A program made the translations under genes and the position numbers. From the NCBI RefSeq assembly GCF_014203895.1, contig NZ_JACHJY010000001.1:992001-1056000 (forward strand): a DNA stretch of 64,000 bases, in the 5' to 3' direction. The notes beneath the pieces were generated by a model. The model was not told the origin of the DNA. It did not search any database and worked only from the letters and a program-made list of their open reading frames with translations. The stretch's first letter is position 1. Each line of letters starts with the position of its first letter. Of this stretch, positions 1 through 64,000 are shown one piece after another. Origin of the DNA: Streptomyces nymphaeiformis. Its GTDB lineage: Bacteria; Actinomycetota; Actinomycetes; Streptomycetales; Streptomycetaceae.

Positions 1-628
1 CGCCGGCGAGCACCGCGCCGCGCGCCCGGTCCCGTACGACCGTGAGCCGCTCGGCGAGGGCCCGGTGGAAGACCACTCCGGCCCGCTCGCAGGCCGCCAT
101 CAGCGCGGCGGCGAGCCGGCGCGGGTCGACCTGGTGGTCGCCGTCGACGCGCAGCCCGCCCCGGACGCCGGGCGCGAGCATCGGTTCGAGGCGGCGGCAC
201 TCGCGGCCGCTGAGCCATTCGGAGACGAGCCCGCAGCGGGTCTGCAGGGCGTGCAGCTCGCGCAGATGGGCCCGGTCGTCGGCGTCGAGGGCGACGGCGA
301 GGGTGCCGCAGGCGCGGTAGCCGACGTCGTGGCCGGTGGCTTCCTCGAGTTCGGCGACGAACGCGGGATAGCGGTCGGCGGAGGCGAGGTTGAGCCCGAG
401 CAGGGTCTCCTCGCCGTAGTGGAGTTCGGTGACGGCGGCGAGCATGCCGGCCGCGACCCGCGCGGCGCCGCCGCCCGGGTCCGGGTCGACGACGGCGGTG
501 CGCAGTCCGCGCTGCGCGGCCCGCCAGGCCGTGACCAGGCCGATGATGCCGCCCCCGACGACGAGGACGTCGGACACGCGGCCATCGGACACGCGGCCGT
601 CGGACACGTGGACATCGGAAGAACGCAT
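1..628 (-). CDS. thiO: Glycine oxidase ThiO, C-terminus cut by window edge
   Basis: FAD-dependent oxidase of the DAO family. ThiO oxidises glycine to the iminoacetate (dehydroglycine) used to build the thiazole ring of thiamine. About 209 residues are present. The Rossmann motif LVVGGGIIGLVTAW follows a short leader, and later blocks such as AAGMLAAVTELHYGEE and DGDHQVDPRRLAAAL fit ThiO. The ATG at 626-628 has a GGGAGGGG ribosome site that overlaps the end of the riboswitch. The leader residues VSDGR-VSDGR-VSD are encoded by a 15-bp tandem repeat; a GTG inside it is another possible start. ThiS and ThiG usually follow but lie outside the window. Confidence 0.85.
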   Translation of the reverse strand, partial: MRSSDVHVSDGRVSDGRVSDVLVVGGGIIGLVTAWRAAQRGLRTAVVDPDPGGGAARVAAGMLAAVTELHYGEETLLGLNLASADRYPAFVAELEEATGHDVGYRACGTLAVALDADDRAHLRELHALQTRCGLVSEWLSGRECRRLEPMLAPGVRGGLRVDGDHQVDPRRLAAALMAACERAGVVFHRALAERLTVVRDRARGAVLAG

Positions 629-642
629 GGGCGTCCAGCCCC

Positions 643-730
643 TCCCTTCGCCGGCATGACCCGGATCAGGTTCGTACGGTCGGAGGCCGGCCAGCCTCCC
701 TCTCAGCCCGGTGCGTCCGGGCTCCCGCGA
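643..730 (-). promoter_or_regulatory. TPP (THI-box) riboswitch controlling thiO
   Basis: On the minus strand the conserved parts appear in order: the CTGAGA block (703-708 region) after a GC-rich P2 stem, a variable P3 arm, then the ACCTGATCCGGGTCATGCCG segment and GGCGAAGGGA. This is the standard TPP aptamer. It ends against the thiO ribosome site, so thiamine pyrophosphate probably blocks translation initiation. A -10-like TAGTCT (747-752, minus) lies just upstream. Confidence 0.93.
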
Positions 731-746
731 GTGCTTTACGCCCGCC

Positions 747-752
747 AGACTA
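747..752 (-). promoter_or_regulatory. Probable -10 box of the thiO promoter
   Basis: TAGTCT on the minus strand, 17 bases upstream of the riboswitch. It would place the transcript start near 740, so the aptamer would lie at the 5' end of the RNA. No convincing -35 box was seen. Confidence 0.4.
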
Positions 753-789
753 GCCCGCGCGATCGGGCCGCCACAGACCCCTCCCTTCC

Positions 790-802
790 TGACGGTTCGT
801 CA
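790..802. promoter_or_regulatory. Short dyad upstream of the flavoprotein gene
   Basis: TGACG-GTT-CGTCA is a perfect 5-bp inverted repeat, 18 bases before the GTG of the next gene and between two divergent genes. It could be an operator or part of a promoter. Its role is unknown. Confidence 0.3.
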
Positions 803-820
803 GATGCGTAAGGTGGTCGG

Positions 821-2035
821 GTGAGCGAGCAGAAGCAGGCCCAGCAGCACGTCGTGATCGTCGGCGCCGGAATGGCGGGCGTCCAGACCGCCGTCGCCCT
901 GCGCGAGCAGGGCTTCACCGGCCCCGTGACCCTCATCGGGGCCGAGCCCCACCAGCCCTACGACCGGCCCCCGCTCTCCAAGGCGATCCTCCTCGGCAAG
1001 GCCGAGGACTCCGCCTTCGAGATCGACTTCGAGGACCTCGCCATCGAGCTCCGCCTCGGCCTGGACGTCACCGGGCTGCGCGCCGCCGACCACGAGATCG
1101 ACACCGAGGCCGGACCCGTCGCGTACGACACGCTCGTCGTCGCCACCGGGGCCCGGCCCGTCGTCCTGCCCGGCACCGAGGGCGTCCCCGGGGTCCATCT
1201 GCTGCGCACCCTCGACGACGCCGTGCGCCTCGGACCCGTCCTGGAGCGCCGCCACTCCGTCGTGGTCGTCGGCGCCGGCTGGATCGGCGCCGAGTTCGCC
1301 ACCGCCGCGCGCGAGGCCGGCTGCGCCGTCACCGTCGTCGAGGCCGCCGACCGCCCCCTCGCCGGAGCCCTGCCCGCCGAGGTCACCGCGCCCATGGCCG
1401 CCTGGTACGGGGCGAACGGTGCCGAACTCCTCACCCACGCGCGCGTGGACACCGTCGAACCCGGCCGCGTCGTCCTCGCCGACGGCCGCGCACTGCCCGC
1501 CGACGCCGTCGTCGTCGGCATCGGCGCCCGCCCCGCCACGAGCTGGCTCGCCGGCTCCGGCATCGCCCTCGACGCGGACGGCGCCGTCACCGCCGACGAC
1601 CGGCTGCGCACCTCCCTGCCCGACGTGTACGCGGTCGGCGACTGCGCCTCCTTCCCCTCCGCCCGCTACGGCGAGCGCCTCCTCGTCCACCACTGGGACA
1701 ACGCCCTCCAGGGCCCCCGCGCGGTCGCCGCGGCGATCACCGGCGCCGCCGACGCGCCGTACGACCCCGTGCCGTACTTCTGGTCCGAGCAGTTCGGCCG
1801 CTTCGTCCAGTACGCGGGGCACCACGCGGACGCCGACGAGCTGCTGTGGCGCGGCGACCCGGCCGACGAGGCCTGGTCCGTGCTCTGGCTGCGCGCCGGG
1901 GTGCCCGTCGCCCTCCTCGCGGTCGGCCGTCCCCGCGACCTGGCCCAGGGCCGCAAGCTCATCGAGGCCGCCGTCCCCGTCGACCCGGAGCGCGCCGCGG
2001 ACCCGTCCGTCCCCCTGAAGGCGGCAGTCCGGTAG
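821..2035 (+). CDS. NAD(P)/FAD-dependent oxidoreductase, ferredoxin-reductase type
   Basis: 404 residues from GTG. There are two nucleotide-binding folds: IVGAGMAGVQTAVALREQG near residues 10-30 (FAD) and VVVVGAGWIGAEFATAAREAG near 145-165 (NAD(P)H). The C-terminal FAD motif is DVYAVGDCA, followed by the reductase C-terminal domain containing SEQFGRFVQYAGHHAD. This architecture is that of rhodocoxin, putidaredoxin and ferredoxin reductases, which pass electrons from NAD(P)H to a [2Fe-2S] protein. No ferredoxin or P450 gene lies beside it, so the partner is unknown. The gene diverges from thiO. Confidence 0.85.
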   Translation: MSEQKQAQQHVVIVGAGMAGVQTAVALREQGFTGPVTLIGAEPHQPYDRPPLSKAILLGKAEDSAFEIDFEDLAIELRLGLDVTGLRAADHEIDTEAGPVAYDTLVVATGARPVVLPGTEGVPGVHLLRTLDDAVRLGPVLERRHSVVVVGAGWIGAEFATAAREAGCAVTVVEAADRPLAGALPAEVTAPMAAWYGANGAELLTHARVDTVEPGRVVLADGRALPADAVVVGIGARPATSWLAGSGIALDADGAVTADDRLRTSLPDVYAVGDCASFPSARYGERLLVHHWDNALQGPRAVAAAITGAADAPYDPVPYFWSEQFGRFVQYAGHHADADELLWRGDPADEAWSVLWLRAGVPVALLAVGRPRDLAQGRKLIEAAVPVDPERAADPSVPLKAAVR

Positions 2036-2049
2036 GGCCCGACTACCGG

Positions 2050-2072
2050 CTGTCAGTCCGGGATGGCAGGCT
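2050..2072 (+). promoter_or_regulatory. TGTCAGT-type promoter of the Rv2175c-like gene (leaderless)
   Basis: CTGTCAGTC, an 8-base spacer and CAGGCT (-10) end 6 bases before the GTG at 2079. The spacing matches the tTGTCRgtg-N8-TAnnnT layout known for RecA-independent, PafBC-dependent DNA-damage promoters of mycobacteria. The first base and the -10 deviate from that consensus. The mRNA would be leaderless or nearly so. Confidence 0.4.
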
Positions 2073-2078
2073 TGTCCC

Positions 2079-2444
2079 GTGACCGAGATTGACGCAAAGA
2101 TCGATGCTCTCGTCCCCGCCTGGCTCTACGTGCCCGACATCGCGGAGATGCTCGATGTCGACGTGGTGCGCGTGCGGCAGCTGATCAAGGAAGGCCAGCT
2201 CATCGCCGTGCGCCGCGGCGAGAACAACGCCCTGCAGATCCCCGCCGCCTTCATCCAGGGCGACAAGATCGTCAAGGGCCTCGTCGGGCTCCTGACCGTG
2301 CTGCGGGACGACGGCTTCACCAACGAGGAGATGCTGGAGTGGCTCTTCACTCCGGATGAGAGCCTGCCGGGCACGCCCGCGCAGGCGCTCAACGAGAATC
2401 GCGGCACGGAGGTGAAGCGCCGCGCCCAGGCGCTCGCCATCTGA
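2079..2444 (+). CDS. Rv2175c-family winged-helix DNA-binding protein
   Basis: 121 residues from GTG. The N-terminal half (about 15-60: WLYVPDIAEMLDVDVVRVRQLIKEGQLIAVRR) is a MerR/excisionase-like helix-turn-helix followed by a basic wing. The C-terminal half (KGLVGLLTVLRDDGFTNEEMLEWLFTPDESLPG) is the conserved Rv2175c C-terminal domain. In Mycobacterium tuberculosis this protein binds DNA and is phosphorylated by the kinase PknL, whose gene is adjacent there; no kinase gene is visible here. Genes it controls are unknown. Confidence 0.8.
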   Translation: MTEIDAKIDALVPAWLYVPDIAEMLDVDVVRVRQLIKEGQLIAVRRGENNALQIPAAFIQGDKIVKGLVGLLTVLRDDGFTNEEMLEWLFTPDESLPGTPAQALNENRGTEVKRRAQALAI

Positions 2445-2561
2445 GGCGCCCGCGCCGACGACGTACGAACGCACCGAAGACACCACCCGCGGGTGTCGCG
2501 GCGCCCCGCCCCCATGGGCCGGGCGCCGCGGCGCCGGCGCACGAACGGGGGGAACCCACCC

Positions 2562-3215
2562 ATGTCCACGCCTCGTGAGCTGCTCGCCGACGCCCGGCTC
2601 TACCTGTGCACCGACGCCCGGAAGCGCCAGGGCGACCTGCCGGACTTCCTCGACGCCGTGCTCTCCTCCGGAGTGGACATCGTGCAGCTCCGCGACAAGG
2701 GCCTGGAGGCCGGTGAGGAGCTGGAGCACCTCGCCGTCTTCGCCGAGGCCGCCCGCCGGCACGGCAAGCTCCTCGCGGTGAACGACCGGGCCGACGTCGC
2801 CCACGCCATCGGCTCCGACGTCCTCCACCTCGGACAGGGCGACCTGCCCGTGCCCGCCGCCCGCGCGATCCTCGGCGACGGGGTGCTGATCGGCCGCTCC
2901 TGCCACGCCGAGACCGAGGTGGCCGCGGCCGCCGCCGAGCCGGGCGTGGACTACTTCTGCACCGGCCCCTGCTGGCCCACCCCCACCAAGCCCGGACGGT
3001 ACGCGCCGGGGCTCGGCCTCGTCCGGTACGCGGCGGAGCTGGCCCAGGACCGGCCCTGGTTCGCCATCGGCGGCATCGACGAGACCAACCTCGACGAGGT
3101 CCTGGACGCGGGCGCCCGCCGGATCGTCGTCGTCCGCGCCATCACCGAGGCCGCCGACCCGGCCGCCGCGACGGCCGCCCTCGCCAAGCGCGTCCGCGAG
3201 CGCGCCGAGGCCTGA
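2562..3215 (+). CDS. thiE: Thiamine-phosphate synthase
   Basis: ThiE joins HMP-pyrophosphate and thiazole phosphate to give thiamine monophosphate in the cytoplasm. About 217 residues as a TIM barrel: LYLCTDAR at the N-terminus, [10 protein letters not shown] (pyrophosphate and pyrimidine contacts), [48 protein letters not shown] and [11 protein letters not shown]. The ATG at 2562 is preceded by GGGGGGAA at proper spacing; the open frame runs further upstream to 2493 but without family similarity. It shares the pathway with thiO and is probably co-transcribed with the preceding gene. Confidence 0.93.
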
Positions 3216-3321
3216 GCCCGCCGAGGCCTGAGCCCGCCGGGCACCCGTCAGGCATGCGTCCGGCACCCGCCCGGCGGACGCCCGACAGTTGTCCGAAAAG
3301 GTGTCCAACACTCGGACGGCA

Positions 3322-3352
3322 TTCACGCGGTTCCCTGGACCGCGTCTAACCT
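3322..3352 (+). promoter_or_regulatory. metF promoter, leaderless
   Basis: TTCACG (3322-3327) and TAACCT (3347-3352) are 19 bp apart. The start codon follows the -10 after 6 bases, so transcription should begin at or next to the ATG. Confidence 0.5.
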
Positions 3353-3358
3353 GCCCGT

Positions 3359-4276
3359 ATGGCCCTTGGTACCGCTTCCGTCCGGTCGGACCGTGCACGC
3401 ACGGTCCGCGAGATCCTCGCGTCCGGCGACACGTCGTACTCCTTCGAGTTCTACGCGCCCCGGACCGAGAAGGGCGAGCAGGTCCTCTGGAACGCCATGC
3501 GCCGCGTCGAGGCGGTCGGCCCCAGCTTCGTCTCCGTGACCTACGGCGCCGGCGGCACCACCCGCGGCGGCACCGTCAAGGCCACCCAGAAGATCGCCTC
3601 CGACAGCACCCTCACCCCGGTCGCCCACCTCACGGCCGTCGACCACTCGGTCGCCGAGCTGCGCAACATCCTCGGCCAGTACGCCGACGCCGGCATCCGC
3701 AACATGCTCGCGCTGCGCGGCGACCCGGCGGGCGACCCGCTGGGCGAGTGGATCGAGCACCCGGAGGGCGTGAAGTACGCCGCCGAGCTCGTCCAGCTGA
3801 TCAAGGAGTCCGGAGACTTCTGCGTCGGCGTCGCCGCCTTCCCGGAGATGCACCCCCGGTCCCTCGACTGGGACACGGACATCCGGCACTTCGTGAACAA
3901 GTGCCGCGCGGGCGCCGACTACGCGATCACCCAGATGTTCTTCGACCCGGAGAACTACCTGCGGTTCCGCGACAGCGTGGAGAAGGCGGGCTGCGAGACC
4001 CCGATCATCCCCGAGGTCATGCCCGTCGTGAACGTGAAGACCCTCGACCGGCTGCCCCAGCTCAGCAACGCCGCCTTCCCCGCGGACGTGAAAGACCGCA
4101 TCCTCGCCGTCAAGGACGATCCCGCCGCTGTACGCTCCATCGGTATCGAGTTCGCGACGGAGTTCTGCGCGCGTCTGCTCTCCGAGGGTGTCCCCGGACT
4201 GCACTTCATCACGCTCAACAGCTCCACCGCGACACTCGAGATCTACGAGAATCTCGGACTGCACGAGCAGTCGTGA
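3359..4276 (+). CDS. metF: Methylenetetrahydrofolate reductase
   Basis: 305 residues. It reduces 5,10-methylene-THF to 5-methyl-THF, the methyl donor for methionine synthesis. Family motifs in order: [15 protein letters not shown] with the catalytic Glu near residue 32, [42 protein letters not shown] (FAD contact), [32 protein letters not shown], and [23 protein letters not shown] at the C-terminus. The ATG at 3359 fits a leaderless transcript; no ribosome site is present. Length is normal for bacterial MetF. Confidence 0.95.
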
Positions 4277-4330
4277 CCGGTCGTAGCCGCCCCGACCCGC
4301 GGCGGTGACCGTGGAGAGGGGCGGCGGGGC

Positions 4331-5152
4331 ATGGGGTGGACGGTCCTCTACATCGCGTTCGGCGTGGTCGCACTGTGGCTGCTGGGGGAGGTGCTCCTCC
4401 AGTACAAGGCGCGGCTGCGCTGGCGCCTGCTCGCCTTCGGCGGCTTCCTCTGCGTGGTCATCGGCGTCCTGCTGCCCTCGGTCCTCGTCATCGTCGCCGG
4501 GGCGGTGGCCTTCGCCGTCGGCCAGACCTATGTGACGCTCTCCTTCCGCCGCGGCTTCTCCACCGGCTGGGCGATCGGCGGCAGCCCGGGGGCGAGCCGC
4601 CGCCGCAGGGCCGCCGCGCCGGCCGGACCCACCCTGGAGGTCACCGAGCTCTCGTACGACTCGGAGGACACCGGGTACGACACCGGGTACGGCGAGGAGG
4701 ACGGTCCCGGCCACGACCCGCACCCCGAGACCGCCGCCGAGACGACGGCCGTCTACGAGCCGCAGCCCATGCCCGAGGACACCGGCCAGTACGGGGTCTA
4801 CGGCGCGGGGTACGACTCCTACACGGCGTCCGGGTACGAGCAGCCCGCGTACGACCAGACCTCCTACGAGCAGCCCGGCTATGCCCAGCAGCCCGCCTAC
4901 GACTACGGCGCCGCCGCCGGGCAGCAGCAGTACGCCGCGTACTCCGACCCGTACATCGGCCCGGGCACGGACAGCCAGCAGTACACCCCGTACTACGCCG
5001 ACCCCTACGCCCCCTCGTACACCTACGACACCCCGCCCGGCGGCGTCTGGGTCCCGCAGCAGCGCGACACCGACCACGCCCCGCAGCAGCAGCAGCCGCA
5101 GGCCCCGTACGGCTACGAGCAGCCGCACCCGGACGACCAGTACCGCTACTAG
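4331..5152 (+). CDS. Membrane protein with long Tyr/Gln-rich tail, function unknown
   Basis: 273 residues. The first 70 residues contain about three hydrophobic segments (YIAFGVVALWLLGEVLLQY; LLAFGGFLCVVIGVLLP; VLVIVAGAVAFAVGQTYVTL). From about residue 90 it is a hydrophilic, acidic, low-complexity tail with over 30 Tyr, repeating units such as SYEQPGY, YDQTSYEQP and DPYAPSY, and ending DDQYRY. The tail resembles prion-like or phase-separating regions and cytoplasmic tails that are Tyr-phosphorylated or bind partners. No known domain is recognised. It follows metF by 54 bases and is probably co-transcribed. Confidence 0.7.
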   Translation: MGWTVLYIAFGVVALWLLGEVLLQYKARLRWRLLAFGGFLCVVIGVLLPSVLVIVAGAVAFAVGQTYVTLSFRRGFSTGWAIGGSPGASRRRRAAAPAGPTLEVTELSYDSEDTGYDTGYGEEDGPGHDPHPETAAETTAVYEPQPMPEDTGQYGVYGAGYDSYTASGYEQPAYDQTSYEQPGYAQQPAYDYGAAAGQQQYAAYSDPYIGPGTDSQQYTPYYADPYAPSYTYDTPPGGVWVPQQRDTDHAPQQQQPQAPYGYEQPHPDDQYRY

Positions 5153-5156
5153 GGCC

Positions 5157-6566
5157 TCACTGGGAGCCGCGGAAGTCCGCGCCCTCCACGATGAGCCCGG
5201 CCACAAGGGCGCCCGACATGCCCGCGTGCGCGAGCCCGCCGCCGGGGTGGGACCAGCCGCCGGCGAAGTACAGGCCGGGCAGCGGGGAGCGGTTGGCGGC
5301 CGGCAGGAGCCGGCCGTCGGCCCCGGCCAGCGCGGGCCCCGGCACCTCGGCGGCGCCCGTGTCCCGCCGTACGTCCTCCGGGGTGCGGACGTGCCGCCAC
5401 AGCAGTCGCTCCGCGAGCCCCGGGACCGCCCGGCCGGCGGCCTCGACCATCCGGTCGGCGAAGGCCTCCCAGTCCTGCTCGGCAGCCGTGCGCACGGTCG
5501 CCGTGACCGTCACCGACTCGTACGCGCCGTCCGGGTGCAGCGCCGGGTCGTCCGGCCGCAGCACGGTCACGGTCGGCCGCCCGCCCTCCGCGTGCACGAC
5601 GGTCCGGTGGACCGCGTCCTCCTCCCGGGGGCCGCGCAGGGCCAGACAGACCGTCACCCGGCCCGTGCCGATCGCCTGGTGACGCGGCGCGCCCTCGCCG
5701 TGGTGGAGCGCCGGAACCGGGGCCCCGGACACCACGTGGTCGGCCTCGACGGTCCCGCCGTTCGCCAGCCGCACCCCGGCCGCCCGGCCGTCCTTCTCCA
5801 GGACGTCCTCGACCGCCGTGTCGAACACGAACTCCACCCGCCGCTTCCGGCACCGCTCGTACACCGCGTCGGCGAGCGCCCGCAGGCCCCCGCCCACGTA
5901 CCAGCTGCCGAAGGTCTGCTCCATGTACGGCAGGACGGCGGCCGAGGCCGGGGCGGTCGCCGGGTCGAAGCCGTACGACCACGCGTACGCGTCGAGGAGG
6001 GCCGCGAGCCGCGGGTCGCGCAGCTCCCGCGCCCCGACCTGGGCGAGCGTGGTCGTCGGGCGGCGCAGCAGGCCCGCCTTCAGGGCCGGGTACGGCTCAC
6101 GGGCGAGGGGAGCCGGGTCGGCGGGCTGCGGCTCCTCCAGGAGCGGGCGCCGGGTGCGGTCCCAGGCCTCGCGGGCCCGGGTCAGGAAGTCGCCCCAGCG
6201 CTCGCCCGCGCCCGCGCCGAGCGCCGTGTCCAGGGCGGCGACCGTGCCGGCCCGGGAGGCGTTCGGCAGGTCGACGCGGGTGCCGTCGGCGAAGACGTGA
6301 CGGGCCGCCGGATCGACCTGCGTCAGCGCGACGCACTCCTCCAGGGGCTCCTTGCCCGTCTTCACGAACAGGTCCCGGTAGACGGCGGGCAGGTGCAGCA
6401 GCCCGGGACCGGTGTCGAAGGCGAAGCCGTCGCGCTCGAAGCGGCCGACCGCGCCGCCGTACGTCGGCGTCTTCTCGTACACCGTCACCGTGTGTCCGGC
6501 GACCGCCAGTCGGGCCGCCGCCGCCATGGCGCCGAGTCCCGCGCCGATCACCACAATCCGTGCCAT
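5157..6566 (-). CDS. Phytoene desaturase-like FAD oxidoreductase (CrtI/CrtN family)
   Basis: 469 residues. The N-terminus MARIVVIGAGLGAMAAAARLAVAGHTVTVYEKTPTYGGAVG is the dinucleotide fold of the CrtI family. The C-terminal block LPGLYFAGGWSHPGGGLAHAGMSGALVAGLI is the family's second FAD signature. No phytoene synthase or other carotenoid gene is adjacent, so the substrate is uncertain (carotenoid or another polyprenoid). The ATG at 6564-6566 follows a -10-like TAGACT by 7 bases on the minus strand, supporting a leaderless start; an in-frame GTG at 6596 lies upstream of that -10. Confidence 0.8.
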   Translation of the reverse strand: MARIVVIGAGLGAMAAAARLAVAGHTVTVYEKTPTYGGAVGRFERDGFAFDTGPGLLHLPAVYRDLFVKTGKEPLEECVALTQVDPAARHVFADGTRVDLPNASRAGTVAALDTALGAGAGERWGDFLTRAREAWDRTRRPLLEEPQPADPAPLAREPYPALKAGLLRRPTTTLAQVGARELRDPRLAALLDAYAWSYGFDPATAPASAAVLPYMEQTFGSWYVGGGLRALADAVYERCRKRRVEFVFDTAVEDVLEKDGRAAGVRLANGGTVEADHVVSGAPVPALHHGEGAPRHQAIGTGRVTVCLALRGPREEDAVHRTVVHAEGGRPTVTVLRPDDPALHPDGAYESVTVTATVRTAAEQDWEAFADRMVEAAGRAVPGLAERLLWRHVRTPEDVRRDTGAAEVPGPALAGADGRLLPAANRSPLPGLYFAGGWSHPGGGLAHAGMSGALVAGLIVEGADFRGSQ

Positions 6567-6620
6567 GCGGGCGAGTCTATGGGGCGCCTCGGACACCCCA
6601 GGAAGCCCGGTCGGGCCCGG

Positions 6621-7268
6621 TCAGAAGTGTTCGGACCCGTCGCCCGGCAGGCCCCGGGCCCGTGGCCGCGCCCCCGTCGCCGCGAGCCGTCTCTCCTCCC
6701 GCCGCTGCGACCGGCGGCGCCAGAAGCGGCGGATCCGCCGGGCCAGGAAGACCAGTATCGCCAGGCCCGACAGGAGAAGGACGGCCGCGATGACCGAGGC
6801 CGCCACCGGATGGAAGACCGCGAAGGTGACGATCGCGGCGACCCCGAGGTCCTCCGCCAGGCTCAGGACGACGTTCGAGAACGGCTCGGGCGTGGTGTTG
6901 ACCGCCATCCTCGTCCCGGCCTTGACGAAGTGACTGAGCAGGGCGGTCGAACCGCCGATCGCACCCGCCGCCAGCTCCGGCAGCGAGCCGCTCTGCCCGG
7001 CGAGCAGGGCGCCGACCACGGCGCCCGCGACCGGCCGGATCACGGTGTGGACGGAGTCCCATATCGAGTCGACGTACGGAATCTTGTCCGCCACCGCCTC
7101 GCACAGGAACAGCACGCCGGCCGCGACGAGGACGTCGGTGCGCTGCAGGGACGCGGGCACCTCGTCGGTCAGCCCGGTCGCGCCGAAGACGCCGAACAGC
7201 AGGACCACCGCGTACGCGTTGATCCCGCTCGCCCAGCCGCTGGTGAACACGAGGGGGAGTACGGACAC
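6621..7268 (-). CDS. DUF4126 membrane protein
   Basis: 215 residues, function unknown. Hydrophobic segments occur from the N-terminus (VSVLPLVFTSGWASGINAYAVVLLFGVFG) through VLVAAGVLFLCEAVADKIPYVDSIWDSVHT, then IRPVAGAVVGALLAG, a long middle region, and AVFHPVAASVIAAVLLLSGLAILVFLARRIRRFWRRR, with an Arg-rich cytoplasmic tail. The DKIPYVDSIWDSVHTVIRP motif is the family hallmark. The GTG at 7268 is chosen because TACGAT lies 7 bases before it (leaderless), although the frame stays open upstream. Confidence 0.75.
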   Translation of the reverse strand: MSVLPLVFTSGWASGINAYAVVLLFGVFGATGLTDEVPASLQRTDVLVAAGVLFLCEAVADKIPYVDSIWDSVHTVIRPVAGAVVGALLAGQSGSLPELAAGAIGGSTALLSHFVKAGTRMAVNTTPEPFSNVVLSLAEDLGVAAIVTFAVFHPVAASVIAAVLLLSGLAILVFLARRIRRFWRRRSQRREERRLAATGARPRARGLPGDGSEHF

Positions 7269-7595
7269 GCCCGCGATCGTAACCAGGACTGAGTATCCGT
7301 ACCTAGGGGGCGAGATGAGTAGGCGCGCGGATGGGCCCGGTGGTGCCCGGAGGAGAGAGTGGAGCCCACGGAAGGGGCGCGGCTCCGGTACCGCCGGCAC
7401 GGGGCTGCGGAACGGAGGCGCGCACCTGCCGGCACGGGGGAGCGAAAGAGGCCGGTGCGGCGAGGCTCGGGGGGATCGAGCCTCACCGCACCGGCCTTTC
7501 GCGTGTGCGCCTCGGTGGCCTCGCGCGCGTGGCACCGGCCTTTTCGCCCGTCGGGGCGGGCGCGGGTCTTTCGTCCGCGCGGTCCGGAAGGCCGC
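7269..7595. other. Intergenic stretch between DUF4126 and tetR
   Basis: 327 bases without a convincing gene. It holds the -10 of the DUF4126 gene and, at 7449-7497, the terminator of the upstream tetR operon. The repeated GCACCGGCC and CGCGCG words make it low in complexity; nothing else is apparent. Confidence 0.6.
7449..7497 (-). terminator. Terminator of the transporter-tetR operon
   Basis: A 21-bp stem with a single mismatch: arms 7449-7469 and 7477-7497 around a 7-base loop, flanked by TTTC on one side and GAAAG on the other. It is 99 bases past the tetR stop codon. Confidence 0.8.
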
Positions 7596-8204
7596 TCAGC
7601 GGCCGCCCACGCGCCCGTGCAGCAGGCGCGAGAGCGCCGCGTGCACGTCGTCGAGCGAACGCTCGCTCTGGAAGGCCTGCCAGTCGAGGGCCGCCACGAG
7701 CACCATCCCGACGAGCGCGGACGCCGTCAGCTGGACGTCGATCTCGTCGCTCAGCTCGCCGGCCGCCACCCCCTCGCGCAGGACGCCCTCCACCACCGTG
7801 ACGGCCTCCTGACGGACCACCAGGAGCGTCGAGTTCCAGGCGCGCCCGGTGCGCCACAGCTCGGCCACGTACAGCTGGGTGAAGGCCGGGTAGCGGTCGA
7901 TGAAGACGAGGCCCGCCCGGATCATCGCGTCCAGCGCCTCGACCCGGGTCCCGCCGCGCTCGACGGTCTCCTCGGCCGCCGAGCGCAGGGAGGCGGCGAG
8001 CAGCGACACCCCGTGGCGCAGCAGCTCCTCGAAGAGCTCGGTCTTGCTCTTGAAGTTGTAGTAGACCGTGCCCTTGGCCACGCCGGCCCGCTCGGCGATC
8101 TCGTCGACCGTCGTCGCGGAGAAGCCCTGCTCCGCGATGAGGGTGACGGCCGCCTCGTAGAGCTTCGTGCGCGTGGCCTGGCGTCGGGTGCTGCTGCTGT
8201 CCAT
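7596..8204 (-). CDS. TetR-family regulator of the YhgE/Pip transporter operon
   Basis: About 202 residues. The N-terminal DNA-binding domain is canonical: TRTKLYEAAVTLIAEQGFSATTVDEIAERAGVAKGTVYYNFKSK (residues about 12-55). The ligand-binding domain is helical and divergent. The gene is last in the operon, starting within about 20 bases of the transporter stop codon. Its likely operator is the perfect palindrome at 11,286-11,313, so it probably represses its own operon until an unknown ligand binds. An in-frame GTG at 8219 is an alternative start; neither has a strong ribosome site. Confidence 0.88.
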   Translation of the reverse strand: MDSSSTRRQATRTKLYEAAVTLIAEQGFSATTVDEIAERAGVAKGTVYYNFKSKTELFEELLRHGVSLLAASLRSAAEETVERGGTRVEALDAMIRAGLVFIDRYPAFTQLYVAELWRTGRAWNSTLLVVRQEAVTVVEGVLREGVAAGELSDEIDVQLTASALVGMVLVAALDWQAFQSERSLDDVHAALSRLLHGRVGGR

Positions 8205-8223
8205 GGCGTCGATTCTCACAGGT

Positions 8224-10332
8224 TCAGAGCGACAGTTCGGGGTGGAGGCGGTCGAGCGTCCACACCTGCTTCTGCCGCGCCGAGACGGCGGTCAGGGCCA
8301 GGGCGCCGACGGTGAAGGCCGCCAGGACCGCGCAGGCCTGCCAGACCGGTCCGAGCCCGCCGCCCGTGATCAGCCGGCGCAGCGCCTCGACCACGTGACT
8401 CATCGGCAGGAAGGGGTGGACGGCGTTGAAGAAGGCCGGGCTGGTCTGGACGGGGTACGTGCCGCCCGCCGAGGTCAGCTGGAGCATCAGGAACGCGAGC
8501 ACCAGGATCCGGCCCGCCGCGCCGAAGCGGGCGTTGAGCCACTGGATGATCGCGGCGAAGCAGCAGGTGACGAGGGCGAGGAAGCCGATCGTGCCGGCGG
8601 CCCGGGTCATCTGGAGGCCGAGGCCCCAGTGCAGGACCGACATCAGGGCCGCGACCTGGAGGACGCCGATGGCCGCCACCGGGAGCCAGCCCGCGAGCGC
8701 GATCCGCCAGGCGGAGCCGCCGGCGGCGAGGGCGCGCCGGTTGAGCGGCTGAATGATCATGTACGCGACCATCGCGCCGACCCAGAGGGAGAGCGGGATG
8801 AAGTACGGGGCGAAGCCGGTGCCGTAGTTGGGCGCCTTGTGCAGGGACTGCGAGGCCAGCTTGACCGGGTCGGCCATGACCTCCGTACGCCGGTCGCGGT
8901 CCTGCCGGTCGTAGTCGGGGATCTGGTCGACGCCGTCCTTCAGGCCGGTGGCGAGGGTGCCCGAGCCGTCGGCCAGCTTGAACAGGCCGCCGTCCAGGTC
9001 GCCCGCGCCCTTCTTCAGCTTGCCGACACCCGTGTCCAGGCTGACCGAACCGGCCTTCGCCTCGGTGATGCCGGTGTGCAGCCGGTCCGCGCCCGCCGCG
9101 ACCTTCTGCGCGCCCGTGTTGAGCTCGTTGATCTTCCTGATGGCGCCCTCGACGTCCTCGTCGAGGTGCGGGGCGCGGGCGGCCAGCTCGTCGGCCTGCT
9201 TCTGGAGCTTCTTCAGGCGCGCGTCGAGGGTCTTCAGGTCGTCGGTGTTGTCCTTGGTGAGCGCGTGCACGTCGTCGGCGATCGTGGCCACGTCGTCGGC
9301 GGACTGCGCGGCCTTCTTGAGCTCCTTGCAGATCCGCGGGTCGAGGGCGGGAGCGCCGGGGGCGGGTGCGGGGGCGTCCACGCAGATCTCGCGGTGGAGG
9401 TTCGCGAGACCGTCGTCCGCCTTGTGGGCGGCGGAGCGGACCAGGGGCGCGCGCCGCACGAGGTCGTCCAGGTTGTTGCGGGCGGCCGCGGCGGAGTCGG
9501 AGACGAGCCGGGCGGTGTCGCGGATGGACCTGCCGTTGTTCGCCAGGTACGGGCGGACCTTGTCGGCGGTGCCGTTCACCTTGTCGGCGAGGGTCTGCGT
9601 GCCGTTCGCGACCTTGCGGGAGCCGCTCTCCAGGTCCTTGGCGCCCTTGTCGAGCTTCTTCAGGCCGGCGGCGAGGTCGCCGCTGCCGGCCTTGGCGTCC
9701 GTGAGGCCGTCCGACAGGCTCTTGGAGCCCTTCTTCGCCTTGTCCACGCCCGTCTTGAGGTCGGCCGCGCCCTTGGCGGCCTTCGCGGTGGCGTCGTGGA
9801 TGTCGGAGAAGGAGATGAAGATCTTGTCGAGGAAGCTTCGCGAGGACTTCGTGGAGGCCGCGCTGCGCACCTCGGCGAAGACCGTCCGGGAGATCGAGCC
9901 GACGATGTAGTTGTTGGCGTCGTTCGTCCGGACCCGGAGCGCACCGGTCTCGGGGGAGTCGCCGGAGCTGGAGGCGATGCGGGTGCTGAAGTCGCCGGGC
10001 ATGGTCAGGGACAGGTAGTACGTCCCGTCCTCCACGCCCTTGCGCGCCTCGGCGTCGCTCACCTGGTGCCACTCGAAGGTCTTGCTCTCCAGGAGCCCCT
10101 CGGTGATGTCGTCACCGGCGTGGATCTTCTTGCCGCCGGCGGTGGCGCCGCGGTCCTCGTTGACGAGGGCGACGGGGATCTTGTCGAGCCTGCTGTACGG
10201 GTCCCAGAACGAGTACAGGTACAGGGCGCCGTACAGCAGGGGCAGCAGCAGGATCGCGACGAGCGCGGCGCGCGGCAGCTTTCCCCTGCCGAAGCGCTTC
10301 AGCTCAAGCGCGGCCAGTTTCGGCGAGCGCAT
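8224..10332 (-). CDS. YhgE/Pip-domain membrane protein (ABC-2-like exporter)
   Basis: About 702 residues. One membrane segment follows the N-terminus (LPRAALVAILLLPLLYGALYLYSF), then the Pip motif KIPVALVNEDRGA. A long extracytoplasmic coiled-coil region follows, with repeated Lys/Asp-Gly-Ala-x-x-L heptads (for example LKKLDKGAKDLESGSRKVANG, LDTGVGKLKKGAGDLDGGL). The C-terminus has five or six membrane helices. The family includes the Lactococcus phage-infection protein and YhgE; many actinobacterial members are exporters paired with an ATPase. The gene overlaps the upstream ATPase gene by 29 bases if the Met at 10,332 is the start; an in-frame Met at 10,374 also exists. Confidence 0.85.
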   Translation of the reverse strand: MRSPKLAALELKRFGRGKLPRAALVAILLLPLLYGALYLYSFWDPYSRLDKIPVALVNEDRGATAGGKKIHAGDDITEGLLESKTFEWHQVSDAEARKGVEDGTYYLSLTMPGDFSTRIASSSGDSPETGALRVRTNDANNYIVGSISRTVFAEVRSAASTKSSRSFLDKIFISFSDIHDATAKAAKGAADLKTGVDKAKKGSKSLSDGLTDAKAGSGDLAAGLKKLDKGAKDLESGSRKVANGTQTLADKVNGTADKVRPYLANNGRSIRDTARLVSDSAAAARNNLDDLVRRAPLVRSAAHKADDGLANLHREICVDAPAPAPGAPALDPRICKELKKAAQSADDVATIADDVHALTKDNTDDLKTLDARLKKLQKQADELAARAPHLDEDVEGAIRKINELNTGAQKVAAGADRLHTGITEAKAGSVSLDTGVGKLKKGAGDLDGGLFKLADGSGTLATGLKDGVDQIPDYDRQDRDRRTEVMADPVKLASQSLHKAPNYGTGFAPYFIPLSLWVGAMVAYMIIQPLNRRALAAGGSAWRIALAGWLPVAAIGVLQVAALMSVLHWGLGLQMTRAAGTIGFLALVTCCFAAIIQWLNARFGAAGRILVLAFLMLQLTSAGGTYPVQTSPAFFNAVHPFLPMSHVVEALRRLITGGGLGPVWQACAVLAAFTVGALALTAVSARQKQVWTLDRLHPELSL

Positions 10333-11281
10333 CGGCCGCCCCCTCCTCGGTCGTGGCATCGGTGGTGTCGTCACCCGCGGTCTCCCCGACGGCGGGCGTG
10401 GTGTCCTGGGCGGCGGCCTCGGCCTGCGGGGCGCCGGTCTTCGCAGCGCCGGTCTTCGCGGCGGGGGCCTTCGCGAGGCGGGTCTTCGCGGTCTCGGTCC
10501 GCTCGGCGGGGGCCGCGTCCTCGGCGGCCTCGTCGGCGGCCTTCGCGGTTGTCTCGGCGGAGCGCGTCGTGATGCGCAGGGCGCCCTCGGGGGCCTCGCT
10601 GCAGACGGCGAGGACCGTCGTCCCGGACGCGGCCAGGGAGCGCAGCAGCGCCCAGGCCTCGGCGCGGTCGGCGTCCGAGAGCTTCAGGTCCGTGTCGTCC
10701 ACGGCGAGCAGCCGGGGACGGCCGATCAGGGCGAGGGCGATCGACAGCCGCAGCGCCTCCAGACGCTCCAGGTCCCGTACGGAGGTCCGCTCGCCCTTCG
10801 GCAGGGCGTCGAGGTCCAGGCCCGCGGCCGCGACGGCCTCGTCGATCCGGGCCCTGGCCGAGGCGGCCCGCTCGGCGGGGCGCCGCAGGAGCGCCCGTAC
10901 GGAGCCGTCGAAGCGGCGCTGGAGCAGCGCCCGCTCGCGCAGGTGCTCGGCGACCGTGAAGGCCGGGTCCAGTTCGCTGACGCCCGGGACCTGGCCGAGC
11001 GCGGTGATCCGGCGCACGGCGGCCATCTTGCGGGGCAGGGGCAGCCCGCCGACCTCGGCGTGCCCCTCCTTGGCCTTCATCCGGCCGGTGAGCGCGAGCA
11101 GCAGACAGGTGCGCCCCGAGCCCGAAGGGCCCTCGATGGCCACCAGCGCGCCGGGCTCGGCGCGGAAGGAGACCTGCCGGAACGCCCAGCCTCGCGGTCC
11201 CTTCAGTCCGAAGCCGTCCGCGACGACGGCGGCGCCGTGCGGCCGCTCCTCGGTTTCCGTGCCCACGGACCCACCCCCCAT
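10304..11281 (-). CDS. ABC-type ATPase with degenerate signature and Ala-rich tail
   Basis: 325 residues. Walker A is GPSGSGRT (about residues 50-57) and the Walker B region reads PRLLAVDDTDLKLSD, with Asp-Asp where most transporters have Asp-Glu. The LSGGQ signature is not recognisable; LEALRLSIALALIG stands in its place. After about residue 235 the protein becomes a low-complexity tail rich in Ala, Thr and Lys (TAKTRLAKAPAAKTGAAKTG). It probably energises the downstream YhgE/Pip protein. The ATG at 11,279-11,281 abuts GGGGA too closely; a GTG five codons in, behind GGGGGGTGGG, may be the true start. Confidence 0.78.
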   Translation of the reverse strand: MGGGSVGTETEERPHGAAVVADGFGLKGPRGWAFRQVSFRAEPGALVAIEGPSGSGRTCLLLALTGRMKAKEGHAEVGGLPLPRKMAAVRRITALGQVPGVSELDPAFTVAEHLRERALLQRRFDGSVRALLRRPAERAASARARIDEAVAAAGLDLDALPKGERTSVRDLERLEALRLSIALALIGRPRLLAVDDTDLKLSDADRAEAWALLRSLAASGTTVLAVCSEAPEGALRITTRSAETTAKAADEAAEDAAPAERTETAKTRLAKAPAAKTGAAKTGAPQAEAAAQDTTPAVGETAGDDTTDATTEEGAADALAETGRA

Positions 11282-11285
11282 TCCC

Positions 11286-11313
11286 CTTTTGAACTGACCA
11301 GTCAGTTCAAAAG
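11286..11313. promoter_or_regulatory. Perfect palindromic operator for the TetR regulator
   Basis: CTTTTGAACTGAC-CA-GTCAGTTCAAAAG: 13-bp arms with no mismatch around a 2-base centre. It lies between the -10 box and the start codon of the ABC-type ATPase gene, covering the predicted transcription start. A TetR dimer bound here would block the promoter. Confidence 0.85.
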
Positions 11314-11339
11314 TTACCCCCAGGTTGGGTTTCAGGCAA
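11311..11339 (-). promoter_or_regulatory. Promoter of the ABC ATPase/Pip/tetR operon
   Basis: On the minus strand TTGCCT (-35, 11,334-11,339) and TAACTT (-10, 11,311-11,316) are separated by exactly 17 bp. The predicted start near 11,304 lies inside the operator palindrome. The Tn7-like element begins 10 bp upstream of the -35 box and leaves the core promoter intact. Confidence 0.7.
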
Positions 11340-11343
11340 AACC

Positions 11344-11348
11344 CCAGG
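11344..11348. repeat. Left copy of 5-bp target-site duplication (CCAGG)
   Basis: CCAGG abuts the TGT of the left transposon end and is repeated exactly at 17,299-17,303 beyond the right end. Five-base duplications are the rule for Tn7-like elements. Confidence 0.8.
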
Positions 11349-11436
11349 TGTCCGGTCCTCGTGAACCTGGCGGATGTGTACTGAACCTGGCGAAGTGTCC
11401 GCTTCGCGTCCCGCTGGAGTTGGCGAAAGTGGCGAA
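11349..11436. repeat. Left transposon end with four TGGCGAA-type boxes
   Basis: TGGCGGA at 11,368 and TGGCGAA at 11,388 belong to two 20-bp direct repeats (GAACCTGGCG[GA]A). Two more TGGCGAA boxes start at 11,421 and 11,430. Arrays of this kind bind TnsB in Tn7 relatives; here binding is inferred. Confidence 0.7.
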
Positions 11437-11560
11437 GGGTGCGGCCTCAAAGGAGCGAGACCAGATGTTCCTCAGGCCCTGAGTACCTGATCCATATCCC
11501 CGTGATGCTCATCTGCCGACGCGGGCCGGGTCCATGTAGCGTCAGTGCCAGGGGGATGAG

Positions 11561-11872
11561 ATGAACTTCGACGAGAACGAACCGCAGTCTGTTCGAGAGG
11601 AGCGCTTTGCCGCAGAACGGGCCGACCGCAGAGAGGCACGCAAGGCTGCGTCGCTCGACTTGCGGGGAGCCCACCTCGGCGTGGCCATCGTGACCATCGC
11701 CCTGGCCCTCCTCGGCTGGAACGGGAAGCTGGTCGCCCTGGGCATCGTCGGCGGAGTCTTTCTGCTCTGGTTCTCCGCAGCCCTCGCATGGGCCTACGCC
11801 GACGGAGACCACGGCCGACACGCACTCCAGCGCGCGTACAACGTCACTTTCGGATGGGGCGACGGGTTCTGA
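11561..11872 (+). CDS. Small membrane protein, transposon cargo, unknown
   Basis: 103 residues with no recognised domain. A charged N-terminus (ENEPQSVREERFAAERADRREARKAAS) is followed by two adjacent hydrophobic stretches (LGVAIVTIALALLGW and LVALGIVGGVFLLWFSAALAWAYA, about residues 43-85), then DGDHGRHALQRAYNVTFGWGDGF. The ATG is preceded by CAGGGGGATGAG. It lies inside the transposon with codon use less GC3-rich than chromosomal neighbours, so it is probably accessory cargo. Confidence 0.6.
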   Translation: MNFDENEPQSVREERFAAERADRREARKAASLDLRGAHLGVAIVTIALALLGWNGKLVALGIVGGVFLLWFSAALAWAYADGDHGRHALQRAYNVTFGWGDGF

Positions 11873-11900
11873 GCACCAAGGCCAAAGCAGAGGGGGCGAT

Positions 11901-12272
11901 TTGACGTTCGAGGTGTTGAGGTCCGCTCTGGCCCGGAACGGCTCCATCAGCGGGCCCGCGGCCTTGGCTGCTCTGCTGTCGGGCGCGCGGTGGGAGGTCC
12001 CTTCGAATACGGCCTCGGCCCGCTCGTTGTGGGCGATCTGGTGCGACCGGCTGGACATGTTGGTGGAGACGGAAGTATCTGATCCGGGTCTGCTGGAGAG
12101 CCTGGCTCAGGCCGTGGACGGGCTCCACGATGCAGGAGACGCACGGGTGTACATGGCCACGGTGATCGACCCGCCACGCCGGTTTCACGTCTACCTCTCA
12201 GAGGACCTCGCCCACTGTGTCGGGGCGTGGGAGGGTCGCGTGAACGAGCAGGCTCCCCGAACGGCGACCTGA
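11901..12272 (+). CDS. Hypothetical protein, transposon cargo
   Basis: 123 residues from a TTG start with AGAGGGGG 8 bases before it. No domain is recognised. It is soluble, mildly acidic, with a helical N-terminal half (SGPAALAALLSGARWEV, ARSLWAIWCDRLDMLVETE) and a C-terminal stretch that may form strands (ARVYMATVIDPPRRFHVYLSEDLAHCVGAW). The size and lone position resemble small immunity, antitoxin or anti-defence proteins found as cargo, but nothing in the sequence proves that. It is 28 bases after the membrane-protein gene and probably in the same transcript. Confidence 0.55.
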   Translation: MTFEVLRSALARNGSISGPAALAALLSGARWEVPSNTASARSLWAIWCDRLDMLVETEVSDPGLLESLAQAVDGLHDAGDARVYMATVIDPPRRFHVYLSEDLAHCVGAWEGRVNEQAPRTAT

Positions 12273-12282
12273 ACCGAGGCGG

Positions 12283-12375
12283 CCAGGTCTTCCTGTGAGA
12301 ACTGGCGAACCATGAACCGCTCGTCCCGGTGAATCTGGCGAAGGTGGCGAGCAAGGTGGTTCGTAGCTCGCCACC
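12283..12375. repeat. Internal end-like box cluster and dyad before tnsA
   Basis: TGGCGAA boxes start at 12,303 and 12,336, TGGCGAG at 12,345, and an inverted copy lies at 12,367-12,373. The last two belong to a perfect 10-bp inverted repeat (GGTGGCGAGC 12,343-12,352, GCTCGCCACC 12,366-12,375). The cluster is preceded by CCAGGTCTTCCT, which resembles the left flank plus terminus. It may be the operator through which TnsB controls the operon, or a remnant of an older end. Confidence 0.6.
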
Positions 12376-12383
12376 GTGGAGGC

Positions 12384-13139
12384 ATGGGTGCGGTTTTGAG
12401 ATCGGTGACCGGGGGCGTCCCTTCTCCGGGCGCTGGGTTCGAGGTGGCATACATCGACCGGGACGGTGGTGAACACCGCGTAGACCTGTGCGACGCGGCG
12501 GCGGTTCCGTTCGAGGGCTGTCGCCCGGTGAGGTCGTTCCCGTCGTGGAAGGGCCAGCGCAACTATCCGGGGTTGTGGTGGGCGGCCACGCTCGGCCGGC
12601 ACGTCGGGTACGAGTCCTGGCTGGAACGGGATCACGCGATGCTGTTGGACTTCGACCAGCAGGTCACGGCGTTCGCGTCGCAGCCGATGTGGCTGTTCTG
12701 GACATCCGGCGGGCGCCGCCGCTCTCACGCTCCGGACTGGTTCGCGCGAAAGGCGGACGGCACCGGGCTGATGGTGGACTGTCGGCCTCTGAACCGGATC
12801 AGGCCGCGGGACGCGGAGGCGTTCGCCGCGACTGAGCGGGCCTGCCGGGAGATCGGTTGGGAGTTTCGTCTGGCCGGGGCGCCCGATGGCGTCTTGCTGG
12901 CAAATGTCCGCTGGCTGGCGGGATACAGGCATCCCCGCCATCTGGTGGGCGCCGTTGCGGACCGGCTGCTAGGTGTCTTCGGTCGAGAGAAGGCCTTGCG
13001 CGACGGGGTGGAGCGGGTGGGCGATCCGATCGCGGTCCTGCCAGTGCTGTTCCATCTGCTGTGGTCAGGACGCTTGGCAGCGGATCTATCCGTACTGCTG
13101 GGCGAGTACACCATGGTCCGCAGGGTGGAGGCGGCGTGA
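12384..13139 (+). CDS. tnsA: TnsA-like transposon endonuclease
   Basis: 251 residues. TnsA cuts the 5' ends of the element so that it moves by cut-and-paste. The restriction-like core is visible: YESWLERDHAMLLDFD (acidic residues E77/E81), HAPDWFARKADG (D118), and VDCRP (131-135), where Arg-134 stands at the position that is usually Lys in PD-(D/E)xK-type TnsA. The C-terminal part (YRHPRHLVGAVADRLLGVFGR and beyond) would be the helical TnsC-contact domain. The ATG is unusually close to GGAGG (1 base), so a GTG 7 codons later may be used. Its stop overlaps the tnsB start. Confidence 0.82.
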   Translation: MGAVLRSVTGGVPSPGAGFEVAYIDRDGGEHRVDLCDAAAVPFEGCRPVRSFPSWKGQRNYPGLWWAATLGRHVGYESWLERDHAMLLDFDQQVTAFASQPMWLFWTSGGRRRSHAPDWFARKADGTGLMVDCRPLNRIRPRDAEAFAATERACREIGWEFRLAGAPDGVLLANVRWLAGYRHPRHLVGAVADRLLGVFGREKALRDGVERVGDPIAVLPVLFHLLWSGRLAADLSVLLGEYTMVRRVEAA

Positions 13140-15208
13140 TGGCTGGGCTGTCGTCCCGGCCGGGGGTGCTGCGCGTCGGTGACCGGGTGTTGTTCGAGGA
13201 GACCGAGCACACGGTGGTCGGCATTGAGGGCACCGCCGTGCGCTTGCACGGCGACGACGGGCGGGACCAGGTCGTCCTGCTGCCCTACATGCTGGCCTCG
13301 GACGGCTTCGCGCTGATCGGCTCTGCCTCGGACCCAGAGGAGTTCGCCGCGGTCGGGGTCCTGGAGGCGTTGCCGCCTGCGGCAGTGGCCGAGGCCCGGT
13401 TCTGGGAACGACATGTGACGGAAGTCGAGCACGGATTGCCTTGCGATGCCGCCCCAGATAGCCGTCCCCGCCCGGATTACGATCCAGCCCGCACCTCGCT
13501 GGCGGAACGGGAGCGGACCAAGGCCGATGAACTGGCGGTGCTTGGGCGGCCGGTGGGGCGACGGACGCTGCAACGGATGCGGGCCCGCTACCGGGCACAA
13601 GGTCTGCTGGGCCTGGTGGACCGTCGGGCGATGCGCCCGTCGTCTCCGACCGGACGAGCCGACCAGCGGGTGATCGATGCGATCGTCCGTGCGATCGGAG
13701 AGGAGACCGACGTATCCACGGGCACCCGCTCGCGCCTGATGCGGCGAGTCGGGCAGATCCTGGACGACGAGCATGGGCCCGGAGCGGTCCCGATGCCATC
13801 CCGGACGTCCCTTTATCGCCTGGTCGACCAGCTATCCGTAGGGCGACACACCTTCGCCGCGGCCACCACCCGGCGGCAGAACGCCAACCGGCCGACTGGT
13901 CCGTTCACCCTGACTATGGCGAGCCGTCCGGGCGAACAGGTACAGATCGACACCACCAAGCTTGATCTGCTGGCCGTCCTCGACGACGGAACAGTTCGCC
14001 GGCCGGAGCTGACCATCGCGGTCGACATCGCCACGCGGACGATCTGCGCGGCAGTCCTGCGGCCGGAGAGCACGAAGGCGGTGGACGCCGCCCTGCTGCT
14101 GGCGAAGATGCTGGTGCCCGAGCCTATGCGGCCGACCTGGCCCCAGGCCCTTGCCGCGTCGGCGTCCCGGCTTCCACACGCCCGGCTGATGGAGATCGAC
14201 GCTCGGTTCGAGCACGCTGCTGCGAAACCGGTGATTGTCCCGGAGACCATCGTCACCGATCACGGCACTGTCTACTTGTCGCAGACGTTCACCGCCGCCT
14301 GCCAGCGTCTGGGTATCTCCGTCCAGCTCGCCCACCCTGGAACCCCGACCGACAAGGGCGTCGTCGAGCGGACGTTCTCCTCGATCAACACCCTGTTCTG
14401 CCAGTACGTTGCCAGCTACACCGGACGGGACGTCAGCCGGCGCGGCGTCGACCCGGCTCGCAAAGCGGCCTTCAGTCTTGCCGAACTCGACGACCTGTTC
14501 CAGGAATGGGTCATCGCCGGGTGGCAGATGCGTCCGCACGACGGGCTGGTACACCCCTTCCTGCCCGGCCGGTCCCTGTCACCCAACGACGCATACGCGC
14601 TCCAGGTCGCCGCCAGCGGCTATCTGCCGATACCGCTCGGTCCGTCCGACTACATCGAGCTGCTGCCGGTGACCTGGCGAGTGATCAACGAGTACGGCAT
14701 CCGTATCGCCAACCGCACGTACGACGCGTCTGAGCTGGCTGCCTACCGAAGGCAGTCCTCCGGTGTCGCGGTCCAGCGCGGCAAGTGGGAGGTTCACTAC
14801 GACCCCCACGACCTCAGCCACATCTTCGTACGCAACCACCGCCAAGGCGGCTGGATCACTGCTGAGTGGACCCTGCTACCTCTCGTCGCCCGCCCGTTCT
14901 CCGACGCACTTTGGCGTCAGGCCCGGCGCCAGGTCGTCGAACGCGGCCAGGACGGCGACGACCAGACTGCCATCGCCAGGGCCCTGGACGCGCTGCTGCG
15001 ACGGGCAGAACGACAGGCGGAGTCCCGCAAGATTCCGCCGCCCAGGGCGGGGACGAGGAACGCGCCTGAGGCGATTCCGCTGCGGACGGCCTCGGAACTC
15101 GACACGGACGACAGCGGCGACGACCAGGACGAGACCGCTCCGACGGAGCTGGCCAAGGTCATCCCGTTCGGCGTCTTCGACCCCTTCAGCGAGGAGGACT
15201 ACCGGTGA
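13139..15208 (+). CDS. tnsB: TnsB-like DDE transposase
   Basis: 689 residues. It is the recombinase that binds the ends, cuts the 3' strands and joins them to target DNA. An N-terminal helix-turn-helix region contains GRPVGRRTLQRMRARYRAQGLLGLVDRR (about 137-163). The rve-type core follows, with D271 (QIDTTKLDLL), D374 (ETIVTDHGTVYL) and E410 (PTDKGVVERTFSSINTLF): a complete DDE triad. A Mu-type beta-barrel region and a charged C-terminal tail ending FGVFDPFSEEDYR follow; the tail is the usual TnsC-binding part. The start is the ATG overlapping the tnsA stop (GTG one codon earlier is possible). Confidence 0.92.
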   Translation: MAGLSSRPGVLRVGDRVLFEETEHTVVGIEGTAVRLHGDDGRDQVVLLPYMLASDGFALIGSASDPEEFAAVGVLEALPPAAVAEARFWERHVTEVEHGLPCDAAPDSRPRPDYDPARTSLAERERTKADELAVLGRPVGRRTLQRMRARYRAQGLLGLVDRRAMRPSSPTGRADQRVIDAIVRAIGEETDVSTGTRSRLMRRVGQILDDEHGPGAVPMPSRTSLYRLVDQLSVGRHTFAAATTRRQNANRPTGPFTLTMASRPGEQVQIDTTKLDLLAVLDDGTVRRPELTIAVDIATRTICAAVLRPESTKAVDAALLLAKMLVPEPMRPTWPQALAASASRLPHARLMEIDARFEHAAAKPVIVPETIVTDHGTVYLSQTFTAACQRLGISVQLAHPGTPTDKGVVERTFSSINTLFCQYVASYTGRDVSRRGVDPARKAAFSLAELDDLFQEWVIAGWQMRPHDGLVHPFLPGRSLSPNDAYALQVAASGYLPIPLGPSDYIELLPVTWRVINEYGIRIANRTYDASELAAYRRQSSGVAVQRGKWEVHYDPHDLSHIFVRNHRQGGWITAEWTLLPLVARPFSDALWRQARRQVVERGQDGDDQTAIARALDALLRRAERQAESRKIPPPRAGTRNAPEAIPLRTASELDTDDSGDDQDETAPTELAKVIPFGVFDPFSEEDYR

Positions 15209-16266
15209 CCGCCACCGAGACGGCCGACCGCGAGTTCCCCCTGACCACGAAGGAGGGATGGAGTCGCTTCGTCCAGTACGCTCCGGTCAGCACGCCCCCG
15301 TTGGACCGTTCTGCACTGCTGGCCCTCAGCGACATCGAGCGCGAGCTCTACGACGAGGCCCGGGCTGAGCACCACACCCAGCTGTTCGTCGCGAAGACCC
15401 CGACCATGATGGAAGTGATCCGCACCGGTCGGGAGCTGACCCTCCTCAACCGCCGCCAGGTCTCCGCCCGCCGCGGCCTGATCGTCTCCGGCGAGCCCGG
15501 CACAGGCAAGACGACCGCGATCACCCAGCTCGGCAAAGCCCACGAACAGCATGTCCGCCGCCGACTTCCCGCCGACAGCGGGCCCCGGCTGCCCGTCGCC
15601 TACGTGACCGTTCCCCCGGCCGCCACCCCGAAGATGCTCGCGGTCGAGTTCGCTCGGTTCCTCGGCATCCCCCTCTTGCAGCGCATGAACCAGACCGAGA
15701 TCACCAATGCGGTCTGCGAGGTCCTGGCCGAACTGCGCTGCGAACTGGTCCTGGTCGACGAGATCCACAACATCTCGCTCACCACCAGATCCGGCGCCGA
15801 GGTATCCGACCAGCTCAAATACCTCTCCGAGCGGATCGCGGCCACGTTCGTCTACACAGGCGTCGACGTGGAGTCCGCCGGACTGTTCGCCGGCACCCGC
15901 GGCAAGCAGATCGCCGGACGTTTCGTCAGCATCCACGCCGAAGCCTTCACCATCGCCACCGCCGCCCAGCGTCAGGAATGGCTCGCCCTGCTGGCCACAA
16001 TGGAACAGTCCCTACGGCTCCACCGGCACACCCCCGGCCTGCTGGCAGCCCACGCGGACTTCCTCTATCAGCGGACCTCAGGCATGATCGGCAGCCTCGC
16101 GCACCTGATCAGGGCCGCGGCCCTACGGGCCATGACCTCCGGCACCGAGAAGATCACCAAGCAGCTGCTGGCGGAGATCCCCCTCGACACCGCAGCCGAG
16201 ACGAGCGCCCCGCTCAGCGCGCGTTCGCGGCGAGCCCGCACCGCACAGCGTCGAGCCGCCGGATGA
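15205..16266 (+). CDS. tnsC: TnsC/TniB-like AAA+ target-selection ATPase
   Basis: 353 residues from a GTG overlapping the tnsB stop by 4 bases. Walker A is GEPGTGKTT (96-104) and Walker B is LVLVDEIHNI (181-190); the sensor segment TFVYTGVDVESAGLF follows. This ATPase links a target-binding TniQ protein to the transposase and imposes target immunity. The C-terminus is basic (SARSRRARTAQRRAAG). Confidence 0.92.
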   Translation: MTATETADREFPLTTKEGWSRFVQYAPVSTPPLDRSALLALSDIERELYDEARAEHHTQLFVAKTPTMMEVIRTGRELTLLNRRQVSARRGLIVSGEPGTGKTTAITQLGKAHEQHVRRRLPADSGPRLPVAYVTVPPAATPKMLAVEFARFLGIPLLQRMNQTEITNAVCEVLAELRCELVLVDEIHNISLTTRSGAEVSDQLKYLSERIAATFVYTGVDVESAGLFAGTRGKQIAGRFVSIHAEAFTIATAAQRQEWLALLATMEQSLRLHRHTPGLLAAHADFLYQRTSGMIGSLAHLIRAAALRAMTSGTEKITKQLLAEIPLDTAAETSAPLSARSRRARTAQRRAAG

Positions 16267-17237
16267 ACCACACCCCACTCGGCTCCGAGGCCTTGGCGCC
16301 AGCCCGGAGCCTTCCGATCTCAGTCCGACCCTGGGGACGCGAGTCCTTGCCTTCCTTTGTTGCCCGGCTTGCCGAGGTGAACCGAACGCGTCACACCGCG
16401 CTCTGGCGCCATATCGGTCTGCCCTGTGTCAGGACGATGGGCGCCACGCTGTTGACCAAGGAGGCCGTGCTGAACGGGCTGGCCGTCGAACGACTGGCGA
16501 TCATGTCCAGCCTGTCAGAGGAACGACTGCGGAGGTCCCTTCCCGCGCTGTCCTGGTCCCATCCCTATCCGCCATATCTTCCCGCGAACATTCCCTCGGT
16601 CTACATGAGTGCCGCGAAGGCCCCATCCGGCGTGATCTGTCGTGGCTGTACCACCAGGCGCGGGATCACCGCCGATGTCCGCGCCCACCTGGCGCTTCCT
16701 GACATTGTGTGTCTCCAGCATCGCGTCTGGCAGTCGCCCGCTCCTTGCGATGTCTCGGCGGCGCCTGAAATCGATCGAGCACAACACACCCTCCGTCGCA
16801 TCCGGAGGCTTCATGGCAATCGCGGGATGTCCCTCGGTGTTCGTGACGCTCGCTGGATCATCGCGGCTTGGACCAGCAATGTGTGCCGGGAGTCGGAACT
16901 CACCGATCGCTGGCATTCACGGAGAGCAGTCCTCGGCTTGGTGCCGTGGCACCGGAGCGACGACCTATCGGCTCGGATCGTTACCCACCCAGAGGTTGCG
17001 ATCCTGGCAGCCGCCCTGGCACCCAACTACACGGACCCGACCTACTTCACACGCACCGGGTTTCAGCTCCGGAGATTCAGTGCTTACCTCCGCGCCAGTC
17101 TGGACCTGAACCCCATCCCGCACTCGATGAACGATCCCATCAGGGCGTTCGTCCGCATCGTCCAAAGCAACCGGGCCCGCTGGCGCGACCCCAAAAGCGT
17201 CATGATCACGGAGACGGCGACACCCAGATGCACCTAG
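16263..17237 (+). CDS. tniQ: TniQ/TnsD-like target-site selector
   Basis: 324 residues, start overlapping the tnsC stop by 4 bases. The N-terminal TniQ domain is clear (LPISVRPWGRESLPSFVARLAEVNRTRH). A zinc-binding motif follows: C126-x2-C129 ... C150-x2-H153 (ICRGC and VCLQH). Family members bind DNA and recruit TnsC. The protein is mid-sized: longer than the short TniQ of CRISPR-associated elements but shorter than Tn7 TnsD, so it may read DNA sequence or structure weakly. Its stop is 61 bases from the right end. Confidence 0.87.
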   Translation: MNHTPLGSEALAPARSLPISVRPWGRESLPSFVARLAEVNRTRHTALWRHIGLPCVRTMGATLLTKEAVLNGLAVERLAIMSSLSEERLRRSLPALSWSHPYPPYLPANIPSVYMSAAKAPSGVICRGCTTRRGITADVRAHLALPDIVCLQHRVWQSPAPCDVSAAPEIDRAQHTLRRIRRLHGNRGMSLGVRDARWIIAAWTSNVCRESELTDRWHSRRAVLGLVPWHRSDDLSARIVTHPEVAILAAALAPNYTDPTYFTRTGFQLRRFSAYLRASLDLNPIPHSMNDPIRAFVRIVQSNRARWRDPKSVMITETATPRCT

Positions 17238-17298
17238 TGAAGGTGGCGAACCCCAGCTCAGACGAGGGCCCCTTCGCCATGTATGCGAGGAAAGAACA
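17238..17298. repeat. Right transposon end
   Basis: The end is ACA at 17,296-17,298 (TGT when read inwards). An inverted TGGCGAA box lies at 17,273-17,279, 19 bases inside, matching the left end. A second, degenerate site may lie near offset 43, and a TGGCGAA in the opposite direction is at 17,244-17,250. Confidence 0.75.
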
Positions 17299-17303
17299 CC
17301 AGG
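17299..17303. repeat. Right copy of 5-bp target-site duplication (CCAGG)
   Basis: Identical to 11,344-11,348 at the other end of the element. Confidence 0.8.
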
Positions 17304-17312
17304 CCAGCGTGA

Positions 17313-17335
17313 TTGTCAGTGGGGCGCGGCACGAT
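17313..17335 (+). promoter_or_regulatory. PafBC/RecA-NDp-like promoter of the HEPN gene
   Basis: TTGTCAGTG (17,313-17,321), an 8-base spacer, then CACGAT (17,330-17,335) as -10. This matches the tTGTCRgtg-N8-TAnnnT promoter class activated in mycobacteria by PafBC after DNA damage, independently of RecA/LexA; only the first -10 base differs. The transposon ends 14 bases upstream. Confidence 0.6.
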
Positions 17336-17382
17336 GAACACATACGGCTACAGCGCCGTCACGCGACGACAGGAGGCTCGTC

Positions 17383-17895
17383 ATGGCCAGCCCATCCGCA
17401 GCAGCCACGCCCCGCCGCCGTCCGGCCGCCGGAGAGGCGGGACCCGGATCCGACATCCACCCCGTCCCGCGCCGCTCCGCCGCCCCGCCCGCCGCCCTCG
17501 ACCTCCTCGCCAAGTCCCGCGCCGGGCTCGCCGAGGCCGCCGTCCTCGACCGCCCCCACGAGCGGTACGCCACCGCCCACCTCGCCGCCCTGCGTGCCGC
17601 GGCCGCCGTGCTCGCCGCCCGCGCCAGACCCGACACCCGCCCCCGTCACCGGCAGCGGATAAGGAGCGCCTGGGAGCTCCTCCCCGACCTCGCCCCCGAG
17701 CTGACCGAATGGAGCGCCCTCTTCGCGGCCGGCGCCGGCCGCCGGGCCCGCGCCGAGGCCGGCATCGCCGGCGCGGCCACCCGCCGCGAGGCCGACGACC
17801 TGCTCAGGGACGCCGCGCACTTCCTGCGCCTGGTCGAGCGGCTGCTCGCCCTGGGGGGTGTGCCGTCAGCCCGGGGCGACGGGGCAGGAGGATGA
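17383..17895 (+). CDS. SAV_6107-type HEPN protein
   Basis: 170 residues, ATG behind AGGAGG. After a Pro/Arg-rich leader, the core LDLLAKSRAGLAEAAVLDRPHERYATAHLAALRAAAAVLAARARP is the four-helix HEPN fold typical of the SAV_6107 family. It continues through SAWELLPDLAPELTEWSALFAAGAGRR and DLLRDAAHFLRLVERLL. HEPN proteins are often RNases or nucleotide-binding partners, but the canonical Arg-x4-His RNase motif is not obvious here, so activity is uncertain. It lies next to a damage-type promoter. Confidence 0.75.
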   Translation: MASPSAAATPRRRPAAGEAGPGSDIHPVPRRSAAPPAALDLLAKSRAGLAEAAVLDRPHERYATAHLAALRAAAAVLAARARPDTRPRHRQRIRSAWELLPDLAPELTEWSALFAAGAGRRARAEAGIAGAATRREADDLLRDAAHFLRLVERLLALGGVPSARGDGAGG

Positions 17896-17963
17896 TCCGA
17901 AAGCCGGGGGCGAGGCCATAGGGTGGGGGAGCGTCCACACCCGCCACCGAGGAGTCAACAGCC

Positions 17964-18752
17964 GTGCCGGACCCTTCCCCTGTCTTCGGTCGAGAGGCGT
18001 CATCGCGTCCGTCGCGCGCCTCCCTGCGTACCGCCGTCGTCTGGGACGTCCTCAAAGACGCCCTGGACCGCCGGGTCGAGGCCACCGGGAAGGACAGCCT
18101 CGACGTCCTCGACACGGGCGGCGGCTCCGGGAAGTTCGCGGTGCCGGTGGCCGGCCTCGGCCACCGGGTGACCGTCGTCGACCCCAGCCCCAACGCGCTC
18201 TTCGCGCTGGAGCGCCGGGCCGCCGAGGCCGGTGTCGCCGACCTCGTCACCGGAGTCCAGGGCGACATCCGCGGCCTCTTCGACGTGGTCGGACGCGAGG
18301 AGTACGACGCCGTGCTCTGCCACGGCGTCCTGGAGTACGTCGACGACCCCGCCGAGGGCGTGCGGAACGCCGCCGCGGCGCTCCGCCCCGGCGGCAGCCT
18401 CAGCCTGCTCGCCGCCGGGGTCGGCGGCGCCGTCCTGGCCCGCGCCCTCGCCGGCCACTTCACCGAGGCCCGGCATGCGCTCGGCGACCCCGAGGGCCGC
18501 TGGGGCGCCGGCGACCCCGTGCCCCGGCGCTTCACCGCCGAGCAGCTCACCGAGCTGGCCGGCGAGGCCGGACTCGAGGTCGGCGCCGTGCACGGCGTCC
18601 GGGTCTTCGCCGACCTGGTCCCCGGCGTCCTCGTCGACACCGAGCCCGGCGCCGCCGAGGCCCTGCTCAAGCTGGAGGAGGCCGCCGCGGAGCTGCCTTC
18701 CTTCCACGCCATCGCCACGCAGCTGCACGTTCTCGGCGCGAAGCGGGGCTGA
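17964..18752 (+). CDS. SAM-dependent class I methyltransferase
   Basis: 262 residues from GTG. Motif I is LDVLDTGGGSGKFAVPVAGLGHRVTVVDPS (about 48-77), with the acidic D76 expected to hold the ribose of SAM. Motif IV is YDAVLCHGVLEYVDDP, and the post-motif ALRPGGSLSLLAAG follows. The substrate is unknown; the arrangement resembles CmoA- and UbiE-like small-molecule or RNA methyltransferases. Confidence 0.8.
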   Translation: MPDPSPVFGREASSRPSRASLRTAVVWDVLKDALDRRVEATGKDSLDVLDTGGGSGKFAVPVAGLGHRVTVVDPSPNALFALERRAAEAGVADLVTGVQGDIRGLFDVVGREEYDAVLCHGVLEYVDDPAEGVRNAAAALRPGGSLSLLAAGVGGAVLARALAGHFTEARHALGDPEGRWGAGDPVPRRFTAEQLTELAGEAGLEVGAVHGVRVFADLVPGVLVDTEPGAAEALLKLEEAAAELPSFHAIATQLHVLGAKRG

Positions 18753-19021
18753 ACAGGACGGCCGCCCGTTCGGCGGTACGGGCCGGGGCGCCCATGGAGT
18801 ACGCCACAGCCCGCCCGATATGGGGCTCCGCCCCGTATGATCGGGGGACACCATCCGGCATGACGGACAGGGGGCTGGGGAATCAACGCCTCAGCAACCG
18901 ATCCGCATGGCGGCCCGGATTGGCTATCGGTATGGAGGCGGGTTTCACGGGGGCGATTCCCTGCCTATCCTGAAAGGGCCGCAAACCGGTCGCCCCCGCG
19001 ACCGACGACTAGGAGGACTCC
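18753..19021 (+). other. Untranslated region before the DUF3040 gene
   Basis: 269 bases. GGGGC-TCC-GCCCC at 18,824-18,836 may be a weak terminator for the methyltransferase. Downstream are the dyad CCGAT/ATCGG, a -10-like TATCCT (18,966-18,971) and AGGAGG just before the GTG at 19,022. I could not match it to a known riboswitch. Confidence 0.4.
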
Positions 19022-19411
19022 GTGCCGCTCTCGGAGCACGAGCAGCGAATGCTCGAGCAGATGGAGCGAGCGCTGTACGCCGAAGATCCCAAGTTCGCGA
19101 CAGCGCTCGAGGGAAGCGGACTGCGTACGTACACCCGGCGACGGGTTTACCAGGCAGTCGCCGGCTTCCTGGTGGGTATCGCGCTCCTCATGGCCGGAAT
19201 GGTCGCACAGCAGATCTGGATCAGCGTGGTGGGGTTCCTCGTCATGCTGGGCTGCGCGGTCCTGGCGGTCACCGGATGGCGCAAGGCGCCGAAGCCGGGT
19301 GAGCAGCGGGCGGCCGGCGGCCGTCAGGCTCGGCAGCGACGCTCCATGATGGACCGGATCGAAGCGCGGTGGCAGCGCCGCCGCGACGAACAGCAGGGCG
19401 GCGGCCACTGA
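19022..19411 (+). CDS. DUF3040 membrane protein
   Basis: 129 residues from GTG behind AGGAGG. The N-terminus MPLSEHEQRMLEQMERALYAEDPKFATALEG is the DUF3040 signature. Two membrane helices follow (VYQAVAGFLVGIALLMAGMV and IWISVVGFLVMLGCAVLAVTGW, about 45-90), then a basic cytoplasmic tail. This family sits upstream of the dcw cluster in many actinobacteria. Its function is unknown. Confidence 0.88.
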   Translation: MPLSEHEQRMLEQMERALYAEDPKFATALEGSGLRTYTRRRVYQAVAGFLVGIALLMAGMVAQQIWISVVGFLVMLGCAVLAVTGWRKAPKPGEQRAAGGRQARQRRSMMDRIEARWQRRRDEQQGGGH

Positions 19412-19448
19412 CGGCCCCCGCGCGATAGCGCCCGCCCCCACAACCACC

Positions 19449-19495
19449 CGAGCCCCGCAGGGCCCGCGCCTTCCAGCGCCTCCCTGCGGGGCTCG
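19449..19495. terminator. Bidirectional terminator after DUF3040
   Basis: A perfect 14-bp stem (19,449-19,462 and 19,482-19,495) with a 19-base loop, followed by TTCTG. It serves the convergent DUF3040 and transglutaminase genes. Confidence 0.75.
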
Positions 19496-19517
19496 TTCTG
19501 TCGTCGCCCGCCGCCGC

Positions 19518-19567
19518 CCCGTTGTGGGCATGCGTCCCGTCCCGGCGGAACGCATGCCCACAACGGG
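19518..19567. repeat. GTTGTGGGCA palindromic element, copy 1
   Basis: CCCGTTGTGGGCATGCGT at 19,518-19,535 is perfectly complementary to 19,550-19,567 around a 14-base loop: an 18-bp perfect stem. The same core recurs near 42,979 and 43,142. It is 22 bases downstream of the preceding terminator and just past the transglutaminase stop codon. Confidence 0.8.
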
Positions 19568-19576
19568 CAGGGCCCT

Positions 19577-21967
19577 TCAGCCCGCCTCGCGTGGAGACCG
19601 GCGCAGGCGGGACGTCGCCCGGGTCCTCGCGGTCTCCCAGCGGGTCCTCGTGGTGGCCCAGCGGGACGACCAGGTCCAGCGGAGGCGGGTCGCCGAGCGG
19701 GGGGCGAGGAGCGCGCGGAGGCGGGTGCGGCGGTCGGCGGCCGCGTGGAAGCCGGACCGGACCAGCGAAGCCGAGGACGCGAGGCCCGCGACCGGCTGCG
19801 GCCGAGGTGCGTACAGCACCTCCTCCACCGCCGACGCCACCCGGTGCACCGCCTCCGCCGGCTCGCCCCGCAGCTCACCGAGGTGGACGATCCGCTCCGC
19901 GGACTTCCGGGGCGTCAGGGAGTCGGAAGGCTCCACCCCGTAGTCCCAGGCCGTGTCGTTGATCTCCTCCCAGATCGCCAGCGGGTCCGAGCCCGAGCCG
20001 AGCCGCCGGGCCCTGATCCGGGTCCGCCAGAACAGGGGGAGGAAGGGGAGGGCCAGGACCAGGACGACCGCCAGGGACAGCAGCGTCACCGTCAGGGGGT
20101 CCGGGCCCGAGCCGTCCGTGGACGCCCCCGCCACCGCCTCGTCCGGGCCGCAGTCGCCGAGGCGGCGCTCCTGCGGGGTGCAGCTCGCCGAGGCGCTCGG
20201 CGCGGCGGACGGCTGAGCCGAGGCGGTCGCCTGCGGCTGCGCCGGCCCGGTGGCCGAGCCCGAGGGGGTGGTCTCCCGGGTGTACGAGGGCGTGGAGCCC
20301 CGCGAGGGCGTCGGCTCGAACCGGGTCCACCCGGCGCCCTCGAAGTACAGCTCGGGCCAGGCGTGCGCGTCCCGGATGCCGACGGAGACCGATCCGTCGG
20401 TCTGGGTCGTGCCGGGCATGAAGCCGACGGCCACGCGGGCCGGGATGCCGAGGGCGCGGGCCATCGCCGCCATGGAGAAGGAGAAGTGGACGCAGAAGCC
20501 CTCCTTGTCCTTCAGGAAGCGGGAGATCGCCTGCACCCCGGTGCCGGACTCCACGTTCACGTCGTAGCGGAAGCCGCCGTCCTGGGCGAACCAGTCCTGG
20601 AGCTTCACCGCCCGCTCGTAGTCGTTCCGCGCGCCCTTGGTGACGGACAGGGCCGTCTCCCGCACGTCGGCGGGCAGCGTCGTGGGCACCTTGGTGTACT
20701 CGCGGCGCAGCTTCTCCGGGGCGGCCCCGGCATCGGCCAGCTGCGCGGCCGTCGGCTGCACGTCGAGGCTGGCGACCTGGTAGCGGGCGCCGCTGGTGGT
20801 CTGCTTGTCGTCGCCGACGAGCATCCGGCCGGCCGGCTCGTACCGCCAGCGGCCGTCGATGTCGACCCGGCCGGCCGGGTACGGCATGGGCAGCCACTTC
20901 TGCTCGTACGCGTCGGAGGCGACGAAGTTGCTGGTCACCTCGGTGATCTTGACGCTCTGGGAGAGGCCGTCCGGCCAGGGCAGCTGCTTGGGCACGTCCT
21001 CGATCGGGCGGACGGAGGACTTCCACGAGGTGCCGTCGAACTGGTCGAGCGCGACGAGCCGCAGGTACATGCCGCTGGTGTCGCGGGCGTTGGTCCGGTA
21101 GCGCAGGACCTCCCGGTCCTCCGGCTGGCGGAGGTTGTTCTGCAGGGAGACCAGCGGGTTCACGGCGGAGATCGTGCCGCCCTTGCCCGCGCCGGCACCG
21201 CCCTCGCCGTCGCCGCCGCCGAAGAGGCCGCCGGAGAAGCCCGGCAGGGCGAACGGCACGACCAGCGCGATGCCCATGGCGACGGCGCCGATCCGGCGGC
21301 CGGTGCGGGCCGGGGCGAAGGCGGGTCCGCCGCCGGCGGCGACGGCGGAGCCGGGCCGGCCCGAGCGCTGGGCGCCGCCGAAGACGCGCCCCCACTGGGA
21401 GAGCCGGTCACGGCCCTCGGCGAGGAGGAGCAGCAGATAGCCGGAGGCCGCGAGGAGGAACCAGAGCCAGCCCGCGCCGCCGCCGGAGAGGCCGGCGGCC
21501 ACGGAGTACAGGGCGAGCAGCGGCAGCCCGGCCGGGGCCGCCTTGCGGAAGGTGACCGCGAGGGTGTCCACCAGGAGCCCGATCGCGACGACCCCGCCCA
21601 CCAGCATGAGCCGGATGCCCTCGGTGTCGGGCGCGGGGATCGCGTACCGGCCGACGTCCTCGGCACCCGTCTGGAACAGCTCGACGGCGCGCGTGAGGGC
21701 CTGGGGGCCGGGGACCAGCCACAGGAAGGCCTGCTCGCGGGTGAAGATCAGGGTCAGCGCGAGGAGCACGGTGACGATCTGGGCGAGCAGGGTCAGCGGC
21801 CGGGCCAGCGGCACCCGGCGGGCCAGCATGCCCACCCCGCTGACCAGGGCGAGGACGAAGGCCGCCGTGAAGATCCAGGTCGCCGGCTTCACCAGGGGGA
21901 GCAGCGCCCCGGCCGCCATCAGGGTGGCGCCCCAGGAAGCGAGCGTCAGCCGTGTGCGGCCGCTCAT
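19577..21967 (-). CDS. DUF3488 and transglutaminase-like membrane protein
   Basis: About 796 residues. The N-terminal DUF3488 region has seven or so membrane helices (from LTLASWGATLMAAGALLPLV to about residue 230). A large extracytoplasmic part holds a transglutaminase-like core: EGFCVHFSFSMAAMARALGIPARVAVGF (catalytic Cys) and RDAHAWPELYFEGAGWTRFEPTP (catalytic His and Asp). A last membrane helix (PLTVTLLSLAVVLVLALPFLPL) and DUF4129-like tail follow. The partner genes DUF58 and moxR precede it; together they are thought to act on cell-envelope proteins. The start at 21,967 overlaps the DUF58 stop and has GGAGG 6 bases before it. Confidence 0.88.
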   Translation of the reverse strand: MSGRTRLTLASWGATLMAAGALLPLVKPATWIFTAAFVLALVSGVGMLARRVPLARPLTLLAQIVTVLLALTLIFTREQAFLWLVPGPQALTRAVELFQTGAEDVGRYAIPAPDTEGIRLMLVGGVVAIGLLVDTLAVTFRKAAPAGLPLLALYSVAAGLSGGGAGWLWFLLAASGYLLLLLAEGRDRLSQWGRVFGGAQRSGRPGSAVAAGGGPAFAPARTGRRIGAVAMGIALVVPFALPGFSGGLFGGGDGEGGAGAGKGGTISAVNPLVSLQNNLRQPEDREVLRYRTNARDTSGMYLRLVALDQFDGTSWKSSVRPIEDVPKQLPWPDGLSQSVKITEVTSNFVASDAYEQKWLPMPYPAGRVDIDGRWRYEPAGRMLVGDDKQTTSGARYQVASLDVQPTAAQLADAGAAPEKLRREYTKVPTTLPADVRETALSVTKGARNDYERAVKLQDWFAQDGGFRYDVNVESGTGVQAISRFLKDKEGFCVHFSFSMAAMARALGIPARVAVGFMPGTTQTDGSVSVGIRDAHAWPELYFEGAGWTRFEPTPSRGSTPSYTRETTPSGSATGPAQPQATASAQPSAAPSASASCTPQERRLGDCGPDEAVAGASTDGSGPDPLTVTLLSLAVVLVLALPFLPLFWRTRIRARRLGSGSDPLAIWEEINDTAWDYGVEPSDSLTPRKSAERIVHLGELRGEPAEAVHRVASAVEEVLYAPRPQPVAGLASSASLVRSGFHAAADRRTRLRALLAPRSATRLRWTWSSRWATTRTRWETARTRATSRLRRSPREAG

Positions 21968-23318
21968 GACCATCCTCCGTAGGTGTCGGCGGCGGTGGTC
22001 TCCGGAAGGAGCCCGGCCGCCTGCTGCCACAGGTCGGCGAGGGAGGCGCCGGGCGGTACGGCGAGCGCCGTCCAGCCCGCCTCGCGCAGCTGCCGCACCC
22101 GGTCGTCGACCGCACCGGCGACCGCGCCGCCGGTGAGCCAGGTGCCGGAGTCCAGGACGAAGGCGACGGCCGCGCCGGACCGCCCGCGCATCTTGGCGGT
22201 GAGGGCGGCCTGCTCCTCGTCGAGGTCGCCGAGGAAGGCGATGAGCAGCCCGTCGCCGCCGCCGCGCAGCACGTCGGAGGCGCGGGAGAACCCGGCCCCC
22301 TCGGAGTGGTCGACGACCGCGAGGGTGTCCATCATCAGTCCGGCCGCCTCGGCCGAGTCCTGTGCCGAGCCGGCGAAGCCCTCGGCCCCCTCGCCGGGGA
22401 TCGCGCTGCCGGTGTCGGTGAGCAGCCGGACCGCGTAGCCGCGCTCCAGCATGTGGACGAGCACGGACGCGGTGCCGGAGACGGCCCATTCGAAGGCCGA
22501 GTCGGGGCCCCCGCCCTGGAAGGCGATCCGGCGGGTGTCGAGGAGGACCGTGCAGCGGGCCCGCTGGGGCAGCTCCTCGCGGCGGACCATCAGCTCGCCG
22601 TAGCGGGCGGTGGAGCGCCAGTGGACCCGGCGCAGGTCGTCGCCGTGGCGGTAGGTGCGCGGGATGACGTCGTCGTCGCCGGCGAGCGCGAGGGAGCGCG
22701 ACTGCCCGTCCCCGTACCCCGAGGCCTCGCCGAAGAGCTTCACCGGCGGGAGGGCCTCGGTCCTGGGCACGACGGTGAGGGTGTCGTACGCGCTGAAGGA
22801 GCGGGTCAGCTCGCACATCCCGAAGGGGTCGTTGAGCCGCAGCTGGAGCGGGCCCAGCGGGAAGCGGCCGCGCAGGTCGGAGCGGACCCGGTAGGACACC
22901 TCGCGCCGCCCGCCGGCCTCGACCCGGTCGAGGACGAAGCGGGGGCGGGGCCCCAGCATGTACGGCACGTGGTCCTGGAGCATCAGGAGGCCGGTGGGCA
23001 GCTTGGAGACGTTCTCCATCCGCAGCTGGACCCGCGCCTCGGTGCTGGTCTCCACCCGCTGGGGAGTGAGCCGGCGGGAGGCGGCGACCCGGTAGCGGGT
23101 CCGGTGCAGCACGAGGACGCAGATCAGCGGGAGGGCGGCGAGCAGCAGTCCGACGCGCAGCAGATCGGCCTGGCCGAGGACGTACGCGCAGACGGCGGCG
23201 GCCACTCCGGCGGCGAGGAAGGAACGGCCGCGGGTGGTGAGACCGCCGAGGGCGGCCCGCAGACCGCCCCGGTCGTCCTCGTCGCCCCGCGGTCCGTCCG
23301 ACACGGAGGCGCCACTCA

Positions 23319-23319
<1 letters not shown>
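21964..23319 (-). CDS. DUF58 domain protein
   Basis: About 451 residues. Two membrane segments near the N-terminus (SFLAAGVAAAVCAYVLGQADLLRVGLLLAALPLICVLVLHRT) precede a beta-rich region and the DUF58 core REYRHGDDLRRVHWRSTARYGELMVRREELPQ-like sequence (here IPRTYRHGDDLRRVHWRSTAR). A VWA-like C-terminal half contains VLLDTRRI and related strands. Such proteins pair with a MoxR AAA+ ATPase. The ATG at 23,319 overlaps the moxR stop (TGATG). Confidence 0.88.
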
Positions 23320-24338
<1,019 letters not shown>

Positions 24339-24449
24339 CCCGGCCCTCCTCGGCCTTTCGGAACTGTCGTCCGAGCATTCTTGTTGTCGTGGCCGGGCCC
24401 TGTCACTTGCATGCGGACAAGTGCGGGGGAAATGCCGGGGTTTGACGGT

Positions 24450-24989
24450 TTACGCCGGGTCGATCTCGCGCAGCAGACCGGTCGTCACGTCGAAGACGAA
24501 GCCGCGGACGTCGTCGGAGTGCAGCAGGAAGGGGGAGGTCCGCACCCGCTGCATCGACTGCCGGACGTCCTGGTCGACGTCGCGGAAGGCCTCGACCGCC
24601 CAGGCCGGGCGCTGGCCGACCTCGTCCTCCAGCTCGTGCCGGAAGTCCTCGGTGAGCGATTCGAGACCGCAGTTCGTGTGGTGCACCAGCATCACGCTGC
24701 GGGTGCCGAGCGCCCGCTGGCTGATGGTGAGCGAGCGGATCACGTCGTCGGTGACCACGCCGCCCGCGTTGCGGATGGTGTGGCAGTCGCCGAGTTCGAG
24801 GCCGAGGGCCGCGTGCAGGTCGAGACGGGCGTCCATGCAGGCGACGACGGCGACGCGCAGCACGGGACGCGCGTCCATTCCCGGGTCGCTGAAGTCGGCG
24901 GCGTAGTGGGCGTTGGCCTCGACGAGACGGTCGGTGACCGTCGAGCCGGTGCGTATGGCGTCGGCAGAGGGGTGCGCGGAGGTCGACAT
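24450..24989 (-). CDS. Beta-class carbonic anhydrase
   Basis: 179 residues. The zinc ligands are visible: ACMDARLDL (Cys, with the paired Asp-Arg) and LVHHTNCGL (His and Cys). HTIRNAGGVVTDDVIRSLTISQRALGTRSVMLV is the substrate-site block. It interconverts CO2 and bicarbonate. The ATG at 24,987-24,989 is chosen because similarity starts there; the frame extends further upstream without meaning. Confidence 0.88.
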   Translation of the reverse strand: MSTSAHPSADAIRTGSTVTDRLVEANAHYAADFSDPGMDARPVLRVAVVACMDARLDLHAALGLELGDCHTIRNAGGVVTDDVIRSLTISQRALGTRSVMLVHHTNCGLESLTEDFRHELEDEVGQRPAWAVEAFRDVDQDVRQSMQRVRTSPFLLHSDDVRGFVFDVTTGLLREIDPA

Positions 24990-25119
24990 GGTTCCGACGG
25001 TAATGGTCACGCGCCTTTCCGGCCCGCTGTGAGAGCGGACAAAGAACATCAATGAGTCTTGTTGTGAGCTAACCCACAGATGGGGGCTCTCCGGGTCGCG
25101 CGGCACGCCAGTCGGTTGA

Positions 25120-25147
25120 TTGACCGGCGCGTCCCGTGGACTAAAGT
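25120..25147 (+). promoter_or_regulatory. Main promoter of the dcw cluster
   Basis: TTGACC (25,120-25,125) and TAAAGT (25,142-25,147) with a 16-bp spacer: a good housekeeping-sigma promoter. It gives a leader of about 115 bases before rsmH. No mraZ gene lies between it and rsmH. Confidence 0.75.
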
Positions 25148-25270
25148 GACGCGGAGTTCACGGAGACAACGAGCGATTTCCCGCGGTTTCTCCCCCCGTG
25201 TGTGCGGCGGTACCTCCGGCTCGGCCTCCGCCCGCGGTACGTGCCTCCGCGCCGGACCTGAGAGGGCGCA

Positions 25271-26227
25271 TTGAGCAACGACCGACACGTCCCGGTGATG
25301 CTCCAGCGGTGCCTGGACATGTTGGCCCCCGCCTTGCAGCGCCCCGGCGCGGTCGTCGTCGACTGCACCCTGGGCCTCGGCGGCCACAGCGAGGCCCTGC
25401 TCGAACGGTTCCCCGAGGCGCGGCTCGTCGCCCTCGACCGCGACAAGGAGGCCCTGCGGCTCTCCGGCGAGCGGCTCGCCCCGTACGGGGACCGGGCCAC
25501 CCTCGTCCACGCCGTGTACGACGAGCTGCCCGAGGTCCTCGACCGGCTCGGCATCCCCAAGGTGGACGGCGTCCTCTTCGACCTGGGCGTCTCCTCCATG
25601 CAGCTGGACGAGGCCGACCGCGGCTTCGCCTACGCGCAGGACGCCCCGCTCGACATGCGCATGGACCAGACGACCGGCATCAGCGCGGCCGAGGTCCTCA
25701 ACACCTACCCGGCGGGCGAGCTGGTCCGCATCCTGCGCGCGTACGGCGAGGAGAAGCAGGCCAAGCGGATCGTCTCCGCGATCGTGCGCGAGCGCGAGAA
25801 GGAGCCCTTCACCAACAGCGCCCGGCTCGTCGAGCTCATCCGCGACGCGCTGCCCCAGGCCGCCAAGCGCACCGGCGGCAACCCGGCCAAGCGGACCTTC
25901 CAGGCCCTGCGCATCGAGGTCAACCACGAGCTCGACAGCGTCGAGAAGGCCATCCCGGCGGCCGTGAAGGCCCTCGCCGTCGGCGGACGGGTCGTCGTCC
26001 TCTCGTACCAGTCCCTGGAGGACCGGATCGTCAAGGGCGTCTTCGCGGCCGGCGCGGCCACCACCGCCCCGCCCGGACTTCCGGTCGTCCCCGAGAAGTA
26101 CCAGCCCCGGCTCAAGCTGCTCACCCGGGGCGCCGAGCTGCCCACCGAGGAGGAGGTCGCCGAGAACCGGCGCGCCGCCCCCGCCCGGCTCCGGGGCGTC
26201 GAGCGCATCAGGGAAGACGTCCTGTGA
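25271..26227 (+). CDS. rsmH: 16S rRNA (cytosine-1402-N4)-methyltransferase
   Basis: 318 residues from a TTG behind GAGAGGG. It methylates N4 of C1402 in the decoding centre of 16S rRNA. Motifs: [34 protein letters not shown] (SAM site), [88 protein letters not shown]. It opens the dcw cluster as in most bacteria. Confidence 0.95.
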
Positions 26228-26724
26228 GCACGGCGAAGGGGCCCCTCAAAGGGCGGGCCGCGCGGCTCGGACGGCTCATGCCGTCGGGGCCCAGCTCGGC
26301 CGCCCGCACCCCCTTCGTCCTGCTCGTCGTCGTCCTGCTCGGCGGCGGGCTGATCTCCCTGCTGCTGCTGAACTCGGCCCTCAACGAGGGCTCCTTCAAG
26401 CTGAACGAGCTCAAGGACAGGACGACCGAGCTCACCGACGAGGAGCAGGCCCTCCAGCGGGACGTCGACGACTACGCGGCCCCCGACGCCCTCGAGCGGC
26501 GGGCCCGCGAACTCGGCATGGTCCCCGGCGGCAGCCCCGCCTTCCTCGGCCCGGACGGCAAGGTCCTCGGCGAACCCTCGGTCGCGGTCGCCCCCAAGCC
26601 GACCCCGAAGCCCAGGCCGAAGCCGGCGGGCACCCCGAAGCCGCCCGCCACCACGAACACGCCCACGGCGCCGCGTGCGCCCGCGAACCCGACCGCCGAC
26701 CCCGCCACTACTTCCGGTAGGTGA
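26224..26724 (+). CDS. ftsL: Cell-division protein FtsL-like (septum formation initiator)
   Basis: 166 residues, GTG overlapping the rsmH stop by 4 bases. A cytoplasmic basic start, one membrane helix ([25 protein letters not shown], about 29-53), then a short coiled coil ([46 protein letters not shown]). The C-terminal tail is Pro/Lys/Thr-rich ([18 protein letters not shown]). FtsL joins FtsB/DivIC and FtsQ at the septum. The position between rsmH and ftsI is diagnostic. Confidence 0.88.
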
Positions 26725-26731
26725 CCGAGCC

Positions 26732-28714
26732 GTGCCCTCCAAGGAGCCCCCGCGTCGCCGTGTCCCCGGGCCCGCGCGGCCCGCACGTCCCCGGACCGCC
26801 TCCGCCGGGGTCCGCGCGTCCGGAGCGCGCCCGGCCCGGCCCGCCCCGCGCCCGGCAGCGAAGCGGCCGCCGGCCCGGCAGCCCCGCACCATCCGGCTCG
26901 GCAGCCCCCGGCCCCGGCTGCGGCTGATCTCCCTCGGCCTGACGCTGGTCATGCTGGTCTTCGTGGTCCGGCTGCTCCAGGTGCAGGCCGTCGACGCCAG
27001 TGCGTACGCCGCGAAGGCCGACAAGTACCGCTTCCAGGAGTACACGCTCTCCGCCGAGCGCGGCGAGATCACCGACCGCAACGGCATCGCGCTCGCCGAC
27101 AGCGTCGACGCGTACGACATCACCGCCGACCCCAAGCTCTTCACCCGCGAGGAGTCGAAGACCGCCGACGCCCCCGAGCAGGCGGCCGCGCTCCTCGCCC
27201 CGATCCTCGGCAAGGAGCCCGCCGAGCTCGCGAAGAAGCTCCGCACCCCCAAGTCCCGCTACACCCTGCTCGCCCGCAAGCAGACCCCGCAGGTCTGGAA
27301 CCAGATCAAGGACCTCAAGCGGGTCTACGGGCAGAAGGCGCAGGCCGTCGGCGGCAACGGGATCAACCTCCTCGGCGGCATCCTCAGCGAGCCCAGCACC
27401 AAGCGCGTGTACCCGAACGGCGAGCTCGCCGCCGGGATACTGGGCTACGTCAACGCCGAGGGCCGCGGTGCCGGCGGCCTGGAGTCCATGCTCGACCAGG
27501 AGCTCGCCGGCAAGGACGGCAAGATCCGCTTCACCCAGTCCGGCGGCCGCCAGGTGCCCACCGCGGGCTCCCAGGGCACCCCCGCCGTCCCCGGATCCGA
27601 CATCGAGCTGACCATCGACCGGGACATCCAGTGGGCCGCCCAGCAGGCCATCACCGAGCAGGTGAAGAAGTCCAAGGCCGACCGCGGCTACGTCGTCGTG
27701 CAGGACACCAGGACCGGCGAGGTCCTCGCCATGGCCAACGCCCCCGGCTTCGACCCCAACGACCTCTCCGCCGCCAACGCCGCCGCCATGGGCAACGCCG
27801 CCCTCCAGGACGCCTACGAGCCCGGCTCCACCAGCAAGGTCATGTCCATGGCCGCCGTCCTGGAGGAGGGCAAGGCGGCCCCCGACACCCACGTCACCGT
27901 CCCCAACCGGCTCCACCGCGGCGACCGGCTCTTCAAGGACGACGTCGACCACAAGACCTGGTACCTGACCCTCAACGGCGTCCTCGCCAAGTCCAGCAAC
28001 ATCGGCACCATCCTCGCCACCGGCCAGCTCGGCAAGACCCAGGCCGAGTCCAACCGGGTCCTCTACTCCTACCTGCGCAAGTTCGGCATCGGCAGCCCCA
28101 CCGGCCTGCACTACCCGGGCGAGACCCCCGGCATCCTCGCCAAGCCGCAGGACTGGTCCACCTCGCAGCAGTACACGATCCCCTTCGGCCAGGGCCTCTC
28201 CGTCAGCGCCATGCAGGCCGCCTCCGTGTACTCGACCATCGCCAACGGAGGCGTACGGATCGAGCCGACCCTCGTGCGCGGCACCAAGGGCCCCGACGGA
28301 CGCTTCACCGCGGCCCCCGCGCCCAAGGAGTCCCGGGTGATCAGCGAGAAGACCTCCAAGACCCTCGCGCGGATGCTGGAGTCCGTCGTCAAGGACCGGG
28401 AGGGCACCGGCACCAAGGCCGCCATCCCCGGCTACCGCGTCGCCGGCAAGACCGGCACCGCCAACCGCGTCGACCCCGAGCTCGGCTACTACAAGGGCTA
28501 CACCGCCTCCTTCGCCGGCTTCGCCCCCGCCGACGACCCGCAGATCACCGTCTACTGCGCGATCCAGAACCCCACCAAGGGCAGCTACTTCGGCGGCCAG
28601 ATCTGCGGCCCCATCTACAAGAAGGTCATGGAGTTCGCGCTCAAGACCCTCCACGTCGCCCCCACGGGCAGCGCCCCCGCCCGACTGCCGGTCGACTTCG
28701 AACCCACCCCGTGA
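26732..28714 (+). CDS. ftsI: Septal penicillin-binding protein 3, transpeptidase
   Basis: 660 residues from GTG at 26,732. A long Pro/Arg/Ala cytoplasmic start, a membrane helix (LRLISLGLTLVMLVFVVRLLQVQAV), the PBP dimerisation domain (AERGEITDRNGIALADSVDAYDI) and a class B transpeptidase domain. Active-site motifs: S366-x2-K369 (GSTSKVMS), S421-S-N423 and K573-T-G575 (AGKTGTANRV). It cross-links septal peptidoglycan with FtsW. It starts 7 bases after ftsL. Confidence 0.95.
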   Translation: MPSKEPPRRRVPGPARPARPRTASAGVRASGARPARPAPRPAAKRPPARQPRTIRLGSPRPRLRLISLGLTLVMLVFVVRLLQVQAVDASAYAAKADKYRFQEYTLSAERGEITDRNGIALADSVDAYDITADPKLFTREESKTADAPEQAAALLAPILGKEPAELAKKLRTPKSRYTLLARKQTPQVWNQIKDLKRVYGQKAQAVGGNGINLLGGILSEPSTKRVYPNGELAAGILGYVNAEGRGAGGLESMLDQELAGKDGKIRFTQSGGRQVPTAGSQGTPAVPGSDIELTIDRDIQWAAQQAITEQVKKSKADRGYVVVQDTRTGEVLAMANAPGFDPNDLSAANAAAMGNAALQDAYEPGSTSKVMSMAAVLEEGKAAPDTHVTVPNRLHRGDRLFKDDVDHKTWYLTLNGVLAKSSNIGTILATGQLGKTQAESNRVLYSYLRKFGIGSPTGLHYPGETPGILAKPQDWSTSQQYTIPFGQGLSVSAMQAASVYSTIANGGVRIEPTLVRGTKGPDGRFTAAPAPKESRVISEKTSKTLARMLESVVKDREGTGTKAAIPGYRVAGKTGTANRVDPELGYYKGYTASFAGFAPADDPQITVYCAIQNPTKGSYFGGQICGPIYKKVMEFALKTLHVAPTGSAPARLPVDFEPTP

Positions 28715-28730
28715 CACTCCGGGAGCACCA

Positions 28731-30404
28731 GTGACAACGATCACCCCTCATTCCGGGAACCGGAAATCGAACTCCGGCGAGGCCCCGGGCTCTTTTGGCC
28801 CCGCACAGGGTGCGCCCGGTACGCTCACCGCCGTGCCACACGCTGATCAGTACCGAAACACCCCACCCCGGCCGGAGCAGGCCCGCCCGACACCCCTGGG
28901 CGACCTGGCCGCGCAGCTCGGGGTCGACGCCCCCCAAGCCGCCGAGATCTCGGGCATCACGCACGACTCGCGGGCCGTGCGCCCCGGGGACGTGTACGCG
29001 GCCCTGCCCGGCGCCCGCACCCACGGCGCGGACTTCGTCGCCCAGGCCGCCGGACTCGGTGCCGCCGCGATCCTCACCGACCCGGCCGGCGCCGAGCGCG
29101 CCGCCGCGACCGGCCTGCCGGTCCTCGTCGTGGAGAACCCGCGCGGCCGGATGGGCGAACTCGCCGCCGCGATCTACGGGCGTCCGGGCGAGGACCTCCT
29201 CCAGATCGGCATCACCGGCACCTCCGGCAAGACCACCACGGCCTACCTCGTGGAAGGCGGGCTGCGCGGCTCCGGGCGGAAGACCGGGCTCGTCGGCACC
29301 GTCGAGATGCGGATCGGCGACGAGCGCATCAAGTCCGAGCGCACCACCCCCGAGGCCACCGACCTCCAGGCCCTCTTCGCCGTCATGCGCGAGCGGGGCG
29401 TCGAGGCCGTCGCCATGGAGGTCTCCAGCCACGCCCTCGTGCTCGGCCGGGTCGACGGCTGCGTCTTCGACGTCGCCGTCTTCAACAACCTCAGCCCGGA
29501 GCACATGGAGTTCCACTCCGACATGGAGGACTACTTCCAGGCCAAGGCCGGGCTCTTCACGCCCGGGCGCAGCCGCCTGGGCGTGGTCAACCTCGACGAC
29601 GCGTACGGCCGCAGGCTCGTCGCGGAGGCGGGCGTCCCGGTCGTCACCTTCTCCGCCGAGGGTCGCACCGAGGCCGACTGGCGCGCCGAGGACCTCGTCC
29701 TCGGCTCCCACGACTCGACGTTCACCGCCGTCGGCCCCGACGGAGAGCGGATTCCGGCCACCGCCCCGCTGCCCGGCCCGTTCAACGTCGCCAACACCCT
29801 CGCCGCGATCGCCACCCTCGCCGCCGCGGGCCTCGACCCGAAGGCCGCCGCCGAGGGCGTCGCCGCCGTGCCCGGAGTCCCGGGCCGCCTGGAGCGGGTC
29901 GACGCCGGCCAGCCGTACCTCGCGGTCGTCGACTACGCGCACAAGACGGACGCCGTCGAATCGGTCCTGCGCTCCCTGCGCGAGGTCACCGAGGGCCGGC
30001 TGCACGTGGTCATCGGCTGCGGCGGCGACCGGGACACCACCAAGCGCGGCCCGATGGGCGCCGCGGCCGCCCGGCTCGCCGACACCGCCGTCCTGACCTC
30101 CGACAACCCCCGCTCCGAGGACCCCCTGGTGATCCTCAGCGCCATGCTCGCGGGCGCCGCCGAGGTACCGGCGGAGGAGCGCGGCGACGTCCTGGTCGAA
30201 CCCGACCGGGCCGCCGCCATCGCCGCGGCCGTCTCCCGCGCGCGGCCCGGCGACACCGTCCTGGTCGCCGGCAAGGGCCACGAGCAGGGCCAGGAGATCG
30301 CCGGGGTCGTACGCCCCTTCGACGACCGTCAGGTCCTGCGCGAGGCGATTCTCAGCCAGCAGAAGCAGCAGGACGCACACCGTCACGAGAACAGTCAGGG
30401 ATGA
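28731..30404 (+). CDS. murE: UDP-MurNAc-tripeptide synthetase
   Basis: 557 residues from the GTG at 28,731. It adds the third residue (LL-diaminopimelate expected in Streptomyces) to UDP-MurNAc-L-Ala-D-Glu. ATP site GITGTSGKTTTAYLVEGGL; TPEATDLQALFAVM; VMEVSSHAL-like AMEVSSHALVLGRV; DYAHKTDAVESVL; the DAP-recognition motif SDNPRSEDP near the C-terminus; AGKGHEQGQEI. An internal GTG at 28,833 follows TACGCT by 7 bases and could be a leaderless second start that drops a 34-residue Ser/Pro/Gly-rich extension. Confidence 0.93.
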   Translation: MTTITPHSGNRKSNSGEAPGSFGPAQGAPGTLTAVPHADQYRNTPPRPEQARPTPLGDLAAQLGVDAPQAAEISGITHDSRAVRPGDVYAALPGARTHGADFVAQAAGLGAAAILTDPAGAERAAATGLPVLVVENPRGRMGELAAAIYGRPGEDLLQIGITGTSGKTTTAYLVEGGLRGSGRKTGLVGTVEMRIGDERIKSERTTPEATDLQALFAVMRERGVEAVAMEVSSHALVLGRVDGCVFDVAVFNNLSPEHMEFHSDMEDYFQAKAGLFTPGRSRLGVVNLDDAYGRRLVAEAGVPVVTFSAEGRTEADWRAEDLVLGSHDSTFTAVGPDGERIPATAPLPGPFNVANTLAAIATLAAAGLDPKAAAEGVAAVPGVPGRLERVDAGQPYLAVVDYAHKTDAVESVLRSLREVTEGRLHVVIGCGGDRDTTKRGPMGAAAARLADTAVLTSDNPRSEDPLVILSAMLAGAAEVPAEERGDVLVEPDRAAAIAAAVSRARPGDTVLVAGKGHEQGQEIAGVVRPFDDRQVLREAILSQQKQQDAHRHENSQG

Positions 30405-30408
30405 AGCA

Positions 30409-31833
30409 GTGATCGCCCTCTCCCTCGCCGAGATCGCCGAAATCGTCGGCGGGCAGGCGCACGACATACCGGATCCGGCCACCCTGGTCACCGGGCCCGT
30501 CGTCATCGACTCCCGCGAGGTGCGGGCCGGCAGCCTGTTCGCGGCCTTCGCCGGTGAGCACGTCGACGGGCACGACTACGCGGAGCGCGCCGTCGCGGCG
30601 GGAGCGGTGGCCGTGCTCGCCGCCCGCCCCGTCGGCGCCCCCGCCATCGTCGTCGACGACGTCCAGACCGCGCTCGGGGCCCTCGCCCGAGCGGTGGTCG
30701 AACGGCTCGGCACCGATGTCGTCGCCCTGACCGGTTCGGCCGGCAAGACCTCCACCAAGGACCTGATCGCCCAGGTCCTCGACCGGCACGCGCCCACCGT
30801 GTGGACGCCCGGCTCCCTCAACAACGAGATCGGCCTGCCGCTCACGGCGCTCCGCGCGAGCGACGAGACCCGGCACCTGGTCCTGGAGATGGGCGCCCGC
30901 GGCATCGGCCACATCCGCTACCTCGCGGGCCTCACCCCGCCCCGTATCGGCCTCGTCCTCAACGTGGGCACCGCCCACATCGGCGAGTTCGGCGGCCGGG
31001 AGCAGATCGCCGAGGCGAAGGGCGAGCTCGTCGAGGCCCTGCCGTCCGCCGAAGAGGGCGGCATCGCCGTCCTCAACGCCGACGACCCTCTCGTCCGCGC
31101 GATGGCGAGCCGCACCAAGGCCCGCGTGACCCTGTTCGGAGAAGCGGACGAAGCGGCCGTACGGGCCGAGAACGTCCACCTCACAGAGAACGGACAGCCT
31201 TCTTTCAGGCTTCACACACCCACCGGGTGCAGTGACGTGACCTTGCGCCTGTACGGTGAGCACCACGTGTCGAACGCGCTCGCAGCGGCCGCCGTCGCGC
31301 ACGAGCTGGGCATGCCCGTCGAAGAGATCGCCACCGCGCTCTCCGAGGCGGGCACCCTGTCGCGCTGGCGCATGGAGGTCACCGAGCGTCCGGACGGCGT
31401 GACGATCGTCAACGACGCCTACAACGCGAATCCCGAGTCCATGCGAGCCGCCCTGCGCGCGCTCGCGGCCATGGGCAGGGCCGCACAGGCCCGAGGGGCT
31501 CGTACGTGGGCGGTGCTCGGCAAGATGGCCGAGCTCGGTGACGCATCGCTCGTCGAGCACGACGCGGTCGGACGGCTCGCCGTCCGGCTCAACGTCAGCA
31601 AGCTCGTGGCGGTCGGGGACAGGGAAGCGTCCTGGCTGCAACTGGGCGCATATAACGAGGGTTCGTGGGGTGAGGAGTCGGTGCACGTGTCCGACGCGCA
31701 GGCGGCTGTCGACCTGTTGCGCAGGGAGCTGCGTCCGGGGGACGTCGTCCTTGTGAAGGCTTCCAGGTCGGTCGGTCTCGAACAGGTCGCGCTGGCGCTC
31801 CTCGACACCGAGGGCGAGGTCACCGGCCGATGA
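30409..31833 (+). CDS. murF: UDP-MurNAc-tripeptide:D-Ala-D-Ala ligase
   Basis: 474 residues from GTG, 4 bases after murE. It completes the UDP-MurNAc-pentapeptide. ATP site [87 protein letters not shown]. The murF signature NNEIGLPLT separates it from the other Mur ligases. Confidence 0.95.
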
Positions 31834-32900
31834 GGCAGATCCTCTTCGCGGGGGCCATCGGGCTCTTCCTGACCCTGATCGGCACTCCGCTGCTGATCAA
31901 GCTCCTCGCCCGCAAGGGATACGGGCAGTTCATCCGGGACGACGGCCCGCGCGGTCACGCCGGGAAGAAGGGCACGCCCACCATGGGCGGCATCTCCTTC
32001 ATCCTGGCCACGCTCATCGCGTACGCGCTGGCCAAGGTCATCACCGGTGAGGACCCGACGTACTCGGGCGTCCTGGTGCTGTTCCTCATGGCCGGCATGG
32101 GTCTCGTCGGCTTCCTCGACGACTACATCAAGATCGTCAAGCAGCGTTCGCTCGGTCTGCGGGCCAAGGCGAAGATGGCCGGCCAGCTGATCGTCGGCAT
32201 CGCCTTCGCCGTGCTCTCGCTGCAGTTCGCCGACCTGCGCGGGCTCACCCCGGCGTCCACGAAGCTCTCCTTCATCACGGACTTCGGCTGGGCCATCGGC
32301 CCGGTGCTCTTCGTGGTCTGGGCGCTCTTCATGATCCTGGCCATGTCCAACGGCGTGAACCTCACGGACGGTCTGGACGGCCTCGCCACCGGCGCCTCGG
32401 TGATGGTCTTCGGCGCGTACACCTTCATCGGGCTCTGGCAGTTCCAGGAGTCCTGTGCCAACGCGGTGACGCTGACCAACCCCAACGCCTGCTTCGAGGT
32501 CCGAGACCCGCTCGACCTCGCGGTCGTGGCCTCCGCGCTGATGGGCGCCTGCTTCGGCTTCCTCTGGTGGAACACCTCGCCCGCCAAGATCTTCATGGGT
32601 GACACCGGCTCGCTCGCCCTCGGCGGCGCCCTCGCCGGTCTCGCCATCTGCTCCCGTACGGAGCTCCTGCTGGCCCTGCTCGGCGGCCTGTTCGTCCTGA
32701 TCACGATGTCCGTGGTCATCCAGGTCGGCTCGTTCAAGATGACCGGCAAGCGCGTCTTCCGGATGGCACCCCTCCAGCACCACTTCGAACTCAAGGGGTG
32801 GTCCGAGGTCCTGGTCGTCGTCCGGTTCTGGATCATCCAGGGCATGTGCGTGATCGTGGGCCTGGGCCTCTTCTACGCGGGATGGGCAGCGGACAAGTGA
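31830..32900 (+). CDS. mraY: Phospho-MurNAc-pentapeptide transferase (lipid I synthesis)
   Basis: 356 residues, ATG overlapping the murF stop. About ten membrane helices. Key motifs: [16 protein letters not shown] (cytoplasmic loop), GFLDDYIKI (catalytic Asp pair), [35 protein letters not shown], and the histidine motif [17 protein letters not shown]. It transfers phospho-MurNAc-pentapeptide to undecaprenyl phosphate. Confidence 0.96.
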
Positions 32901-34321
32901 CAGAACAGCTCGACTGGAACGGCAAGAAGGTCACCGTCGCGGGACTCGGGGTCTCCGGCATCCCGGCCGCCCGCGTCCTGCACGCCCGCGGCGCGCTCGT
33001 GACCGTCGTCAACGACGGCGACGACGAGCGCTCCCGCGCGCAGGCCGCGGAGTTGGAGGCGGAGGGCATCACCGTCCGCCTCGGCGACGGGGCCACCCTG
33101 CCGACCGGCACCGAGCTGATCGTCACCGCCCCCGGCTGGAAGCCCGACAAGCCCCTCTTCGCGGCCGCCGCCGAGGCGGGCGTGGAGATCTGGGGCGACG
33201 TCGAGCTGGCCTGGCGCCTGCGGGGCCCCGACGCCGCCCCGTGGCTCGCGGTCACCGGTACCAACGGCAAGACCACGACCGTGCGGATGCTCGCCTCGAT
33301 CCTGGAGGCGGCAGGCCTGCGGACCGCCGCCGTCGGCAACATCGGGGTGTCGCTCCTCGACGCCGTCCTCGGCGAGGAGACGTACGACGTCCTCGCCGTC
33401 GAGCTCTCCAGCTACCAGCTGCACTGGGCGCCCTCCGTCCGCGCCCACTCGGCCGCCGTGCTCAACCTGGCGCCCGACCACCTCGACTGGCACGGCACCA
33501 TGGAGGCGTACGCCGCCGACAAGGGCCGCATCTACGAGGGCAACCAGGTCGCCTGCGTCTACAACGTCGCCGATGAGGTCACCGAGGACCTGGTGCGCGA
33601 GGCCGACGTCGAGGAGGGCTGCCGCGCCATCGGCTTCACCCTCGGCACCCCCGGCCCCTCCCAGCTCGGCGTCGTCGAGGGCATCCTCGTCGACCGGGCC
33701 TTCGTCGCGAACCGGCAGAAGAACGCCCAGGAGCTCGCCGAGGTCGCCGACGTCCAGCCGCCTGCCCCGCACAACATCGCCAACGCCCTCGCCGCGGCCG
33801 CCCTCGCGCGCGCCTTCGGCGTCGAGGCGAAGGCCGTACGGGACGGCCTCAAGGCCTTCCGGCCCGACCCGCACCGCATCGAACTGGTCGAGGAGGTCCA
33901 GGGGGTCGCGTACGTCGACGACTCCAAGGCCACCAACACCCACGCCGCCGAAGCCTCGTTGGCCGCCTACGACCCGATCGTCTGGATCGCCGGCGGCCTC
34001 GCCAAGGGCGCGACCTTCGACGAGCTCGTCCAGCGGTCGGCGAAGCGGCTGCGCGGGGCCGTGCTGATCGGCGCCGACCGCGCCCTGATCCGCGAAGCCC
34101 TGGCGCGACACGCCCCGGAGGTCCCGGTGGTGGACCTCGACCGGACCGACACTGGGGCGATGTCCGAGGCGGTCCGCGAGGCGGCCCGGCTCGCCGCCCC
34201 GGGGGACACGGTCCTGCTCGCCCCGGCCTGCGCCTCGATGGACATGTTCACCAACTACAACAAGCGGGGCGAGGCCTTCGCGGACGCCGTCCGCGCCCTC
34301 GCCGCCACCGGGGACGCCTGA
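32897..34321 (+). CDS. murD: UDP-MurNAc-L-alanine:D-glutamate ligase
   Basis: 474 residues, GTG overlapping the mraY stop by 4 bases. N-terminal Rossmann-like domain ([23 protein letters not shown]), ATP site [88 protein letters not shown] and [26 protein letters not shown] are all typical of MurD. Confidence 0.96.
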
Positions 34322-34376
34322 CCCGACCAGCGGGAGGGTCCGGCCGGACCGGGCACGACTGGAGGGGACAGCGACC

Positions 34377-35717
34377 ATGCCGAGCAAGATCGCCGGGACA
34401 CGCCGGCCTTCCGCCGTACGCGGCGGAGGGCGGGCCCCCGCGACCCCGCGGCGGCCGCGCGGCGGAGGCGTACGGGGCCTGTACGAGCGGCTCCGCAAGG
34501 CCTGGGACCGCCCTCTCACGGCGTACTACGTGATCATCGGGGCCGGGCTGCTCATCACCACGCTCGGCCTCGTGATGGTCTACTCCGCCTCGATGATCAC
34601 GGCGCTCCGCTACGACCTCGTGCCCTCGTACTTCTTCCGGAAGCAGTTCGTCGCCGCGCTCCTCGGCACCGGACTGCTCCTGATCGCCTCCCGGATGCCG
34701 GTCAAGCTGCACCGGGCGCTCGCCTACCCGATCCTGGCCGGCGCGGTCTTCCTCATGGTGCTCGTGCAGATCCCCGGGATAGGGCACGCGGTCAACGGCA
34801 ACCGGAACTGGATCTCGCTCGGCGGTCCCTTCCAGCTCCAGCCCAGCGAGTTCGGCAAGCTGGGGCTGATCCTGTGGGGGGCCGACCTGCTCGCCCGCAA
34901 GCAGGACATGCGGCTCCTGACCCAGTGGAAGCACATGCTGGTGCCGCTGGTCCCCGGGGCGTTCATGCTGCTCGGGCTGATCATGCTCGGCGGCGACATG
35001 GGCACCTCGATCATCCTCGCGGCCATCCTCTTCGGCCTGCTGTGGACGGCCGGAGCGCCCACCCGGCTCTTCGTCGGCGTGCTCACGGTGGCCGGTGCGA
35101 TCGGCGTGCTGCTCATCAAGACGAGCTCGAACCGGATGAGGCGCTTCGACTGCATCGGCGCGACCGACCCCGGCGGCGAGGGAGCCCCCTGTCTGCAGGC
35201 CGCGCACGGAATCTATGCTCTGGCCTCGGGCGGATGGTTCGGTTCCGGGCTCGGTGCGAGCGTCGAGAAATGGGGCCAACTGCCCGAGGCGCACACCGAC
35301 TTCATCTTCGCGGTCACCGGTGAGGAACTGGGTCTCGCGGGGACGCTGTCGGTACTCGCCCTGTTCGCGGCTCTAGGCTATGCGGGTATCCGCGTGGCCG
35401 GAGGCACGGAGGACCCCTTCGTGAGGTTCGCCGCGGGAGGTGTGACCACCTGGATCACGGCTCAGGCCGTGATCAACATCGGTGCGGTGCTCGGCCTGTT
35501 GCCGATCGCCGGTGTCCCGCTCCCGCTGTTCTCCTACGGAGGGTCGGCCCTGCTGCCGACCATGTTCGCCGTCGGGCTCCTCATCGCCTTCGCGCGACAG
35601 GAACCCGCCGCGAAAGCGGCCCTGGCCATGCGCCGCCCCGGCTGGGGCAAGCGGGCCGGGAAGAGATGGAAGTCGATGCGACGGCGCGTCAAGAAGCGCC
35701 CGTCCGGAGAGCGGTGA
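34377..35717 (+). CDS. ftsW: SEDS peptidoglycan glycosyltransferase FtsW
   Basis: 446 residues from ATG behind GGAGGGG. A basic cytoplasmic start, then about ten helices beginning TAYYVIIGAGLLITTLGLVMVYSASM. Motifs: NRNWISLGGPFQLQPSEFGKLGLI, GGDMGTSIIL, ASGGWFGSGLGASVEKWGQLPEAHTDFIFAVTGEELGL and INIGAVLGLLPIAGVPLPLFSYGGSALLPTM. It polymerises septal glycan with FtsI. The cytoplasmic C-terminus is strongly basic (RRRVKKRPSGER). Confidence 0.95.
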   Translation: MPSKIAGTRRPSAVRGGGRAPATPRRPRGGGVRGLYERLRKAWDRPLTAYYVIIGAGLLITTLGLVMVYSASMITALRYDLVPSYFFRKQFVAALLGTGLLLIASRMPVKLHRALAYPILAGAVFLMVLVQIPGIGHAVNGNRNWISLGGPFQLQPSEFGKLGLILWGADLLARKQDMRLLTQWKHMLVPLVPGAFMLLGLIMLGGDMGTSIILAAILFGLLWTAGAPTRLFVGVLTVAGAIGVLLIKTSSNRMRRFDCIGATDPGGEGAPCLQAAHGIYALASGGWFGSGLGASVEKWGQLPEAHTDFIFAVTGEELGLAGTLSVLALFAALGYAGIRVAGGTEDPFVRFAAGGVTTWITAQAVINIGAVLGLLPIAGVPLPLFSYGGSALLPTMFAVGLLIAFARQEPAAKAALAMRRPGWGKRAGKRWKSMRRRVKKRPSGER

Positions 35718-35723
35718 ATTTCG

Positions 35724-36809
35724 GTGCATGTCGTACTCGCCGGTGGGGGGACCGCCGGCCACATCGAGCCCGCGCTCGCCCTCGCGGACGCCCTGCGCAG
35801 GCAGGACCCCAGCGTGGGGATCACGGCGCTCGGCACGGAGAAGGGTCTGGAGACCCGGCTCGTGCCCGAGCGGGGCTACGAGTTGGCGCTCATCCCCGCC
35901 GTACCGCTGCCCCGCAAGCCCACCCCCGAGCTGATCACCGTCCCCGGGCGGCTGCGCGGCACGATCAAGGCGGCCGAGCAGGTCCTGGAGCGCACCAAGG
36001 CGGACTGCGTGGTCGGCTTCGGCGGCTACGTGGCCCTGCCCGGCTATCTGGCGGCCAAGCGCCTCGGGGTGCCCATCGTGGTCCACGAGGCCAACGCCCG
36101 GCCCGGCCTCGCCAACAAGATCGGTTCGCGGTACGCGGCCGGGGTCGGCGTCGCCACCCCGGACAGCAAGCTGCGCAACGCCCGGTACATCGGCATCCCG
36201 CTGCGGCACACCATCGCGACCCTCGACCGGGCGCGGGTGCGGCCCGAGGCGCGTGCCGCCTTCGGCCTCGACCCGAACCTGCCGACGCTGCTGGTCTCCG
36301 GCGGCTCGCAGGGCGCCCGCCGGCTCAACGAGGTGATCCAGCAGATCGCCCCGGTGCTCCAGCGCTCCGGCATCCAGATCCTGCACGCGGTCGGCCCGAA
36401 GAACGAGCTGCCGCGCGTCGACAACATGCCCGGTATGCCGCCGTACGTGCCGGTACCGTACGTGGACCGGATGGATCTCGCGTACGCCGCGGCCGACATG
36501 ATGCTCTGCCGCGCGGGCGCGATGACCGTCGCCGAGCTCTCCGCCGTCGGGCTGCCCGCCGCGTACGTCCCGCTGCCCATCGGCAACGGCGAACAGCGGC
36601 TCAACGCCCAGCCGGTGGTCAAGGCCGGCGGTGGACTCCTCGTCGACGACGCGGAACTGACGCCGCAGTGGGTGCAGGGCAACGTCCTGCCCGTACTGGC
36701 CGATCCGCACCGTTTGTACGAGATGTCCCGCGCCGCCGCCGAGTTCGGCCGCCGGGACGCCGACGAGCTGCTCGTCGGCATGGTGTACGAGGCGATCGCC
36801 TCCCGCTAG
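35724..36809 (+). CDS. murG: UDP-GlcNAc:lipid I GlcNAc transferase
   Basis: 361 residues from GTG. It adds GlcNAc to lipid I, making lipid II on the inner face of the membrane. N-terminal [22 protein letters not shown], then [108 protein letters not shown]: the complete GT-B MurG set. Confidence 0.96.
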
Positions 36810-36845
36810 CAGCGGCGGCGGGGGACTGAGGGCAGGAGGCGCCGG

Positions 36846-37649
36846 GTGGCAGCCGGACCGACGACCGCGGAGAAGCGCGGTACCAGCAAGTCGAAGGGGT
36901 CGTCGGGGCGGTCGTCCGGCGCCAACAACCGGAACCAGAGGTTCCGGGTGCCCGCCCCCCGGGTCCTCCTCGTGGCGCTCGGCATCGTCGCGCTCGTGGC
37001 CGGCGGGCTCTGGGCGCTCTACGGCTCGACCTGGTTCCGTGTGGAACGTGTGAAGACTTCCGGCACCCGGGTCCTGACCCCGGCCGAGGTCGAGGCGGTC
37101 GCCGCCGTCCCGATGGGCGCCCCGCTCGCCGGCGTCGACACCGACGCGATCGCGGCCCGGCTCCGGCAGGAGCTGCCGCGGATCGAGTCGATCGACGTCG
37201 TACGGTCATGGCCGCACGGAATCGGGCTGAAAGTGACGGAACGGCAGCCTGTTCTTCTGGTGGAAAAGGGCGGAAAGTTCACTGAAGTGGACGCGACGGG
37301 GCTGCGGTTCGCCACCGTCGACACCGCCCCCCGCGGCGTCCCCCGGCTCGTCCTCGACAGCGCCTCCTCGCCGAGCCTCCGCCGCTTCGGCGCGGACCGG
37401 TTGCTCCGGGAGGCGGTCCGCGTCCGGGGTGAACTCCCGGCGCAGATCGCCCGGGACACTCGTGTCGTGCGCATCACCTCGTACGACTCCGTCACCCTGG
37501 AGCTGACCGGGGGCCGAAGGGTCTTCTGGGGCAGCGGTGAGGACGGCCCGGTCAAGGCCCGGGTGCTGACCGCCCTCATGAAGGCAAGTCCCAAAGCGGG
37601 GCACTTCGACGTAAGTGCCCCCACAGCGCCCGCTTCGTCCGGGAGTTGA
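36846..37649 (+). CDS. ftsQ: Cell-division protein FtsQ (DivIB)
   Basis: 267 residues from GTG. A basic, Ser/Gly-rich cytoplasmic part, one membrane helix (VPAPRVLLVALGIVALVAGGLWALYG, about 38-62), a POTRA domain (VERVKTSGTRVLTPAEVEAVAAVPMGAPLAGVDTDAIAARL...SIDVVRSWPHGIGLKVTERQPVLLVE), then the FtsQ beta domain. It recruits FtsL and the synthase to the septum. Confidence 0.92.
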   Translation: MAAGPTTAEKRGTSKSKGSSGRSSGANNRNQRFRVPAPRVLLVALGIVALVAGGLWALYGSTWFRVERVKTSGTRVLTPAEVEAVAAVPMGAPLAGVDTDAIAARLRQELPRIESIDVVRSWPHGIGLKVTERQPVLLVEKGGKFTEVDATGLRFATVDTAPRGVPRLVLDSASSPSLRRFGADRLLREAVRVRGELPAQIARDTRVVRITSYDSVTLELTGGRRVFWGSGEDGPVKARVLTALMKASPKAGHFDVSAPTAPASSGS

Positions 37650-37926
37650 CGGTCATCTCCGCTGGCCAGCACCCTGGTTGGCCAGCGCTACGGGTGATCA
37701 CATAGGGTGAAAAGAAAAACGGGAGGTTCGGCGTGTTCGTTGAACGTGCGCCACTTGTCGACTTAGTGTCCTGTTCGGAAGAGTCCAGCGAACAGCGACA
37801 CTGGTAACCCTAAACTTCAACGTTAGGGTTCGGGTCGGCGTTCGGACCGTCCCAATCGGCATCCGTCGGAGCGGCGCGACCAACCGCGCAGCGACGACAC
37901 GTAACTCGAGGCGAGAGGCCTTCGAC
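37650..37926 (+). promoter_or_regulatory. ftsZ upstream control region
   Basis: 277 bases without a gene. A candidate promoter has TTGGCC (37,678-37,683) and TAGGGT (37,703-37,708), 19 bp apart. A perfect inverted repeat AACCCTAA (37,806-37,813) / TTAGGGTT (37,823-37,830) has a 9-base spacer. GACAC-type words, the short WhiA target, occur at 37,766-37,770 (inverted) and 37,797-37,801, but 5-mers are weak evidence. Streptomyces ftsZ is known to have several promoters here, one induced at sporulation. Confidence 0.65.
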
Positions 37927-39141
37927 GTGGCAGCACCGCAGAACTACCTCGCAGTCATCAAGGTCATCGGTGTCGGCGGCGGTGGTGTCAATGCCATCAA
38001 CCGAATGATCGAGGTCGGCCTCAAGGGCGTCGAGTTCATCGCGATCAACACCGACGCGCAAGCGCTGTTGATGAGCGACGCCGACGTCAAGCTCGACGTC
38101 GGCCGTGAACTCACCCGCGGCCTCGGGGCCGGGGCCAACCCGGCCGTCGGTCGCAAGGCGGCAGAGGACCACCGTGAGGAGATCGAGGAGGTCCTCAAGG
38201 GGGCCGACATGGTCTTCGTCACCGCAGGCGAGGGCGGCGGCACCGGCACCGGCGGCGCGCCCGTCGTCGCCAACATCGCGCGCTCGCTCGGCGCCCTCAC
38301 GATCGGTGTGGTCACCCGGCCGTTCACCTTCGAGGGCCGCCGTCGCGCGAACCAGGCGGAGGACGGCATCGCCGAGCTCCGCGAAGAGGTCGACACCCTC
38401 ATCGTCATCCCCAACGACCGACTGCTCTCGATCTCGGACCGCCAGGTCTCCGTGCTCGACGCCTTCAAGTCGGCCGACCAGGTCCTCCTGAGCGGTGTCC
38501 AGGGCATCACCGACCTCATCACCACCCCGGGTCTGATCAACCTCGACTTCGCCGACGTCAAGTCGGTCATGTCCGAGGCCGGTTCGGCACTCATGGGCAT
38601 CGGCTCCGCCCGCGGCGACGACCGCGCGGTGGCGGCGGCCGAGATGGCGATCTCCTCGCCGCTCCTCGAGGCCTCCATCGACGGCGCCCGCGGCGTGCTG
38701 CTCTCCATCTCCGGCGGCAGCGACCTCGGCCTCTTCGAGATCAACGAGGCCGCGCAGCTGGTCAGCGAGGCGGCCCACCCCGAGGCCAACATCATCTTCG
38801 GCGCCGTCATCGACGACGCCCTCGGCGACGAGGTCCGGGTCACCGTCATCGCGGCCGGCTTCGACGGCGGCCAGCCGCCGGCCCGCCGGGACAACATCAT
38901 CGGCTCGGTCTCGGCCAAGCGCGAGGAGCCGGCCCCGGCGCCCCGCATCACCGAGACCCCCCGCCCGCTGGGCGGCCTCGGCACCGTCGCCCCGCGCGAG
39001 GAGCCGGTCTCGATCCCGGTCGAGCCCGCCCCGGTCGTCAACGAGGCCCCGCTGACGCCCGCCCCGCCGGTCGTCCCCCCGGCCCGTCCGTACGCGGACA
39101 GCCAGGCCGAGGAGCTGGACGTCCCGGACTTCCTGAAGTGA
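37927..39141 (+). CDS. ftsZ: Tubulin-like division GTPase FtsZ
   Basis: 404 residues from GTG behind GGCGAGAGG. GTP-binding signature GGGTGTGG at 103-110; [18 protein letters not shown] at the N-terminus; T7-loop region [22 protein letters not shown]. After about residue 315 comes a Pro-rich linker, then the conserved C-terminal peptide [10 protein letters not shown], which binds SepF and other anchors. It forms the vegetative cross-wall and sporulation-septum Z rings. Confidence 0.98.
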
Positions 39142-39878
39142 TAGGACACCGCTCCGACGCGAACGGCGCCCACTTCGCCTTCACCGACCGGTGGGGCGGG
39201 GTGAGCGCCGTTCCGTACGAGGAGCTCAACCTCGGCGGAGCGGTCGGGGACGACCCCGCGGCCGTCCTCGCCAACCGGGCCGCCGCCGCCGGAGCCCTCG
39301 GGCTCGACCCGGCGCGGGTGGTCTGGATGAACCAGGTGCACGGCGCCGACGTCGTCGAGGTCGACGGACCCTGGGGCGACGCGGACATCCCGTCCGTCGA
39401 CGCGATCGTCACCGCCCGGCCGGGACTCGCCCTCGCGGTGCTCACCGCGGACTGCGTCCCCGTCCTCCTCGCCGATCCGGTCGCCGGGGTCGCGGCCGCC
39501 GCCCACGCCGGGCGGCCCGGGATGGTCGCCGGAGTCGTCCCCGCCGCCGTCGCGGCGATGACGAAGCTCGGCGCCGACCCCGCCCGGATCGTCGCCCGCA
39601 CCGGACCCGCCGTCTGCGGCCGGTGCTACGAAGTGCCCGAGGCGATGCGCGCCGAGGTCGCGGCCGTCGAACCCGCCGCGCACGCGGAGACCTCCTGGGG
39701 AACCCCGGCCGTCGACGTCGCCGCCGGAGTGCGCGCGCAGTTGGCGCGGCTCGGGGTCCGGGACGTCGAGGACGCCGGGGTCTGCACCCTGGAATCGCGC
39801 GACCACTACTCGTACCGCCGCGATCGCACCACAGGGCGACTCGCGGGATATGTCTGGTTGAACCGAGAAGAGACATGA
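39138..39878 (+). CDS. pgeF: PgeF/YfiH-type polyphenol oxidase-fold protein
   Basis: 246 residues, GTG overlapping the ftsZ stop. Family motifs: [81 protein letters not shown], and [30 protein letters not shown]. The His and Cys residues of a metal centre are present. The E. coli homologue removes wrongly incorporated L-Ser from peptidoglycan precursors, which suits this location. Confidence 0.9.
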
Positions 39879-40594
39879 CGGATCGCAAGTCGGAACTCGC
39901 CGCGAACCTGGCCGCGGTGGAGGAGCGCATCGCCGCCGCGTGCGCCGCAGCCGGGCGCCCGCGGGAGGAGGTGACCCTGATCGTGGTCACCAAGACCTAC
40001 CCCGCGAGCGACGTCAGACTCCTGCACGAGCTCGGGGTCCGGCACGTCGCCGAGAACCGGGACCAGGACGCCGCCCCCAAGGCGGCCGCCTGTGCCGACC
40101 TCGACCTGACCTGGCACTTCGTGGGCCAGTTGCAGACCAACAAGGTCAGATCCGTGGTGGGTTATGCCGATGTGGTGCAGTCCGTCGACCGTTTGAAGCT
40201 CGTTTCCTCGCTCTCCGCGGCCGCGGAGAAGGAGGGTCGCGAGCTCGGCTGCCTGATCCAGGTCGCGCTCGACGCCGAGTCCGGCGAGCGGGGCGACCGT
40301 GGCGGTGTCGCGCCGGACGGGGTCGAGGAGTTGGCCGCGGCCGTGGACGCCGCGCCCGGACTGCGGCTCGCCGGACTGATGACCGTCGCCCCGCTCGCCG
40401 GGGAGTACGCGGGACGGCAACGCGCGGCCTTCGACCGGCTGATGGATTTGTCGACTGTCCTGCGCGCGACCCGTCCGGCTGCGAACATGGTGTCAGCAGG
40501 GATGAGTGCGGACCTCGAGGAGGCCGTCGCTGCCGGGGCGACACACGTACGCGTCGGTACGGCGGTACTCGGAGTCCGCCCGAAGCTCGGGTAA
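39875..40594 (+). CDS. YggS/PLPBP pyridoxal-phosphate homeostasis protein
   Basis: 239 residues, ATG overlapping the pgeF stop. It is a single-domain TIM barrel; PLP should be bound by K40 in LIVVTKTYPASDV. Other motifs: HVAENRDQDAAPKA (ENR block), TWHFVGQLQTNKVRSVVGYADVVQSVDR, GLMTVAPL, MVSAGMSADLEEAVAAGATHVRVGTAVLG. It buffers PLP and affects amino-acid metabolism (called YlmE in Gram-positive division clusters). Confidence 0.94.
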   Translation: MTDRKSELAANLAAVEERIAAACAAAGRPREEVTLIVVTKTYPASDVRLLHELGVRHVAENRDQDAAPKAAACADLDLTWHFVGQLQTNKVRSVVGYADVVQSVDRLKLVSSLSAAAEKEGRELGCLIQVALDAESGERGDRGGVAPDGVEELAAAVDAAPGLRLAGLMTVAPLAGEYAGRQRAAFDRLMDLSTVLRATRPAANMVSAGMSADLEEAVAAGATHVRVGTAVLGVRPKLG

Positions 40595-40658
40595 CGTCGC
40601 GAAGCAAGTCGGACCACAGCAGAAAATATGGTCATTCCGTAGAACGGCGGGACGACCC

Positions 40659-40694
40659 GTGGATCGCCGGCCCTTGGTGACAAGGCCGATCCAC
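40659..40694 (+). promoter_or_regulatory. Hairpin in the sepF leader
   Basis: GTGGATC (40,659-40,665) pairs with GATCCAC (40,688-40,694), and CCTTG with CAAGG inside it. It ends 22 bases before the sepF start and just before its ribosome site (GCGGAGGA). It could modulate sepF translation or end upstream transcripts. Confidence 0.4.
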
Positions 40695-40716
40695 CACAGA
40701 GCGGAGGACTCAGAGC

Positions 40717-41337
40717 ATGGCCGGCGCGATGCGCAAGATGGCGGTCTACCTCGGCCTCGTGGAGGACGATGGGTACGACGGCCGGGGCTTCGACCCCGAC
40801 GACGACTTCGAACCCGAGCTGGAGCCGGAGCCCGAGCGCGACCGGCGCCACACCCCCCCGCGTCAGGTGGAGCGCGAGGAGCCGGTGCGAGTGGTGCAGC
40901 CCCCGGCCCCCCGGGAGCCGATCGCCCATTCCGTCCCGGTACTCGCCGAAAGCGGACGTCCGGCCCGAATTGCCCCCGTGGCATCCATCACACCCGAACG
41001 TCCGAGCCTGGAGAAGAACGCACCGGTGATCATGCCCAAGGTCGTGTCCGAGCGGGAGCCGTACCGCATCACCACGCTGCACCCGCGGACCTACAACGAG
41101 GCCCGTACCATCGGGGAACACTTCCGTGAGGGCACCCCGGTGATCATGAACCTCACAGAGATGGACGACACGGACGCGAAGCGACTTGTCGACTTTGCCG
41201 CCGGACTCGTCTTCGGGCTCCATGGCAGCATTGAGCGCGTGACGCAGAAGGTGTTCCTGTTGTCGCCTGCTAACGTCGATGTCACGGCGGAGGACAAGGC
41301 CCGGATCGCAGAGGGCGGATTCTTCAACCAGAGCTGA
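40717..41337 (+). CDS. sepF: Z-ring membrane anchor SepF
   Basis: 206 residues; the first 12 residues ([12 protein letters not shown]) form the amphipathic membrane-binding helix. An acidic, Pro-rich linker follows, then the SepF core [75 protein letters not shown]. It ties FtsZ to the membrane in actinobacteria, which lack FtsA. A second ATG lies at 40,729. Confidence 0.95.
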
Positions 41338-41417
41338 GAACACGAGAACCGGACGGGCCGGTCGCCTAGCGGCCGGACAAGCGAGAGCACGAAAGCCAGG
41401 GGAGAGGGAAACGCGGG

Positions 41418-41708
41418 ATGGGCGTCGCACTACAGGTGGTCTACATCGTGCTGATGTGCTTCCTCGTCCTCCTGATCGTCCGGCTTGTCATGGACTACGT
41501 CTTCCAGTTCGCCCGTTCATGGCAACCCGGTAAGGCGATGGTGGTCGTCCTTGAGGCCACCTACACTGTCACCGATCCACCGCTCAAGCTTCTGCGGCGA
41601 CTCATCCCGCCGCTGCGTCTCGGGGGCGTGGCACTCGACCTGTCCTTCTTCGTTCTGATGATCATCGTTTACATCCTGATCTCCATCGTGAGCAGCTTCG
41701 CGAGGTGA
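41418..41708 (+). CDS. YggT-family membrane protein (YlmG)
   Basis: 96 residues. Two hydrophobic segments (VVYIVLMCFLVLLIVRLVMDYVFQF and LDLSFFVLMIIVYILISIVSSF) flank the family motif ATYTVTDPPLKLLRRLIPPLRLGGVALDLSFF. It lies between sepF and divIVA as in many Gram-positive bacteria. It may help septum or nucleoid organisation. Confidence 0.92.
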   Translation: MGVALQVVYIVLMCFLVLLIVRLVMDYVFQFARSWQPGKAMVVVLEATYTVTDPPLKLLRRLIPPLRLGGVALDLSFFVLMIIVYILISIVSSFAR

Positions 41709-41785
41709 TGGTGGAGGAACAAGTGGACGATACGGTCTTGCCGACTGCCGACGACTACGTAGAGGTGAAGAAGAGATGCCGCTGA
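41708..41785 (+). CDS. Possible 25-residue peptide overlapping the divIVA start
   Basis: ATG overlaps the yggT stop (TGATG) and the frame MVEEQVDDTVLPTADDYVEV followed by KKRCR ends 10 bases inside divIVA. Tight coupling on both sides suggests a leader peptide that could set divIVA translation. There is no independent evidence for expression. Confidence 0.3.
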   Translation: MVEEQVDDTVLPTADDYVEVKKRCR

Positions 41786-42888
41786 CCCCCGAGGACGTGC
41801 GGAACAAGCAGTTCACGACCGTCCGCCTTCGAGAAGGCTATGACGAGGACGAGGTCGATGCCTTCCTCGACGAGGTCGAAGCCGAACTGACCCGCCTGCT
41901 CCGCGAGAACGAGGACCTGCGCGCCAAGCTGGCCGCCGCGACGCGTGCCGCCGCGCAGAACCAGCAGCAGGCCATGCGCAAGCCCCCGGAGCCGCAGGAT
42001 CGTCCCGTCGGTCCCGGCGCGCCCGTGCCCGCCGCCATATCCGGACCGCCGGCCCAGCAGCAGCCGCCGCAGATGGGCCCGCCGCAGCTGCCCTCCGGTG
42101 CCCCCGCGCTTCCCGCCGGCCCCATGCAGGGCGGCCCCATGCAGGGCGGGCCCATGGGCCCCGGCCCGATGCAGGGCGGCCCCATGCAGGGCGGCCCGAT
42201 GGGCCCCGGCCCGATGCAGGGCGGCCCCATGGGTCACCCGCAGCAGCAGCAGATGCAGCCGCCGCAGATGCAGCAGCCGCAGCAGGGTCCCGGTGGCGAC
42301 AGCGCCGCGCGCGTCCTCTCGCTCGCCCAGCAGACCGCCGACCAGGCGATCGCCGAGGCGCGCTCCGAGGCCAACAAGATCGTCGGCGAGGCGCGCTCCC
42401 GCGCCGAGGGCCTGGAGCGGGACGCCCGCGCCAAGGCGGACGCTCTTGAGCGGGACGCGCAGGAGAAGCACCGCGTCGCGATGGGCTCCCTCGAGTCCGC
42501 CCGCGCCACGCTGGAGCGCAAGGTCGAGGACCTGCGCGGCTTCGAGCGCGAGTACCGCACGCGTCTGAAGTCCTACCTGGAGTCGCAGCTGCGTCAGCTG
42601 GAGACCCAGGCGGACGACTCGCTGGCTCCGCCGCGCACCCCGGCCACGGCCTCGCTGCCGCCGGCCCCGTCCATGGCCTCGGCGGGCGCGAGCGCGCCGT
42701 CCTACGGCGGGAACGGCGCGATGGGCGGTGCGCCGTCCATGGGTGGCGCGCCCTCCTACGGCGGCCAGCAGCAGATGTCCCCGGCGATGACCCAGCCCAT
42801 GGCTCCGGTCCGGCCGCAGGCACCGCAGCCGATGCAGCAGGCGCCGGCGCCGATGCGGGGCTTCCTGATCGACGAGGACGACAACTGA
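41776..42888 (+). CDS. divIVA: Polar growth organiser DivIVA (Wag31)
   Basis: 370 residues from ATG. The N-terminal lipid-binding and coiled-coil domain is canonical (PLTPEDVRNKQFTTVRLREGYDEDEVDAFLDEVEAELTRLLREN). A long Pro/Gln/Gly/Met linker contains repeats of MQGGPM(GPGP) around residues 117-153. The second coiled coil (about 176-280, ARVLSLAQQTADQAIAEARSEANKIVGEARSRAE) ends LRQLETQADDSL. A low-complexity tail ends RGFLIDEDDN. It marks hyphal tips and branch points. Confidence 0.96.
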   Translation: MPLTPEDVRNKQFTTVRLREGYDEDEVDAFLDEVEAELTRLLRENEDLRAKLAAATRAAAQNQQQAMRKPPEPQDRPVGPGAPVPAAISGPPAQQQPPQMGPPQLPSGAPALPAGPMQGGPMQGGPMGPGPMQGGPMQGGPMGPGPMQGGPMGHPQQQQMQPPQMQQPQQGPGGDSAARVLSLAQQTADQAIAEARSEANKIVGEARSRAEGLERDARAKADALERDAQEKHRVAMGSLESARATLERKVEDLRGFEREYRTRLKSYLESQLRQLETQADDSLAPPRTPATASLPPAPSMASAGASAPSYGGNGAMGGAPSMGGAPSYGGQQQMSPAMTQPMAPVRPQAPQPMQQAPAPMRGFLIDEDDN

Positions 42889-42932
42889 GGCGGCGGGCGC
42901 CAGCGCGCTGAGCGCGTAGCCGTCGGCAGCCA

Positions 42933-42968
42933 CGAAGGGCCGGTTCCCCCAGGGGAACCGGCCCTTCG
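42933..42968 (+). terminator. divIVA terminator
   Basis: Perfect complementary arms CGAAGGGCCGGTTCCCC (42,933-42,949) and 42,952-42,968, about a 15-bp stem with a tight loop, 45 bases after the divIVA stop. Confidence 0.8.
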
Positions 42969-42978
42969 GCGCGCCCCG

Positions 42979-43189
42979 CCGTTGTGGGCATGCGTTCCGC
43001 CGGGGCGGAACGGGTGGGCACAACGGGACGGCGCCCTTGCCGGCGCCAGAGGCTTCCGCGCCTGAACCCGCACCGACTTGTGCGCCGCACTCTTGGTGCG
43101 GGTCAGGGCGCGGAACACGGAGGCGCCGCTGAGGGCGCCGTCCCGTGTGCCCACCCGTCCCGCCCCAGCGGGACGATTGCCCACACGGG
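42979..43189. repeat. 211-bp inverted repeat of nested palindromes (GTTGTGGGCA copies 2 and 3)
   Basis: The left arm (42,979-43,076) matches the reverse complement of the right arm (43,093-43,189) over almost its whole length, with a 16-base centre. Each arm contains its own hairpin of the GTTGTGGGCA type (42,979-43,029 and 43,142-43,189). The inner parts share CCGCGCC and ACCCGCACC. It lies between the convergent divIVA and ileS genes and between their terminators. Confidence 0.8.
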
Positions 43190-43195
43190 GGTGTG

Positions 43196-43232
43196 CGAAG
43201 GGCCCGGCGCCGGGGTGGTGCCGGGCCCTTCG
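43196..43232 (-). terminator. ileS terminator
   Basis: CGAAGGGCCCGGC (43,196-43,208) pairs perfectly with 43,220-43,232, a 13-bp stem with an 11-base loop, 10 bases past the ileS stop. Confidence 0.8.
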
Positions 43233-43241
43233 TCGTATCGC

Positions 43242-46200
43242 TTACGCCTTGCGGAGGTGGAAGGTGAGGGCCAGGCCCTCGTCTTCGAAGGCCGGGCCGT
43301 ACGTGGCGTCCGGCTCGCCCTGCGCGTAGTCCGTCGACAGGACCTCGTCCGCGATCAGGGACGCATGGGCCGTCAGGGCCTCCACCGTCTCCGGGGACGC
43401 GGACGTCCAGCGGAGGGCGATCCGGTCCGCCACGTCCAGGCCGCTGTTCTTGCGGGCCTCCTGGATCAGGCGGATCGCGTCACGGGCCAGGCCCGCGCGC
43501 CGGAGCTCGGGGGTGATCTCCAGGTCGAGCGCGACCGTCGCGCCGGCGTCGGAGGCGACCGACCAGCCCTCACGGGGGGTCTCCGTGATGATGATCTCCT
43601 CCGGCGTGACGGTGATGTCCTCGCCGTTCACCGAGAGCGTCGCCTCTCCGGAGCGGAGGGCCAGCGACAGGGCCGCGGCGTCGGCCGCGGCCACCGCCTT
43701 GGCCACGTCCTGGACGCCCTTGCCGAAGCGCTTGCCCAGGGCCCGGAAGTTCGCCTTGGCGGTGGTGTCGACGAGCGAGCCGCCGACCTCCGACAGGGAC
43801 GCGAGCGAGGAGACGTTCAGCTCCTCCGTGATCTGGGCCTGGAGCTCCGGCGACAGGGCCGGGAAGCCCGCGGCCGCGACCAGCGCGCGGGACAGCGGCT
43901 GGCGGGTCTTCACGCCCGACTCGGCGCGCGTCGCCCGGCCCAGCTCGACCAGGCGGCGGACCAGGAGCATCTGCTCCGAGAGGGTGCCGTCGATCAGGGC
44001 GGCGTCCGCCTCCGGCCAGGTCGCCAGGTGGACCGACTCCGGGGCGTCCGGGGTGACCGGCACCACCAGGTCCTGCCAGACCCGCTCGGTGATGAACGGG
44101 GTCAGCGGGGCCATCAGGCGCGTGACCGTCTCGATGACGTCGTGCAGGGTGCGGAGCGCGGCGGCGTCGCCCTGCCAGAAGCGGCGGCGCGAGCGGCGCA
44201 CGTACCAGTTGGAGAGGTCGTCGACGAACGCCGAGATCAGCTTGCCGGTGCGCTGGGTGTCGTACGACTCCATCGCCTCGGTCGTCTGGGCGACGAGCGT
44301 GTTCAGCTCGGAGAGCAGCCAGCGGTCCAGGACCGTGCGCTCCGCCGGCGCCGGGTCCGCCGCGGACGGCGCCCAGCCGGACGTACGGGCGTACAGGGCC
44401 TGGAAGGCCACCGTGTTCCAGTAGGTGAGGAGCGTCTTGCGCACGACCTCCTGGATGGTGCCGTGGCCCACGCGGCGGGCCGCCCACGGCGAGCCGCCGG
44501 CCGCCATGAACCAGCGGACGGCGTCGGCGCCGTGCTGGTCCATCAGCGGGATCGGCTGGAGGATGTTGCCCAGGTGCTTGGACATCTTGCGGCCGTCCTC
44601 GGCGAGGATGTGGCCGAGGCAGACCACGTTCTCGTACGAGGACTTGTCGAAGACCAGGGTGCCGACGGCCATCAGCGTGTAGAACCAGCCGCGGGTCTGG
44701 TCGATGGCCTCGGAGATGAACTGCGCCGGGTAGCGGGACTCGAAGAGTTCCTTGTTCTTGTACGGGTAGCCGTACTGCGCGAACGGCATGGAGCCCGAGT
44801 CGTACCAGGCGTCGATGACCTCCGGCACGCGCGTGGCGGTCTTCGAGCAGCTGGGGCACGGGAAGGTGACCGCGTCGATGTACGGGCGGTGCGGGTCGAG
44901 CTCCGACTGGTCGGTGCCCGTCAGCTCCGTCAGCTCCGCGCGGGAGCCCACGCAGGTCAGGTGCCCGTCCTCGCAGCGCCAGATCGGCAGCGGGGTGCCC
45001 CAGTAGCGGTTCCGGGAGAGGGCCCAGTCGACGTTGTTCGTCAGCCAGTCGCCGAAGCGGCCGTGCTTGACCGACTCCGGGAACCAGTTGGTCTTCTCGT
45101 TCTCCTGGAGCAGACGGTCCTTGACGGCGGTCGTCCGGATGTACCAGGACGGCTGCGCGTAGTAGAGCAGGGCCGTGTGGCAGCGCCAGCAGTGCGGGTA
45201 GCTGTGCTCGTACGCGATGTGCTTGAAGAGCAGCCCGCGCGCGTCCAGGTCGGCGGTGAGCGCCTCGTCGGCCTTCTTGAAGAAGACGCCGCCGACGAGC
45301 GGCACGTCCTCCTCGAAGGTGCCGTCGGGGCGGACCGGGTTCACGACCGGCAGGCCGTACGCCTTGCAGACCTTGAGGTCGTCCTCACCGAAGGCGGGGG
45401 ACTGGTGGACCAGACCCGTGCCGTCCTCGGTCGTGACGTACTCGGCGTTCACGATGTAGTGCGCCGGCTCGGGGAACTCGACGAGCTCGAAGGGGCGCTG
45501 GTACGTCCAGCGCTCCATCTCCGCGCCCGTGAAGGACTCGCCCGTGGTGACCCAGCCCTCGCCGAGCGCCTTCTCGACCAGCGGCTGCGCGACGACGACG
45601 CGCTCGTCGCCGTCCGTGGCGACCACGTACGTCACCTCGGGGTGCGCGGCGACCGCCGTGTTGGACACCAGGGTCCAGGGGGTCGTCGTCCAGACCAGGA
45701 GCGCCGCCTTGCCCGCGAGCGGGCCGGACGTGAGCGGGAAGCGCACGTACACGGAGGGGTCGACGACCGTCTCGTACCCCTGCGCCAGCTCGTGGTCGGA
45801 GAGGCCGGTGCCGCAGCGGGGGCACCAGGGGGCGACGCGGTGGTCCTGGACCAGCAGGTCCTTCTCGAAGATCTGCTTGAGCGACCACCAGACCGACTCG
45901 ATGTACGAGGGGTCCATGGTCCGGTACGCGTCGTCGAGGTCGACCCAGTAGCCCATGCGGGTCGTGAGCTCGGCGAACGCGTCGGTGTGCCGGGTCACGG
46001 ACTCGCGGCACTTGTCGTTGAACTCGGCGATGCCGTAGGCCTCGATGTCCTTCTTGCCGGAGAAGCCGAGCTCCTTCTCGACGGCGAGCTCGACCGGCAG
46101 GCCGTGGCAGTCCCAGCCGGCCTTGCGGGCCACGTGGTAGCCGCGCATGGTCCGGAAGCGGGGGAACACGTCCTTGAAGACGCGGGCCTCGATGTGGTGG

Positions 46201-46376
46201 GCGCCGGGCATGCCGTTGGCGGTCGGCGGGCCCTCGTAGAACACCCACTCGGGGCGTCCCTCGGACTGCTCAAGGGTCTTGGCGAAGACCTTGTTGTCGC
46301 GCCAGAAGTCGAGCACGGCGTGCTCGAGGGCGGACAGGTCTACCTGGGCGGGTACCTGGCGGTACTGCGAAGACAT
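43242..46376 (-). CDS. ileS: Isoleucyl-tRNA synthetase, eukaryote-like type
   Basis: 1,044 residues. It charges tRNA-Ile and edits mischarged valine. The HIGH region reads PPTANGMPGAHHIEARVFKD and the KMSKS loop is DGRKMSKHLGNI; with RYWGTPLPIWRCEDG and YDSGSMPFAQYGYP these are traits of the IleS2 group, often insensitive to mupirocin. The editing domain and the C-terminal anticodon-binding and IleS2 extension regions are complete. The ATG at 46,374-46,376 has GGAGGAAG 6 bases upstream. It is convergent with divIVA and preceded by a T-box leader. Confidence 0.96.
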   Translation of the reverse strand: MSSQYRQVPAQVDLSALEHAVLDFWRDNKVFAKTLEQSEGRPEWVFYEGPPTANGMPGAHHIEARVFKDVFPRFRTMRGYHVARKAGWDCHGLPVELAVEKELGFSGKKDIEAYGIAEFNDKCRESVTRHTDAFAELTTRMGYWVDLDDAYRTMDPSYIESVWWSLKQIFEKDLLVQDHRVAPWCPRCGTGLSDHELAQGYETVVDPSVYVRFPLTSGPLAGKAALLVWTTTPWTLVSNTAVAAHPEVTYVVATDGDERVVVAQPLVEKALGEGWVTTGESFTGAEMERWTYQRPFELVEFPEPAHYIVNAEYVTTEDGTGLVHQSPAFGEDDLKVCKAYGLPVVNPVRPDGTFEEDVPLVGGVFFKKADEALTADLDARGLLFKHIAYEHSYPHCWRCHTALLYYAQPSWYIRTTAVKDRLLQENEKTNWFPESVKHGRFGDWLTNNVDWALSRNRYWGTPLPIWRCEDGHLTCVGSRAELTELTGTDQSELDPHRPYIDAVTFPCPSCSKTATRVPEVIDAWYDSGSMPFAQYGYPYKNKELFESRYPAQFISEAIDQTRGWFYTLMAVGTLVFDKSSYENVVCLGHILAEDGRKMSKHLGNILQPIPLMDQHGADAVRWFMAAGGSPWAARRVGHGTIQEVVRKTLLTYWNTVAFQALYARTSGWAPSAADPAPAERTVLDRWLLSELNTLVAQTTEAMESYDTQRTGKLISAFVDDLSNWYVRRSRRRFWQGDAAALRTLHDVIETVTRLMAPLTPFITERVWQDLVVPVTPDAPESVHLATWPEADAALIDGTLSEQMLLVRRLVELGRATRAESGVKTRQPLSRALVAAAGFPALSPELQAQITEELNVSSLASLSEVGGSLVDTTAKANFRALGKRFGKGVQDVAKAVAAADAAALSLALRSGEATLSVNGEDITVTPEEIIITETPREGWSVASDAGATVALDLEITPELRRAGLARDAIRLIQEARKNSGLDVADRIALRWTSASPETVEALTAHASLIADEVLSTDYAQGEPDATYGPAFEDEGLALTFHLRKA

Positions 46377-46642
46377 CGATCTTCCTCCGGCGGATGTTCC
46401 TCGTTCCGTCCGGAGGGACGAGAGCACTGCTCCCGCGGTACCACCCTCCTTGGCCCCGGGCGGACGCCCTGAGCCCCCTCATTGGGGTCGCGACGCCGGT
46501 TCTAGTCACCGCGCTGTGCTGCGGCTTTCTTCCGACGGCTCCGGGGTGATGCTTCACATCGGGCTCGCCCCCGGGCTCTCACCGTCCCCGGGTCGCTCAT
46601 GGCTGCTTGCGACGCTACTCGTCCCCATCCAAGCCTTTCGCT
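46377..46642 (-). promoter_or_regulatory. T-box leader of ileS (tRNA-Ile sensor)
   Basis: On the minus strand the T-box TGGTACCGCGG is at 46,433-46,443 in a large stem-loop with GTCCCTCCGGAC, next to the ribosome site GGAGG. The specifier is probably ATC at 46,548-46,550 (GTGAAGCATCACC loop). Structure and spacing fit the actinobacterial T-boxes that control translation: uncharged tRNA-Ile would free the ribosome site. A -10-like TACACT (46,649-46,654) precedes it. Confidence 0.93.
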
Positions 46643-46917
46643 CCCGCCAGTGTACGGGGCGGAGCGCAGGGTGGCAGACCGGTTTTCGCGTGACCCGAAT
46701 GGCCATACGGGGCGGGCCGGAGTTCCGCTGCGGCCATGTGGGGGAGGGGCGGGACGGATAACCGGGCGGGGAGCTGGGCACAACGGAGGCAGGCCCGCCC
46801 CGCGGGGAGCGGGGGCGGGTGGGAACGGCGGCGTGCCCCGTTGCCGCGGGCCTTGGGCCGATTTATCGTCCCAGCACGATTCGCGAGCAAGATCACAAAA
46901 TGTGAAGGGGCCGCGAC

Positions 46918-47775
46918 ATGGTGGCGAAGAAGACCGCCGCGAAGAAGACCTCGGCCGCCGGTTCCACCGGTGCGGCCGGGGTCGCCAAGGACGTGGCCGG
47001 CAAGAAGTCGACGGTCGACGGGAAGGCGCCGGCCAAGAAGACGGTCGCGAAATCGGTCGCGAAATCGGTCGCGAAGAAGACGCCGGCCAGGAAGACCGCG
47101 GCCCGCAGGACGGCCCCGAAGGACGGCGTCGCGAAGACGGCGGCCTCCAAGGACGCCGCCCCGGAGCACGCGGTCGCGGAGGACGGCGTCGCGGCCTCGG
47201 AGGGCGCTGCCCCCGAGGACGCCGCGGTGCCCGCCAAGAAGGCCGTGGCGAAGAAGGCGGCAGCCAGGAAGGCGTCCGCCGCGAAGAAGCAGACAGGAGC
47301 CAGGACGGTGGCAGCGAAGAAGACCGCGGGTGGCGTCACGACCGTCGGGGACGAGGCGGCGGTGCCCCCGGCGCGGGCCGGCGAGCTCGCGGTGCGTCCC
47401 GGCGAGGACCCCTGGACGCCGGAGGAGGTCGCCGAGGCCCGCAGCGCGCTCCAGGCGGAGGTGCTGCGGCTCGGCAGCGAGCTGGTCCACTCCCAGGAGG
47501 AGCTGACCGGCCTGATGCGGGACTCGGGCGACGGCGCCGGCGACGACCAGGCCGACACCGGCAGCAAGAACATCACCCGCGAGCACGAGCTGGCCCTGGC
47601 CGCGAACGCCCGGGAGATGCTGGAGCAGACCGAGCACGCCCTGGAGCGGCTCGACGCGGGCACGTACGGCCTGTGCGAGGTGTGCGGGAAGCCGATCGGC
47701 AAGGCGCGGATGCAGGCCTTCCCGCGGGCCACGCTCTGCGTCGAGGACAAACAGCGACAGGAGCGGCGCGGCTGA
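46918..47775 (+). CDS. TraR/DksA zinc-finger protein with histone H1-like tail
   Basis: 285 residues. The first 140 or so are Lys/Ala-rich repeats ([49 protein letters not shown]) like bacterial H1 tails. The middle is a coiled coil ([36 protein letters not shown] ... [29 protein letters not shown]). The zinc-finger region is [35 protein letters not shown], where the fourth Cys of the usual CxxC pair is Asp (CVED). It may bind DNA through the tail and RNA polymerase through the coiled coil. Confidence 0.82.
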
Positions 47776-47855
47776 CGATCTCGGCTGCCGGTCCCGTACG
47801 CCTGTGCCGTACCCTCGGTGCACGGTCAGGCATCGAGGTCGAGGGACTCACTCAC

Positions 47856-48512
47856 GTGGCAGAGGCGGAGCGCATCATCGGTACGCCGGATTCAGCAGGG
47901 GCCGACGAGACGGCCGCCTCCGACGCGTCGGCGGCCCGCGAGGAGACCGCGGCCGCGGGCGGCACGTCGGACCACGACGGCACGCCGGCCCCCGACGGCC
48001 AGGCCGCTCCCGAGGAGCGGCCGAAGGGCAGGCGCAGGATCGTCGCCCTGTTCGTCGTGGCCGTCCTCGCCTACCTGCTCGACCTCGGCAGCAAGATGCT
48101 GGTGGTCGCCAAGCTGGAGGGCCACGAGCCGATCGACCTGGTCGGCGACCTGCTGCGGCTCGACGCCATCCGGAACCCGGGCGCCGCCTTCGGCATGGGC
48201 GAGGCCTTCACGATCATCTTCACCTGCATCGCGGCCGCCGTGATCGTCGTGATCATCCGGCTGGCCCGCAAGCTCTACAGCCTGCCCTGGGCGATCGCGC
48301 TCGGCCTGCTGCTCGGCGGTGCGCTCGGCAACCTCACGGACCGGATCTTCCGCTCGCCCGGCGTCTTCGAGGGCGCGGTCGTGGACTTCATCGCCCCCGC
48401 GCACTTCGCCGTCTTCAACCTCGCCGACTCGGCGATCGTCTGCGGCGGCATCCTGATCGTCATCCTGTCGTTCCGGGGCCTGGACCCCGACGGCACCGTC
48501 CACAAGGACTGA
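47856..48512 (+). CDS. lspA: Lipoprotein signal peptidase (SPase II)
   Basis: 218 residues from GTG. A hydrophilic, acidic N-terminal extension of about 60 residues precedes four membrane helices ([23 protein letters not shown] and on). Catalytic Asp residues are D162 (GNLTDRIF) and D191 (FNLADSAIV); [13 protein letters not shown] is the conserved block. It removes signal peptides from lipidated prolipoproteins. Confidence 0.94.
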
Positions 48513-48529
48513 CAAGGCATACTCGACGG

Positions 48530-49471
48530 GTGAGCACGAGTCCCGAGATCCGCACCCTGCCCGTTCCCGATGGCCTGGAGGGCGAGCGCGTCGACGCCGC
48601 CATCGCCCGAATGTTCGGGTTCTCCCGTACGAAGGCGGCCGAGCTGGCCGCCGCAGGGAAGGTCCAGGTCGACGGCTCCGTCGTCGGCAAGTCCGAGCGG
48701 GTCAGCGGCGGCGCGTGGCTCGAGGTCGAGATGCCGGGCGCGCCCGCGCCCGTCCAGATCGTCGCCGAGCCCGTCGAGGGCATGGAGATCGTCCACGACG
48801 ACGACGACATCGTCGTGATCATGAAGCCGGTCGGCGTCGCCGCGCACCCCAGCCCCGGCTGGACCGGCACCACGGTCATCGGCGGCCTCGCCGCCGCCGG
48901 GTACCGCATCTCCACCTCCGGCGCCGCCGAGCGCCAGGGCATCGTGCACCGCCTCGACGTCGGCACCTCCGGTCTGATGGTGGTCGCCAAGTCCGAGTAC
49001 GCGTACACCTCGCTCAAGCGCCAGTTCAAGGAGCGCGTGGTCGACAAGCGCTACAACGCGCTGGTCCAGGGCCACCCGGACCCGATGAGCGGCACCATCG
49101 ACGCGCCGATCGGCCGACACCCGAACCACGACTACAAGTGGGCGGTCACCGCCGACGGCAAGCCCTCGGTCACGCACTACGACCTCATCGAGGCGTACCG
49201 CTCGGCCTCGCTGCTCGACATCAAGCTGGAGACGGGCCGCACCCACCAGATCCGGGTGCACATGTCCGCCCACCGCCACCCCTGCGTCGGCGACCTCACC
49301 TACGGCGCCGACCCGACGCTCGCCAAGCGCCTCGGCCTGACCCGGCAGTGGCTGCACGCCGTCCGCCTCGGCTTCGAGCACCCGGGCGACGGCTCCTGGG
49401 TCGAGTTCGAGAGCACCTACCCCGCGGACCTGCAGAAGGCCCTCGACCGCATCGCCTCGGAGAGCCAGTGA
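48530..49471 (+). CDS. RluA/RluD-family pseudouridine synthase
   Basis: 313 residues from GTG. An S4 RNA-binding domain ([36 protein letters not shown]) precedes the catalytic domain; the nucleophilic Asp is in [16 protein letters not shown]. Later blocks include [29 protein letters not shown] and [14 protein letters not shown]. It isomerises uridines in 23S rRNA or another RNA. It follows lspA as in many bacteria. Confidence 0.93.
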
Positions 49472-49932
49472 CCACCGCGTACACCGTCAAGGAAGCCCTG
49501 GGCCACGACGACCGGGACGCGTGCTTCGCGGTCCGCCGCGAGGTCTTCGTCGAGGAGCAGGGCGTCCCGCAGGCGATCGAGTACGACACGTACGACGAGA
49601 CCGCGGTGCACGTCCTCGCCGCCCGCGCGGACGGCCTGCCGCTCGGCACCGGGCGCCTGCTGCACGGGGCGGACGCGGTCGGCAAGACCGGCGACGCCTC
49701 GGTCGGCTCCCTCGGCCGGCTCGCCGTCTCCAAGGCCGCGCGCGGCCTCGGAGTGGGCGCCGCCCTGGTCCGCGCCATCGAGGACGCGGCCCGGGGGCGC
49801 GGCCTGAGCGCCGTCGACCTGCACGCGCAGACCCACGCGCTCGGCTTCTACGAGCGGCTCGGCTACGAGGCGTACGGCCCGGAGTTCCCCGACGCGGACA
49901 TGCCGCACCGGGCGATGCGCAAGGCGCTGTAG
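49468..49932 (+). CDS. GNAT-family N-acetyltransferase (ElaA-like)
   Basis: 154 residues, GTG overlapping the pseudouridine synthase stop by 4 bases. [30 protein letters not shown] starts the fold; the acetyl-CoA site is [33 protein letters not shown], then [33 protein letters not shown]. The substrate is unknown. Confidence 0.9.
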
Positions 49933-50002
49933 CAGACGCCGCCTCCCGGCACATACGGGGGGCAATCGCCTCCAAAACGGGCGTACGTGACAGGGTGGGG
50001 CC

Positions 50003-51589
50003 GTGGATCAATTGGCCCTGCTCTTCCTGCTGCTCCTCGGCGCCCTGGTCACCGTGCCCCTCGGCGACCGGCTCGGGCTGCCCGCGCCCGTCCTGATGAC
50101 CCTCGTCGGGATCGTGCTGGCCCTCCTGCCCTTCGTGCCGAACGTCGAGGTCCCGCCGGAGTTCATCCTCCCGCTGGTGCTGCCGCCCCTGCTGTACGCC
50201 TCCGTGCAGCGGACCTCCTGGCGGCAGTTCGCGGCCAACAGACGGCCCATCTTCCTGCTCGCGGTCGCCCTGGTCTTCGTGACCACGGCCGCCGTCGGCG
50301 CGGTCGCGCACTCGCTCGTGCCCGGCCTTCCGCTGGCCGCCGCCCTCGCGCTCGGCGCCCTCGTCGCGCCGCCCGACCCGGTCGCCGCCACCGCCGTGGC
50401 CGGCTCCCTCGGGCTGCCCCGCCGGCTCGTGTCGATCCTGGAGGGCGAGGGGCTCTTCAACGACGTCACCGCGATCGTGCTCTACCACGTGGCGATCTCC
50501 GCCGTCGTCAGCGGCCACTTCTCCTGGCCCGAGGCGCTCGGCCAGTTCGTGCTGTCCGCCGTGGTCGCCGTCGTCGTCGGTCTGGTGCTGGGCTGGCTCG
50601 CGAACAAGCTCATCGGACTGCTCGGCGACGTCACCCTCCAGACCGGCCTCACCCTCCTCGTCCCCTTCGTGAGCTACGTCCTCGCCGAGGAGCTGCACGG
50701 CTCCGGCGTCCTCGCCGTCCTGCTCACCGCGCTCTTCCTGGCCGAGCACGCGGCCGACGCCGACGACGTCATGGGCCGGCTCGCCGGACAGACCTTCTGG
50801 CAGGTCGTCGACACCCTCGTCACCGGCATCGCCTTCGGCCTCATCGGCCTGGAGCTCATCCACGTCTTCGGGGTGGCGAAGGGGCACGGCGCGGAGATGC
50901 TCGGCTGGGGCGCCGCCGTCGTCGGCGTGGTCGTCGGCGTCCGGCTCCTCTGGCTGCTCCCCGCCACCTGGCTGGCGAAGCGGCTGCACACGCTCCGGGA
51001 CGTCGACGAGGAGATCCCGATGAGCTGGCGGGAGACCGTCGTCATGTGGTGGGCGGGGATGCGCGGCGTGGCCTCGGTCGCCCTCGCGCTCGCCATCCCG
51101 CTCCGCACCGACGACGGCTCGCCCTTCCCCGGCCGTGACGAGATCGTCTTCATCGCCTTCTGCGTGATCATCGCCACCCTCGTCGTCCAGGGCCTCACCC
51201 TGCCCTGGCTGGTCAGGCGGCTCGGGGTGCGGGCCGACACGGACGCCGAGCGCGCCCTGGAGCGGGACCTCGCGATCCGGGCCGCGAAGGCCGCCAAGCG
51301 CAGGCTGAAGGAGATCGAGGAGGTCGAGGAGCTGCCCGAGGAGGTCCAGGAGCGGCTGCTGCGCGGGGCGTACGACATCGGGGCGCGGATCAGCCCCGAC
51401 ATGGTGGACGACGAGCGGCGGGCCGCCTACGTGGAGCGGACGAAGCGCTTCAAGGCGGTGCAGCGGATCCAGCGGGAGCTGATGTCGGCCGCCCGGCACG
51501 AGGTCCTCTCGGCCCGCAGCGAACCGGGCGCCGACCCCGAGGTGGTGGACCGGGTGCTGCGCCACCTGGACGTGCGCAGCATGCGCTGA
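50003..51589 (+). CDS. Na+/H+ antiporter, CPA1 family
   Basis: 528 residues from GTG. About 11-12 membrane helices beginning LALLFLLLLGALVTVPLGDRLGLP. The ion-binding motif is ALVAPPDPVAATAVAGSLGLP with the key Asp, and GEGLFNDVTAIVLYHVAI follows. The membrane domain ends in WWAGMRGVASVALALAIPL. A charged cytoplasmic C-terminal part of about 120 residues probably regulates activity. Confidence 0.92.
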   Translation: MDQLALLFLLLLGALVTVPLGDRLGLPAPVLMTLVGIVLALLPFVPNVEVPPEFILPLVLPPLLYASVQRTSWRQFAANRRPIFLLAVALVFVTTAAVGAVAHSLVPGLPLAAALALGALVAPPDPVAATAVAGSLGLPRRLVSILEGEGLFNDVTAIVLYHVAISAVVSGHFSWPEALGQFVLSAVVAVVVGLVLGWLANKLIGLLGDVTLQTGLTLLVPFVSYVLAEELHGSGVLAVLLTALFLAEHAADADDVMGRLAGQTFWQVVDTLVTGIAFGLIGLELIHVFGVAKGHGAEMLGWGAAVVGVVVGVRLLWLLPATWLAKRLHTLRDVDEEIPMSWRETVVMWWAGMRGVASVALALAIPLRTDDGSPFPGRDEIVFIAFCVIIATLVVQGLTLPWLVRRLGVRADTDAERALERDLAIRAAKAAKRRLKEIEEVEELPEEVQERLLRGAYDIGARISPDMVDDERRAAYVERTKRFKAVQRIQRELMSAARHEVLSARSEPGADPEVVDRVLRHLDVRSMR

Positions 51590-51632
51590 CGCCTGAGCCT
51601 GCCGGTCCGCGGCGGGTGGCAGGATGGGGCGC

Positions 51633-52202
51633 ATGGACATCATGCTCTTCCACTCGGCCTACGGGCTGACCCCTTCCGTCGAGGCGGCCGCCGAGCGGCT
51701 CCGGGCCGCCGGGCACCAGGTCTGGACGCCGGACCTCTACGACGGCCGGACGGTCGGGACCGTCGAGGAGGGCGTGGTGCTCCGGGACGAGATCGGCAAG
51801 GACGAGCTGCTGAAGCGCGCGGTCCTGGCCGCCGCCCCCTACTCCGAGCGGGGCCTGGTCTACATGGGCCTCTCCCTCGGCGCCTCGATCGCGCAGACGC
51901 TGGCGCTCGGCGACGAGAAGGCGCGCGGGCTGCTGCTGCTCCACGGCACCTCGGACATCGCGGAGTCCGCCTCGGTGGACGAGCTGCCGGTCCAGCTGCA
52001 CGTGGCCGAACCCGACCCCTTCGAGACGGACGACTGGCTGTCCTCCTGGTACCTCCAGATGCGCAGGGCCGGGGCGGACGTGGAGGTCTACCGCTACCGG
52101 GGCGCGGGCCACATCTACACGGACCCGGAGCTGCCCGACTGGGACGAGGAGGCGGCGGAGCGGACCTGGTCGGTGGCGCTGTCGTTCCTCGACAGCCTGT
52201 AA
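51633..52202 (+). CDS. Dienelactone hydrolase-family protein
   Basis: 189 residues, alpha/beta hydrolase fold. MLFHSAYGLTPSVEAAAERLRAAGHQVWTPDLYDGRTV opens the fold; the nucleophile elbow region reads YMGLSLGASIAQTLAL, where Ser follows Leu rather than the Cys of classic dienelactone hydrolase; Asp and His lie in AEPDPFETDDW and GAGHIYTDPELPDW. Substrate unknown. The ATG at 51,633 follows CAGGAT by 7 bases, suggesting a leaderless transcript. Confidence 0.85.
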   Translation: MDIMLFHSAYGLTPSVEAAAERLRAAGHQVWTPDLYDGRTVGTVEEGVVLRDEIGKDELLKRAVLAAAPYSERGLVYMGLSLGASIAQTLALGDEKARGLLLLHGTSDIAESASVDELPVQLHVAEPDPFETDDWLSSWYLQMRRAGADVEVYRYRGAGHIYTDPELPDWDEEAAERTWSVALSFLDSL

Positions 52203-52218
52203 GCCGGTATGGAAAGGG

Positions 52219-52256
52219 GTGTGGCCCCCGGGGAGCTTCCCCCGGGGGCCACACCT
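52219..52256. terminator. Bidirectional terminator
   Basis: A strong near-perfect hairpin (GGTGTGGCCCCCGGGG / CCCCGGGGGCCACACC) followed by TTTC on one side and preceded by GGAAA on the other. It lies between the convergent hydrolase and metalloprotease genes. Confidence 0.85.
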
Positions 52257-52273
52257 TTCTCGCGGACGGTCCG

Positions 52274-53263
52274 TCAGGCGCGGTACGCGACCCAGGAGTC
52301 GTTCATGCGGGCCACCTGGCCGGCGGTGAACTGGTACATGCAGGGGTCGTACGTGTAGTCCATGAAGTTGTGGATCGGGTCCACACCGGGCTTCGAGGTG
52401 CAGGAGTCACGGCCGGTCGGGCACTGGTAGGCCGCGCTCTTCTCGGCCGGGGTGTCGCTGACGTAGTCGCCGTTGCCGTTACAGCCGCCCTGGAAGGTGT
52501 GGTAGAGGCCCATCCAGTGGCCGACCTCGTGGGTGGCGGTGTCGCCCTCGTTGTAGTTGGCCGCGGAGCCGCCCGGGAGCGAGGCGTCGAGGATGACGAC
52601 GCCGTCCATGTTCGGGCTGCTGTTGTACGAGGACGGGAAGGTCGCCCAGCCGAGCAGGCCGCCCCCGAGGTTGGCGGTGTAGATGTTCAGCGCGTTGGCG
52701 CCGCCCTTGCGCAGGGTGGTCTTCATGTCCTTCTCGGCCTGCGAGCCGGACGACACGTTGTACCAGGTGGCGTTGTCCGTGTAGTCGGTGCCGGCCAGCG
52801 AGAACTGGAAGCCCGAGTCCACGTTGCCGGTGCCCTGGCCGGAGTAGGCGGCGTTGAGGACGGCCATCTGGTTGCTGATGGCCTGGGAGCTGAGGTTGCC
52901 CGCCGTGCCGCTGTGGATCACGTGGAAGTAGACGGGGATGGTGGCGCCGGCGGCGAGGGAGGTGGCACCGGCACGGCTGGAGTTCCGGGCGGCGGCGACC
53001 TTCTTCTTCAGGTCGTCGTCCATGGCCTTGGCCTGGGCGGCGGTGATGTCGTTGGGCTCGGCCTTGGTGGCGTCACCCTTGGCCTTGCGGGCGCCGGACA
53101 GGGCGGTGGCGCCGTCCGCGCACTTCTCGGCCGAGGCCAGCGTGGCGGTCGACGGGGTGGCCGCCGGGGCGGACAGCGGGGCCATGGCCAGGGTTCCGGC
53201 CATCACGGCGGTGCCGAGCATACGGCGTGACATACGCGGCGATATGCGGACAAGAGCGCGCAC
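52274..53263 (-). CDS. Secreted zinc metalloprotease, M43 (pappalysin-like)
   Basis: 329 residues. A signal peptide (basic start, [24 protein letters not shown]) sends it outside. A propeptide-like charged segment follows to about residue 100, then the metzincin zinc motif [13 protein letters not shown] and the downstream [40 protein letters not shown], where MDYT is the Met-turn. Several Cys pairs could form disulfides. It probably degrades extracellular protein. Confidence 0.9.
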
Positions 53264-53559
53264 GGGTGACTCCTCGCGGGGGGTGGTGGGAGGAACTTCC
53301 TCGCCACGCCGGGGAGATTACGCGTCCATGTCAGAGATCGTTGAGCATTGATCAGGCCCAATCATTCATGGGGCAATTCGGGTCATCGGGAAGAAAAACT
53401 TGCGCCGCTTCCAGGGTTTGAGATGCGGACGTAACGAAGGACGTGACGGAGGCGGGTGGTGTGTCCGGATTCGATCTCCGGAACCCACCACCCGCCGTAG
53501 CGATGTGATCTCCCGTTAACAAGAGAGATCATGGCTGAAAATCGCCGTCGAGTGGGCGG
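53264..53559. other. Intergenic region between metalloprotease and phoD
   Basis: 296 bases. It should hold the metalloprotease promoter (minus strand) and the phoD terminator at 53,451-53,496. The part from 53,320 to 53,420 is unusually AT-rich for this genome, as expected of a promoter, but no clear -35/-10 pair stands out. Confidence 0.4.
53451..53496 (-). terminator. phoD terminator
   Basis: GGCGGGTGGTG (53,451-53,461) pairs perfectly with 53,486-53,496; an inner TCCGGA pairs with TCCGGA in the loop. It is about 65 bases past the phoD stop. Confidence 0.7.
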
Positions 53560-55209
53560 TTACAGCACCGGCTGGTACACCCGCTCGACACGCTGCGTTC
53601 CGCTCAGCGTCCGGTACGAGCGCGCCCAGGACGTCGTCGCGGCCGGGTCCGTCTTGTCGGAGACCGTGTAGTAGTCCATCTGCGAGCGCGCGGCGGTCAC
53701 GTCGAGGACGCCGTACCCGTGATGGTCCATGTCCACCCACTTCACATGGCGGTTGGCGGCCTTCACGGCGCCCGCGGCCACCACCGACAGCGTGCCCGGG
53801 GCCACGTGCAGCAGGTCGTCCAGGTTGTCCGAGGTCACCGAGGTGACCACGAACTCGGTCGCCGCCGAGGCCGAGAGCGGATACGTCGCGGCCTTCACCG
53901 GCACGTCGTTGGCCCAGGCCATGTGGATGTCGCCGGTCAGGAAGACCGTGTTCCGGATCGCTCGCTCGGTCAGGTGCGCAAGCAGCTCCCTGCGGTCGTC
54001 GGTGTAGCCGTCCCACTGGTCGACGTTGACCGCGAGCCCCTCCTTCGGCAGGCCGAGCAGCCCGGCGAGCGGCTCCAGGAGGTAGGCCGGAAGCGAGCCG
54101 AAGGCGACCGGCGAGATCATCACCGAGGTGCCGACCAGCTGCCAGGTCGCGTCCGAACCGGCGAGACCGGCCTTCAGCCAGTCCAGCTGCGCGCGGCCGG
54201 TGATGCTCCGCTCCGGGTCGTCGACCGTGCCGCTGCCCGTCTTCGCCTGCGCGGACCGGAACGACCGCAGGTCGAGCAGGTGCAGATCGGCCAGCTTGCC
54301 GAAGCGCAGCCGCCGGAAGACCGTGCCCTCCGTGGAGGTGCGGACCGGCATCCACTCGAAGTACGCCTGCTTCGCCGCGGCCACCCGGGCCGCCCAGTCG
54401 CCCTCGGTGCCGGGGGTGTGGTTCTCGGCGCCGCCCGACCAGGCGTCGTTGGCGAACTCGTGGTCGTCCCAGATGGCGACGATCGGGTGCGCCGCGTGCA
54501 TCGCCTGGAGGTCGGGGTCCGTCTTGTACTTGCCGTGCCGGGTGCGGTAGTCGGCCAGCGACAGGATCTCGTGGCGCGGCTCGTGCTGCCGGACGACGTA
54601 CTTCGCCTCGGGGTAGGCGCCGGTGGCGTACTCGTAGATGTAGTCGCCGAGGTGGAGGACCGCGTCCAGGTCGGCGCGGGCCGCGAGATGGCGGTACGCG
54701 GAGAAGTGGCCGGCCTCCCAGTTCGCGCAGGAGACCACGCCGAAGCGGACACCGGGCGCGGCGGAGTCGGCGGCCGGCGCGGTGCGGGTGCGGGCGGCGG
54801 GGGAGACCACGGAGCCGGCGGTGAAGCGGAACCAGTAGGCGGTGGCCGGGCGCAGGCCCCGGACGTCGGCCTTCACCGTGTGGTCGGAGGCGGCGCTCGC
54901 CGTGGTGGTGCCGGAGGCGACGACCCGGGTGAAGCCGCGGTCCTCGGCGAGCTCCCAGCCGACCTGGACGTCGGGGCCGAGGCCGGATCCGGGCACGGCC
55001 TCGGGGGTGGGGGTGACGCGCGTCCAGAGCAGGACGCCGTCGGGCAGCGGGTCGCCGGAGGCGACGCCGTGGAGGAAGGCGGGTGCCCCGGTGTCCGCGA
55101 GCGCCGGGGCGGCCGCGCCCAGGAGGGCGGGCGCGACGACGGCGGTGGCGGCGGCGGCCTTGACGACCGTGCGACGGGTGGGGGCAGGGGATATGAAACG
55201 ACTGGTCAC
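53560..55209 (-). CDS. phoD: Alkaline phosphatase D, Tat-exported
   Basis: 549 residues. The Tat signal is [22 protein letters not shown] (about 9-31). The PhoD N-terminal domain ([23 protein letters not shown]) is followed by the metallophosphatase domain: [69 protein letters not shown] and [11 protein letters not shown], which hold Fe/Ca ligands. It frees phosphate from phosphodi- and monoesters outside the cell and is typically induced by PhoP in phosphate starvation; I did not find clear PHO boxes upstream. Confidence 0.94.
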
Positions 55210-55325
55210 GGGCAGTCAGATTACTGACGAGTACGCCTCAAGGGCAGCCCCACGACAGAAGTTCGCCGACTCGTCGCCCGACGTATGCCCGGGGCATGCC
55301 TCGACCCCGTAGAGCCGACGCCCCG

Positions 55326-55397
55326 TCATGCCCCGGCCCCGTAACGCTTTGGCACGCAATGCCTCGGCACGCAATGCCTCGGCCCCGCAATGCCTCG
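55326..55397. repeat. Imperfect tandem repeats of about 15-16 bp
   Basis: Units close to CACGCAATGCCTCGG occur at least three times in a row, with diverged copies (ATGCCCCGGCCCC, AACGCTTTGGCAC) before them. The array lies between phoD and the DsbA-like gene. No function is apparent. Confidence 0.6.
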
Positions 55398-55420
55398 GCC
55401 CCGGACCGAGGGTCCGGGGC
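55398..55420 (-). terminator. Terminator of the DsbA-like operon
   Basis: GCCCCGGAC and GTCCGGGGC pair perfectly around a 5-base loop, 21 bases after the stop codon of the DsbA-like gene. Confidence 0.6.
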
Positions 55421-55440
55421 CAGGGCGGTGCTGTGGGGCG

Positions 55441-56256
55441 TCAGGCCTTGAGGGCCGCGTCGATCGCCGTGTCGAACTCGGCCACCGTCATCGGCGGGTT
55501 GGTCGTGCCCTGGACCGTGACCGGCTTGCCGTTCATCTTCAGCGTCGGGGTGCCCTGCACCCCGCTGGCGTCGAAGGCCTTCGACATCTTCATCGCCCAC
55601 GCGTCGAACGTGCCGTCCTCGACGTTCTTCTTGAACTCGGCGTTGCCCTTGAGGGCCGGGACCGAGTCCGCCACCTCCAGGAGGTAGGAGTCCTTGGCGA
55701 ACTTGTCGTCCTTCTCCTCCGGGTGGAACTTCGTGGAGTACAGGGCGGACTTGTACTTCAGGAAGGCCTCGGGGCTGACGTTCAGCGCGGCGCCGAGCGC
55801 CGAGAGCGCGTTCTTCGAGCCCTCGCCCGGGATGCCGTTGTCGATGAAGGTGGCACCGACGTACCGGATCTTGTACTTGCCGGCCTCGACGTCCTTCTCG
55901 ACCGTGGAGCCCACGCTCTGCTCGAAGGTCGCGCAGACCGGGCAGCGCGAGTCCTCGTACAGCTCCAGGGTCTTCTTCGCCGAGTCCTTGCCGATGACGA
56001 CGGTCGTGCCGTCCGTGCCCGTGGTGTTCTTCGGGGCCGTCACGGACTTCGCGTCGGCCACCGACTCCCAGTGGGAGGGCTTGTTCGACTGGACGATCGC
56101 GAAGCCGATGCCGCCGGCGGCGGCCAGGACGGCCACGGCCGAGACGCCGACGATCACCTGTCGGCGCGCCCGGTCCTTCTTCGCCTGGCGCTCGCGCTCC
56201 TCGCGCAGTCGCTCGCGGGCGGCGGCCTTGTTGGCGTGGCTGTTGCGTGCACTCAT
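55441..56256 (-). CDS. Membrane-anchored DsbA-like thiol oxidoreductase
   Basis: 271 residues. A highly charged cytoplasmic start (HANKAAARERLREERERQAKKDRARR), one membrane helix (QVIVGVSAVAVLAAAGGIGFAIVQ) and an extracytoplasmic thioredoxin fold. The active site is C-P-V-C in LELYEDSRCPVCATFEQ; the cis-Pro region is ASGVQGTPTLKMNGKPV. It probably makes or shuffles disulfides in secreted proteins. The gene follows a membrane protein gene by 52 bases. Confidence 0.9.
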   Translation of the reverse strand: MSARNSHANKAAARERLREERERQAKKDRARRQVIVGVSAVAVLAAAGGIGFAIVQSNKPSHWESVADAKSVTAPKNTTGTDGTTVVIGKDSAKKTLELYEDSRCPVCATFEQSVGSTVEKDVEAGKYKIRYVGATFIDNGIPGEGSKNALSALGAALNVSPEAFLKYKSALYSTKFHPEEKDDKFAKDSYLLEVADSVPALKGNAEFKKNVEDGTFDAWAMKMSKAFDASGVQGTPTLKMNGKPVTVQGTTNPPMTVAEFDTAIDAALKA

Positions 56257-56308
56257 GATGCTGATCTCCGTGAAAGGTGGGGAAAGGCAGGGGGACGCGC
56301 GGGCCCGC

Positions 56309-57013
56309 TCAGACGAGAGCGAGCACCGGACGCGGCGGCCCCCGCCGCCCGACGGAGTGCACGAGAAGCCGGGCCCGGGAGGACCGGGGCCGCGCTGCGG
56401 GCCGGCCGGCCCGCAGCGGCGCCGGACCCGCGGCCCGGAAGAAGGCCGCCACCAGGAGCAGCGGCCGGAACGCGAAGGCCTCCACCGCGCGCAGCAGCCG
56501 GGCGAGCGCCCGCTCGCCGCCGCGCAGCCAGCACGCAGCCGACAGCCCCACGCCCACATGGGCCAGGAGCAGCAGCCAGGGCAGCGCGGGGTCGGGGGAG
56601 GAGAGCAGGGCGGCCGCGCCCCCGCTCTCCGGGGCCGTCACGCCGGGCAGTGGCGCGCCCACGGCGCCGCCGCAGAACCCCTCCACGCCCAACGAGCGCA
56701 GCGAGCCGGCGACCGGCCCGCCGGCGGGGCCGTAACAGACCGCCTGACCGCTGGTGAAGAGGGTGTCGGCGGCCAGCTCCAGCGGGACGAGGAGCCCGGC
56801 GATCGGGCCGAGGCCGCGCTCGCGGCCGGCCAGCGCGTACGCCACGGCGAAGACGGCGACCGCGACGGGGACGACCGTCCCGAGCGGCAGCGGCACGCCG
56901 GAGAGCAGCACGTGGGACGCCACGGACAGCGTCACGACCAGTGCCGTGAAGAACGCCGCCCGCAGCGCCCTCAGCTGCGTCCCTGCCATGTCCATCGTGG
57001 TGGAGTGTCCCAT
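56309..57013 (-). CDS. Membrane protein of unknown function upstream of the DsbA-like gene
   Basis: 234 residues with about five hydrophobic segments (LRAAFFTALVVTLSVASHVLLSG; VVPVAVAVFAVAYALAG; LGPIAGLLVPLELAADTLF; WLLLLAHVGVGLSAACWL; FAFRPLLLVAAFF). Two Cys lie in a probable external loop (GQAVCYGP ... EGFCGGAV). The C-terminus is Arg/Pro-rich. It may partner the DsbA-like protein, but no known DsbB or VKOR motif is seen. Confidence 0.65.
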   Translation of the reverse strand: MGHSTTMDMAGTQLRALRAAFFTALVVTLSVASHVLLSGVPLPLGTVVPVAVAVFAVAYALAGRERGLGPIAGLLVPLELAADTLFTSGQAVCYGPAGGPVAGSLRSLGVEGFCGGAVGAPLPGVTAPESGGAAALLSSPDPALPWLLLLAHVGVGLSAACWLRGGERALARLLRAVEAFAFRPLLLVAAFFRAAGPAPLRAGRPAARPRSSRARLLVHSVGRRGPPRPVLALV

Positions 57014-57055
57014 GCCGGCCCGTAAGGGGTCCCTAAGGACAAGCTGTGCGTTTTC

Positions 57056-58381
57056 CTACAGCCCCGGGATCCGGCCGTTGCGGAAGAGGTCCACGAAGAT
57101 CTGGTGGTCCGCCCGCGCCCGCGCCCCGTACGTGTGCGCGAAGTCGACCAGGAGCTGCGCGAAGCCCTCCTCGTCGGCCGCGATCGCCGCGTCGATGGCC
57201 CGCTCCGTCGAGAACGGCACCAGGGAGTGCCCGCTGGAGTCGTCCGCCGCCGCGTGCATCGTGGCGGTCGCCCGGCCCAGGTCGGCGACGGTGGCCGCGA
57301 TCTCCTGCGGGTCGTCGATGTCCGACCAGTCCAGGTCCACCGCGTACGGCGACACCTCGGCGACGAGCTGTCCGGCCCCGTCCAGCTCCGTCCAGCCGAG
57401 CCACGGGTCGGCGTGCGCCTGGAGCGCCCGCTGCGAGATCACGGTGCGGTGGCCCTCGTGCCGGAAGTACGCCCGTACCGCCGCGTCCGTGACGTGCCGC
57501 GAGACCGCCGGGGTCTGCGCCTGCTTCATGTAGATCACGACGTCGTTCTCGAGGGCGTCGCTGTTGCCCTCCAGGAGGATGTTGTACGAGGGGAGGCCGG
57601 CCGAGCCGATGCCGATCCCGCGCCGCCCGACGACGTCCTTCACGCGGTACGAGTCGGGGCGGGCGAGGGAGGACTCGGGCAGGGTCTCCAGGTAGCCGTC
57701 GAAGGCCGCGAGGACCTTGTACCGGGTGGCCGCGTCCAGCTCGATCGAGCCGCCGCCCGCCGCGAAGCGCCGCTCGAAGTCGCGGATCTCGGTCATCGAG
57801 TCGAGCAGCCCGAAGCGGGTCAGGGCCCGGGCCTCGCGCAGGGCGCCGAGCAGCGCCCCCTCGGCGGTCTCCAGGGTGAAGGCGGGGACCTCGTCGCCCT
57901 TGGCGCCGGTCGCGAGGGCGTGGATCCGCTCCCGGTACGCGCCCGCGTAGATCCGGACGAGCTCGGTGATCTGCTCGTCGCTGAGCGCCTTCGCGTAGCC
58001 GATCAGCGCGAGGGAGGCGGACAGCCGCTTGAGGTCCCAGGTGAAGGGGCCGACGTAGGCCTCGTCGAAGTCGTTGACGTTGAAGACGAGGCGCCCGTTG
58101 GCGTCCATGTAGGTGCCGAAGTTCTCGGCGTGGAGGTCGCCGTGGATCCAGACCCGGCCGGTCCGCTCGTCCAGGTAGGGGCCACCGTGGGCCTCGCGCT
58201 CCAGGTCCGAGTAGAACAGGCAGGCCGTGCCCCGGTAGAACGCGAAGGCGGATCCGGCCATCTTCCGGAACTTGACGCGGAAGGCCGCGGGGTCGGCGGC
58301 GAGGAGCTCGCCGAAGGCGGTGTCGAAGACGGCGAGGATGTGCTCACCGCGCTCTGTCGCGGTGGGCTGCGGGACCGACAT
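57056..58381 (-). CDS. DUF2252 protein, kinase-like fold
   Basis: 441 residues. The pattern WIHGDLHAENFGTYMDANGRLVFNVNDFDEAYVGPFTWDLKRL resembles the catalytic loop and metal-binding Asp of aminoglycoside-phosphotransferase-type kinases. Other family blocks: FRVKFRKMAGSAFAFYRGTACLFYSDL near the N-terminus and VVGRRGIGIGSAGLPSYNILLEG. Substrate unknown. It is on the minus strand, divergent from dnaE. Confidence 0.85.
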   Translation of the reverse strand: MSVPQPTATERGEHILAVFDTAFGELLAADPAAFRVKFRKMAGSAFAFYRGTACLFYSDLEREAHGGPYLDERTGRVWIHGDLHAENFGTYMDANGRLVFNVNDFDEAYVGPFTWDLKRLSASLALIGYAKALSDEQITELVRIYAGAYRERIHALATGAKGDEVPAFTLETAEGALLGALREARALTRFGLLDSMTEIRDFERRFAAGGGSIELDAATRYKVLAAFDGYLETLPESSLARPDSYRVKDVVGRRGIGIGSAGLPSYNILLEGNSDALENDVVIYMKQAQTPAVSRHVTDAAVRAYFRHEGHRTVISQRALQAHADPWLGWTELDGAGQLVAEVSPYAVDLDWSDIDDPQEIAATVADLGRATATMHAAADDSSGHSLVPFSTERAIDAAIAADEEGFAQLLVDFAHTYGARARADHQIFVDLFRNGRIPGL

Positions 58382-58474
58382 CGAGGGTGCCTCCTGGTGC
58401 GATACTGATCATGACAAATGGGACAGGTGTTCCCGGTCTCCCAACGCGCGACGGTACTCCGGAGTGCCCGGTCG

Positions 58475-58497
58475 TTGTCAGTCGGGCGACGTAGACT
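58475..58497 (+). promoter_or_regulatory. PafBC/RecA-NDp-like promoter of dnaE
   Basis: TTGTCAGTC (58,475-58,483), exactly 8 bases, then TAGACT (58,492-58,497). This is an almost exact fit to tTGTCRgtg-N8-TAnnnT. The predicted start is near 58,504, leaving a 35-base leader with GCCGGAGG before the GTG at 58,539. Confidence 0.65.
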
Positions 58498-58538
58498 TCG
58501 ACGCTGTCCCCCCAGAAATTCAGCCGGAGGCCTCCCCC

Positions 58539-61500
58539 GTGACCAAGCCGCCCTTCACGCACCTCCACGTCCACACCCAGTACTCGCTGCTGGACGGTGC
58601 CGCGCGGCTGAAGGACATGTTCAACGCGTGCAACGAGATGGGCATGACCCACATCGCCATGTCCGACCACGGCAACCTGCACGGGGCGTACGACTTCTTC
58701 CACACCGCGAAGAAGGCCGGTGTGACGCCGATCATCGGCATCGAGGCGTACGTGGCGCCCGAGTCCCGGCGCAACAAGCGGAAGATCCAGTGGGGCCAGC
58801 CGCACCAGAAGCGGGACGACGTCTCCGGTTCCGGCGGTTACACCCACAAGACGATCTGGGCGGCGAACTCCACCGGACTCCACAACCTCTTCAAGCTCTC
58901 CTCCGACGCGTACGCCGAGGGCTGGCTGCAGAAGTGGCCCCGGATGGACAAGGAGACCATCTCCCAGTGGTCCGAGGGCCTGATCGCCTCCACCGGCTGC
59001 CCCTCCGGCGAGCTGCAGACCCGCCTCCGCCTCGGCCAGTTCGACGAGGCCCTGAAGTCCGCCTCCGAGTACCAGGACATCTTCGGCAAGGACCGGTACT
59101 TCCTGGAGCTGATGGACCACGGCATCGAGATCGAGCACCGGGTCCGCGACGGGCTCCTGGAGATCGGCAAGAAGCTCGGCATCCCGCCGCTGGTGACGAA
59201 CGACTCGCACTACACGTACGCGCACGAGGCCGGCGCGCACGACGCCCTGCTGTGCATCCAGACCGGCAAGAACCTCTCGGACCCGGACCGCTTCAAGTTC
59301 GACGGCACCGGCTACTACCTGAAGTCGACGGACGAGATGTATGCCGTCGACTCCTCGGACGCCTGGCAGGAGGGCTGCCGCAACACGCTCCTCGTCGCGG
59401 AGCAGATCGACACCTCCGGCATGTTCGAGGCCAAGAACCTCATGCCGAAGTTCGACATCCCCGAGGGCTACACCGAGGTCACCTGGTTCCGCGCGGAGAC
59501 CATGAAGGGCATGCACCGCCGCTTCCCCGGCGGCATCCCCGAGGACCGCATGAAGCAGGTCGAGTACGAGATGGACACCATCATCTCGATGGGCTTCCCG
59601 GGCTACTTCCTCGTGGTCGCCGACTTCATCATGTGGGCGAAGAGCCAGGGCATCGCCGTCGGCCCCGGCCGAGGCTCCGCGGCCGGCTCGATCGTCGCGT
59701 ACGCCATGGGCATCACCGACCTCGACCCGATCCCGCACGGTCTGATCTTCGAGCGCTTCCTCAACCCCGAGCGCATCTCGATGCCCGACGTCGACATCGA
59801 CTTCGACGAGCGTCGGCGCGTCGAGGTGATCCGGTACGTGACCGAGAAGTACGGCTCCGACAAGGTCGCCATGATCGGCACGTACGGAAAGATCAAGGCG
59901 AAGAACGCCATCAAGGACTCCGCGCGCGTCCTGGGCTACCCGTACGCCATGGGCGACCGCCTCACCAAGGCCATGCCCGCCGACGTCCTCGGCAAGGGCA
60001 TCGACCTCAGCGGCATCACCGACCCCTCGCACCCGCGCTACAGCGAGGCCGGCGAGATCCGCGCGATGTACGAGAACGAGCCGGACGTCAAGAAGGTCAT
60101 CGACACCGCCCGCGGCGTCGAGGGCCTGGTCCGCCAGATGGGCGTGCACGCCGCCGGCGTCATCATGTCCAGCGAGCCGATCGTCGACCACGCCCCGATC
60201 TGGGTGCGGCACACCGACGGCGTCACCATCACGCAGTGGGACTACCCGCAGTGCGAGTCGCTCGGCCTGCTGAAGATGGACTTCCTCGGCCTGCGCAACC
60301 TCACGATCATGGACGACGCCGTCAAGATGGTGAAGTCCAACAAGGGGATCGACATCGATCTCCTGGCGCTGCCGCTCGACGACCAGAAGACCTTCGAACT
60401 GCTCCAGCGCGGTGACACCCTCGGCGTCTTCCAGTTCGACGGCGGGCCCATGCGCTCGCTGCTGCGGCTGATGAAGCCCGACAACTTCGAAGACATCTCC
60501 GCCGTGTCCGCCCTGTACCGGCCGGGCCCGATGGGCATGAACTCGCACACGAACTACGCCCTGCGCAAGAACGGCCAGCAGGAGATCACCCCGATCCACC
60601 CCGAGCTGGAGAAGCCGCTCGAAGAGGTGCTCGCGGTCACCTACGGCCTCATCGTGTACCAGGAGCAGGTGCAGAAGGCCGCGCAGATCATCGCCGGCTA
60701 CTCGCTCGGCGAGGCCGACATCCTCCGCCGCGTCATGGGCAAGAAGAAGCCCGAGGAGCTGGCGAAGAACTTCACCATCTTCCAGGCCGGAGCCAAGAAG
60801 AACGGCTACAGCGACGAGGCCATCCAGGCCCTCTGGGACGTCCTGGTCCCCTTCGCCGGCTACGCCTTCAACAAGGCGCACTCCGCCGCGTACGGCCTGG
60901 TCTCCTACTGGACCGCCTACCTCAAGGCGAACCACCCCGCCGAGTACATGGCGGGACTGCTCACCTCGGTCAAGGACGACAAGGACAAGTCCGCGGTCTA
61001 CCTGAACGAGTGCCGCCGCATGGGCATCAAGGTCCTCCCGCCGAACGTGAACGAGTCCGAGTCGAACTTCGCCGCCCAGGGCGACGACGTGATCCTCTTC
61101 GGCCTCACCGCCGTCCGGAACGTCGGCTCCAACGTCGTCGAGTCGATCATCAAGTCGCGCAAGGCCAAGGGGAAGTACTCCTCCTTCCCCGACTTCCTCG
61201 ACAAGGTCGAGGCCGTCGTCTGCAACAAGCGGACCGTCGAGTCGCTGATCAAGGCCGGCGCCTTCGACGAGATGGGCCACACCCGCAAGGGCCTGGTCGC
61301 CCACCACGAACCCATGATCGACAACGTGGTGGCGGTCAAGCGCAAGGAGGCCGAGGGACAGTTCGACCTCTTCGGAGGGATGGGCGACGAGGCGAGCGAC
61401 GAGCCCGGCTTCGGCCTGGACGTCGAGTTCTCCGACGTCGAGTGGGAGAAGTCCTACCTGCTCGCCCAGGAGCGCGAGATGCTCGGCCTGTACGTCTCCG

Positions 61501-62078
61501 ACCACCCGCTCTTCGGCATCGAGCACGTCCTGTCCGACAAGACGGACGCGGCGATCTCCCAGCTCACCGGCGGCGAGCACGCCGACGGTGCGGTCGTCAC
61601 CATCGGCGGCATCATCTCCGGCCTCCAGCGCAAGATGACCAAGCAGGGCAACGCCTGGGCGATCGCCACCGTCGAGGACCTGGCCGGCTCCATCGAGTGC
61701 ATGTTCTTCCCGGCCACCTACCAGCTGGTCTCCACCCAGCTGGTCGAGGACACGGTCGTCTTCGTGAAGGGCCGCCTCGACAAGCGCGAGGACGTGCCCC
61801 GCCTGGTCGCGATGGAGCTGATGGTCCCCGACCTGTCGAACGCCGGGACCAACGCGCCGGTGGTCCTCACCATCCCGACGGTGAAGGTGACCCCGCCGAT
61901 GGTCAGCAGGCTCGGCGAGATCCTCAAGCACCACAAGGGCAACACCGAGGTGCGGATCAAGCTCCAGGGCCCGCGGAAGACCACCGTGCTCCGGCTCGAC
62001 CGGCACCGGGTCCAGCCCGACCCGGCGCTCTTCGGCGACCTGAAGGTGCTGCTCGGCCCGTCCTGCCTGGCCGGCTGA
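58539..62078 (+). CDS. dnaE: DNA polymerase III alpha subunit, replicative
   Basis: 1,179 residues from GTG behind GCCGGAGG. An N-terminal PHP domain (FTHLHVHTQYSLLDGAARL, MTHIAMSDHGNLHGAYDF), palm with catalytic Asp residues D417 and D419 (MPDVDIDFDERRR), PGRGSAAGSIVAYAMGITDLDP, thumb and fingers, a helix-hairpin-helix region, and an OB fold near residues 990-1070 (TIGGIISGLQRKMTKQGNAWAIATVEDLAGSIECMFFP). It synthesises both strands at the fork. Length equals DnaE1-type enzymes; nothing suggests the error-prone DnaE2. Confidence 0.97.
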   Translation: MTKPPFTHLHVHTQYSLLDGAARLKDMFNACNEMGMTHIAMSDHGNLHGAYDFFHTAKKAGVTPIIGIEAYVAPESRRNKRKIQWGQPHQKRDDVSGSGGYTHKTIWAANSTGLHNLFKLSSDAYAEGWLQKWPRMDKETISQWSEGLIASTGCPSGELQTRLRLGQFDEALKSASEYQDIFGKDRYFLELMDHGIEIEHRVRDGLLEIGKKLGIPPLVTNDSHYTYAHEAGAHDALLCIQTGKNLSDPDRFKFDGTGYYLKSTDEMYAVDSSDAWQEGCRNTLLVAEQIDTSGMFEAKNLMPKFDIPEGYTEVTWFRAETMKGMHRRFPGGIPEDRMKQVEYEMDTIISMGFPGYFLVVADFIMWAKSQGIAVGPGRGSAAGSIVAYAMGITDLDPIPHGLIFERFLNPERISMPDVDIDFDERRRVEVIRYVTEKYGSDKVAMIGTYGKIKAKNAIKDSARVLGYPYAMGDRLTKAMPADVLGKGIDLSGITDPSHPRYSEAGEIRAMYENEPDVKKVIDTARGVEGLVRQMGVHAAGVIMSSEPIVDHAPIWVRHTDGVTITQWDYPQCESLGLLKMDFLGLRNLTIMDDAVKMVKSNKGIDIDLLALPLDDQKTFELLQRGDTLGVFQFDGGPMRSLLRLMKPDNFEDISAVSALYRPGPMGMNSHTNYALRKNGQQEITPIHPELEKPLEEVLAVTYGLIVYQEQVQKAAQIIAGYSLGEADILRRVMGKKKPEELAKNFTIFQAGAKKNGYSDEAIQALWDVLVPFAGYAFNKAHSAAYGLVSYWTAYLKANHPAEYMAGLLTSVKDDKDKSAVYLNECRRMGIKVLPPNVNESESNFAAQGDDVILFGLTAVRNVGSNVVESIIKSRKAKGKYSSFPDFLDKVEAVVCNKRTVESLIKAGAFDEMGHTRKGLVAHHEPMIDNVVAVKRKEAEGQFDLFGGMGDEASDEPGFGLDVEFSDVEWEKSYLLAQEREMLGLYVSDHPLFGIEHVLSDKTDAAISQLTGGEHADGAVVTIGGIISGLQRKMTKQGNAWAIATVEDLAGSIECMFFPATYQLVSTQLVEDTVVFVKGRLDKREDVPRLVAMELMVPDLSNAGTNAPVVLTIPTVKVTPPMVSRLGEILKHHKGNTEVRIKLQGPRKTTVLRLDRHRVQPDPALFGDLKVLLGPSCLAG

Positions 62079-62093
62079 CCCCGGTACGCATGC

Positions 62094-62132
62094 GCAAGGG
62101 GCGCGCCCGTCGTCACGGGCGCGCCCCTTTGC
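62094..62132. terminator. Bidirectional terminator of dnaE and the small basic protein gene
   Basis: GGGGCGCGCCCGT pairs perfectly with ACGGGCGCGCCCC, extended by GCAA/TTTGC, with a 4-base loop and TTT tract. It sits between the convergent stop codons. Confidence 0.88.
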
Positions 62133-62147
62133 CGTATGCGAAAGCCG

Positions 62148-62318
62148 TCAGTTGTGGCCGAAGCGCTTCTGACGGCCCTTGCGGGCCATGTCACCGGGTG
62201 TCACCTGGCTCGCGCGCTGCTCGGCCTGCGACTCCATCGAGGACTGCTGGGCCTGCTGCGTGCCGCGCTCGGCGGGCGACTGCTGCTTCTGACTGCGGTT
62301 CTGGTTGCGGTTCTTGGC
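62148..62318 (-). CDS. 56-residue hydrophilic basic protein
   Basis: Reads MAKNRNQNRSQKQQSPAERG then TQQAQQSSMESQAEQRASQV and TPGDMARKGRQKRFGHN. It has a GAGGCACACCC ribosome-site region, a proper stop, and a bidirectional terminator just after it. It is rich in Gln, Arg, Ser and Asn with no hydrophobic core, so probably disordered. The shape recalls small acid-soluble spore or nucleic-acid-associated proteins, but no domain is recognised. The gene is convergent with dnaE. Confidence 0.8.
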   Translation of the reverse strand, partial: AKNRNQNRSQKQQSPAERGTQQAQQSSMESQAEQRASQVTPGDMARKGRQKRFGHN

Positions 62319-62547
62319 CATGGGGTGTGCCTCCTCAAAGGGACCTAGGGGCCAGGGCCGCTGTCAGACTCACACACGGTACGAACCGCCGCATGTTGGA
62401 TCATTACGGAGCGTAAGGGCGGCCTCGGCGTGATGCTCGCCACGCCGATGATCCAGTTCCGGACGTCAAGCACCTGGCCGTCGGGCAGACTCGAAGGAAC
62501 CCGAAGCACCCTTTCGAACCCGAGGCTCCCGAAAGAGGGTGGAACAC

Positions 62548-63870
62548 GTGGACCGCTGCGTCGTCCTGGTGGACGCCGGCTACCTGCTGGGCGCCGCCGC
62601 CAGCCTCCTCGCCGGGGAACCGGCCCGCTCCCGGATCACCGTCGACCACGCCGGGCTGATCCAGCAGCTGCGGCAGCGCGCCGAGGCCGAGACCGCCCTG
62701 CCGCTCCTGCGGATCTACTGGTTCGACGGCGCGCCCGACCGGGTGCCCCAGCCCGAGCACCGCAGACTGCGCGTGATGCCCCGGGTCACCGTCCGGCTCG
62801 GCGCCCTGACCAGGAGCGACGGGCGCTGGGCGCAGAAGGGCGTCGACGCGGCCATGCACACCGAGCTGACCGAGCTCGCCAGGAACAGGGCCTGCTCCGA
62901 CATCGTGCTCGTCACCGGCGACGGCGACCTGCTGCCCGGCCTCATGTCGGCCAAGGAGCACGGCGTCGCCGTCCACCTGTGGGCCGTCCAGGCCGCCGAC
63001 GGCGACTACAACCAGTCCGAGGACCTGGTCGCCGAGGCCGACGAGCGGCGGGTCCTCGACCGGGCCTGGATCACCCGCGCCGTCCGCGCCAAGGACCTCA
63101 CCGGCATCTGCGCGCCGCCGCCCGCCCCGCGCCCGGAGATCGCCGCCATCCTCTCCGCGCCGCTGCCCGAGGCCGCCCTCGCCGCCTCCGCCGAACGGGC
63201 CGCCGAGGCCGCCGCCGCGGCCGCCCGGAACGGCGCACCGGCCCCCGCGGAGCCGGTCGGCGACGGCGGCCACGAGCACGCCCACGCCAACGGCCACGTC
63301 CGTGAGGACCAGGAGGTCCACGGCCCCGGGGTGCCCGCCCCGGCGAACGGCAAGGGCGTCCCCACCCCCAAGGACCTCGCCGGACTGCGCGGACCCGCCA
63401 CCGTCGGCACCCCGGTCCCGCAGGGCGCGAGCGCGCTCCGCTGGTCCTCCGACCGGGGCTGGATCGACCGCCCCGCCCCCTCCCTCGGCGAGCCGGCCGA
63501 GACCGCCACCCTGCCCACCCTCGCCGCGCTCACCAGCGCGGAGCAGCGCTGGGCGGACCGCGAGGAGGACATCACCACCGTCGGCGGCGACCCGTTCGAG
63601 GTCGGGCAGGTGTTCGCCCGCCGCTGGATGGAGCGGCTCCCCGAGCAGAGCCACGTCCAGAAACTCTCCACCCTCTACCCGCGCATCCCGCACCGCATCG
63701 ACGGCGAACTCCTCCGCTACGCCGCGCGTTTCGGACTTCTCGCCCACAAGGACGACCAGATCGACGAGCACGACCGGTACGCGATCCGGGCCGGATTCTG
63801 GCGCGAGATCGACGTCCGGGCCGCCGCCGAACCCGCCCCCGCGCCCGGAGCGGGCCCGGCGACCCCGTAA
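62548..63870 (+). CDS. NYN-domain (PIN-like) protein, putative ribonuclease
   Basis: About 440 residues from the GTG at 62,548, 8 bases after GAAAGAGGG. The NYN domain spans about 1-190: VDRCVVLVDAGYLLGAA (first Asp), RWAQKGVDAAMHTEL, SDIVLVTGDGDLLPGLMSAKEHGVAVHLW (clustered Asp), EDLVAEADERRVLD. These acidic residues would bind a catalytic metal. A long Ala/Pro/Gly linker leads to a C-terminal region (EQRWADREEDITTVGGDPFEVGQVFARRWMERLPEQSHVQKLSTLYPRIPHRIDGELLRYA) that resembles a LOTUS/OST-HTH-like helical domain. RNA substrates are unknown. Confidence 0.85.
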   Translation: MDRCVVLVDAGYLLGAAASLLAGEPARSRITVDHAGLIQQLRQRAEAETALPLLRIYWFDGAPDRVPQPEHRRLRVMPRVTVRLGALTRSDGRWAQKGVDAAMHTELTELARNRACSDIVLVTGDGDLLPGLMSAKEHGVAVHLWAVQAADGDYNQSEDLVAEADERRVLDRAWITRAVRAKDLTGICAPPPAPRPEIAAILSAPLPEAALAASAERAAEAAAAAARNGAPAPAEPVGDGGHEHAHANGHVREDQEVHGPGVPAPANGKGVPTPKDLAGLRGPATVGTPVPQGASALRWSSDRGWIDRPAPSLGEPAETATLPTLAALTSAEQRWADREEDITTVGGDPFEVGQVFARRWMERLPEQSHVQKLSTLYPRIPHRIDGELLRYAARFGLLAHKDDQIDEHDRYAIRAGFWREIDVRAAAEPAPAPGAGPATP

Positions 63871-63873
63871 TCT
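63868..63873 (+). promoter_or_regulatory. -10 box for a leaderless ABC ATPase gene
   Basis: TAATCT lies 8 bases before the GTG at 63,882 and overlaps the stop of the NYN gene; no ribosome site lies between. Confidence 0.45.
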
Positions 63874-63881
63874 CTTTCTCC

Positions 63882-64000
63882 GTGAGTACGGTGTGCGTGG
63901 TGCGGGATCTGGTCAAGACGTACCCCGCCACGCGCGGCAGGCGCGGCGCGCCCGCGACCCCCGAGGTGCGGGCCACCGACGGGATCAGCCTCGACGTGCG
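63882..64000 (+). CDS. ABC transporter ATP-binding protein, N-terminus only
   Basis: 39 residues before the window ends: VSTVCVVRDLVKTYPATRG then RRGAPATPEVRATDGISLDV. The pattern VxxLxKxYP ... VxAxDGISLxV is the A-loop and first strands of an ABC ATPase. Walker A would follow just outside the window. Confidence 0.75.
   Translation, partial: MSTVCVVRDLVKTYPATRGRRGAPATPEVRATDGISLDV

Follow-up and report, generated by a model that had tools for sequence, protein, structure and literature searches.

In the account of transposition given in excerpts of PMC11406308, TniQ or TnsD recruits TnsC, and a ring or filament of TnsC fixes the side and the distance of insertion in Tn7-like transposons. The attachment sites named in excerpts of PMC10293859, PMC11406308 and PMC8649781 are conserved genes, tRNA genes, guide-RNA targets and resolvase sites, and a small TniQ is presented as the hallmark of elements with an additional selector (Faure et al., excerpts of PMC10293859). 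For the TnsB clade dominated by Actinobacteria (Benler et al. 2021), the excerpted text reports no experimentally characterised member and names no attachment site (PMC8649781). Among titles and abstract openings of the literature on Tn7-like targeting, on operators and palindromes and on Tn5053, mostly from outside the subscription journals, an operator is nowhere described as the attachment site of a Tn7-like element.

The window (the whole stretch of Streptomyces nymphaeiformis DNA that was analysed, 64,000 nucleotides) carries an intact 5,950-bp Tn7-like transposon that lies 49 bp away from the centre of an operator-like palindrome, and the TniQ of this element is predicted, with fairly good confidence, to home by reading one half of that palindrome. 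The features of the locus are as follows.

7596..8219, minus strand: flanking TetR-family regulator gene, the likely reader of the palindrome
8224..10374, minus strand: flanking ABC-2 type membrane protein gene, in a presumed operon
10304..11281, minus strand: flanking ABC ATP-binding gene (family match), the gene of the operon nearest to the palindrome
11291..11308, no strand: operator-like palindrome GAACTGACCAGTCAGTTC, 18 bp, proposed attachment sequence, with its centre 49 bp from the left end
11344..11348, no strand: left target duplication CCAGG, from the sequence
11349..11376, plus strand: left terminal repeat with the TGT end, nearest to the palindrome, from the sequence and the end search
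11368..11436, plus strand: left array of four TGGCG[AG]A boxes (11368, 11388, 11421, 11430), presumed TnsB sites
11561..11872, plus strand: small cargo ORF of 103 aa, without a Pfam or PADLOC match and with one NCBIfam match far under the cut-off (HalA, E 0.006)
11901..12272, plus strand: small cargo ORF of 123 aa with a TTG start, without a family match
12303..12342, plus strand: inner pair of TGGCGAA boxes directly upstream of tnsA, from the sequence
12384-13139, plus strand: tnsA (NF033179 TnsA_like_Actin, E 1e-92)
13139-15208, plus strand: tnsB, DDE transposase of 689 aa (Mu-transpos_C, E 1.5e-9)
15205-16266, plus strand: tnsC, AAA+ ATPase (TniB PF05621, E 6.5e-17; Walker motif GEPGTGKT)
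16263-17237, plus strand: tniQ, 324 aa, proposed target selector (PF06527, E 6.2e-6)
17244..17279, no strand: right TnsB-type boxes, presumed in role, at 17244 (plus) and 17273 (minus)
17271..17298, minus strand: right terminal repeat, from the sequence
17299..17303, no strand: right target duplication CCAGG, from the sequence
17383..17895, plus strand: flanking SAV_6107-like HEPN gene (family match), on the opposite side of the site

The element is a Tn7-like transposon that extends from TGT at 11349 to its right end at 17298. Its left and right terminal repeats share 19 of 28 bases, and TGGCGGA and TGGCGAA begin 19 bases inside the two ends; the TGGCG[AG]A boxes are presumably binding sites of TnsB. 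When TGT..ACA pairs whose 5-bp flanks match were searched for automatically, the same ends came out as the top pair, with 15/22 end matches against 11 for the runner-up. Because this search ranks them first and the relatives found at this locus have similar ends, they represent more than a chance pairing. An earlier note on this DNA had described exact ends with TGT termini, CCAGG on both sides, the repeat identities and the position of the boxes, together with intact and overlapping tnsA, tnsB, tnsC and tniQ frames and the residues D271, D374 and E410, all of which were found in the sequence as claimed. The extent of 5,950 bp that it gave is also correct, but its start at 11344 takes in the left duplication. 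Its Tn7-like identification with exact ends and a 5-bp duplication thus stands, and what it overlooked is the locus as a dedicated homing site.

The four core frames overlap by 1, 4 and 4 bases. The TnsB product scored above the cut-off for Mu-transpos_C and 0.1 bit below it for rve, contains the D271/D374/E410 triad and matches solved TnsB chains, and the TniB (PF05621) and TniQ (PF06527) matches were both above cut-off. TnsA keeps D118 and D132, while R134 aligns with the lysine of the solved PseTnsA in a weak alignment (E 0.13); this arginine was present in 52 of 60 distinct motif rows, the row of the window included. Profile searches of the six element genes detected no Cas effector, PADLOC gave only the TnsB, TnsC and TniQ models of CRISPR-associated transposons (CASTs), and neither a CRISPR-like, regularly spaced array among the best 20 of 21 repeat families nor an Rfam match was found in the element. 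Assignment to the CASTs was rejected on these grounds. Assignment to the Tn5053 family was rejected as well, given the presence of tnsA, the lack of any resolvase family among the six genes and a target that is an intergenic palindrome.

Relatives were collected by one TnsB scan of public genomes, which yielded 23 loci, and by TniQ searches in samples of 392 and 394 genomes; neighbours were compared by blastn of the window against the TnsB-scan loci, and the duplicate records L054, L060, L080, L153 and L154 were excluded from copy counts. Hereafter W is the element of the window itself and L numbers are the loci of relatives. Five relatives (L002, L003, L004, L007 and L012) have the same neighbours as W, an ABC gene on one side and the SAV_6107-like HEPN gene on the other, and the whole-genome TniQ searches added two further same-site copies, L079 and L155. 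The distance from the start of the palindrome to TGT was 57 bp in L003 and L155, 58 bp in W, L007, L012 and L079, and 59 bp in L002 and L004, so that all eight elements lie 48-50 bp from the palindrome centre, each with its tnsA-side end nearest. Seven are on the side of the HEPN gene and L007 is on the ABC side. Exact 5-bp duplications flank six of the eight (W, L003, L004, L007, L012 and L079); the flanks of L002 have six matching bases, GCCAGG, and the contig of L155 stops short of its right end. The region preceding tnsC in L079 is taken up by other genes, and searches there gave no match to tnsA or tnsB.

These eight copies represent fewer than eight lineages. W, L002 and L003 have core proteins that are 95-100% alike. 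The TnsB proteins of L007 and L012 show 54-55% identity to the TnsB of W, and L155 and L012 are 88% alike in TniQ. The TniQ tree joins the W and L012/L007 lineages (support 99/98), whereas the TnsB tree does not settle them; L079 and L155 are absent from both trees. L012 is only 4,972 bp long and encodes tnsABC-tniQ alone; therefore no selector among the cargo is needed for this site. A Tn6022/TnsF type was likewise rejected, as this minimal same-site element has no additional selector gene.

The palindrome lies directly upstream of the row of ABC, permease and TetR genes, and from this position it is likely to be the operator of the neighbouring TetR-family regulator. GAACTGACCAGTCAGTTC has its sole exact match in the genome here, and the next best match carries 2 mismatches. 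The earlier note had proposed a search for the empty site in related genomes; when it was run, 221 of 392 Streptomyces genomes matched the uninterrupted site, the genome of the window did not, and the reversed control of the pattern was absent from the matches listed for the 392 genomes. The pattern is strict, and the remaining 171 of the 392 are not thereby occupied. The TniQ query matched five of the 392 genomes. Four of them (G000, G056, G332 and G379) are occupied at the site and do not give the empty-site pattern, and in the fifth (G108) the element, L081, is located elsewhere and the site is still empty.

The copy on the other side of the palindrome is L007 of S. ipomoeae. It is inverted relative to the genes and sits on the ABC side. 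Its tnsA end is again the proximal one, the distance to the centre is the same 49 bp, and the HEPN-side site of the same genome is uninterrupted. The spacers on the two sides of the palindrome differ and have little evident in common. L007 and L012, one on each side, are sister elements with 88% identity in TnsB (computed over stop-to-stop frames) and 55% in TniQ (over trimmed frames). This mirror copy, a single case, argues more strongly than any other observation that recognition falls on the symmetrical sequence itself.

A second palindrome was found beside a cousin lineage of seven elements, L061 included, whose TniQ proteins are 87-100% identical to that of L061. Four of them (L055, L056, L061 and L162), which have exact duplications, adjoin CTATTGCAAGC-N-GCTTGCAATAG or a slightly different version of it, whose proximal half lies 58-60 bp from TGT. 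The same applies to L164 if its motif-assigned end holds; the best-scoring end pair puts that end 19 bp further out. The cousins share the palindrome, and their spacers are unlike. The neighbouring gene has the look of an XRE-type regulator (translation in L056, judged by eye), and the flanks of L055, L061 and L164 share the start of this XRE-like gene. The genome of L061 also holds a second copy, L062, which is identical over 7,330 bp, has its own duplication (GCCCA) and is inserted inside an unrelated gene whose translation resembles a SWIM zinc-finger protein by eye. In the flank of L062, 11 of the 13 half-site bases are present at the same 58-bp register. Random stretches reached 11/13 at this register in a fraction of 5e-6 of 200,000 draws; when any of 19 registers was allowed, 2 of 5,000 did so. 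The real sites are included in both pools. The far half of the palindrome is absent at L062 (6/11 bases); therefore the insertion-proximal half seems to suffice for siting, as judged from this one half-site copy. The seventh relative, L167, has neither palindrome nor half-site.

The common locus of the eight copies could in principle result from one ancient insertion inherited vertically, with no targeting at all, as the near identity of W and L002 in both element and place might suggest. We regard this as very improbable: the flanks of L007 and L012 are 72-81% identical to those of the window and the elements only 66-68%, which is the reverse of what shared descent predicts, one copy is inverted on the other side, and 221 of 392 genomes have an empty site. 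It is also improbable, if somewhat less so, that the attachment sequence is the conserved GCAAAA-N-CAGGTCAG at the insertion point, held at a constant spacing from the palindrome by a conserved intergenic region. That stretch is conserved in empty sites, and the duplications of W, L002, L004 and L012 share a final CAGG, but L007 is inserted in mirror orientation at the same 49 bp on the other side, where the stretch is lacking, and the cousins at the second palindrome have the palindrome in common and not the spacer.

A more serious competitor, which we still consider rather unlikely, is that the host regulator serves as the beacon, TniQ recognising a TetR-type (or XRE-type) protein that sits on its operator. 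This would suit a core-sized TniQ of 324 aa and a minimal L012 with no extra gene, as well as the occurrence of two lineages at palindromes beside two unrelated kinds of regulator gene, and the Tn5053-family elements offer a precedent. Tn5053 is said to sense res sites occupied by resolvase, in a paper of 1999 that PMC11406308 and PMC7765201 cite. L062, situated in coding sequence beside a lone half-site, counts against a regulator beacon, though not decisively; a dimeric regulator is expected to bind a lone half-site poorly. From the mirror copy and from the cousin beside a lone half-site at the same register, we infer instead that TniQ reads the half-site adjacent to the insertion.

Direct reading of a half-site would apply to two TniQ lineages only, given the exceptions among other relatives and the lack of a palindrome excess in the wider family. 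L005, which belongs to the TniQ clade (TniQ 38% identical to that of W), has no palindrome and no duplication, and L158 (TniQ 40% identical to that of L012) and the identical pair L159/L160 (33%) are located elsewhere. A palindrome rule for the whole family was rejected: at 21 sites hand-chosen from elements with exact ends, left flanks showed little or no excess of palindromes over right flanks (12 vs 10 at a score of at least 6, 7 vs 5 at 7 or more, and 2 vs 2 at 9 or more).

Repeats were also observed near other groups of relatives. In a lon-promoter group (L006, L008, L009 and L020), a HAIR-like repeat lies at a distance of 65.5-69.5 bp from the element end; a second conserved repeat runs in step with the first, so that no anchor can be named. 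In an LPMO-like group (L011, L014 and L015), GGTCTAGACC occurs 57-61 bp from the end. HAIR, HspR, dre and DasR are the names that we take to apply to these repeats and regulators.

As to mobility, the earlier note had proposed a recent, possibly active insertion. The four core genes of W are intact, but the 9.2-Mb genome of the window contains no second TnsB match at E 0.001 or better. S. roseicoloratus carries an element at the same place with core proteins 97-100% identical to those of W, and because of this near-identical counterpart either shared descent or repeated insertion may apply to the window copy. L159 and L160 are identical over 5,032 bp and occupy different places in one genome with the duplications GTCAA and CACAC. 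Together with L061/L062, this pair of identical copies with different places and duplications suggests, from the sequences, that the cousins have moved recently; W itself shows no sign of this kind.

In the mechanism that we propose for half-site reading, TniQ would bind the half of the operator next to the insertion and, by analogy with known Tn7 biology, would load TnsC there; TnsC would then set the distance and the side of insertion, and TnsB with TnsA would join the element with its tnsA-side end closest to the site. The 48-50 bp found here come close to the 50-60 bp that, according to excerpts of PMC8649781, separate CAST insertions from the protospacer-bearing target. Conservation, symmetry and a position outside coding sequence would make the operator a safe landing pad usable in either direction. 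More tentatively, and with doubt prevailing, a branch of actinobacterial Tn7-like transposons might be viewed as operator hunters. Each TniQ lineage would then have the operator of another host regulator as its unique, conserved, two-way landing pad: that of a TetR-type protein here, that of an XRE-type protein in the sister lineage, and perhaps an HspR-type element (at lon) or a DasR-like one elsewhere. TniQ would find this operator either by imitating the way in which the regulator recognises a half-site or by docking on the regulator once it is bound.

If half-site reading is correct, Tn7-like elements would have an attachment site of a different kind in a palindromic operator that is approached from either side. 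A core-sized TniQ would be able to choose its target with no added selector gene, and Streptomyces chromosomes would contain a unique and conserved insertion site. The mirror copy and the half-site copy constitute natural experiments, and the recognition rule is directly testable.

Compared with Tn7 at its attTn7 site at glmS, the window element shares the tnsA-tnsB-tnsC-tniQ/tnsD logic, TGT ends and 5-bp duplication, as well as a fixed distance and orientation with the recognised chromosomal sequence outside one fixed end. It differs from Tn7 in that its target is a palindromic intergenic sequence used in both directions rather than the end of a coding gene, and in that it has a single core-sized TniQ where Tn7, as described in excerpts of PMC11406308, has a long TnsD plus TnsE. 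With Tn6022/TnsF, which inserts at comM, it shares a small TniQ and site-specific homing; that system, in excerpts of PMC10293859, has the added selector TnsF and a gene target, whereas L012 manages without an extra selector gene. The res site hunters Tn5053/Tn402 resemble it in a single TniQ and in a target that a DNA-binding protein of the cell or of a plasmid occupies (here presumably the regulator), and differ in their tniABQ-res-tniR organisation and resolvase-site targets (excerpts of PMC7765201 and PMC11406308), as opposed to tnsA and an operator-like palindrome. The elements in the clade of Benler et al. (2021) are likewise actinobacterial and Tn7-like. The type of element is known, and what seems to be new is the kind of attachment site, a palindromic operator, and its use from both sides.

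Among the related elements at other loci, a pair of identical 5,032-bp elements (L159, 8505-13536; L160, 8193-13224; positions within each locus) occupies two unrelated sites of the same genome, flanked by different target-site duplications, GTCAA and CACAC, and recent movement of this element is therefore likely. At L056 and L059, the DNA beyond the right duplication opens with a degenerate left end, a pattern suggestive of successive insertions into a single site. A TnsB relative was encoded by 104 plasmid records, 66 of them from Streptomyces, in a search of a plasmid collection (E 1e-80 or better), all at less than 60% identity. A relaxase-like frame was seen by eye directly upstream of tnsA in six Micromonosporaceae loci (L010, L013, L016, L017, L018 and L019); these relatives may be mobilisable elements that rely on a Tn7-type machine to move.

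Cousin elements were located at the following positions within their loci:

L006, 9124: insertion in the lon promoter
L008, 9121: insertion in the lon promoter
L009, 8847: insertion in the lon promoter
L020, 2321: insertion in the lon promoter
L011, 9167: upstream of a secreted chitin-binding/LPMO-like gene (by eye)
L014, 9127: upstream of a secreted chitin-binding/LPMO-like gene (by eye)
L015, 9127: upstream of a secreted chitin-binding/LPMO-like gene (by eye)

The lon-promoter cousins adjoin a CTTGAGT-N7-ACTCAAG repeat, which we take to be an HspR-type element, at 65.5-69.5 bp to the left end, and the cousins at the LPMO-like gene have GGTCTAGACC at 57-61 bp from the left end.

In cousin L164, an end pair TGTGCCG..CCACG with the duplication CCTCT (4377-14666) encloses the Tn7-like genes and lies 19 bp further out than the end that its relatives would predict; it may be an alternative type of end or mark a nested element. 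In the window, two TGGCGAA boxes, the same motif as at the left end, stand immediately upstream of tnsA (12303-12350). Because the cargo is flanked by the outer left-end array and this inner pair, it may have been inserted within the left-end array; alternatively, the boxes may act in tnsA control.

The window TnsA carries a PD..DxR motif at residues 115-136 (12726-12791), shared with actinobacterial relatives, and arginine occupies the lysine position in 52 of the 60 distinct TnsA motif rows, including that of the window. The TnsA of this actinobacterial family may function without the usual lysine or may be inactive in cutting; a solved TnsA, in a weak alignment, has lysine at the arginine position.
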